The translations under genes and the position numbers were made by a program. From the NCBI GenBank assembly GCA_022833215.1, contig JAIPUZ010000121.1, positions 1 through 33,883 of the forward strand: a stretch of DNA of 33,883 nt, written 5' to 3'. Source of the DNA: Mesorhizobium sp. Its GTDB lineage: Bacteria; Pseudomonadota; Alphaproteobacteria; Rhizobiales; Rhizobiaceae. The notes below the pieces were generated by a model that worked only from the letters and a program-made list of their open reading frames with translations, did not search any database and was not told where the DNA came from. Position 1 is the stretch's first letter. Each line of letters starts with the position of its first letter. Positions 1 through 33,883 of this stretch are shown here, piece by piece.

Positions 1-20
1 AGCTGGGTTCTGTCTGCCAT
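1..20 (-). CDS. Start of a probable SPOR-domain protein (partial, 7 codons)
   Basis: Reading leftward, an ATG at 18-20 opens a frame MADRTQL that runs off the window edge. A purine-rich stretch (GGGAACGACG) sits just before it. In Rhizobiales the gene next downstream of argS on the same strand commonly encodes a SPOR (peptidoglycan-binding) protein whose N-terminus begins MAD-like, which fits position, strand and sequence. Only seven codons are visible, so this rests on remembered synteny plus the start region. The other strand could be read as a 21-residue C-terminal tail ending in TAA at 64-66, which is less attractive. Confidence 0.4.
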
Positions 21-121
21 CGTCGTTCCCGAACTCGCACAATCGGACGCCATCGACGTCGCGTAAGGTTGGCCCCTACCAGCGCAATGTGGGCAAATGG
101 TGACAGGTATTCCGCAGCAGT

Positions 122-1879
122 CTAACGCATTTCCTTCGGAGCATCGGCACCGACAAGCGTCAGACCAGATTGAAGTACATCCGCAACGGCCTGCACCAGC
201 CCTAGTCTGGCAAGGGTCAATTGTGGATCGTTAACCTTAACAAAACGTAAGTCCGGGTTGTCCGTGCCGCGATTCCAGTGCGTATGGAACGTGCTGGCAA
301 GATCGTAGAGGTAGAATGCCAGCCTGTGCGGCTCCTGCGAGGACGCCGCCTGCTCGATCAGCCGCGGATATTCCGCAAGCTTGCGCACCAGCCCGATTTC
401 GCCCTCGTCGCGCAGGCCGGCAACCGCGGCAGCAAGCGTCGCCCGCTCCGGCCTGTCGATGCCCATCTGCTCGCGCGCCTGCCTGAACACGGAATGGCAG
501 CGCGCCGAGGCGTACTGCACGTAGAACACGGGGTTGTCCTTTGACTGCTCGGTCACCTTGGCGAAGTCGAAGTCGAGCGGTTCGCTGTTCTTGCGATACA
601 GCATCATGAAGCGGATCGGATCGCGCCCCACCTCCTCCACAACCTCGCGCAGGGTAATGAAATCGCCGGAACGCTTGGACATGCGCACCGGCTCCCCGTC
701 ACGGAAGAGCTTGACAAGGTTGCACAGCAGAACAGTCAGTTCGATGGCGTCGCCACCGACTGCGCGCGCCAGCGCCTCGAGCCGCTTGACGTAGCCGCCA
801 TGGTCGGCGCCAAGCACATAGATCAGGTCGACGAAACCGCGATCCACCTTGTCCTTGAGGTAGGCAACGTCGGCCGCGAAATAGGTGTAGGAACCGTCGG
901 ACTTGACCAGCGGCCTGTCGAGATCGTCGCCGACGGCGGTGGAACGGAACAGCGTCTGTTCGCGATCTTCCCATTCCTCGGGCTTTTCGCCTTTGGGCGG
1001 CGGCAGCTTGCCCTTGTAGATGTGGCCTTTCAGCGTCAGGTCGTTGATGGCGGAGCGGATCGCGCCGGCATTGTCGGCATGCAGCGTGCGCTCCGAGAAG
1101 AATACGTCATGATGCACATTGAGCAGCGCCAGGTCTTCCTTGATCATCGCCATCATGGCGTCGATGGTACGATCCTTGACGATCGCCAACGCTTCCTTTT
1201 CGGGCATTTCAAGGAGCTTGCGGCCGAACTCCGCCACCAGCGCCTGCCCCACGGGAACCAGATAGTCGCCCGGATAAAGCCCCGGCGGAATATCGCCCAC
1301 CTCCTCGCCAAGCGCCTCGCGGTAGCGGATCATCACCGAACGGCCGAGCACATCGATCTGCGCGCCGGCATCGTTGATCACATATTCCTTGGTCACGTCA
1401 TAGCCGGCGAAGTCCATGATGTTGGCCAGCGCGTCGCCCACGACAGCGCCGCGGCAGTGGCCAACATGCATGGGGCCGGTCGGGTTGGCCGAAACATATT
1501 CCACGTTGACCTTGCGCCCGCCGCCTGCCTTCGAACGGCCGTAACCGGTCCCCTGGCCGATGATGCCGGTCAGATGGCGGTGCCAGAAAGCGTCGGTAAG
1601 GCGCAAATTGACGAAACCCGGCCCGGCCACCTCCGCGCTGGCGATGTCGGCATCTTCCTTCAGGGTGGCGACAAGACGTTCGGCCAGCGCGCGCGGATTC
1701 TGCCCTGCCGGCTTCGCCAGCACCATCGCAGCGTTGGTTGCCAGATCGCCATGGCTTGCGTCTCGCGGCGGCTCGACCGCCACGCGCGAAAGATCGAGGG
1801 GCGCCCCGTCCTTGTCCTTCAGATCGAGCGCCTTTACGGCTTCGATGATCCGCACGGTGAAGTCGGCGAAGATGTTCAT
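122..1879 (-). CDS. argS: Arginyl-tRNA synthetase
   Basis: Class I aminoacyl-tRNA synthetase that charges tRNA-Arg with arginine in the cytoplasm. The 585-residue product has the usual length. It carries the N-terminal Add1 domain (about residues 1-100), the HIGH-type motif HVGH at 138-141 inside [11 protein letters not shown], a KMSKS-type motif written MSKRSGD, and a C-terminal anticodon-binding helical domain with DALR-type features. I chose the ATG at 1877-1879 (MNIFADF) because homologues begin here; the open frame extends 19 codons further upstream without a convincing reason. It follows the dGTPase gene on the same strand with an 81-base gap and may be cotranscribed with it; the SPOR-type gene follows. 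Confidence 0.97.
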
Positions 1880-1960
1880 GACGGGGCTTTCGATAACAGC
1901 GGAAACTCGTTTCACGTCATTAAACGTGAAAATCACAACAAAAGTGAAATTTTCCTGCGC

Positions 1961-3205
1961 CTAGCTCAAATCCGGCGTGTGGTCAAACAGCCGCCGGTGC
2001 TCTTTCTGCGCATAGGTGTCCGTCATGCCGGCCAGGAAATCGGCGACATGGCGGGCCTTGACGCGATCTTCAGCGAGGTCGAGCCCTTCGCGCCAACCTT
2101 CCGGCATTGCGCGCGGATCGGCAAAATAAACGTCGAACAGATCGGAGACGATTTTTTCGGCATCGGCGCGCACCCGCATGACCTCCGGGTGCCGGTAAAG
2201 GTGCTTGTAGAGGAATGCCTTGAGTTCCTTCTCCTCCGCCGCTATCCGGGAGGTGAACGTGACGATGGGCTCGCCGGCCCCCCGCACCGCCTCGGCGCTG
2301 TCGGGCTGCAAGCGGGCGAGGTTAGCGTTGGCGGCTGCGATCACGTCCTCGACCATCATCGTGATCTGACGGCGCATCAGCTCGTGCCCGATGCGCACCT
2401 CGTCAAGTGCCGGATAGCGCTCGCGCACCGCGCGCAGAATCCGGCCCGGCAGCGCCAGTTCCTCCAGCATATCGAGTTCGAGCAGGCCCGAGCGCAGGCC
2501 GTCGTCTATGTCATGGGTGTTGTAGGCGATGTCATCGGCGATTGCCGCGCATTGCGCCTCGATGCCGGCGAAACGGTCGAGTTCGAGGTCGTGCAATTCG
2601 TTGTAGCTGCGGATGGTGGCGGGCAGCGGCCCGTGCAGCCCCTCGCCCCGCGCGTCGGCCAGCGGCCCGTTGTGCTTTATCAGCCCTTCCAGCGTCTCCC
2701 AGCTCAGATTGAGACCGTCGAACTCTGCGTAGCGGCGTTCGAGCCTTGTGACGATGCGCAGCGACTGGGCATTGTGGTCGAATCCACCCCACTGCATCAT
2801 CCTTGCATTCAGCGCATCCTCGCCCGTATGGCCGAAGGGCGTGTGGCCGAAATCGTGAACCAGCGCCACCGCCTCGGCCAGATCCTCGTCGCCGCGCAAC
2901 GCGCGCGCCAGCGCCCGCGCAATCTGCGCCACCTCGATCGAGTGTGTCAGACGCGTGCGATAATGATCGCCCTCATGGGCGATGAACACCTGGGTCTTGT
3001 GCTTCAGGCGACGGAAAGCCGTCGAGTGGATGATGCGGTCGCGGTCACGCTGGAACGGCGTGCGCGTGGGGCTTTGCGGCTCCGGGAACAATCGTCCCCT
3101 CGTGTGGGCCGGATCGGTCGCGTAGGGCGCGCGCGGCCGATAACCGAAACCGATATCGCCAGGCCCGGCGCCAATGAACTCCTGATCGGGCTTGCGTTCG
3201 TGCAT
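1961..3205 (-). CDS. dgt: Deoxyguanosinetriphosphate triphosphohydrolase-like HD protein
   Basis: HD-superfamily metal-dependent hydrolase of the dGTPase family, expected to cut dNTPs to deoxynucleosides and triphosphate and so trim nucleotide pools. In the 414-residue product the motif [14 protein letters not shown] supplies the first metal-binding histidine (H88), and [13 protein letters not shown] supplies the HD pair (H117-D118) and a further histidine (H121). The N-terminal [13 protein letters not shown] is typical of the type-2 dGTPase-like subfamily in alphaproteobacteria. The frame stays open to 3664, but that part lies opposite erpA; the start at 3203-3205 ([10 protein letters not shown]) keeps it clear of the divergent gene. 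It sits immediately upstream of argS on the same strand, a common rhizobial order. The exact substrate range is not readable from sequence. Confidence 0.93.
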
Positions 3206-3249
3206 GCTTTCCCCGGCGGTGCCGCGCACGCAGTGCCGGCGACCGATTG

Positions 3250-3279
3250 TTGACTTGATGGCACGACGTACATACCTAT
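3250..3279 (+). promoter_or_regulatory. Candidate promoter for erpA
   Basis: In the 102-base gap between the divergent dgt and erpA genes, TTGACT (3250-3255) is followed after 17 bases by TACCTA (3273-3278), a plausible -35/-10 pair for the housekeeping sigma factor about 30 bases before the erpA start. The -10 match is weak, so this is tentative. Confidence 0.35.
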
Positions 3280-3307
3280 CAAGCGAAATCAAAAGCAAGG
3301 TGACGCC

Positions 3308-3655
3308 ATGAGCGCGAACGCCGCCGAAATTGTGAACGTCGAAGTAACCGAAGCTGCCGCAAGGCGCATTGCACACATCGTTGCCAACGAACCGGGCAAG
3401 ACCGCCCTTCGGGTCTCCGTGGAAGGCGGTGGCTGTTCCGGCTTTTCCTACAAGTTCGACCTGGTCGAGGGGGCCGACGAAGGCGACACGGCCATCGAAC
3501 GGGATGGTGCAAGGGTGCTCATCGATGACATCTCGCTGGTTTACATGGGCGGTTCGGTCATCGATTTCGTTGACGACCTGATGGGCCAGTCGTTCCAGAT
3601 CCGGAACCCGAACGCGGTTGCATCCTGCGGTTGCGGCACCAGCTTCTCGATCTGA
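3308..3655 (+). CDS. erpA: A-type iron-sulfur carrier / insertion protein
   Basis: HesB/IscA-family protein that carries Fe-S clusters and delivers them to apo-enzymes in the cytosol. The 115-residue product has the three invariant cysteines: C43 in GGGCSGFSY and C107/C109 in the terminal CGCGTSFSI. Length and motif spacing are exactly those of the family. The start ATG is preceded by CAAGGTGACGCC. It is divergent from dgt and stands alone, ended by a strong hairpin. ErpA is the best subfamily guess; IscA or SufA-like alternatives cannot be excluded by eye. Confidence 0.93.
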
Positions 3656-3676
3656 ATTTTTCAAAACACATTACAA

Positions 3677-3702
3677 AAAAGGCCGCCAGATGGCGGCCTT
3701 TT
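3677..3702. terminator. Bidirectional intrinsic terminator between erpA and permease
   Basis: AAAAGGCCGCCA and TGGCGGCCTTTT form a perfect 12-base inverted repeat with a 2-base loop (GA). Each strand ends in a T run. It lies between the convergent ends of erpA (+, ends 3655) and the permease (-, ends 3724), so it can stop transcription from both. Confidence 0.9.
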
Positions 3703-3723
3703 CTCGTTTGGGCTCCGCTGCGC

Positions 3724-5211
3724 TCAGGCTTCGGCCGAAAGCGCCGCCTTCTTCAGGCCATGCTCGTCGCCGGTGGCGCCGTTGAAGATCAGGTTGAGCA
3801 GCACGGCCGCGATGGATGCCAGCAGGATGCCGGAATCGACCAGCGGACCGACCGCCTTCGGCAGCCAGATGTGGAAGTCGGGTGCGACCACGGGAATCAT
3901 GCCGAAGCCGAGCGAGATCGCGACCACGAAAAGATTGTTGCGATTGCCCTTGAAATCCACCGCGCCCAGAATCCGGATTCCGGTTGCCGCCACCATGCCG
4001 AACATGACGATGCCGGCACCGCCCAGCACCACGGTCGGAACGGCCTCGACAAGCGCACCCATCTTCGGGATCAGACCCAGCACCACCATGATCACGCCGC
4101 CCGCGACGCAAACGAAGCGGCTTCGGATGCCGGTGACGCCGACCAGCCCGACATTCTGCGAAAAGCTGGTGTAGGGGAAGGTGTTGAACACCCCGCCAAG
4201 CACCGTGCCCAGCCCGTCCATGCGCAAGCCCGCCGACAGCGATTCCGGCGTGATCTTCTTGCCGGTCATCTCACCCAAAGCAAGGAACATGCCGGTCGAT
4301 TCGATCAGCACGACGATCATCACCAGAACCATGGTAAGGATAAGCACCGGATCGAAGATCGGCGCGCCGAAGTGGAACGGCATGATGGGCGCGAACCAGG
4401 CGGCATTGGCGACCTTCTCGAAATGCATCATGCCGAGCGCCCCGGCGATCACGCCGCCTGCGATGATGCCGATCAGCACCGCCACATTCGACAGGAACCC
4501 TTTCGCGAAGCGGGCGACGCCGACGACGATGGCAAGCACGACCAGCGAAAGGACGATGTTGGAAACAGGCGCGTAGGCAGCGTTCGGCACCGTCGGCGCA
4601 AGCGCCAGCCCGGCGGGAACAGCCGGGACGACCGCACCTTCGGCCCCTGCGGCATCGGTCATCGCCTTCAGCCATGCGGCGTGTTCCGGATTGATGAGTT
4701 TCGGTGCGGTCGGCCCGACCGGCATGCCGAAAATCCAGTTGATGCCGATCTTCATGATCGAAACGCCGATGACGAGAATGATCGTGCCCGTCACCACAGG
4801 CGGAAACAGGCGCAACATGCGGCTGACGAAAGGCGCGATGATGATGGTTATGATGCCGGCGCCTATGATGGCGCCGAAGATCATGCGCGCGCCTTCATGC
4901 CCCGGATTGGCAACCGCCATCGACACCATCGGCCCGACAGCCGCGAAGGTTACCCCCATCATGACCGGGAGCTTGATCCCGAACCACCGGCTGGCGCCAA
5001 ACGATTGCAGAATTGAAACGATACCGCACACGAACAGGTCGGCGGAGATCAGGAACGCGACGTCGGCCGGTTCCAGTTGCAGCGCCCTGCCTACAATCAG
5101 CGGCACCGCGATGGCGCCGGCATACATGACGAGAACATGCTGAAGGCCGAGCGTGAAAAGGCGCGGCGCAGGCAGCATCTCGTCGACGGGATGCGTCGAT
5201 GCTGTTGACAT
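3724..5211 (-). CDS. NCS2-family xanthine/uracil permease
   Basis: Inner-membrane nucleobase:cation symporter, NCS2/NAT family, predicted to import a purine such as xanthine or uric acid, or uracil. The 495-residue product is built of repeated hydrophobic segments expected to form about 14 helices. It carries the NAT signature SQNVGLVGVT (consensus QNxGxxxxT) after the conserved NTFPYTSF, and the ESTG/GEMTG region of the substrate site. The ATG at 5209-5211 (MSTASTHPVDEM) has a strong ribosome site, AGGGAGG, just upstream; the frame opens 27 codons earlier but without such a site. It is a single gene, divergent from xthA. Substrate choice between xanthine, urate and uracil cannot be settled here. 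Confidence 0.93.
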   Translation of the reverse strand: MSTASTHPVDEMLPAPRLFTLGLQHVLVMYAGAIAVPLIVGRALQLEPADVAFLISADLFVCGIVSILQSFGASRWFGIKLPVMMGVTFAAVGPMVSMAVANPGHEGARMIFGAIIGAGIITIIIAPFVSRMLRLFPPVVTGTIILVIGVSIMKIGINWIFGMPVGPTAPKLINPEHAAWLKAMTDAAGAEGAVVPAVPAGLALAPTVPNAAYAPVSNIVLSLVVLAIVVGVARFAKGFLSNVAVLIGIIAGGVIAGALGMMHFEKVANAAWFAPIMPFHFGAPIFDPVLILTMVLVMIVVLIESTGMFLALGEMTGKKITPESLSAGLRMDGLGTVLGGVFNTFPYTSFSQNVGLVGVTGIRSRFVCVAGGVIMVVLGLIPKMGALVEAVPTVVLGGAGIVMFGMVAATGIRILGAVDFKGNRNNLFVVAISLGFGMIPVVAPDFHIWLPKAVGPLVDSGILLASIAAVLLNLIFNGATGDEHGLKKAALSAEA

Positions 5212-5331
5212 ATGTGTCCTCCCTTTGCGCAACAGCCGGAAACGGGTTCCATAGGCTGCCGCGATGGTGCAGGATCGCAGCGATCCGGCCAACAGGCCAT
5301 CAAGAACTGTTTGAAATAGTCACGAGAATTT

Positions 5332-6127
<796 letters not shown>

Positions 6128-6194
6128 GCATTTCAGGCTGAGACGATGATTCAATCAGGCCGCTTATCTGCCTGATCCGCAATTGGAAAAAGTA

Positions 6195-6209
6195 TGCGCC
6201 AAAGGCGCA
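6195..6209 (-). terminator. Probable intrinsic terminator of the exoR-like gene
   Basis: TGCGCC-AAA-GGCGCA forms a perfect 6-base hairpin; on the minus strand it is followed by ATACTTTTTCC. It lies 14 bases past the stop codon of the exoR-like gene. A second dyad, ATCAGGC/GCCTGAT at 6154-6176, lacks a T run and is nearer xthA. Confidence 0.6.
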
Positions 6210-6222
6210 ATCGGGCGACGCG

Positions 6223-7149
6223 CTACTGGTTGATGCCTCCGGCCAGCATATCGTCGGCCAGGGCGATGGCGGTGCGGCGGTCCGCTTCGGGGGCAAGCGC
6301 GAAAGCTTCTTCCTGCATATTGCGTATCCAGCCCTGATCGGCTGGCTGCGCGCGTTCCAGAGCAGCGGTCATCATGGCCAGACCACGCACCACCTTGCCG
6401 CTGTGGAAGAGCAGATTGCCGAGCGTCGCCTGCGCGCCGGCATGGCCTTTCTCGGCTGCAAGTTGAAGCCAGCGGCCCGCCTGTCTGGCGCTGGCCTTCA
6501 TGCCGCCCTCGCCATTCAGGAACATCTTGCCCATCTCGTACTGGGCATTGGGATTGCGGTAATTTGCTGCCGCGCGCATGAAATACTCCTGCGCGACCAC
6601 CGGGTCGGGCTGGACAGGAGTGCCCGGTATGCCCTTTTTCATATAGTCGCCGAGCGCCACCAGAGCATCCGAAACGTAGCTTTCTTCCGGCGAGCCCGGC
6701 TCCACGTCCCGATCGGCTATCTCGCTGAAGAACTTGAAGGCTTCATAGTCGTTGCGGGCGACACCATCGCCCTCGGCATACATGCGCGCGAGCTTCCAGG
6801 TGGCGCCGATCTGACCGTTTTCGGCAGCGTAGCGGTAAGCCTCGACGGCCTGCTCCTTGTGCCCGCTGTGATAAGCGGAGAAGGCGAAACGGAATACCGC
6901 GAAGGGATTGGACTTCGGCTTCACCCCGGTCTTGTCGTCGAAAACCTTGTCGTCAAAAGCCAGCGCCGGATAAGCACCGGAGACAGAAGCGCAGGCAACG
7001 ACAGCGCCCATGAGACAGCAGCGAAGCAACCACGCGAGAGACCCCGCCTCCCCGGATCTTGCGTCCGGAAGCAACGGACGTACGCGTGCGCCCCGTTCCA
7101 TCACAGGGAGGATCATCGAGCCTGAGCGGGAAATAACCGGGACTTCCAT
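6223..7149 (-). CDS. exoR: ExoR-like periplasmic Sel1-repeat regulator
   Basis: Resembles rhizobial ExoR, the periplasmic protein that holds the ExoS-ChvI two-component system in check and so controls exopolysaccharide and motility genes. Visible: a hydrophobic signal segment (about residues 39-57 of a 308-residue product) ending PALA before FDDKVF, then Sel1-type repeats, including AVEAYRYAAENGQIGATWKLARMYAEGDG, a second around QYEMGKMFLNGEGG and a third around GHAGATLGNLLF, and the ExoR-like tail GLAMMTAALERA. The start is uncertain: ATG at 7147-7149 has AAGGAAG just upstream, but gives an unusually long n-region; ATGs at 7116 and 7101 are alternatives, and the frame opens at 7191. Single gene with its own terminator. 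Whether exoS/chvI exist in this genome is not visible. Confidence 0.8.
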   Translation of the reverse strand: MEVPVISRSGSMILPVMERGARVRPLLPDARSGEAGSLAWLLRCCLMGAVVACASVSGAYPALAFDDKVFDDKTGVKPKSNPFAVFRFAFSAYHSGHKEQAVEAYRYAAENGQIGATWKLARMYAEGDGVARNDYEAFKFFSEIADRDVEPGSPEESYVSDALVALGDYMKKGIPGTPVQPDPVVAQEYFMRAAANYRNPNAQYEMGKMFLNGEGGMKASARQAGRWLQLAAEKGHAGAQATLGNLLFHSGKVVRGLAMMTAALERAQPADQGWIRNMQEEAFALAPEADRRTAIALADDMLAGGINQ

Positions 7150-7446
7150 ACTCTTCCTTGCGCCTGCCACTCCGCCGGTCTGCAGCTTCATTGTCAGTGA
7201 TGCGCCTGCAAACCGAATATCCTGCGGACCCCTTATGTTGTTCTTTCCGCTTTTTTCCGGGGCCTTAATGAAGTGCTCCGGGTTTATGGCGGGAAGTGGG
7301 CGGTTCTCGCTGCGGCAGGACTAGCACAAGGGAAGTTGAACGACTGTTGCAGAATCACAACAAACTGGCGACGTCGCTAACCGAAGGTGAACCGGAGCTG
7401 CCAAAAGGATTCCGGAAAATATGGCAACACATTGATTTAAAAGAAA

Positions 7447-7469
7447 AAAGCCCGGACAAGCCGGGCTTT
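7447..7469 (-). terminator. Intrinsic terminator of the FadL-like gene
   Basis: AAAGCCCGG-ACAAG-CCGGGCTTT is a perfect 9-base stem with a 5-base loop. On the minus strand it is followed by a T-rich tract (TTTTTTCTTTT). It begins about 20 bases after the stop of the outer-membrane protein gene. Confidence 0.9.
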
Positions 7470-7489
7470 CAGTTATTCCGAAGTCTATC

Positions 7490-8611
7490 TCACCACTTGA
7501 GGCTGTAGCCAGCGAGACCCGAGAAGGACCAGCCACTGCCTACCTCATAGAGCCCTGTCGACTTCGTTTCCTTTACGGAGCCTACACGAGAAACGCCGCC
7601 CCCGAGACGCAATTCGCCAAACCCATCTTTCATGATGAGACCGGTGCCAAGCGTAAGCACATCCCCGTGCAGATCCCAACCGGTCGAGGTGCCACGATCC
7701 CACATGAGGAAGGCGGTTCCTGAAATCTGTTCGTTGAACGCATGGCCAATACCGCCCATGATGGTCCAGCCATCACGCCAGTAATAGTCGTTATTGCTGT
7801 TGAAGCCAACATTGGTGGTAAGATCCAAAGTCTTGTTAACCGACCAATCAGTCCACTTCACGGAACCATATGCCAGCCAGCCTGGCGCTATGCCGGTTTG
7901 AAACTTGGCCTCGATGCTCTGGGGAAGCTTTCCCTGACCTTCCGCGGTGCCGGGCCCCATGAGTGCCCCGGCCGTTGAACCACTCGCTTCAATCTTGGTG
8001 CCAGAGCGGTAGAGAAGCTGTCCGCGCAGCGCGATATCGGGGATTTCATAAGCAAGCCCCGCGCGCCATCCCCAAGCGGTTCCCGAAAGCGCGACGGTAC
8101 CGATACCGGTCCCATATGCAGGATGACGCACTGAAAGATCGTAATCAAAATCGTCGACATAAGCGCCAGCAAGAAAAGACAAACGCCCCTTATTTAAGTC
8201 AAAACCAACAGCGCAGGTCGCGCCGTACTCCATTACCGTAAAAGTTTCTTCCAGCTTTCCAAACGGAACTCCGTTTACAGGGCCTCGCGGTTCGTCAAAA
8301 GACGACGCTGCGCCGAACGAGTTCGCAATCGTGCCTGCGCATGACAGATTGTCCGAAATGCGGAACTTGGCGGCCAGCGAAGGCATGACGTAGCTGTCAG
8401 CATAATCGTGGCCGATATTCGATGCACCGCTGACGATCTTGCGTTCGGGGCTCACCACCGTGACGCTGGTGCGCACGTTGAAATTGCCCGGCTCGAACAG
8501 AATGTCCGTATCCGCGGTGCCACGCGAGAAGCCGCCTGCGTTGGCCGCAGCTGCGCCAAGAAGAGAAAGCGCCGTTGCTCCAGCAAGCGCCGCGAAACCC
8601 TTTTTATTCAT
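7490..8611 (-). CDS. Outer-membrane beta-barrel protein, FadL/OmpP1/TodX family
   Basis: Predicted outer-membrane channel for long-chain fatty acids or other hydrophobic compounds. The 373-residue product has a signal peptide (MNKKG, hydrophobic core, ANA cleavage at about residue 25) and a mature N-terminus GGFSRGTADTDILFEPGN typical of the family. The body is rich in alternating amphipathic strands, and it ends in YSLKW, a C-terminal aromatic residue as used for barrel insertion. It is shorter than E. coli FadL. The start ATG at 8609-8611 has GGGAGAGG a few bases upstream. It stands alone with its own terminator. The ligand cannot be named from sequence. Confidence 0.85.
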   Translation of the reverse strand: MNKKGFAALAGATALSLLGAAAANAGGFSRGTADTDILFEPGNFNVRTSVTVVSPERKIVSGASNIGHDYADSYVMPSLAAKFRISDNLSCAGTIANSFGAASSFDEPRGPVNGVPFGKLEETFTVMEYGATCAVGFDLNKGRLSFLAGAYVDDFDYDLSVRHPAYGTGIGTVALSGTAWGWRAGLAYEIPDIALRGQLLYRSGTKIEASGSTAGALMGPGTAEGQGKLPQSIEAKFQTGIAPGWLAYGSVKWTDWSVNKTLDLTTNVGFNSNNDYYWRDGWTIMGGIGHAFNEQISGTAFLMWDRGTSTGWDLHGDVLTLGTGLIMKDGFGELRLGGGVSRVGSVKETKSTGLYEVGSGWSFSGLAGYSLKW

Positions 8612-8978
8612 GAATTCCTCTCCCCGAAAGTTCGTAATTGTCAGCTAGACTCAATTCCGCCCGGCGATGCAAGATCGATGTTCATGGTGTACAAGTACGA
8701 AAAATCTCTGCGGCATCGGACAGTCTTGGCGACATCTTTCCAGAAGGGATGAAATTGCCATTTTCGGGCATCGAATCCCTTGAACCTGAAACATATGAAG
8801 CCAGATACCTTTCAAAAATCCGAATTTTCGGCTTTCGGGCCCCGGACTGTTACATTCCGGCAACAATGGGCTCGAATCTTCCGTTTACGTCAACTCTGAC
8901 GTAGCGGTAACCGGCCCGGCGTCAGGTGACGAAACGTAAGATACTGACGGGAAACGGCTACGAATCAGCCCAAAGAAA
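8612..8978. other. Intergenic region with TGACG dyads
   Basis: This 367-base gap between the FadL-like gene and the valS terminator has no convincing gene. It contains a perfect dyad TACGTCA-ACTC-TGACGTA at 8886-8903, a second dyad CGTCA-GG-TGACG at 8920-8931 and a further TGACGGG near 8944. They lie about 280-340 bases upstream of the FadL-like start. No strong promoter stands out. Confidence 0.5.
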
Positions 8979-9012
8979 AAGGCCCGATGACTGTAACCGG
9001 TCATCGGGCCTT
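8979..9012 (-). terminator. Intrinsic terminator of valS
   Basis: AAGGCCCGATGAC (8979-8991) and GTCATCGGGCCTT (9000-9012) form a perfect 13-base stem with an 8-base loop; on the minus strand it is followed by TTTCTTTG. It lies about 20 bases beyond the valS stop. Confidence 0.9.
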
Positions 9013-9032
9013 CTCTCTGTGGGGTGTTTGCG

Positions 9033-11816
9033 TCAGCCGGCTGAGCGCACCCGCTCCAGCGCCACGGCAAGCCGCGACTGAGTTTCCTCGAACTCGGCAA
9101 GCTTCTCGCGCTCGGCCGTCACCACCTCTTCAGGCGCATTGGCGACGAACTTTTCGTTCGAAAGCTTTTTGGCAAGGCGTGCGATTTCCTCGGTGACTTT
9201 GGCGACTTCCTTCTTCAGGCGCGCTTCTTCGGCCTTGAGATCGACCAGATCGCCGAGCGGCAGGCATATTGTCGCCTCGCCCAGCACAAGCTGAGCCGAG
9301 CCCTTCGGCGCCGTATCCGCCAGCGAAATCTCGCCGACGCGCGCCAGCCGGCGAATGGCCGTTTCATGGCGGGCCAGCCGCTCGCGCGTGGTTTCATTGG
9401 CGTCCACAACGACCAGCGGGGCAATTGCAGCCGGGGGCACGTTCATTTCCGAACGAACCGAGCGGATGCCCGAAACAAGGTCGACCAGCCAGTTGATATC
9501 GGCGGCAGCTTCCTCGTCCTCGAACCCGGGCGCCGGCCATTTCGCGTGGCACAGCAATGTCGGGCGCTGGCGTCCCTCGCCCGCTGTCTGCGCCCAAAGC
9601 TCTTCGGTCATGAACGGCATCATGGGATGCAGCAGCTTGTAGATTTCATCGAGCACGAAGGCGAAGCAGGCGCGGCTTTCGGCCTTGGCAGCCTCGTCAT
9701 CGCCCATGAAGACGGGCTTCAGCAGTTCGACATACCAGTCGCAGACGAGATTCCACACAAAGCGATAGGCTGCGCCAGCCGCCTCGTTGAAGCGATAGCT
9801 CGTGATGCCCTCGGTGACTGCGCGCGCAGCCCGCGTCAGTTCCGTGAGAATCCAGCGGTTGACAGCCAGTTTCGCGTCGCCCAGCCAGAACTCGTCGTTG
9901 CGCACGACGCCGTTCATCTGCGCGAAACGCGTGGCGTTCCACAGCTTGGTGCCGAAATTGCGATAGCCGGCGATGCGGGCAGGATCGAGCTTCACGTCGC
10001 GCCCCTGCGCGGCCATGATCGCCAGCGTGAAGCGCAGCGCATCCGCACCGTACTCGTCGATCAGTTCCAGCGGGTCGATGACGTTGCCCTTGGACTTCGA
10101 CATCTTGGCGCCGTGCTTGTCGCGCACCAGAGCATGCACATAGACGGTGTGGAACGGCTCCTCGTCCATGAAGTGCAGGCCCATCATCATCATGCGGGCG
10201 ACCCAGAAGAAGATGATGTCGAAGCCGGTCACCAGAACGTCTGTCTGATAGTAGGTCTTCAGTTCAGGCGTCTCATCCGGCCAGCCGAGCGTGGAGAACG
10301 GCCACAGCGCCGATGAAAACCATGTGTCGAGCACGTCTTCGTCGCGCGTCAGGATTGCGCCGGGCTCGAAATTCTCCAGCCGCTCCTCGACCCACCCCTT
10401 CCATGGCCCTTCATGGGCGAGGTAGTGCTGGATCGCCGCTTCGAGAGCCGCTTCCTCGCTCTTTTCCACGAAGACATGACCATCAGGACCATACCACGCC
10501 GGAATCTGGTGGCCCCACCAGAGCTGACGGGAGATCGTCCAGGGCTGGATATTCTCCATCCACTCGAAATAGGTCTTTTCCCAGTTCTTCGGCACGAAAT
10601 TGGTGCGCCCCTCGCGAACCGAGGCGATGGCGGGTTTCGCCAGTTCCGCGGCATTCACATACCACTGATCGGTCAGGAAAGGCTCGATCGGCACGCCGCC
10701 GCGATCGCCATGCGGAACCATGTGGCGGTGCGGCTCGATCTTCGCAAGAAAGCCACCTTCCTCCATGATCTTCACGATCAGCTTGCGCGCCTCGAAGCGA
10801 TCCATGCCGTGAAGCTGGCTCCACACGCCTTCGCGCATGGACGTGACCTCGACGCCTTCAAGGAAGTCGTCATTGTCCGTGATGTCGATGGTCGCCTCGG
10901 TGGTGAGGATATTTATCGCGCGCAGCTTGTGCCGGCGGCCCACCTCGAAATCGTTGAAGTCGTGCGCAGGCGTGATCTTGACCGCGCCGGTGCCCTTCTC
11001 CGGGTCCGAATACTCATCTGCGACGACCGGAATGGCCCGGCCGACAATCGGCAGCACCACATTGCGGCCGACGAGCTTCGTGTAGCGCTCGTCTTCCGGA
11101 TGGACGGCAACGCCGGTGTCGCCCAGCATGGTCTCCGGCCGGGTGGTGGCGACGGTGACGTAGGTGGCCGGGTTCTCCGGATCGTAGGTTTCGCCCTCGA
11201 CCGGATAGCGGAAGTGCCACAGATGGCCATCAACCTCCCACTGCTCGACCTCGAGGTCCGAGATGGCCGTCAGCAGCTTCGGGTCCCAGTTCACAAGGCG
11301 CTTGTCCTTGTAGATCAGCCCTTCCTTGTAGAGCGCGACGAAGACTTCGAGCACCGCCTTCGACAGCCCCTCGTCCATGGTGAAGCGCTCGCGCGACCAG
11401 TCGCACGAGGCACCCAGCCGCTTGAGCTGATTGAAGATCGCACCGCCGGACTCGGCCTTCCACTCCCAGACCTTGTCGATGAATTCCTCGCGGGTAAGGT
11501 CGCGGCGCTTTATGTTCTTCTCCGCCAGACGGCGCTCGACGACCATCTGCGTGGCGATGCCCGCATGATCCATGCCCGGCTGCCAGAGCACGTTCTTGCC
11601 GCGCATGCGCTCGAAGCGCACCAGCATATCCTGCAGCGTGTTGTTGAGCGCATGTCCCATGTGCAGGGAGCCGGTAACATTGGGCGGCGGAATGACGATG
11701 GCAAAGGCTTCGGCACCATCGTCGGCACCGGCGCCGGCCCGGAAGGCATCCGCCTCGTCCCAAGTTCTGGCGATTCTGGGCTCGACGGTTTTCGCGTCGT
11801 AGTTTTTTTCAAGCAT
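9033..11816 (-). CDS. valS: Valyl-tRNA synthetase
   Basis: Class I synthetase that charges tRNA-Val and edits mischarged threonine. The 927-residue product has the HIGH-type motif HMGH at 52-55 inside PPPNVTGSLHMGH, the inserted CP1 editing domain (VATTRPETMLGDTGVAVHPED), the KMSKSKGNVIDP loop, the anticodon-binding domain (NKLW-type FGTKLWNATRFAQ) and the C-terminal coiled coil (LKAEEARLKKEVAKVTEEIARL). I used the ATG at 11814-11816 (MLEKNYDAKTVEPR), where the family begins; the frame is open another 102 codons upstream but there it overlaps the preceding gene. It lies 61 bases after nnr on the same strand. Confidence 0.98.
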   Translation of the reverse strand: MLEKNYDAKTVEPRIARTWDEADAFRAGAGADDGAEAFAIVIPPPNVTGSLHMGHALNNTLQDMLVRFERMRGKNVLWQPGMDHAGIATQMVVERRLAEKNIKRRDLTREEFIDKVWEWKAESGGAIFNQLKRLGASCDWSRERFTMDEGLSKAVLEVFVALYKEGLIYKDKRLVNWDPKLLTAISDLEVEQWEVDGHLWHFRYPVEGETYDPENPATYVTVATTRPETMLGDTGVAVHPEDERYTKLVGRNVVLPIVGRAIPVVADEYSDPEKGTGAVKITPAHDFNDFEVGRRHKLRAINILTTEATIDITDNDDFLEGVEVTSMREGVWSQLHGMDRFEARKLIVKIMEEGGFLAKIEPHRHMVPHGDRGGVPIEPFLTDQWYVNAAELAKPAIASVREGRTNFVPKNWEKTYFEWMENIQPWTISRQLWWGHQIPAWYGPDGHVFVEKSEEAALEAAIQHYLAHEGPWKGWVEERLENFEPGAILTRDEDVLDTWFSSALWPFSTLGWPDETPELKTYYQTDVLVTGFDIIFFWVARMMMMGLHFMDEEPFHTVYVHALVRDKHGAKMSKSKGNVIDPLELIDEYGADALRFTLAIMAAQGRDVKLDPARIAGYRNFGTKLWNATRFAQMNGVVRNDEFWLGDAKLAVNRWILTELTRAARAVTEGITSYRFNEAAGAAYRFVWNLVCDWYVELLKPVFMGDDEAAKAESRACFAFVLDEIYKLLHPMMPFMTEELWAQTAGEGRQRPTLLCHAKWPAPGFEDEEAAADINWLVDLVSGIRSVRSEMNVPPAAIAPLVVVDANETTRERLARHETAIRRLARVGEISLADTAPKGSAQLVLGEATICLPLGDLVDLKAEEARLKKEVAKVTEEIARLAKKLSNEKFVANAPEEVVTAEREKLAEFEETQSRLAVALERVRSAG

Positions 11817-11877
11817 GGAATTGAGATCCGGACTGTCGGGATTTGTCGTCACGGTAAATCGGAAGGGCCGCTCCAAG

Positions 11878-13383
11878 TCAACCGCAGCGCATCGCGACAA
11901 GTTCGGCCAGCACCGGCACCAGCGCCCGAGGCAGATCCTCGGCAATGAGGCCCGGCCCAAAGCGCGCACCCGCTTCGGCATGCATCCACACCGCAGCACA
12001 GGCCGCCTCGAATGCCGGCATGCCCTGTGCCAGCAATCCGGCGACGAGACCTGCCAGTACGTCGCCCGAGCCGGCAGTCGCCAGCCATGGCGCACCGTTT
12101 GCATTGACGGCAGCGCGGCCACCCGGTGCCGCGATCACGGTGTCGGGGCCTTTGGCGACCACAACGCCATGCGCCCGCGCCGCTGCCCGCCTTGCGCGAT
12201 CCGGTTTCGACAAACGCTCATCCGCAGCCAGGTCGGGAAACAACCTTGCGAACTCACCATCGTGCGGGGTGAGGACAAGGGCAGGCATCGCATTCGCCGC
12301 GGCGGCGAAGAGTTCTTCCGGCGCTTCACGGAAAGAAGTGATGCCGTCGGCATCCAGAACCAGCCCCCCGACACCTGCCTGCGAAGCCATCACGGCCATT
12401 GCAAATGAACGCGCCTTTTCTCCCACCCCGAAACCGGGGCCGAGCACGAATGCCGAAGGACGCCGGTCCGCAAGAAATGCATCCAGCTCATCCCGGTCAT
12501 CCGTCTTGCGCAACATGATCGAGGTAAGATGCATCGCATTCACCGCCAGTGCATTCCCCGGCGAAAGCACGGTCACCGCCCCTGCCCCGCTGCGCGCGGC
12601 CGCAAGCGCCGACAGGCGCGCCGCGCCGGTGGATGCGGGCCCGCCCGAAAAGGCGCAGACATGACCGCGCCGGTATTTGTGGGTATCGACTCCCGGCACC
12701 GGAAACTCCGCAAGCCAGAGCTCCGGACAGTTCACGAAGGTCTGCACCCCCAGCCCCTCTATGATCGCATCGGATATGCCGATGTCGGCGAGCACGACCT
12801 CCCCGCAATATTCCCTGCCGGGCATCAGCAAATGGCCGGGCTTTCTGCGCGCGAACGTGACCGTAAGGTCCGCCCGGAAGGCCGGGCCCCTCGCCTTGCC
12901 GCTTTCGCCCGAGATTCCTGACGGCAGGTCGATGGCCACCACCGGCAAGCCGAGGGCCGAGACCAGCTCGACGGTGCGGGCGCAATCGCCATCGACCGGC
13001 CGGGAAAGTCCCGCTCCATAGAGAGCATCGACGATGATCGACCCCGCTTGCGCGGAAAACCCGGCCATCGGCATCGGCTTCAGGGGACACTCCCCGGCGG
13101 CGCGTGCCGCATCGCTGTCCGGCCGGGGCTCCCCCGACGCCCACAGCGAAACGGGCACGCCGCTTTCGGCCAGCATCCGCGCCACGACATAGCCATCGCC
13201 GCCATTGTTGCCCGGTCCGCACAGCACATGCACCCTCTCGGCGCCGGGATGGCGCCGGAGCATCTCGCGCGCCACGGCAGCGCCGGCGTTGCGCATCAGG
13301 CCCATTCCATCGAACGGTCCGGCTTCGATGGCCTTGCGATCGGCCTGAGCCATCTCGGCCGGCGACAGGAGTTCGATGCTCAT
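11878..13383 (-). CDS. nnr: Bifunctional NAD(P)H-hydrate epimerase / dehydratase
   Basis: Metabolite-repair enzyme. The N-terminal YjeF_N domain (about residues 1-210) epimerises damaged NADHX/NADPHX; the C-terminal ribokinase-like domain (about 230-500) dehydrates it back to NAD(P)H using ADP. Visible motifs: CGPGNNGGDGYV (binding loop), VDALYGAGLSRPV and AIDLPSGISGESG in the first domain; GPGFG, VLDADGITSF, LTPHDGEF, VVAKGPDTVIA and TAGSGDVLAG with the catalytic aspartate in the second. The 501-residue length fits the fused form. ATG at 13381-13383. It sits immediately upstream of valS and may share its transcript. Confidence 0.95.
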   Translation of the reverse strand: MSIELLSPAEMAQADRKAIEAGPFDGMGLMRNAGAAVAREMLRRHPGAERVHVLCGPGNNGGDGYVVARMLAESGVPVSLWASGEPRPDSDAARAAGECPLKPMPMAGFSAQAGSIIVDALYGAGLSRPVDGDCARTVELVSALGLPVVAIDLPSGISGESGKARGPAFRADLTVTFARRKPGHLLMPGREYCGEVVLADIGISDAIIEGLGVQTFVNCPELWLAEFPVPGVDTHKYRRGHVCAFSGGPASTGAARLSALAAARSGAGAVTVLSPGNALAVNAMHLTSIMLRKTDDRDELDAFLADRRPSAFVLGPGFGVGEKARSFAMAVMASQAGVGGLVLDADGITSFREAPEELFAAAANAMPALVLTPHDGEFARLFPDLAADERLSKPDRARRAAARAHGVVVAKGPDTVIAAPGGRAAVNANGAPWLATAGSGDVLAGLVAGLLAQGMPAFEAACAAVWMHAEAGARFGPGLIAEDLPRALVPVLAELVAMRCG

Positions 13384-14031
<648 letters not shown>

Positions 14032-14086
14032 CCCGCCTCTCCATCCTTTTCGTTCCTCCCTTTCTCAAGCCAAGGAAAGCCTGAAA

Positions 14087-15496
14087 ATGACCACAGCCGC
14101 CGACATCATGAGGCAGATCAAGGACAACGACGTGAAGTTCGTCGATCTGCGTTTCACCGATCCGAAAGGCAAGCTGCAGCATGTGACCATGGACGTCGCC
14201 GAAGTCGAGGAAGACATGTTCGCCGACGGCGTCATGTTCGACGGCTCGTCCATCGCCGGCTGGAAGGCCATCAACGAGTCTGACATGGTGCTGATGCCCG
14301 ATCCCGAGACGGTGCACATGGACCCGTTCTTCGCGCAGTCGACCATGGTTATCCTGTGCGATATCCTCGATCCGGTTTCCGGAGAATCCTACAACCGCGA
14401 TCCGCGCGGCATCGCCAAGAAGGCCGAGGCCTACATGAAGGCGGAAGGCATCGGCGACACGATCTTCGTCGGCCCGGAAGCCGAGTTCTTCATCTTCGAC
14501 GACGTCAAGTACAAGGCCGATCCCTACAACACAGGCTTCAGGCTCGATTCGACGGAGCTGCCCTCCAACGACGACACCGACTACGAGACCGGCAACCTCG
14601 GCCACCGTCCGCGCGTCAAGGGCGGCTACTTCCCCGTTCCGCCGATCGATTCCTGCCAGGACATGCGTTCGGAGATGCTCACGGTTCTGACCGAAATGGG
14701 CGTGCGCGTCGAAAAGCACCACCATGAGGTGGCCGCCGCCCAGCACGAGCTCGGCATCAAGTTCGACACGCTGGTTCGCAACGCCGACAAGATGCTGATC
14801 TACAAGTATGTCGTGCATCAGGTCGCCAATGCCTATGGCAAGACGGCCACCTTCATGCCGAAGCCGGTTTTCGGCGACAACGGCTCGGGCATGCATGTCC
14901 ACATGTCGATCTGGAAGGATGGAAAGCCGACCTTCGCGGGTAACGAATATGCGGGCCTGTCCGAAAACTGCCTGTACTTCATCGGCGGCGTCATCAAGCA
15001 CGCCAAGGCCGTCAACGCCTTCACCAACCCGCTCACCAACTCCTACAAGCGTCTGGTGCCGGGCTATGAGGCGCCGGTGTTGCTGGCCTATTCGGCCCGC
15101 AACCGCTCGGCTTCCTGCCGCATCCCGTTCGGCTCCTCGCCGAAGTCGAAGCGCCTCGAGGTTCGCTTCCCCGATCCGGGCGCGAACCCCTACCTTGCCT
15201 TCGCCGCGCTGCTGATGGCCGGCCTCGACGGCATCAAGAACAAGATCCACCCCGGCCAGCCGATGGACAAGGATCTCTACGACCTGCCACCGAAGGAGCT
15301 GAAGAAGATCCCGACCGTGAGCGGCAGCCTGCGCGAGGCCCTGCAAAGCCTCGACAAGGATCGCGCCTTCCTCAAGGCTGGCGGCGTGTTCGACGACGAC
15401 CAGATCGATTCCTTCATCGAACTGAAGATGGCCGAGGTGATGCGCTTCGAGATGACCCCTCATCCCGTCGAATTCGACATGTACTACTCGGTCTGA
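14087..15496 (+). CDS. glnA: Glutamine synthetase type I
   Basis: Makes glutamine from glutamate, ammonia and ATP; dodecamer in the cytoplasm. The 469-residue product has the N-terminal [10 protein letters not shown] loop, [10 protein letters not shown] with metal-binding glutamates, the ATP-region [14 protein letters not shown], the NRSASCRIP and [15 protein letters not shown] segments, and the adenylylation tyrosine Y398 in LYDLPPKE, marking the adenylylation-controlled GSI-beta type. The ATG at 14087-14089 has AAGGAAAG upstream. It is second in the operon with glnB. Confidence 0.98.
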
Positions 15497-15510
15497 TCAG
15501 GATCGCTACA

Positions 15511-15571
15511 GTGCAGGCCACGCCAGTGGCCTGCACCCTTCCTCCAGCAGCCCGCAGGGCGGCTTTTTTCC
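15511..15571 (+). terminator. Terminator region of glnBA
   Basis: GTGCAGGCCAC-GCCA-GTGGCCTGCAC (15511-15536) is a perfect 11-base hairpin 15 bases after the glnA stop but with a poor T run. It is followed by a weaker, bulged hairpin AGCCCGC/GCGGCT with a run of six T's ending near 15571. The second, or both together, probably ends the transcript. Confidence 0.7.
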
Positions 15572-15957
15572 TTTCATCATCGGCTTGCACCGGTAACGGG
15601 AGCATCTGCTCGTCGTGGCCAAGAAGTGGCGATGACATCGCGTCGGCAGAGCCGACGACGCCGAAGGAGGCGCCCGGACAGTCGCTTCCAACGACTTTTT
15701 TCCACCTCACGCAGACCTCCGAACACGGGCTCTCCGGGTGATCGAGAATTCTTGCTGCATAAACAGATTGTTTGTCGGTTATGTCTTGGCATTCGCCGCA
15801 GGATCGACTAGATGAGCCCCGCGTCCGTTGCTTTGCTTCGGCGCAGCGGGTATGCAGCCCTTCGGTCAGGGTCGCGCAACGGTTTCGAACCGATATCCGT
15901 GGGGAATGTGCATTCCCGACCGGCACGGCATAACCGGCCGCTGCCTGCACACGATAC
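15572..15957. other. Gene-free region before tRNA-Ser
   Basis: About 390 bases without a convincing gene. It holds a small dyad GTCGGC-AGA-GCCGAC (15642-15656) and another around CGGTTTCGAACCG (15889-15901). The tRNA promoter should lie in the last 100 bases, but I cannot point to a clear -35/-10 pair. Confidence 0.4.
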
Positions 15958-16047
15958 GGAGAGGTGGCCGAGTGGTTGAAGGCGCACGCCTGGAACGCGT
16001 GTATAGGGGCAACTCTATCGAGGGTTCGAATCCCTCTCTCTCCGCCA
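15958..16047 (+). tRNA. tRNA-Ser (anticodon GGA)
   Basis: A 90-base cloverleaf with encoded CCA. The acceptor stem GGAGAGG pairs with TCTCTCC (one G-T). The anticodon stem CACGC/GCGTG encloses the loop CTGGAAC, anticodon GGA, reading UCC/UCU serine codons. A long variable arm typical of tRNA-Ser precedes the T arm GAGGGTTCGAATCCCTC. The discriminator base is G, as required for serine. Accessory DNA begins directly after its 3' end, so it is a likely integration site. Confidence 0.95.
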
Positions 16048-16396
16048 CTATCAAATTGCAAATTCCCAACAGCCCGATTTCAGCGCCGAAATTCCTTTTG
16101 ATTTCAAAGGGTCTTAGCCGAGGAAACCGAACCTTTGAGACTACCGGTATGCCGATTTTCAGTCTCTGAATAGCTTTTGTCTCAAACCATGCGAACCTCG
16201 GCCGATTGAGTTCGGTCGAAATCAATCACATGATTTCAACGTTGTAGCATTCTGGAGCTGCGCCCAAGTTGTAACGGATGCCGCCACCAGCCAACCTGAA
16301 CAGAGGCACCCGAGATGGGCGTTGCCGGGCGGAACGGCGTGCACCTTATCGAAGAGGCGACATCCGCGATTGTCCAACAACACAACTGTTCGCCGG
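16048..16396. other. AT-richer gene-free stretch behind tRNA-Ser
   Basis: This 349-base region between the tRNA and the Hsp70-like gene has noticeably more A+T than the core genes. It contains perfect dyads TCAAAGG/CCTTTGA (16104-16138, long loop) and GAAATCA-ATCACA-TGATTTC (16218-16237). No gene is credible. It would be the place for a core attachment site or terminator of the Hsp70-like gene, but no T-tailed hairpin is evident. Confidence 0.4.
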
Positions 16397-17983
16397 TCAA
16401 CAGTAATCCTTGCTGTCTGCGTAATCAAACGCACCGGGAGGCGTCCACTGGCGAGGCTTTTCGGCTTCGTCGAACTGGCTCGGCAATCCTATGTCAGGCC
16501 CCTCCCCAAAGGGGAACGACAGGCCGTAGGAGATGGCGAAGCGAATAAACTCGCCGCCGCCGCCTTTCGGTACGATGAAGTCCTTGGGGCGAGGAACCTC
16601 CACCAGCTTATACGGCGGAACGCCCGCATTGTTGTGCTGGAAAGCCTTATAGGTGGATTCTATAGATTGCCTGTACCAGGCGGAGTTCGAACCGCCGCCG
16701 CCCATGAAGACTATCAGCGGGCGCATGCGGGAAGTCGTTAGCTTGCCGATGAATTTTCTCTCATAGTCGGCGCTTTGGAAGGCGTCTTCCTGCCAGTTCC
16801 GGCCGTCTTTCTGCCGCGCGGTCATGATGACGTAACCAACTTGCCTTCGAATTCTCTGAACGAACTCGGCCAGTGTCGATGGCGCGCAGCTCTTCAGAAG
16901 CTTCTCCAATGCCACATCGTCGATTTCACCTGTGGTGCCATTCCCCAGGGCAGTTCCAATCGCGGAGACGCCCAAGGGCTCTACCTTGCCTGAATAGAAA
17001 TTGATGCGGCGCTCCCCCCGGAAGTTCAGATAGTTGAACGCGACGCCATCGACGGTACCCCCGCCAACGTCGAAATAGACATAGATGCCCGGTACGGCTT
17101 CGCGGGACATGACGAACGACTGCACCGCCGCGGCAATTTCCGGTACTGCGTGGAAGTCTGTGACCTCAGCCGCAAGACACTGCTGGGCAGCCCCATACGA
17201 AGACTGTGCCTGCTGGAGCGTTTTCGGCACTTGATCGTCTTTGACCCACAGCCAAGCGACGCCAAGCACTTCTTCAAACGTCGTAAGCGCATGTGAATCG
17301 TAGTGCTCGACAGGGACACCTACATTGGCCGACCAGACCGTAAGGCGATTCTTCAGCCTGTCGGCTTCATGGACGGCAAGCCATTGCTGGCTGCGCTGGA
17401 TCACCGATGCAAGGAACCACGCGGCAAGCGCCCTGACGGATTCGGCCTTATTAAGGTCGATCCCCTCGAACTCGGGTAGGCGTTCGCCAATCGGCCCGCC
17501 GGCGAGGCGCATCTTCAGGAAAGGAACGATGACTGCGGATTGCTTGCCGGAAACGCAGTCGCCAAGGAACAGCCGTCCATCGGAACCGATTGCGACAATG
17601 GAGGGGACAAGCGCCTCCTTACCGCCCTTGCCGACCGCAACGGTTCCCGATACCTCACTTCCGAGGTCGCGAAAGCAGACTTTCGTGAAGCTGGTGCCAA
17701 AATCAATGCCGAGATTGATGGCAAGCGGCCTTGCCTTGGGCGCGCTCCGTGGCGGAGTAGCATTTGATGCGGCCGGAGTCTTGCCTTGTGCCTTGAAGGT
17801 TGCCGGGGCATTGCCCGTGCGGGCTCGGCTTGCGGGCGCCTTCTCCGCAACGGCAGGCACTGCCTGCGCAATAGCGGGAGACTCTGCAACGCCGCGCTGT
17901 TCGTCGTCCGGCACCGGGCTTGCATCCGCCCTGCCAAACACGCGCTCTTGAAGTGCTTTAAGCCTGTCACGCCAACTTGCCAT
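16397..17983 (-). CDS. Hsp70-like actin-fold ATPase (no substrate-binding domain)
   Basis: A 528-residue protein of the Hsp70/actin ATPase superfamily. The nucleotide-binding motifs are clear: phosphate-1 LGIDFGTSFTKV (residues 91-102), phosphate-2 FDVGGGTVDG (304-313), and an adenosine-type glycine motif VFMGGGGSN (425-433). The first 85 residues are Ala/Pro/Lys-rich and probably disordered. Only about 95 residues follow the adenosine motif, so the classical peptide-binding and lid domains of DnaK are missing. The ATG at 17981-17983 lies one base after the stop of the SNF2-type helicase gene (TGA-C-ATG), so the two are surely translationally coupled and likely act together. A role as nucleotide-driven switch or sensor for the helicase is inference. 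It is not a housekeeping DnaK. Confidence 0.85.
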   Translation of the reverse strand: MASWRDRLKALQERVFGRADASPVPDDEQRGVAESPAIAQAVPAVAEKAPASRARTGNAPATFKAQGKTPAASNATPPRSAPKARPLAINLGIDFGTSFTKVCFRDLGSEVSGTVAVGKGGKEALVPSIVAIGSDGRLFLGDCVSGKQSAVIVPFLKMRLAGGPIGERLPEFEGIDLNKAESVRALAAWFLASVIQRSQQWLAVHEADRLKNRLTVWSANVGVPVEHYDSHALTTFEEVLGVAWLWVKDDQVPKTLQQAQSSYGAAQQCLAAEVTDFHAVPEIAAAVQSFVMSREAVPGIYVYFDVGGGTVDGVAFNYLNFRGERRINFYSGKVEPLGVSAIGTALGNGTTGEIDDVALEKLLKSCAPSTLAEFVQRIRRQVGYVIMTARQKDGRNWQEDAFQSADYERKFIGKLTTSRMRPLIVFMGGGGSNSAWYRQSIESTYKAFQHNNAGVPPYKLVEVPRPKDFIVPKGGGGEFIRFAISYGLSFPFGEGPDIGLPSQFDEAEKPRQWTPPGAFDYADSKDYC

Positions 17984-17984
17984 G

Positions 17985-20900
17985 TCAGATGACCCTCACA
18001 ACGCCCGCCGCAAGCGGGATCATGGTCGGATCGACCTGCTGCCTGCGTGAAACGCGATCAAGCTTGGTCTTCAACTGCTCCTCCTCTTTCCTGATAAGGC
18101 CTTCCGTCATCGCAACGGGTCGCAGGTTCCCTTCCGCGCGAAACCGGGCGACGCGGGCCTTCAAGCCTTCGATGCGGCGGCTCGCGAGCTTTTCGGCGCT
18201 GGTACGCTGCTGATCGCAGCGCACCTTGTTCTCCGCCTCAAAATCGGAAAGGCGCTCCGAAAACGCATCCCCCAACGCTTCTTCGCATTCCACGGCGGCA
18301 TTGCAGATGACCTCGATGTCCGGGAGTACGTTGACCGCGTTCGGCAGCTTCTCGCCCGCGCGCGAGGCGACGGTAATCAGCGCCTCGGCCTCCGACGCCC
18401 CGAGTGTGCGGCCGCTTCCCAGCGGCTTCACCCTGAATGCAAGCGACTGATCGGATTTCAGGCCGTTGAACGACCAGCGGTGGGCGCTGAATACATAGTC
18501 GCCGGGCGTGACGCCGGCGTCCTGCGCCGGGATTTTTATCGCTGTGACGCGATGGAGCTGACTTTGGTCGTCTTCGTAGCTGAAGCGTATCCATTGTATG
18601 AGGGGATGGCTTGGCTCGATGAACTCCGCCTCGCTGGAAACCTCGTCGGCGCGGCGCGGATCGAAAATGCACAAGATCGGCCTCCCGCTTCGATGAAGCT
18701 GCGTTCTCGTCGATGGCCGCGTCTCAGATATGAAGTAGCCCAGCGCGCGCCGCGCTTCCTCCGAGAGAGCTATGCGCAGGGCGTACTCCGCGCCCGCGCC
18801 CGCCTCAAATTTCGTGCCGGGAAAATTGCGCGCGAAGAAATCCTCGACGAGGGACTGGAGCTCGCTTGCGCTAAGCCACCTGCCCTTTTCACGGCTGTCG
18901 CTGATATGGTCGAGGATGTAGTCGGAAAACCCGACAAGGTTGACCGCCTCTTCCTCCAGGCGCTGCTGTTCCCGCTGCGTGTTGCAGATTGCCAGCTCCG
19001 CCTCGTGGGATTTTCGTTCGCGCTCCTCGTCCGTCAGGGTTGGATCGAGCAGGTTGACGAGCAACTGCTCCGTTACTTCCCCGAGAATGTCTTCGAGATC
19101 GCCGATGCTCTCGCGGAACACGTTGATGCGATCGTACAGCCTCATCAGGATCCGGTCTTCGATGGTGTTCTCGACGACCATATTGATGATCGAGATGCGT
19201 TCCGCTTTCTGCCCCAGCCGGTCGAGGCGGCCGATCCGCTGCTCGACCCTCATGGGATTCCAGGGAAGGTCGTAGTTCACGATAAAGCGGCAGAACTGAA
19301 GGTCGATACCCTCGCTTCCGACTTCGGAAGAGAGCAGGACCGACGGCCCCTCGGGCCGGGCGAAGGCGCGGATCAGATCGTCTTTGTCTTTGCCCATGTC
19401 CCCCATGATCAGCGCCGCATTGATCCCGTCGGCCTTCAGACGTCGCGCGAGGTATTTGAGGGTGCCGCGATAGAAGGCGAAGATGACGAACTTCTCGCGC
19501 GGATTTCGTTTCAGCTCATTCGCAAGAAACTGCTGGAGCGCGCGATACTTTTCATCGCCCTTTTCCAGCGCGCCCAGCTCGTGCTTGACGCCCATGTCGG
19601 GCGGGACGGCATCGACGGCATCGTCGCTATTTTTGTTGCCCTGCGGCTCCGAACGAAGCTGCGGCGAAATCCCGAAGTCCTCCCACAGAAGCTCTTCGAT
19701 GAGGCCCTTGTCGCCCCAGCTTTCGAGCGCGCCGACGATAGAGCTCGCCATCTGCCTCTGCCGGGCGATCAGCGAGAATAGCGACACACCGGTTTTGCCC
19801 GCCGCTTCGTCGCGCAGGCGGCTGGTGACATGGTCGTAGAGCTGCTTTTCGTCCGCGCTGAACCTGACGCTGAGAACCTGGGGCGCCCGCTCGACGCGCC
19901 GCTCCAGAACTTCGCGTTTCCGGCTTCGGGTCATGTATTGCGAAAGGAGCGAGCGCGATTCCAGAAGCCGGAGAATCTCCACCCGCCGCTCGGCATCGCT
20001 GGAGTCAGCGCGAAGATGCTCCTTGATGCGGGCAAGGACGGCGTCATTCTTGAAGTAATCGGACTTCTCGGCCTCGGAAATCGCCTTCAGCGCCGCTGGA
20101 ATATCGGCAGGCTGCTGCCATAGCGCCCTTTGCGCGCGCACGATGCAGGAGTTCGCCGAAAGCATTTCCCCAAAGAGGTATGAATCGTAGAACTGATCGG
20201 GATCGATCAGGCGCAGAAGCTGGTAAAGATTGTCGCTGCCGATCTGGATCGGCGTTGCGGTGAGCAGCACAAAATGATGCGCTGCCTCTCTTAGAAGGCG
20301 GGCAAGCCGGTTGTTCGCGGTCGAGGGGTTCCGGAGATAGTGGGCCTCGTCGATGACGACGTGATCGAAGAGAGCGAACTCCTCGCTGGCCGTGTTCTCG
20401 TCGAGAATGCGGGCGAATTGCGCCCTGACGCCGCCGACATTCTCATCGTCATAGTTGGCGGGGGGGCGTAACCCTTCCAGGCTCGTGATGTAGACAAAAG
20501 ACTCCGCGCTCCTGTAGCTGGCGATGTCCTTCACCCGCTCATAAAGGGCGCTCGCGGAAACGATTTCGCCGGTTATGTTGAAGCGCTTGCGCAGATCCTC
20601 GCGCCACTTCTCGCGCAACATTGCAGGACAGATGATCAATAGCCGCCTGGCTGAATGGCGGGCCTGTATTTCCTTCCAGATATACGTTGCTTCGATGGTT
20701 TTCCCGAGACCGACTTCGTCGGCGATCAGCATCCGGCCGATCGGGGATTCGATAAAACGCATGACCGGCTTAAACTGGTGCGGATAGAAGTCGGTGTTGC
20801 TGGCTTCCATCGAATAGAAGACGTTGGTCAACTCACCTTTGATCTTCTCGAAGGTCAAGACCCGCCTAAGGTCGCTAGGGCCGCCGAATGAACCGGCCTC

Positions 20901-21131
20901 AAGCAGATCAAAGATCTGCACCTCCTCCGCGATCGGCTCCAGTAGCTCGTAACGCTTGTATTGCTTTTCGTTCGGGCCGAAATCCACTTCGACCAATAGG
21001 AAGGTGCCTGCCTTCTTGATCCTGCCGGTGGTCGTTCCCTGCCTGCCCGGGTTGTCGCGGAGCCGAACGCGCGCGCCCCTCGCTTCCGGGTTCCAACTGG
21101 CCAACTCTTCTTCCTGCATTATTCCCGGCAT
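17985..21131 (-). CDS. RapA/SNF2-type superfamily 2 helicase
   Basis: A 1048-residue DNA-dependent ATPase. Residues about 18-65 (VRLRDNP...GTTTGRI...LVEVDFG) look like a small SH3/Tudor-type barrel, as at the N-terminus of RapA. Then come YPHQFKPV (116-123), motif I DEVGLGKT (138-145), motif II DEAH (261-264), motif III TATP (291-294), and in the second RecA-like domain SSEVGSEGIDLQ and NPMRVEQRIGRLDRLGQ (motifs V and VI). The C-terminal 150 residues are rich in charged coiled-coil-like helices. Start choice: ATG at 21129-21131 has AAGGGGAGG directly upstream; a TTG at 21198-21200 would add 23 residues. It is first in an operon with the Hsp70-like gene. Such enzymes push or remodel protein-DNA complexes; helicase unwinding itself is not implied. 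It may be a stand-alone defence or recycling factor. Confidence 0.9.
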   Translation of the reverse strand: MPGIMQEEELASWNPEARGARVRLRDNPGRQGTTTGRIKKAGTFLLVEVDFGPNEKQYKRYELLEPIAEEVQIFDLLEAGSFGGPSDLRRVLTFEKIKGELTNVFYSMEASNTDFYPHQFKPVMRFIESPIGRMLIADEVGLGKTIEATYIWKEIQARHSARRLLIICPAMLREKWREDLRKRFNITGEIVSASALYERVKDIASYRSAESFVYITSLEGLRPPANYDDENVGGVRAQFARILDENTASEEFALFDHVVIDEAHYLRNPSTANNRLARLLREAAHHFVLLTATPIQIGSDNLYQLLRLIDPDQFYDSYLFGEMLSANSCIVRAQRALWQQPADIPAALKAISEAEKSDYFKNDAVLARIKEHLRADSSDAERRVEILRLLESRSLLSQYMTRSRKREVLERRVERAPQVLSVRFSADEKQLYDHVTSRLRDEAAGKTGVSLFSLIARQRQMASSIVGALESWGDKGLIEELLWEDFGISPQLRSEPQGNKNSDDAVDAVPPDMGVKHELGALEKGDEKYRALQQFLANELKRNPREKFVIFAFYRGTLKYLARRLKADGINAALIMGDMGKDKDDLIRAFARPEGPSVLLSSEVGSEGIDLQFCRFIVNYDLPWNPMRVEQRIGRLDRLGQKAERISIINMVVENTIEDRILMRLYDRINVFRESIGDLEDILGEVTEQLLVNLLDPTLTDEERERKSHEAELAICNTQREQQRLEEEAVNLVGFSDYILDHISDSREKGRWLSASELQSLVEDFFARNFPGTKFEAGAGAEYALRIALSEEARRALGYFISETRPSTRTQLHRSGRPILCIFDPRRADEVSSEAEFIEPSHPLIQWIRFSYEDDQSQLHRVTAIKIPAQDAGVTPGDYVFSAHRWSFNGLKSDQSLAFRVKPLGSGRTLGASEAEALITVASRAGEKLPNAVNVLPDIEVICNAAVECEEALGDAFSERLSDFEAENKVRCDQQRTSAEKLASRRIEGLKARVARFRAEGNLRPVAMTEGLIRKEEEQLKTKLDRVSRRQQVDPTMIPLAAGVVRVI

Positions 21132-21254
21132 TGCCTCCCCTTGCGCAACATCAAAGTGGTGATCCACATCGGTAGTCGCTTTGTCGGAATCTCCTTCCAA
21201 CCCGAATCACAGAATAATCTATGTCCACCCTCTTTGGCGCTTAGATTAGCTCTA

Positions 21255-21536
21255 CTACGATAATCTATCCCGTTTCTCCTCTTCGTCGACGATACTTTTA
21301 ACGACCTCATAGTTCATCGGCGCATCGCTGATCCGCGCGACTTCTGCCGCCACTTTCGCCCAATGTAGAAAGGCATGGCCATCGCCGGCAAAGCGGGCAC
21401 GAGCCGCGGCCCGTTGCGCATCATAGTAAGCAGAAGCAGGATCTCGCTCGATCAACAGCCGGGCATCATGCTGAAAAAGCCGCCTCAGTTGCCGCCGCCT
21501 TTCAACCCACGCCGTAATGGCGGACAATAGGCCCAT
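21255..21536 (-). CDS. Small conserved-type protein upstream of the helicase operon
   Basis: A 93-residue predicted cytoplasmic protein, function unknown. It has a basic N-terminal helix (WVERRRQLRRLFQHDARLLIE), then an alanine/arginine helix with AYYDAQRAAARARFAGDG and a conserved-looking HFWAKVAAEVARIS-type stretch (HAFLHWAKVAAEVARISD), and an acidic tail. I recall similar uncharacterised proteins in rhizobia but cannot name a family. Its ATG (21534-21536) overlaps the ATG of the divergent nuclease gene (21535-21537). It ends 123 bases before the helicase start on the same strand, so it could be the first gene of that transcript. Confidence 0.6.
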   Translation of the reverse strand: MGLLSAITAWVERRRQLRRLFQHDARLLIERDPASAYYDAQRAAARARFAGDGHAFLHWAKVAAEVARISDAPMNYEVVKSIVDEEEKRDRLS

Positions 21537-22275
21537 GATTCGTCGCCTCGCCCTGTTTCCCCTCGTCGCCACTATACTGCTTGCAGACCAGACTGTTGCT
21601 GCAACGGCCACGACAATAACAGGCGCCGCGAGAATTTCCGACGGGGATACGATATCGATAGAGGACATGAGGATCCGGTTGAACGGCATCGATGCGCCGG
21701 AGACCGATCAGGTCTGCATCGACACCGCCGAAAAGACCTACGCCTGCGGGATCGCCGCGCGCGACGCGTTGGTCCGATTGGTTCATGACCGCATGGTTAC
21801 CTGCACGGGTAGTGAGACCGACCGCTATGACCGGCGCATCATGACCTGCTTTGTTGGCGAGATGGAGATCAACGCGGCAATGGTAGCCGGAGGCTGGGCG
21901 CTCGCGTTCAGGCGCTACTCGGATATCTATGTTGGCGAGGAACAGATCGCGCGCACAAAGCAGGCAGGTCTGTGGTCCGGCGCATTCATTGCTCCGTGGG
22001 ATTGGCGCCATCGTGGTCCGCAGACCGAGATTCTGGGCGCCTTGTCGGTGCCGATCATTGCGCAGCAGCATCTCCTGCCGCAACCGGTGGCGTCAGCAAT
22101 TCCGACAACTGGCTGCCAGATCAAGGGCAACATCAGCCGCAACGGCAACCGCATCTATCATGTGCCGGGCCAAAAGGACTACGACAAGACCAAGATCACC
22201 GAGGGCAAGGGCGAACGCTGGTTTTGCACGGAGGACGAAGCGCAGGCTGCCGGTTGGCGGCGGGCTCGGAACTAA
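21535..22275 (+). CDS. Secreted thermonuclease-like (SNase) protein
   Basis: Staphylococcal-nuclease-family Ca-dependent nuclease with a signal peptide (MIRRLALFPLVATILLADQTVA). The 246-residue product has the OB-fold core: GDTISIEDMRIRLNGIDAPE, with the Arg and acidic residues of the active site, DRYDRRIMTC carrying the second arginine, then MVAGGWALAFRRYS and QAGLWSGAFIAPWDWR. The C-terminal about 55 residues (GCQIKGNIS...RIYHVPGQ...ERWFCTEDEAQAAGWRRA) form a separate conserved module often attached to rhizobial SNases. Probably periplasmic or exported. An ATG at 21517 would add 6 residues. Its stop overlaps the stop of the convergent HTH gene by four bases. Confidence 0.85.
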   Translation: MIRRLALFPLVATILLADQTVAATATTITGAARISDGDTISIEDMRIRLNGIDAPETDQVCIDTAEKTYACGIAARDALVRLVHDRMVTCTGSETDRYDRRIMTCFVGEMEINAAMVAGGWALAFRRYSDIYVGEEQIARTKQAGLWSGAFIAPWDWRHRGPQTEILGALSVPIIAQQHLLPQPVASAIPTTGCQIKGNISRNGNRIYHVPGQKDYDKTKITEGKGERWFCTEDEAQAAGWRRARN

Positions 22276-22676
22276 CCCGTTCGAGAACCAACAGCACCGA
22301 ATACAGCTTCCACCTGCTCCGCCCACGGCAGGTCTGCGACCGCGACCAGATCGCTGAGTGATAACGCTGGCGGAATGCGGTGGATGACGAGCTTCTCCAG
22401 CACGTCCGGCGCGAGCCAGGCCAGTCGCATCATGCGGCTGACAAAACGGTCGGTCACCTTCTCGGTCATGGCGATGTCGGCAATGGTCGAGGCCTCGCCG
22501 CGCTCGATCCTGCGCCGCCAGTTCCATGCGCGGGCGATGGCGCGCAGCACATGCGCATCCTGCGCTCGCTTCTCGGCGGGTCCGTGGTCGGCCGGCGGTA
22601 GGATCTTCGGGCGGCCGTTCTTTTTGCGGAAGGTGAGCGGGATGACCACGCGGATGGTATTGGCGCTGTTCATCAT
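22272..22676 (-). CDS. ParB-like helix-turn-helix protein of the recombinase operon
   Basis: A 134-residue protein. The central part STIADIAMTEKVTDRFVSRMMRLAWLAPDVLEKLV looks like the HTH of ParB/KorB-type proteins, followed by an LSLSDLVAVADLPWAEQ segment. This kind of small protein regularly accompanies DUF2924 and serine recombinase genes in alphaproteobacterial mobile DNA; its role is not established. Its ATG overlaps the recombinase stop (ATGA), making it the last gene of the operon. It may act as an accessory DNA-binding factor for recombination or as regulator; both are inference. Confidence 0.75.
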   Translation of the reverse strand: MMNSANTIRVVIPLTFRKKNGRPKILPPADHGPAEKRAQDAHVLRAIARAWNWRRRIERGEASTIADIAMTEKVTDRFVSRMMRLAWLAPDVLEKLVIHRIPPALSLSDLVAVADLPWAEQVEAVFGAVGSRTG

Positions 22677-23992
22677 GCGGCGTCCTTTTCCGTCTGCGGC
22701 GCCATCATCTGGCGTGCCAGCGAACCGATGCCGTCATGGCGCAGGTCGACGGCGATGCCGGCCGCTCCTACCGTGACGCGGGCCACCAGAAGCTGGACGA
22801 TGCGCGCCTGCTCAGCCGGAAACAGCGACGCCCACAGCGCGTCGAACTCGCGGAGTGCAGCGATGATGGCCTTGTCATCAATGTCCGGCCTGTCGGCTTG
22901 CAGGGCGGCGAGCGCCCGGGCCCGGATCTCGGGCGTCGCGATCATGCGGCGGATTTCGCCGATGACGGCATCCTCCACCATGCCAGCGGCAAGGCGCTGC
23001 GGTCCTGCGGCATCGGTCGGCCGGCTCCGGATCAGGTCCATCGAGGTGTAGTAGCGGTAGAGCTTGGCTCCCTTCTTCGTTGCCGTCGGCGTCATCGCCG
23101 CGCCGGTGTCGGTGAAGATCAGCCCTTTCAGCAGCGCCGGCGTTGCGCTACGCGTATTGCTGGCGCGCTGGCGCGGGCTCGTCTGCAGGATGGCATGAAC
23201 CTTGTCCCACAGCGCACGGTCGATGATGGCCTCGTGCTCGCCGGGATAGGAGGTGCCCTTGTGCACCGCCTCGCCGATATAGACCCGGTTGTTGATCAGC
23301 TTGTAGAGAAAGCCCTTGTCGATCGGCTTGCCGCGCCGGGTGCGGACGTTCTCGGCGGCCAGCGACTTCGCCAGCACGGTGGCCGAGCCGACGCTGACGA
23401 AGCGTTCGAAGATCATCCGGACTGTGGCGGCTTCCGTTTCCTCGATCAGCAGCTTGCGATTTTCAACTCGATAGCCGAGCGGCACGAAGCCGCCCATCCA
23501 CATGCCGCGCTTGCGCGAGGCGGCGATCTTGTCGCGGATGCGCTCGCCGATCACCTCCCGCTCGAACTGCGCGAAGCTGAGGAGGATATTCAGGGTCAAG
23601 CGTCCCATCGAGGTGGTGGTGTTGAACGACTGCGTCACCGACACGAAGGTCACCTGATTGCGGTCGAAGATCTCGACCAGCTTGGCGAAATCCATCAGCG
23701 AGCGCGACAGGCGGTCGATCTTGTAGACGACGATGACGTCGATCAGTCCCGCCTCGACATCGGCCAGCAGCCGCTGCAATGCAGGCCGCTCCAGCGTGCC
23801 GCCGGAATGGCCACCGTCGTCATAGCGTTCACGGATGGCGGCAAACCCTTCCGAGCGCTGGCTGGCTACATAGGCCTCGCAGGATTCACGCTGGGCGTCG
23901 AGCGAGTTGAATTCCATGTCGAGCCCTTCCTCACTCGACTTGCGGGTGTAAATCGCGCAACGCAAACGGCGCTGAGCTTGTGCAGTGTTCAT
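22673..23992 (-). CDS. Serine recombinase (resolvase/invertase N-terminus, recombinase domain)
   Basis: A site-specific recombinase of 439 residues. The N-terminal catalytic domain has YTRKSSEEG with nucleophile S19, LDAQRESCEAYV, YDDGGHSGGTLERPALQRLL and VVYKIDRLSRS. It is followed by the recombinase domain (PLGYRVENRKLLIEETEAATVRMIFERF, then FLYKLINNRVYIGEAVHKG) and a region in the place of the zinc ribbon (LLKGLIFTDTGAAMTPT...LYRYYTS). This region lacks all the usual cysteines. The total length is short for a large serine integrase. Start and stop overlap the neighbours by ATGA on both sides. It could integrate/excise the element or invert DNA; attachment sites are not identified. Confidence 0.92.
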   Translation of the reverse strand: MNTAQAQRRLRCAIYTRKSSEEGLDMEFNSLDAQRESCEAYVASQRSEGFAAIRERYDDGGHSGGTLERPALQRLLADVEAGLIDVIVVYKIDRLSRSLMDFAKLVEIFDRNQVTFVSVTQSFNTTTSMGRLTLNILLSFAQFEREVIGERIRDKIAASRKRGMWMGGFVPLGYRVENRKLLIEETEAATVRMIFERFVSVGSATVLAKSLAAENVRTRRGKPIDKGFLYKLINNRVYIGEAVHKGTSYPGEHEAIIDRALWDKVHAILQTSPRQRASNTRSATPALLKGLIFTDTGAAMTPTATKKGAKLYRYYTSMDLIRSRPTDAAGPQRLAAGMVEDAVIGEIRRMIATPEIRARALAALQADRPDIDDKAIIAALREFDALWASLFPAEQARIVQLLVARVTVGAAGIAVDLRHDGIGSLARQMMAPQTEKDAA

Positions 23993-24501
23993 CGTTCGAT
24001 CCTCCGCGCGTCACCCAGTCCGAAGAAGCGGTATCCGTTCCAGTTGCTGCCGGAGATCGCTCTCGCGGCGGCCGACAGCGACTTGAAGCGACGGCCCTGC
24101 CATTCGAACCCGTCGCGCATTACGGTCACCGTGTGCTCGACACCATCCCACTCCCGAACCAGCCGCGTGCCGATGACCGGATTGCGCGGATCCGCAATGA
24201 TCGCCTTGCGACCGGAATTGCCGTCGATCTCGTCGGCCAGCAGGTCCAGTATCTTGCGAGTCTCACGGGAAAGCCCGCCAAGGGCCAGTTCCTGGATGCG
24301 CCAGGCCAGCCGCATTTCGAGATAGCCGCGGCTGTTGTTCGGCGCTGGCGCCGCGAACAAGGCCTCCCACTCGGCTTTCAGCTCCCTAACCGACATGCGC
24401 TTCAGCGCCGCCAGCCTGGCCAGCACCGGCGTGTCCGCCGCCATTTTTTCATGCTGCTGGTTCTGTTTCGATCCAGCCCGTTTCGTCGTTTCCGACATCA
24501 T
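23989..24501 (-). CDS. DUF2924-type protein, recombinase partner
   Basis: A 170-residue protein resembling the DUF2924 family found beside serine recombinases. Features: VLARLAALKRMSVRELKAEWEALFAAPAP near the N-terminus, YLEMRLAWRIQELALGGLSRET, then a C-terminal beta-rich segment GTRLVREWDGVEHTVTVMRDGFEWQGRRFKSLSAAARAISGSNWNGYRFFGL, which looks like a small DNA-binding DUF/RAMA-type fold. GGAGGGCA precedes the ATG. It overlaps the recombinase start by ATGA and is itself entered by ATGA from the 74-residue gene. A role as accessory or directionality factor is inference. Confidence 0.85.
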   Translation of the reverse strand: MMSETTKRAGSKQNQQHEKMAADTPVLARLAALKRMSVRELKAEWEALFAAPAPNNSRGYLEMRLAWRIQELALGGLSRETRKILDLLADEIDGNSGRKAIIADPRNPVIGTRLVREWDGVEHTVTVMRDGFEWQGRRFKSLSAAARAISGSNWNGYRFFGLGDARRIER

Positions 24502-24722
24502 TGCCCTCCAACTCGGTTGCTCGGTTTACGGCGACCAACACGGCGTTTGAGGGCGAGAATGTCGAATGAACTGTCTCTAACGGCGGCAGATAAATGACTG
24601 GACTGTTCGGGCAGAACCCGCCCCAACCCGGCGGCGAGAATCCGGCCGAGTTCGGCAAGCCGCTCATCGCTCGTCATGCGCTCGGGCGACAAGGGGTTCG
24701 GGGCGCAGGAGATGTCGTGCAT
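24498..24722 (-). CDS. Small protein heading the recombinase operon
   Basis: A 74-residue frame ending with an ATGA overlap into the DUF2924-type gene. Visible: LSPERMTSDERLAELGRILAAGLGRVLPEQSS, a short amphipathic helix, and a very basic tail KRRVGRRKPSNRVGG. Similar short proteins precede DUF2924 genes in other alphaproteobacterial elements, in my recollection. The overlap and position support a real gene; the ribosome site is weak. Function unknown. Confidence 0.6.
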   Translation of the reverse strand: MHDISCAPNPLSPERMTSDERLAELGRILAAGLGRVLPEQSSHLSAAVRDSSFDILALKRRVGRRKPSNRVGGQ

Positions 24723-24777
24723 GAGACCGTTCGCAATCGATACTGATGAGCAAACGGTAAGCGCAAAATCCTAGAAC

Positions 24778-24799
24778 ACAAGCAATTTCAAATGCTTGT
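24778..24799. promoter_or_regulatory. Perfect dyad upstream of the recombinase operon
   Basis: ACAAGCA-ATTTCAAA-TGCTTGT, a perfect 7-base inverted repeat around 8 bases, sits in the 117-base gap between the end of the 240-residue gene and the start of the recombinase operon. The spacing (two half-sites about 15 bases centre to centre) is like that of an operator for a dimeric regulator, or a recombination half-site pair. Confidence 0.45.
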
Positions 24800-24839
24800 C
24801 TGGTTTCTGCGAAATCATTCGAGCCGGGTCGTGTTTGTT

Positions 24840-25562
24840 TTAGTGGCGTACCGCCTGCCGCACCTCGTTGTCGGTGCTCAGATGGAGCGCCGCGCGCCAT
24901 AGCGGCGTCTTCATGAATACGCGTTGCTCGAATCGTCTTGCACCGTCAGCGCGTTCCTCATTCAACAATCCTGTCCAGCAGAGAGGGCGAAGCACGTAGA
25001 TATAGAGGTCGCCAAGGACCCCATCGAACCCTCCTGCTTGCTCTGCCGGCCCATAGAATGTGCGCCGGATTTCTGCGCCAGTAACACCGTTCTCGGCCTC
25101 AACATTCAGCACATTGAGGAAAGTGTCCCAGTTGCCCAGCGGTCGCTCCTGCCGCCGCGAAAACCGCAGGTGGTCGACCTCGAAGAGATAGAATGGCGTG
25201 ATGATCCCGAAAAGGCGACCAGGACGGCCTGTCAGGGACTGGCCCGCCCGAGTCAACGCGAACCGCCCCTTGTAGTGACGGCCGATCTTCAGGGCGATCA
25301 TCAGATCGTGCAGCTCCATCAGCGGCCCGAAATCTGTTTCGTTGAGCACCTTGTTGATGGAGAAGAGGTCGGTTTCCGAATATTCTGGCCATTCGAACTC
25401 GGCAGCGGCCCAATGGACGAAGGCACGTTTGAAGGCCTTGGACGGGGTCAGAGGGATTCCACCATGTTCGCCGATATAGGCGAATGTTTTTTCGAGCGCA
25501 CGCACCATGGGTGAATGGGCAAGCGCCGGATTGGCATCGTCCACTTCCCGAAACGAGATCAT
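24840..25562 (-). CDS. Unknown protein coupled to the phage-type repressor
   Basis: A 240-residue protein that I cannot assign with confidence. It opens MISFREVDDANPALAHSP, has GGIPLTPSKAFKRAFVHWAAAEFEWPEYSETDLF, a middle part GPLMELHDLMIALKIGRHYKGRFALTRAGQSL, and a C-terminal part with FYLFEVDHLRFSRRQE and YVLRPLCWTGLLNE. It appears mostly helical with a possible winged-helix-like segment (FALTRAGQSLTGRPGRLF). The ATG at 25560-25562 lies one base after the stop of the repressor gene (TGA-G-ATG), with GGGAGATC before it, so it is translationally coupled. Its job is probably tied to the repressor switch; partner or antirepressor are guesses. Confidence 0.7.
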   Translation of the reverse strand: MISFREVDDANPALAHSPMVRALEKTFAYIGEHGGIPLTPSKAFKRAFVHWAAAEFEWPEYSETDLFSINKVLNETDFGPLMELHDLMIALKIGRHYKGRFALTRAGQSLTGRPGRLFGIITPFYLFEVDHLRFSRRQERPLGNWDTFLNVLNVEAENGVTGAEIRRTFYGPAEQAGGFDGVLGDLYIYVLRPLCWTGLLNEERADGARRFEQRVFMKTPLWRAALHLSTDNEVRQAVRH

Positions 25563-25563
25563 C

Positions 25564-26232
25564 TCAGATCTCCCGTCCGAACCAGCGGATCCGGCCGATG
25601 ATCCTGATCTCTTCGGCGGTGCGCTCATAGGGGCTGTAGAACGTGTTGTCCGAGATGATGCGCACCTGCGGCGGCTCCGAGTTCGGGATGTGTTCGAGAC
25701 GCTTGGCCACCAGTCCCATGCCGTCGAACAGCACGAAGATCCCGGGCGGTGTCGGCATGCAGCGGGCAAGGTCGACGAGCACGACGTCGCCGTCGTGCAG
25801 GGTCGGCATCATGCTGTCGCCTTCGACATGCATGATGCGCAGGTTTGCCGGGTTGGCGCGCAGCCGATGCGTGATCCACGAACTCCTGAAATGGTAGGGT
25901 TCACCGTTTTCCACCTCGTCCGCGACGATCTTGCCGCCGCCCATCGACGCGGTCACCTCGACGGAGGGGATCGCCACGAAGGAGTCCGCCTCTTCTTCCA
26001 GGGCTGGTTCCTCGCCCTCGATCATGCCCTTGCCGTGCAGGAGCCAGTTTCGGTCGACCTTGATGATCGCCGCGACCTTGTCGAGCTTTTCAAGGTTCGG
26101 GCGCTCCGAGCGGCCGCGCATGATGTCGTAGACGAAGGACCTGTTGACACGCGCCTGCTCGGCCACCTCACGCGCATTCAGCCCCAGCTGTTCGGCTCGG
26201 GCTCTCAGTCTTTCGGCGATGGTGATGCTCAT
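25564..26232 (-). CDS. LexA/CI-type S24 repressor with XRE HTH
   Basis: A 222-residue prophage-type repressor. Residues about 5-60 are an XRE helix-turn-helix (AERLRARAEQLGLNAREVAEQARVNRSFVYDIMRG). The C-terminal half is an S24 (LexA-like) self-cleaving peptidase domain with the catalytic serine S140 in VEGDSMMPTLHDGDVVLVD and the lysine K177 in GLVAKRLE. The linker has ASMGGG at 95-100, so the usual Ala-Gly scissile pair is Met-Gly here. Start: ATG at 26230-26232 suits the promoter at 26261-26289, giving a leader of about 22 bases; an ATG at 26247 adds five residues but would leave almost no leader. It is divergent from the 26338 gene, as in a CI/Cro-type switch, and coupled to the 240-residue gene. 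Confidence 0.9.
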   Translation of the reverse strand: MSITIAERLRARAEQLGLNAREVAEQARVNRSFVYDIMRGRSERPNLEKLDKVAAIIKVDRNWLLHGKGMIEGEEPALEEEADSFVAIPSVEVTASMGGGKIVADEVENGEPYHFRSSWITHRLRANPANLRIMHVEGDSMMPTLHDGDVVLVDLARCMPTPPGIFVLFDGMGLVAKRLEHIPNSEPPQVRIISDNTFYSPYERTAEEIRIIGRIRWFGREI

Positions 26233-26246
26233 GGTTTCGTCCGACA

Positions 26247-26273
26247 TGTGGATTTTGTGGATTAGAGAGGATT
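26247..26273. repeat. Tandem GGATT repeats at the repressor promoter
   Basis: TGTGGATT at 26247-26254, TGTGGATT at 26256-26263 and AGAGGATT at 26266-26273 are three copies 9-10 bases apart, about one helical turn each. They cover the -10 box of the repressor promoter and the predicted transcript start. Plausible operator sites, for example for autoregulation. Confidence 0.5.
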
Positions 26274-26289
26274 GATTCATCCGCGTCAA
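26261..26289 (-). promoter_or_regulatory. Promoter of the repressor gene
   Basis: On the minus strand TTGACG (26284-26289) is followed after exactly 17 bases by TCTAAT (26261-26266), an excellent housekeeping promoter. The predicted start near 26254 lies about 22 bases before the repressor ATG. Confidence 0.75.
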
Positions 26290-26300
26290 GCAAATAGAAC
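26272..26300 (+). promoter_or_regulatory. Face-to-face promoter for the divergent gene
   Basis: TTGATT (26272-26277), 17 bases, TAGAAC (26295-26300). It overlaps the repressor promoter on the opposite strand almost completely, so the two RNA polymerases could exclude each other. Box quality is moderate. Confidence 0.45.
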
Positions 26301-26337
26301 ATAACAAGAACGAAAATCTGCGGGGCGGGTGCGTGGG

Positions 26338-27027
26338 ATGGCGTCGATCGAGAAGGATTATTTCGCACTGGACGAGCTGGAGGAGCGATGGGAGGTGCCG
26401 CAGCGCGATCTGGCCTATCTCGCCGAAAACGGCCTGCTGAAGGTCTCCGTGCGCCTCTACGGGGCCCAGCTCGAACATGGCAGCTACGAGGAGATCGACG
26501 AAGGGCAGTGGTGCTCCATTCCCGATGAACAAGCCCCCTTTCACGGGCTTCAGGACCTGCGCACCCATGACGCCTACCGGCTGTTTCACGAGGGCGCGCT
26601 GCGGATCGATCGTTTCGAGGCTCCGAAGGATCGTTACTGCGTCGTGCTACGACCCGAGGATGGAATCCTGATCCGGAAGGAGGAGCTGGTCGTCCGGCGC
26701 GAGGAGCGCGACCGCGCCGAAGCCAAGCACGGGCTGGCCGGTACGCGGCGGACATCCGAAATCGTCTTCGAGCAACGGCACGATTTCAGCGAGATCATTC
26801 TCGGCGACCGGACCTTCATGCTCGGCCAGATCCAGGCGCGCGTCGTGCGCATTCTCCATGACGCGGCCATGCGCGGCGTTCCCTGGCAGCATGGCAAGGC
26901 GGTGCTGGCCGAAGCCGGCTCTTCCTGCACGCGCCTGTCGGACCTGTTCAAGACACAACCGGAATGGCGCAGATTGATCCAGTCCGACCGGCGCGGCCGT
27001 TACCGGCTCAATATCCGGTTCTTCTGA
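26338..27027 (+). CDS. Unknown DNA-binding-type protein divergent from the repressor
   Basis: A 229-residue protein of unknown family. The N-terminal YFALDELEERWEVPQRDLAYLAENGLLKVSVRLYG looks like a MerR/excisionase-type helix-turn-helix with wing. The C-terminal third (FMLGQIQARVVRILHDAAMRGVPWQHGKAVLAEAGSSC and LSDLFKTQPEWRRLI) reads like a winged helix. The position opposite a CI-type repressor is that of Cro or an early regulator. ATG at 26338-26340; an in-frame GTG at 26329 is an alternative. A strong terminator follows, so it forms its own transcript. Confidence 0.75.
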   Translation: MASIEKDYFALDELEERWEVPQRDLAYLAENGLLKVSVRLYGAQLEHGSYEEIDEGQWCSIPDEQAPFHGLQDLRTHDAYRLFHEGALRIDRFEAPKDRYCVVLRPEDGILIRKEELVVRREERDRAEAKHGLAGTRRTSEIVFEQRHDFSEIILGDRTFMLGQIQARVVRILHDAAMRGVPWQHGKAVLAEAGSSCTRLSDLFKTQPEWRRLIQSDRRGRYRLNIRFF

Positions 27028-27041
27028 TCCCCCTCCCTCAC

Positions 27042-27063
27042 GCCCGGTTCCGCCGGGCTTTTT
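27042..27063 (+). terminator. Intrinsic terminator after the 26338 gene
   Basis: GCCCGG-TTCCG-CCGGGC forms a 6-base GC-only stem followed by five T's. It starts 15 bases after the stop codon. Confidence 0.85.
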
Positions 27064-27081
27064 CGTATTTCCATGCCGGCG

Positions 27082-27196
27082 CATCCCCCTGCCATCCCCT
27101 TGTCCATCCCCCTTCATGCGCAAGAAACGGTGATTCTGATCCCCTGACGATCCACTTTCCATCCCGACGACACCGTTCTGATCCTCCTCCATCCTC
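27082..27196. repeat. CATCCCC iteron-like repeats before the replication operon
   Basis: CATCCCC occurs at 27082-27088, 27093-27099 and 27105-27111 (11 and 12 bases apart), with relatives CATCCCG at 27160-27166 and CATCCTC at 27190-27196. Mixed in are TTCTGATCC at 27134-27142 and 27176-27184, which also occurs at 27022-27030. The block sits between a terminator and the excisionase-like gene and could be an operator array or replication origin. The motif is low in complexity, so chance is possible. Confidence 0.45.
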
Positions 27197-27231
27197 TCCG
27201 CAGGTTTTCTCAAGGACCCAAGGAGAACGAG

Positions 27232-27441
27232 ATGGCTACCAGACACCTCTCCCAGATCGAGCTGGCTGCTCGCTGGAACATTTCGCATCGCACGCTGGAA
27301 CGCTGGCGCTGGACGGGTGAAGGCCCGCAATATGTCAAGCTCGGCGGCCGCGTCGTCTATCGCCTCGAGGATGTCGAAGCCTACGAGGCCGAGCAGATCC
27401 GCCAGAGCACCGCCGGCCACCGCCATCAGGCTACGGCGTGA
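27232..27441 (+). CDS. Excisionase-like MerR-type helix-turn-helix protein
   Basis: A 69-residue DNA-binding protein of the AlpA/Xis-like MerR-type HTH family: LSQIELAARWNISHRTLERWRWTGEGPQYVKLGGRVVYRLEDVEAYE has the helix-turn-helix, the wing GGRVVYR and the family's terminal helix. A strong ribosome site (AAGGAGAACGAG) precedes the ATG. First gene of the + strand operon; it may regulate it or act in excision. Confidence 0.88.
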   Translation: MATRHLSQIELAARWNISHRTLERWRWTGEGPQYVKLGGRVVYRLEDVEAYEAEQIRQSTAGHRHQATA

Positions 27442-27451
27442 GGGTGCGGTG

Positions 27452-27937
27452 ATGACGATCCCCAACCACATCACCCTCGATGATCTGCGCAGGATGCAGA
27501 TCGGAGAGATCGTCGCCCTGCCGGCCGAACAGCTCGCCCTCCTGCAGGAGGCGACCGACGCGAACGTCCGCAGCGCGAAGGCAATCAGCGACTGGCTCGA
27601 AGGCGCCATCGCGCTCAAATACACCGACCGTGCCGTGATGGCGCGCATGGAGGCGAGCAAGGACACCGGAACCGTTCGCTTCGACGACGGCGCGGTTACC
27701 GTGATCGCCGACCTGCCCAAGCGCGTCGATTGGGACCAGGCACAGCTTGCACAGCTGGTGGAGCGCATCAGCGCCGCCGGTGACGATCCTGCCGAATATG
27801 TCGATGTCAGCTTCAAGGTACCGGAACGCAAATACGCCGCCTGGCCCGAGTCGATCCGCCAGACCTTCGAGCCCGCCCGCACCGTCAGGACCGGCGCACT
27901 CAAGGTGAAGCTCGAACTGAACGGGGGTGCGCAATGA
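27452..27937 (+). CDS. Phage-type protein of unknown function
   Basis: A 161-residue protein, family not recognised. The N-terminal half is helical (ITLDDLRRMQIGEIVALPAEQLALLQEATD). A conserved-looking end VDVSFKVPERKYAAWPESIRQTFEPARTV is the kind of sequence seen in small early genes of siphophage-like elements. GGGTGCGGTG precedes the ATG by a few bases. It follows the excisionase-like gene by 10 bases, and its stop overlaps the next start by ATGA. Confidence 0.75.
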   Translation: MTIPNHITLDDLRRMQIGEIVALPAEQLALLQEATDANVRSAKAISDWLEGAIALKYTDRAVMARMEASKDTGTVRFDDGAVTVIADLPKRVDWDQAQLAQLVERISAAGDDPAEYVDVSFKVPERKYAAWPESIRQTFEPARTVRTGALKVKLELNGGAQ

Positions 27938-28809
27938 CGGCCGCGCTCCCCATCATCTCAGCCGATCAGCGTCTGGCGGCTCCGCGCAGCATCAAGGGCT
28001 GCATCTTCGGCAAATCCGGCATCGGCAAGACCTCGCTGCTGTGGACGCTCGACCCGGCCACCACGCTGTTCATGGACCTTGAAGCGGGCGATCTCGCCAT
28101 CGAGGGCTGGGCCGGCGACACGATCCGTCCCCGGACCTGGGATGAATGCCGCGATTTTGCGGTGTTCATCGGTGGCCCCAACCCGGCGCTGCGCGACGAC
28201 CAACCCTATAGCCAGGCGCATTTCGACGCTGTCGTCGCACGTCTCGGCGATCCGGCTCAGCTCGACCGCTACGGCACGGTCTTCATCGACTCGATCACGG
28301 TGGCTGGCCGGCTCTGCTTCCAGTGGACCAAGGGCCAGCCGGAGGCATTCTCCGACAAGACCGGCAAGCCCGATATTCGTGGCGCCTATGGCCTGCATGG
28401 CCGCGAGATGATCGCCTGGCTGACCCACCTGCAGCACACGCGCTCGAAGAATATCTGGTTTGTCGGCATCCTCGACGAGAAGCTCGACGACTTCAATCGC
28501 AAGATCTTCGTGCCGCAAATCGACGGCGCCAAGACCGGCCTCGAGCTGCCCGGCATCGTCGATGAAGTCATCAGCATGGTCGAGCTGAAGGACGATGACG
28601 GCGCACCGTACCGCGCCTTCGTCTGCCAGACGCTCAACCCCTTCGGCTTTCCCGCCAAGGATCGCTCCGGCCGGCTCGACATGATCGAACAGCCGGATCT
28701 CGGCCGGCTGATGGGCAAGATCCGCAATGCCGCGCGCCAGGCTTTCGCAGCGCCGGCGACAGCCGCCTCCACCCAATCCTCCTCCGCAGCTCAAGAACAA
28801 GGAGCCTGA
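27934..28809 (+). CDS. RecA-like / Sak4-like P-loop ATPase
   Basis: A 291-residue single-domain ATPase. Walker A is GKSGIGKTS (26-34), Walker B is TVFIDS (115-120), and LFMDLEAGD follows strand two as in phage nucleotide-binding (AAA_24) proteins. The type is found in phage recombination modules (Sak4-like annealing/RecA-like proteins). The next gene encodes a DUF669-like protein and a Cas4-like exonuclease follows further on, which supports that reading. ATGA overlap with the preceding gene; the tail is Ala/Thr/Ser-rich. Function as recombinase is inference; a DNA-packaging or loader role is less likely. Confidence 0.85.
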   Translation: MTAALPIISADQRLAAPRSIKGCIFGKSGIGKTSLLWTLDPATTLFMDLEAGDLAIEGWAGDTIRPRTWDECRDFAVFIGGPNPALRDDQPYSQAHFDAVVARLGDPAQLDRYGTVFIDSITVAGRLCFQWTKGQPEAFSDKTGKPDIRGAYGLHGREMIAWLTHLQHTRSKNIWFVGILDEKLDDFNRKIFVPQIDGAKTGLELPGIVDEVISMVELKDDDGAPYRAFVCQTLNPFGFPAKDRSGRLDMIEQPDLGRLMGKIRNAARQAFAAPATAASTQSSSAAQEQGA

Positions 28810-28812
28810 CCC

Positions 28813-29409
28813 ATGTCGGTATGGAACGATTTCAACGACGCCCAGACCAACACCAACCTGATCCCCAAGGGCACGCTCGCCAAGGTGCGGCTCACCATCC
28901 GGCCCGGCGGTTTCGACGATCCGTCGCAGGGATGGACTGGCGGCTACGCCACGCGCGGCTCGACCGGCGCGGTCTATCTCAATGGCGAGTTCACCGTGCT
29001 CGAAGGTCAGTACGCCCGTCGCAAGATCTTCACACTGATCGGGCTCTACAGCCCCAAGGGTCCGGAATGGGCCAACATGGGGCGTGGCCTGATCCGCGGC
29101 ATGCTGAACTCGGCCCGCGGCCTTTCCGACAAGGATCAGAGCGAGGCAGCACAGGCCGCGCGTCGCATCTCGGGCTTTGTCGATCTCGACGGGCTGGAGT
29201 TCGTCGCCCGCATTGACGTCGGCACCGACACCAATGGCGACGACAAGAACGAGGTCCGCTCCGCCGTCACCGCCAGCCACAAGGACTACGCCGCCATCAT
29301 GGGGATGGTCACGGCGACGCCGCAGGCCAACGCTGCGCAGGGCAATGCCTATGCCGCGGCCAGGCAGCATGGCGCAACACCGTCGTCGCGCCCCTCCTGG
29401 GCACAATAG
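28813..29409 (+). CDS. DUF669-like phage protein (possible ssDNA-binding partner)
   Basis: A 198-residue protein opening with SVWNDFNDAQTNTNLIPKGTLAKVRLTIRPGG. It has YLNGEFTVLEGQYARRKIFTLIGLYSPKGPEW and a beta-rich core that looks like an OB-fold, then GFVDLDGLEFVARIDVGTDTNGDDKNEV and a low-complexity Ala/Gln/Ser tail. DUF669-type proteins take the single-strand-binding place in phage recombination modules. It follows the ATPase gene by 3 bases. Confidence 0.75.
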   Translation: MSVWNDFNDAQTNTNLIPKGTLAKVRLTIRPGGFDDPSQGWTGGYATRGSTGAVYLNGEFTVLEGQYARRKIFTLIGLYSPKGPEWANMGRGLIRGMLNSARGLSDKDQSEAAQAARRISGFVDLDGLEFVARIDVGTDTNGDDKNEVRSAVTASHKDYAAIMGMVTATPQANAAQGNAYAAARQHGATPSSRPSWAQ

Positions 29410-29424
29410 CGCGAGGGGCCGACC

Positions 29425-31104
29425 ATGCTGCTTCGTCCTCGCCAGAAACTCTTTGTCGAGCGCTGTGTCGCCGCGCTCGACACCCACGCCAACACGCTGG
29501 GCGTGGCTCCGACCGGGGCCGGCAAGACCATCATGTTGTCCGCCGTCGCCGGTAAGATGATCGGCGATAGCGGTGCCAGGGCGGCGGTGCTTGCCCATCG
29601 CGACGAGCTGACCGCTCAGAACCGCGAGAAGTTCGCCCGGGTCAATCCTGCGATCACCACCTCGGTCGTCGACGCCAGCGGCAAGTCCTGGGGTGGCCGG
29701 GTCACTTTCGCCATGGTCCCGACGCTGTCGCGCAGCACCAACCTCAACGCCATGCCGGCGCTCGATCTGCTGGTCATCGATGAGGCGCATCATGTGACGG
29801 CCGACAGCTATCGCCGCATCATCGACCAGGCGCTGAAGCGCAATCCCTCCTGCCGCGTCTTCGGCGTTACCGCCACGCCCAATCGCGGGGACCGCAAGGG
29901 GCTGCGCGAGGTCTTCTCCAATGTGTCAGACCAGATCCGCATCGGCGAGCTGATCCGCTCCGGCCATCTGGTGCCACCGCGTACCTTCGTCATCGATGTC
30001 GGCGTCAGGGATGAGCTTGCCAGGGTCAGGAAGACTGCCAGCGATTTCGACATGAGCGAAGTCGAGCGCATCATGAACCGCACGCCGGTCACCGATGCCG
30101 TCATCCGGAACTGGCGGGAGAAGGCCGCCGATCGGCAGACCGTGGTGTTCTGCTCGACCGTCGACCACGCACGCGGCGTGACCGACGCGTTCAACGCCGC
30201 CGGCATTGCCGCGGCTCTCGTTCATGGCGAGATGGGCGACGCTGAGCGCAAGACGGCGCTTTCCGCCTATGCCGCCGGTGACATTCAGGTCGTCGTCAAT
30301 GTCGCCGTGCTGACCGAAGGCTGGGACCACCCGCCAACCTCCTGCGTCGTGCTGCTGCGCCCGTCCTCCTACAAGTCGACCATGATCCAGATGGTCGGGC
30401 GGGGCTTGCGCACCGTCGATCCGAACGAGCACCCCGGTATCGTCAAGACCGACTGCGTGGTGCTGGACTTCGGCACCTCCAGCCTGATGCACGGCTCGCT
30501 CGAGCAGGAGGTCGACCTTGCCGGACACGAGGCGTCCGGCGATGCACCGACCAGGACCTGCCCGCAATGCGAGGCTGATATTCCGCTCGGTTGCCATGAA
30601 TGCCCGCTTTGCGGCTTCATCTTCGAGAGCATCGACGGCGGCGGCGACATTCCGCTCGGCGATTTCGTGATGTCGGAAATCGACCTGTTGAAACGCTCCA
30701 GCTTCCGCTGGTGCGACCTGTTCGGTGACGATGCCGCACTGATGGCCAACGGGTTCTCCGCATGGGCCGGCGTCTTCTTCCTCAACGGCCGCTGGTATGG
30801 CGTAGGCGCCGCAAAAGGGGTCGCGCCGCGTCTGCTGGCCATCGGCGAGCGCATGGTCGGCCTCGCCGCTGCTGACGATTGGCTGAACGAGCACGAGTCC
30901 GACGAAAGCGCCCACAAGACCCGACGCTGGTTGTCGCAACCGCCGACGGACCGGCAGCTTGCATACCTCCCGGCCGACTACCGACACGATTTCGGGCTGA
31001 CCCGCTATCAGGCCTCGGCACTGCTCTCCTTCCAGTTCAACCGTGCCGCCATACGCAGCCTGGTCTTCGGCGCGGACGAGCATGATCTGGCGAGGGCGGC
31101 ATGA
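29425..31104 (+). CDS. DEAD-type superfamily 2 helicase with zinc ribbon
   Basis: A 559-residue helicase of the XPB/SSL2-like restriction-helicase type seen in phages. Motif I is APTGAGKT (28-35), motif II DEAH (119-122), motif III TATP (149-152), VVFCST and LTEGWDHP in the second domain, and motif VI QMVGRGLR (322-329). Just after the core, CPQC (379-382) and CPLC (393-396) form a four-cysteine zinc ribbon. The remaining 160 residues are unassigned. It probably unwinds DNA during element replication or recombination. A GAGGGG ribosome site precedes the ATG; the stop overlaps the next gene by ATGA. Confidence 0.9.
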   Translation: MLLRPRQKLFVERCVAALDTHANTLGVAPTGAGKTIMLSAVAGKMIGDSGARAAVLAHRDELTAQNREKFARVNPAITTSVVDASGKSWGGRVTFAMVPTLSRSTNLNAMPALDLLVIDEAHHVTADSYRRIIDQALKRNPSCRVFGVTATPNRGDRKGLREVFSNVSDQIRIGELIRSGHLVPPRTFVIDVGVRDELARVRKTASDFDMSEVERIMNRTPVTDAVIRNWREKAADRQTVVFCSTVDHARGVTDAFNAAGIAAALVHGEMGDAERKTALSAYAAGDIQVVVNVAVLTEGWDHPPTSCVVLLRPSSYKSTMIQMVGRGLRTVDPNEHPGIVKTDCVVLDFGTSSLMHGSLEQEVDLAGHEASGDAPTRTCPQCEADIPLGCHECPLCGFIFESIDGGGDIPLGDFVMSEIDLLKRSSFRWCDLFGDDAALMANGFSAWAGVFFLNGRWYGVGAAKGVAPRLLAIGERMVGLAAADDWLNEHESDESAHKTRRWLSQPPTDRQLAYLPADYRHDFGLTRYQASALLSFQFNRAAIRSLVFGADEHDLARAA

Positions 31105-31319
31105 TGGTTGACCCGACCTTGGCCGAGCAGGCGGCGATCCGCAGCACCATGAAACCTGTCGCCGAGATCATGGAGGAGATCGGCTGGCCGACCCGGTTTG
31201 CCGACCTCTCCGAACAGCAGGTGCTCACCCTGATCGAGGTTACCGTCACCGGCTATCAGGATGCGCTACGTGAATACCGAGCCGCCAATCGCGACACCGA
31301 TCCCGAGGTGCCGTTCTGA
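31101..31319 (+). CDS. Small phage-type protein between helicase and exonuclease
   Basis: A 72-residue acidic, mostly helical protein (KPVAEIMEEIGWPTRFADLSEQQVLTLIEVTVTGYQDALREY). No family recognised. Its start overlaps the helicase stop (ATGA), and its stop shares one base with the exonuclease start (TGATG), so the three are translated together. Confidence 0.75.
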   Translation: MMVDPTLAEQAAIRSTMKPVAEIMEEIGWPTRFADLSEQQVLTLIEVTVTGYQDALREYRAANRDTDPEVPF

Positions 31320-32086
31320 TGCTGGACTTCAACCACAAGCAAAAACCTGGTGAACGGATCACCGCCCTGATCGATGCCGCCCTCGAGGATGAGCACGCCG
31401 CCACGCCGCAGCGCGATTACCTTGGCGGCTCGCGCCTCGGGCACGCCTGCGAGCGCGCCCTTCAGTTCGAGTTCACCGCGACACCGAAGGACGAAGGTGC
31501 AGGCTTTTCCGGTCAGGCGCTGCGCATCTTCGCCATCGGCCATGCACTCGAAGATCTGGCCATCCAGTGGCTGCGGGCTGCCGGCTTCGATCTCTACACC
31601 CGCAAGGGCCACCGGCCCGATGGTGGCCAGTTCGGTTTTTCGGCTGCGGGCGGACGCATCCGCGGCCATGTCGATGGCATCATTGCCACCGGGCCCGAGG
31701 GCTTCGGTCTGGCCGTTCCCGCGCTCTGGGAATGCAAGACCATGAACACAAAGAACTGGCGTGCCTGCGTCAAGGACGGTGTGACGAAATCGAAGCCCGT
31801 CTACGCCGCCCAGATCGCCCTCTACCAGGCTTACATGGAAGGCACGGTCCCCGGCATCTCGGCTGCGCCCGCGTTGTTCACCGCCATCAACAAGGACACG
31901 GCCGAGCTTCATCACGAACTGGTCCCCTTCGATGCCGCTCTGGCACAGCGCATGTCCGACCGTGGCGTGCGCATCCTGCAGGCGACCGACGCCGGCGAAC
32001 TGCTGCCCCGAATTGCTGCCAATCGCGACTTCTTCGAATGCCGCTTCTGCCCGTGGGCCAGCCGCTGCTGGGAGTTGCCAGCATGA
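31319..32086 (+). CDS. Cas4-like PD-(D/E)XK exonuclease with Fe-S cysteines
   Basis: A 255-residue nuclease. The conserved GSRLGHACERALQFEF brings the first cysteine (C44). The core has GHVDG (D119), ALWECKT (E138, K140) and QIALYQ (Q165 and Y169 of the QxxxY motif). The C-terminal C241, C244 and C250 (ECRFCPWASRC) complete a four-cysteine set as in Cas4/AddB-type 4Fe-4S nucleases. Expected to resect DNA ends for the phage-type recombinase. It is no sign of CRISPR: there is no cas1/cas2 or array nearby. The stop overlaps the primase gene by ATGA. Confidence 0.9.
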   Translation: MLDFNHKQKPGERITALIDAALEDEHAATPQRDYLGGSRLGHACERALQFEFTATPKDEGAGFSGQALRIFAIGHALEDLAIQWLRAAGFDLYTRKGHRPDGGQFGFSAAGGRIRGHVDGIIATGPEGFGLAVPALWECKTMNTKNWRACVKDGVTKSKPVYAAQIALYQAYMEGTVPGISAAPALFTAINKDTAELHHELVPFDAALAQRMSDRGVRILQATDAGELLPRIAANRDFFECRFCPWASRCWELPA

Positions 32087-33883
32087 GCGACGACGACATG
32101 CCTGATTCCATCAAACAGCCCGCCACCGGTGAGATCGTCCACTTCAATCCCTGGCGCGACTTCAACGATGCGCCGGCGCAAGTCGACGTGTTCGGCGACG
32201 AGCCGGACCCCGAACAGATCGCGCAGTTCATGGACGTGGTCTTCGGTTATTGCGAAGGCCTGATCCCGGTGCGCAGCTTCATCGACAAGGGTCAGGGGTT
32301 CGATGGCCGCCCACACAACATCTGGATCGACGCCGATCACACGGTTGCCGACAAGATGGCGACCTTTGCCAACTGGGCCAGCCACGAGGGGGCCGCCGTC
32401 TATGTCATCCCCGGCACCGTTGCCGCCAAGGGACAGGCCAAGGCCGCCGATATCCTGCAGATGCAGACGGTGGTGGTCGACATCGACACTGGCGACATTG
32501 CCGCCAGGCGCGCCCATCTCGAACGTCATCTTGGAACCCCCACCATGGTGGTGGAAAGCGGCGGCGTAACGCCGGAAGGCCAGCACAAGGCTCATGTCTG
32601 GTGGAAGCTGACCGAACCGGCTGAGGGCGAAGACATCGCGCGCATTTGCCGTCTGCGCGGCGATATTGCCGCCAAGGTCGGTGGCGATACGCACTTCCGC
32701 TCGGCCCATCAGCCGATCCGCGTCGCAGGCTCGGTCTATTACAAGAACGGTCTCAAGACGCGGGTCCAGATTGTCGAGCTGAACGCGACCATCGAGCGCG
32801 ATCTCGAAGAGTTCATCGAGGCGGTAACCGACATGCCTCCTGCGCCCGGCATCTCGCTCCAGCCGGACTTTTCCACGCCTGGCAAGCCCGCGGTCGCCGA
32901 TGTGCTGGTGACACCGGTGCGCGAAGGCGCGCAGGATGACTGGTCACGCTTCGAGGGGGCATCGGCGGCCATCGGCCACTACATTCGCATGGTGCATGAC
33001 GGCCGCCTCTCGAAGGATGAAGGCTGGCAGGCGATCTGCGAGTACAACGCCGCCATGCTGCGCCCAGCCTGGCCGGTGGAGCGGCTGAAGCGCGAATCCG
33101 AGCGGCTCTGGGCCATCCATGTCGAAAAGCATGGGCCTCCGCTGATCCGCCTCGACAGCGCGGCGCCCGCGCCGAACGAGCTCCCCACCTTCACCCTTGG
33201 CGCGCTGCTCGACGACACCAGCCCCATGCCGGCCGATATCATCGCGCCACGCGTGCTGACGCCAGGCGGCCTGCTCGTGCTCGGCGGGGCGCCGAAGGTC
33301 GGCAAGAGCGACCTCTTGATCACCTGGCTCGTGCACATGGCGGCGGGCGTGCCCTTCCTCGGCTTCACTCCGCCACGACCGCTGCGGATCTTCTATTTGC
33401 AGGCCGAGATCCAGTACCATTATCTGCGGGAGCGCGTGCAGCAGATTGGCCTGCCGCCCGACATGCTTGCCGCCGCGCACGACAATCTTGTCACCACACC
33501 AAAGCTGCAGATGCTGCTCGATGCCGAGGGCAGCGTCCGTGTTGCCGCAGCGATCCGGCGCGCATTTCCGGTCGAACCCGTCGACATCATCTGTATCGAC
33601 CCGATCCGCAACATCTTCGACGGCGGCCCGGATGGCGGCGGCGAGAATGACAACGCCGCCATGATGTTCTTCCTGAAGGAGCGGGTCGAGGTCCTGCGCG
33701 ACCACATCAATCCCGACTGCGGCGTCATCCTCGTCCACCACACGAAGAAACTGTCGAAGCAACAGGTGAAGGACGATCCCTTCCTGGCACTCTCCGGCGC
33801 CAGCGCCCTGCGAGGCTTTTACACCACCGGCCTCATTCTGCACCGGCCTGACGAGGAGATTTCCCAGCGCCGCCTCGAGATCG
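32083..33883 (+). CDS. Primase-polymerase / RepA-type helicase fusion (partial, runs off window)
   Basis: The frame opens at the ATG at 32083-32085 (MSDDDMPDSIKQ) and is still open at the window end after 600 codons. The N-terminal half contains QTVVVDIDTGD (acidic pair D133/D135) and FRSAHQPIRVAGSVYYKNG, as in RepB-type primase domains. The C-terminal part is a RecA-like RepA/AAA_25 helicase domain with Walker A GGAPKVGKS (401-409), Walker B DIICIDP and VILVHHTKK. Proteins of this architecture initiate replication of phages, plasmids and satellite elements. ATGA overlap with the exonuclease gene. Confidence 0.88.
   Translation, partial: MSDDDMPDSIKQPATGEIVHFNPWRDFNDAPAQVDVFGDEPDPEQIAQFMDVVFGYCEGLIPVRSFIDKGQGFDGRPHNIWIDADHTVADKMATFANWASHEGAAVYVIPGTVAAKGQAKAADILQMQTVVVDIDTGDIAARRAHLERHLGTPTMVVESGGVTPEGQHKAHVWWKLTEPAEGEDIARICRLRGDIAAKVGGDTHFRSAHQPIRVAGSVYYKNGLKTRVQIVELNATIERDLEEFIEAVTDMPPAPGISLQPDFSTPGKPAVADVLVTPVREGAQDDWSRFEGASAAIGHYIRMVHDGRLSKDEGWQAICEYNAAMLRPAWPVERLKRESERLWAIHVEKHGPPLIRLDSAAPAPNELPTFTLGALLDDTSPMPADIIAPRVLTPGGLLVLGGAPKVGKSDLLITWLVHMAAGVPFLGFTPPRPLRIFYLQAEIQYHYLRERVQQIGLPPDMLAAAHDNLVTTPKLQMLLDAEGSVRVAAAIRRAFPVEPVDIICIDPIRNIFDGGPDGGGENDNAAMMFFLKERVEVLRDHINPDCGVILVHHTKKLSKQQVKDDPFLALSGASALRGFYTTGLILHRPDEEISQRRLEI

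What the first reader, a model, noticed from the sequence alone, without database searches (positions are those of the whole stretch)
16397..21131. Coupled RapA/SNF2-type helicase and Hsp70-like ATPase on an island: candidate unrecognised system
Seen: the helicase stop and the Hsp70-like start are one base apart (TGA-C-ATG), so both are made in fixed ratio. Both have intact nucleotide motifs. Known: SNF2-type translocases are recurrent parts of genome defence, and actin-fold ATPases serve as nucleotide switches. Inferred: the pair acts as one machine, perhaps sensing foreign DNA, stalled polymerase or aggregated complexes. I do not recognise this two-gene composition as a named defence system. 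Position behind tRNA-Ser, beside a nuclease and recombinase, strengthens the case.
Basis: partly seen in the sequence, partly recalled or inferred. Interest (0 to 1): 0.72.

Follow-up and report, generated by a model that had tools for sequence, protein, structure and literature searches.

The report
Helicase–Hsp70 gene pair in bacterial immunity
Two neighbouring genes, a DNA-motor helicase and a stripped-down Hsp70-type ATPase, travel together between distant bacteria and repeatedly turn up inside anti-virus gene clusters, so they look like an unnamed two-part immunity module that has not yet been tested in the laboratory.

The parts
17985..21131 (-). SNF2/RapA-type helicase, 1048 aa (P0002)
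   Evidence: PADLOC DrmD PDLC02623 E=4.3e-294 over 8-1019; Pfam SNF2-rel_dom and Helicase_C; NCBIfam DISARM_DrmD 443.6 bits, below its cut-off 610, and RapA 192.8, below 576; best solved relatives RapA
20832..21131 (-). helicase N-terminal part (aa 1-100), predicted beta strands within 21-66; Tudor/SH3-like by analogy with RapA and BrxHII
   Evidence: strands in a low-confidence model; Tudor label from the RapA/BrxHII description in PMC12839542, not tested on this protein; retained in the motor-less homologue L091
18972..20825 (-). helicase two-lobe motor (aa 103-720)
18279..18875 (-). helicase C-terminal domain (aa 753-951), kept in motor-less partners next to Hsp70-like genes
   Evidence: hmmsearch of L091 and L092 proteins with the A2 profile; block pLDDT 58-86 in this stretch except 41 near 853-862
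16397..17983 (-). Hsp70-like ATPase, 528 aa (P0001)
   Evidence: ORF and translation; fold = Hsp70 nucleotide-binding domain
17726..17983 (-). Ala/Pro-rich N-terminal linker of the Hsp70-like protein (aa 1-86)
   Evidence: pLDDT below 50 for 1-80; dN/dS 0.48-0.55 against 0.11-0.15 for the ATPase domain, three close comparisons; A+P 38%
16469..17725 (-). Hsp70-type nucleotide-binding domain (aa 87-505), residues D94, K157, E282, D305, T310
17981..17987 (-). TGA-C-ATG junction (translational coupling)
   Evidence: sequence; spacing from -8 to 165 in 26 pairs, 20 of 26 between -8 and 14, with the start codons I chose
22673..23992 (-). serine recombinase of the island (context, not part of the pair)
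   Evidence: Pfam Resolvase and Recombinase
23989..24501 (-). DUF2924 protein beside the recombinase (context)
   Evidence: Pfam DUF2924
15958..16047 (+). tRNA-Ser(GGA), presumed edge of the island
   Evidence: ARAGORN; Rfam; no second 3' copy in the window

Best explanation
The pair is a horizontally moving, two-gene accessory module of bacterial defence against foreign DNA. Shown: the two genes are a co-inherited unit that is very rarely split; the first product is a SNF2/RapA-class protein with an intact motor; the second is an Hsp70 nucleotide-binding domain with intact catalytic residues and no substrate-binding domain; the unit recurs inside or beside different restriction-type operons. 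Inferred: the SNF2 protein loads on double-stranded DNA and translocates, and the Hsp70-like ATPase works in trans as an ATP/ADP-timed clamp or switch on the helicase's non-motor parts, above all its C-terminal domain. This would license remodelling of invading nucleoprotein, or hand-over to a nuclease from the host operon (DISARM, Ssp, Hma, McrBC, RecB- or PLD-type nucleases), only when foreign DNA is engaged. In stand-alone loci such as this window the motor itself, or a host nuclease, would have to do the damage. A related group of helicases has a sacsin/HSP90-type ATPase in the same position, so a chaperone-type ATPase partner may be a general rule for this branch.
For: Linkage: a helicase homologue is adjacent in 18 of 19 genome loci (the miss, L008, has only a 282-aa Hsp70 remnant; in L018 the helicase is a truncated 234-aa ORF), in 4 of 4 plasmid records, and in 3 of 3 divergent Pseudomonadota relatives found by profile (22-29% identity). 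Of six further cyanobacterial genomes not already held, three have the full helicase, two a motor-less version and one only an Hsp70 remnant without a helicase. Reverse test: among 398 Pseudomonadota genomes, 8 have a helicase at E<=1e-80. The five with at least 855 bits are the five with the Hsp70-like gene, and the other three carry a sacsin-type partner, partial in L085. Among 10 plasmid records found by helicase, 6 have the Hsp70-like and 4 the sacsin-type partner. Co-inheritance: distance correlation r=0.968, n=24, 0 of 5000 permutations as high. Purifying selection: dN/dS 0.07-0.09 (helicase) and 0.11-0.15 (ATPase domain) in three close comparisons. Grouping: 26 Hsp70-paired helicases 89/90, 7 sacsin-paired 98/96. 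Defence context: inside DISARM drmD-[pair]-drmMI-drmA-drmB-drmC in L088/L094, after an Ssp operon in L089/L095, between HmaB-HmaC and a PDC-S68-type protein in L005-L007 (on L005 and L002; the rest by homology), beside McrC, TM0106 nuclease and Hachiman in L024. Switch site: motor-less partners L091 and L092 keep the C-terminal domain next to an Hsp70-like gene.
Against: No experiment. No formal enrichment control was run for defence neighbours: I scanned chosen large neighbours, and several loci (this window, L090, the Hsp70-first cyanobacteria whose neighbours were mostly not scanned) show none recognised close by. The mirror correlation partly reflects shared descent. The Hsp70 group has moderate support (89/90) and the tree's two outgroup rows sit on very long branches. 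Motor-less evidence rests on two cyanobacterial loci; in one the Hsp70-like gene is frameshifted and in the other the start codon is non-standard, so both may be decaying. The helicase model is low-confidence (pLDDT 63.6, pTM 0.33) and no complex was predicted. The pair is rare: 2 of 397 genomes of the order, 5 of 398 of the phylum and 9 of 386 cyanobacterial genomes with a match reaching the ATPase domain; these searches scored at most two candidates per genome, so the counts are lower bounds.
Confidence: 0.6

Rival explanations
1. A transcription-recycling pair: a RapA paralogue that frees stalled RNA polymerase, helped by an Hsp70-like ATPase, carried as fitness cargo rather than as immunity.
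For: RapA proteins are the nearest solved relatives of the helicase by sequence, and RapA chains align along most of its length.
Against: Very patchy presence, none in the 8 same-genus genomes listed, location on plasmids and in DISARM/Hma/Ssp operons. The NCBIfam RapA model scores 192.8, far below its cut-off of 576.
Confidence: 0.12
2. The Hsp70-like protein is a dedicated assembly or folding factor for the large helicase, and the helicase alone is the active defence protein.
For: Tight translational coupling; chaperone-type fold; the sacsin/HSP90-type substitute beside related helicases would fit a shared chaperoning need.
Against: The protein lacks a substrate-binding domain (it ends at 528, and the fold stops near 505). 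L091 pairs an Hsp70-like gene with a motor-dead partner, though that copy may be decaying.
Confidence: 0.2
3. A plasmid or island maintenance device: an actin-like filament protein plus a helicase.
For: Actin superfamily fold; found on plasmids and on an island.
Against: The 50 best structural rows are Hsp70/Hsp110-type wherever the title names the protein (other actin-fold families are not excluded by that list). Two of the plasmids looked at carry their own ParA or ParA/ParB. Chromosomal copies lie inside DISARM and Hma operons.
Confidence: 0.05
4. A DISARM class 1 remnant: the helicase is DrmD and the rest of DISARM was lost or lies elsewhere.
For: PADLOC DrmD model PDLC02623 at E=4e-294.
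Against: In L088 a separate DrmD (1141.7 bits to PDLC02621, end to end) stands beside the pair within one DISARM operon. NCBIfam DrmD score is below cut-off. No best hit to DrmA, DrmB, DrmC or a DISARM methylase appeared among the chosen neighbours of other loci, nor their Pfam domains in 24 window ORFs.
Confidence: 0.08

Closest known systems
DISARM class 1 (DrmD, DrmMI, DrmA, DrmB, DrmC)
   Same: RapA/SNF2-type helicase; PADLOC's DrmD set includes a model that fits this helicase nearly end to end; in one cyanobacterium the pair lies inside a complete DISARM operon
   Different: No methylase, DUF1998 or PLD protein found by Pfam with the pair in this window; the DISARM operon that contains the pair has its own DrmD; no Hsp70-like component is mentioned in the DISARM passages I read
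Hma / DUF499-centred BREX-related systems
   Same: SNF2 helicase next to an adenine methylase (HmaB) and AAA+ ATPase (HmaC) in L005, with homologues in L006 and L007
   Different: No such genes were seen in the window; no Hsp70 or chaperone is mentioned in the main text of PMC12839542 (term counts of zero)
CoCoNuT CnuD and Hsp70-McrB fusions
   Same: Hsp70-like ATPase used in a predicted defence system (PMC11090510, passages)
   Different: CnuD belongs to McrBC-type GTPase systems, has an NBD plus SBD unit and degenerate Walker A-like motifs according to that paper; ours is NBD only with conserved catalytic residues and an SNF2 partner
GAP1-N2 GTPase conflict systems
   Same: A subset contains an HSP70 protein without its peptide-binding domain (PMC7159879, passages)
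   Different: Centred on GTPases, with HSP70 and GrpE; no SNF2 partner described in the passages seen
TmtA (Tiamat; system name recalled)
   Same: The sacsin-type partner in L032 hits TmtA models (best 9.1e-55)
   Different: The Hsp70-like protein studied here is of another fold; TmtA as a stand-alone system is recalled, not read

Membership tests
DISARM class 1 | drmA, drmB, drmC and a drmM methylase with the helicase | tested here: not met
   Pfam on 24 of the 112 window ORFs of 90 aa or more found no methylase, DUF1998 or PLD protein; window neighbours not scanned with PADLOC; met in L088/L094
DISARM class 1 | helicase scores as DrmD | tested here: inconclusive
   PADLOC PDLC02623 976 bits, but NCBIfam NF038317 443.6 against cut-off 610
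Hma / BREX-related | HmaB-type methylase and DUF499 ATPase with the helicase | tested here: not met
   absent among the 24 Pfam-scanned window ORFs; present in L005 and by homology L006, L007
[quoted passage not shown]
   no McrBC in the 24 scanned window ORFs; no SBD
SNF2 superfamily (RapA-like branch) | helicase motifs and SNF2 domain | tested here: met
RapA (equivalog) | score above the curated cut-off | tested here: not met
   192.8 against 576
Hsp70 | actin-type nucleotide-binding domain with catalytic residues | tested here: met
Hsp70 | substrate-binding domain | tested here: not met
   protein ends at 528; pLDDT is below 50 for 505-528 and no further domain follows
Anti-phage defence system | protects cells from phage or plasmid | not testable with these tools
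   needs an experiment

The most novel reading that the evidence does not exclude
The pair founds an unrecognised class of defence module: a RapA-type DNA translocase gated by an Hsp70-type (or, in a related group, HSP90/sacsin-type) ATPase. It works alone or plugs as a ready-made unit into otherwise unrelated modification-dependent systems such as DISARM, Ssp phosphorothioation and Hma, giving them a chaperone-timed decision step.
Probability: 0.4. Interest if true: 0.85.

Novelty: new variant of a known kind. Interest (0 to 1): 0.7.

Why it matters
If true, one small unit is shared by several unrelated restriction-type systems, and chaperone-type ATPases act as decision switches for DNA motors in bacterial immunity. 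It also warns that the PADLOC 'DrmD' label can cover helicases that are not the DrmD of a DISARM operon. The pair is only two genes, so a direct phage-challenge test is easy, and the DISARM-embedded copy allows a clean add/remove experiment.

Tried and rejected
Viral contigs: 49 stretches matched a pattern of the Hsp70-like family and none encoded a relative. Phage records: no match for the Hsp70-like protein. The helicase matches 157 phage records, many of them ordinary RapA/SNF2 proteins; I opened two: L096 has a sacsin-type partner, and L097 is cut inside the helicase and cannot be judged. PDB sequence search with P0001 gave nothing; with profile A1 the best and shown matches were to the coiled-coil N-terminal extension. 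Most cyanobacterial profile hits (46 of 55 genomes) touch only that N-terminal extension and were dropped from all counts. Alignment A3 was cut wrongly and replaced by A4. Repeats around the island gave no convincing att site. Rfam found only the tRNA. The secreted-looking SNase was considered as an effector and rejected. The weaker helicase G197/L044 (E=2e-56) showed no Hsp70-like gene in its 20 kb; sacsin was not tested there. A fourth dN/dS comparison (L005) is near or at saturation: helicase 0.12 with dS 1.96, ATPase domain not computable, linker 0.39. A defence-enrichment count against random genes was not done.

Dependence between sets: L002 and G295 share a contig length of 82783 and are treated as one genome; L013/G934, L014/G749 and L023/G805 are likewise the same records. 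L002, L003, L043 and the pairs in L004, L021 and the window are close relatives. Order and phylum names for G-handle sets are inferred from named relatives; the tool names no genome.

Full report
What is there. Two minus-strand genes, a SNF2-type helicase (17985-21131) and an Hsp70-like ATPase (16397-17983), are separated by one base, TGA-C-ATG. They lie between tRNA-Ser with chromosomal genes on one side (ArgS, an HD-domain protein, ValS and others) and a recombinase island on the other (serine recombinase, DUF2924, an S24-type repressor at 25564-26589, an AAA_25 protein at the right edge). A large Shinella plasmid (L021) carries the same pair with several homologues of the window's island genes.

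Is the pairing real? One scan of 84,980 species genomes with the Hsp70-like protein gave 19 loci. Eighteen have a homologue of the helicase adjacent; in L018 it is a truncated 234-aa ORF, and in L010 and L019 it is cut by the contig end. The exception, L008, holds only the C-terminal half of the Hsp70-like gene. Plasmids: 4 of 4 records. Pseudomonadota: 5 of 398 genomes had the Hsp70-like gene. Two were already known (own genome and G295, the same contig as L002), and the three new ones, at 22-29% identity, all have a full-length helicase next door. Cyanobacteria: 55 of 386 genomes matched the profile, but only nine have a match that reaches the ATPase domain. Three of these nine were already held. 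Of the six new ones, three have the full helicase (L088-L090), two have a motor-less homologue (L091, L092) and one is an 83-aa remnant without one (L093). In reverse, the helicase profile at E<=1e-80 found 8 of the same 398 genomes. The five that score at least 855 bits are exactly those with the Hsp70-like gene; the other three (409-443 bits) have a sacsin/HSP90-type ATPase adjacent, full-length in L083 and L084 and a 325-aa partial match in L085. These whole-genome searches scored at most two candidates per genome, so absences are soft. Ten plasmid records found by the helicase split 6 Hsp70-like to 4 sacsin-type (Sphingobium partner confirmed by hhalign probability 99.5).

Evolution. In a tree of 35 helicases the 26 with Hsp70-like partners are on one side of a branch (89/90, in 92% of 200 bootstrap trees) and the 7 with sacsin-type partners on another (98/96); the two outgroup rows sit on very long branches, which weakens the rooting. 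The order is SNF2 then Hsp70-like in Pseudomonadota and in the cyanobacterial copies L023, L088, L089 and L090, and reversed in one cyanobacterial clade of 8 rows (100/99), with adjacency kept. Distances correlate at r=0.968 over 24 loci, 0 of 5000 permutations as high; common descent contributes to this. dN/dS against three close relatives is 0.07-0.09 for the helicase, 0.11-0.15 for the ATPase domain and 0.48-0.55 for the linker.

Context. In 25 sequence sets compared the pair's two clusters are the only ones found in nearly all (24 and 23); the next is in 6. Around the pair the cargo changes. In L088/L094 the pair stands between drmD and drmMI of a complete DISARM operon that continues drmA, drmB, drmC, all on one strand. 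In L089/L095 it follows sspC, sspF, sspG, sspH and sspA on the same strand, with 547 bases between sspA and the helicase. In L005 it follows hmaB and hmaC and precedes a gene homologous to the PDC-S68 protein of L002; L006 and L007 have homologues in the same order. L024 has a TM0106 nuclease (Mokosh MkoA-like), an AAA ATPase, McrC and, beyond, Hachiman HamA and AbiE-type genes. L040, L041 and L042 have helicase-nuclease, TM0106 or McrBC-like neighbours. L004 has a weak LmuB match. L022 lies about 7 kb from a type I-D CRISPR locus. The window itself (24 ORFs, Pfam), and L090 among the two neighbours scanned, show no recognised defence gene beside the pair; most neighbours of the Hsp70-first cyanobacterial copies were not scanned. 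I chose the neighbours and ran no matched control, so I claim recurrent defence context, not a measured enrichment.

Motor-less partners. In L091 a 501-aa protein next to the Hsp70-like gene matches the N-terminal (3-94) and C-terminal (753-951) parts of the helicase profile but not the motor; in L092 a 544-aa protein matches the C-terminal part. L092's Hsp70-like gene is split by a frameshift, and L091's lacks a usual start codon upstream of its first motif, so these may be decaying copies. If functional, they point to the C-terminal domain as the contact site of the ATPase. L018, which keeps only the N-terminal part of the helicase, does not fit that idea and is probably decayed too.

How it most likely works. 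Shown: unit, folds, intact sites, context. Inferred from family knowledge: SNF2 proteins translocate on double-stranded DNA, and Hsp70 domains change shape with ATP and ADP. The likeliest arrangement is a translocase whose engagement with DNA or a coupled nuclease is timed by the Hsp70-like switch. In DISARM, methylation repression of DNA-stimulated ATPase activity has been reported for DrmAB (PMC9142583, passages), so a timing or licensing step is plausible in such operons, but nothing here shows it for this pair.

Literature. Eight searches of an open-access library (listings) and passages of PMC11090510, PMC12839542 (plus its section 28), PMC10853773, PMC7159879, PMC3710099, PMC9142583 and PMC12458937 showed Hsp70-like components in CoCoNuT and GAP1-N2 systems and RapA-like helicases in BREX, Hma, DISARM and ARMADA, but no SNF2 plus Hsp70 pair. 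Subscription papers, preprint servers and newer defence catalogues were not searched, so prior description is possible.

Verdict. Its filing as DISARM, Hma or CoCoNuT fails for this window. It is best called an unnamed two-gene module of restriction-type defence, with function untested.

Noticed in passing
L032:9137-15477, L034:9131-15451, L033:9350-15834, L035:7140-13476, L083, L084, L085, L096: A related group of RapA-like helicases with a sacsin/HSP90-type ATPase gene adjacent in all 8 loci opened (partial in L085; TmtA-like in L032, the one scanned with PADLOC), in Alphaproteobacteria, other Pseudomonadota, an archaeal plasmid and an unverified faecal phage record.
   Followed up: partly
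L091:7499-9004 and L092:7142-8776: Motor-less relatives of the helicase next to Hsp70-like genes in two cyanobacterial genomes.
   Followed up: partly
A1 profile positions 11-190 (for example L013:8996-10000): Hydrophobic plus coiled-coil N-terminal module of many cyanobacterial Hsp70-like partners; the same module alone matches in 46 of 386 cyanobacterial genomes.
   Followed up: no
PADLOC PDLC02623 'DrmD': This PADLOC model fits helicases that are not the DrmD of their operon: in L088 a distinct DrmD stands beside a member of this family, so the label may mis-call DISARM components.
   Followed up: partly
L096:4910-7420: Gene before the helicase-sacsin pair in an unverified phage record looks like a BREX PglZ by eye (recalled, not searched).
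   Followed up: no
L017:14394-16496: UvrD-type helicase with an N-terminal Gp49/RelE-like domain near the pair, resembling the ArmD described for ARMADA.
   Followed up: no
window 27958-29793: 611-aa ORF related to a 1042-aa protein of the Shinella element L021, so possibly truncated in the window.
   Followed up: no
window 21517-22275: SNase-domain protein with a hydrophobic, signal-like N-terminus, probably exported.
   Followed up: no
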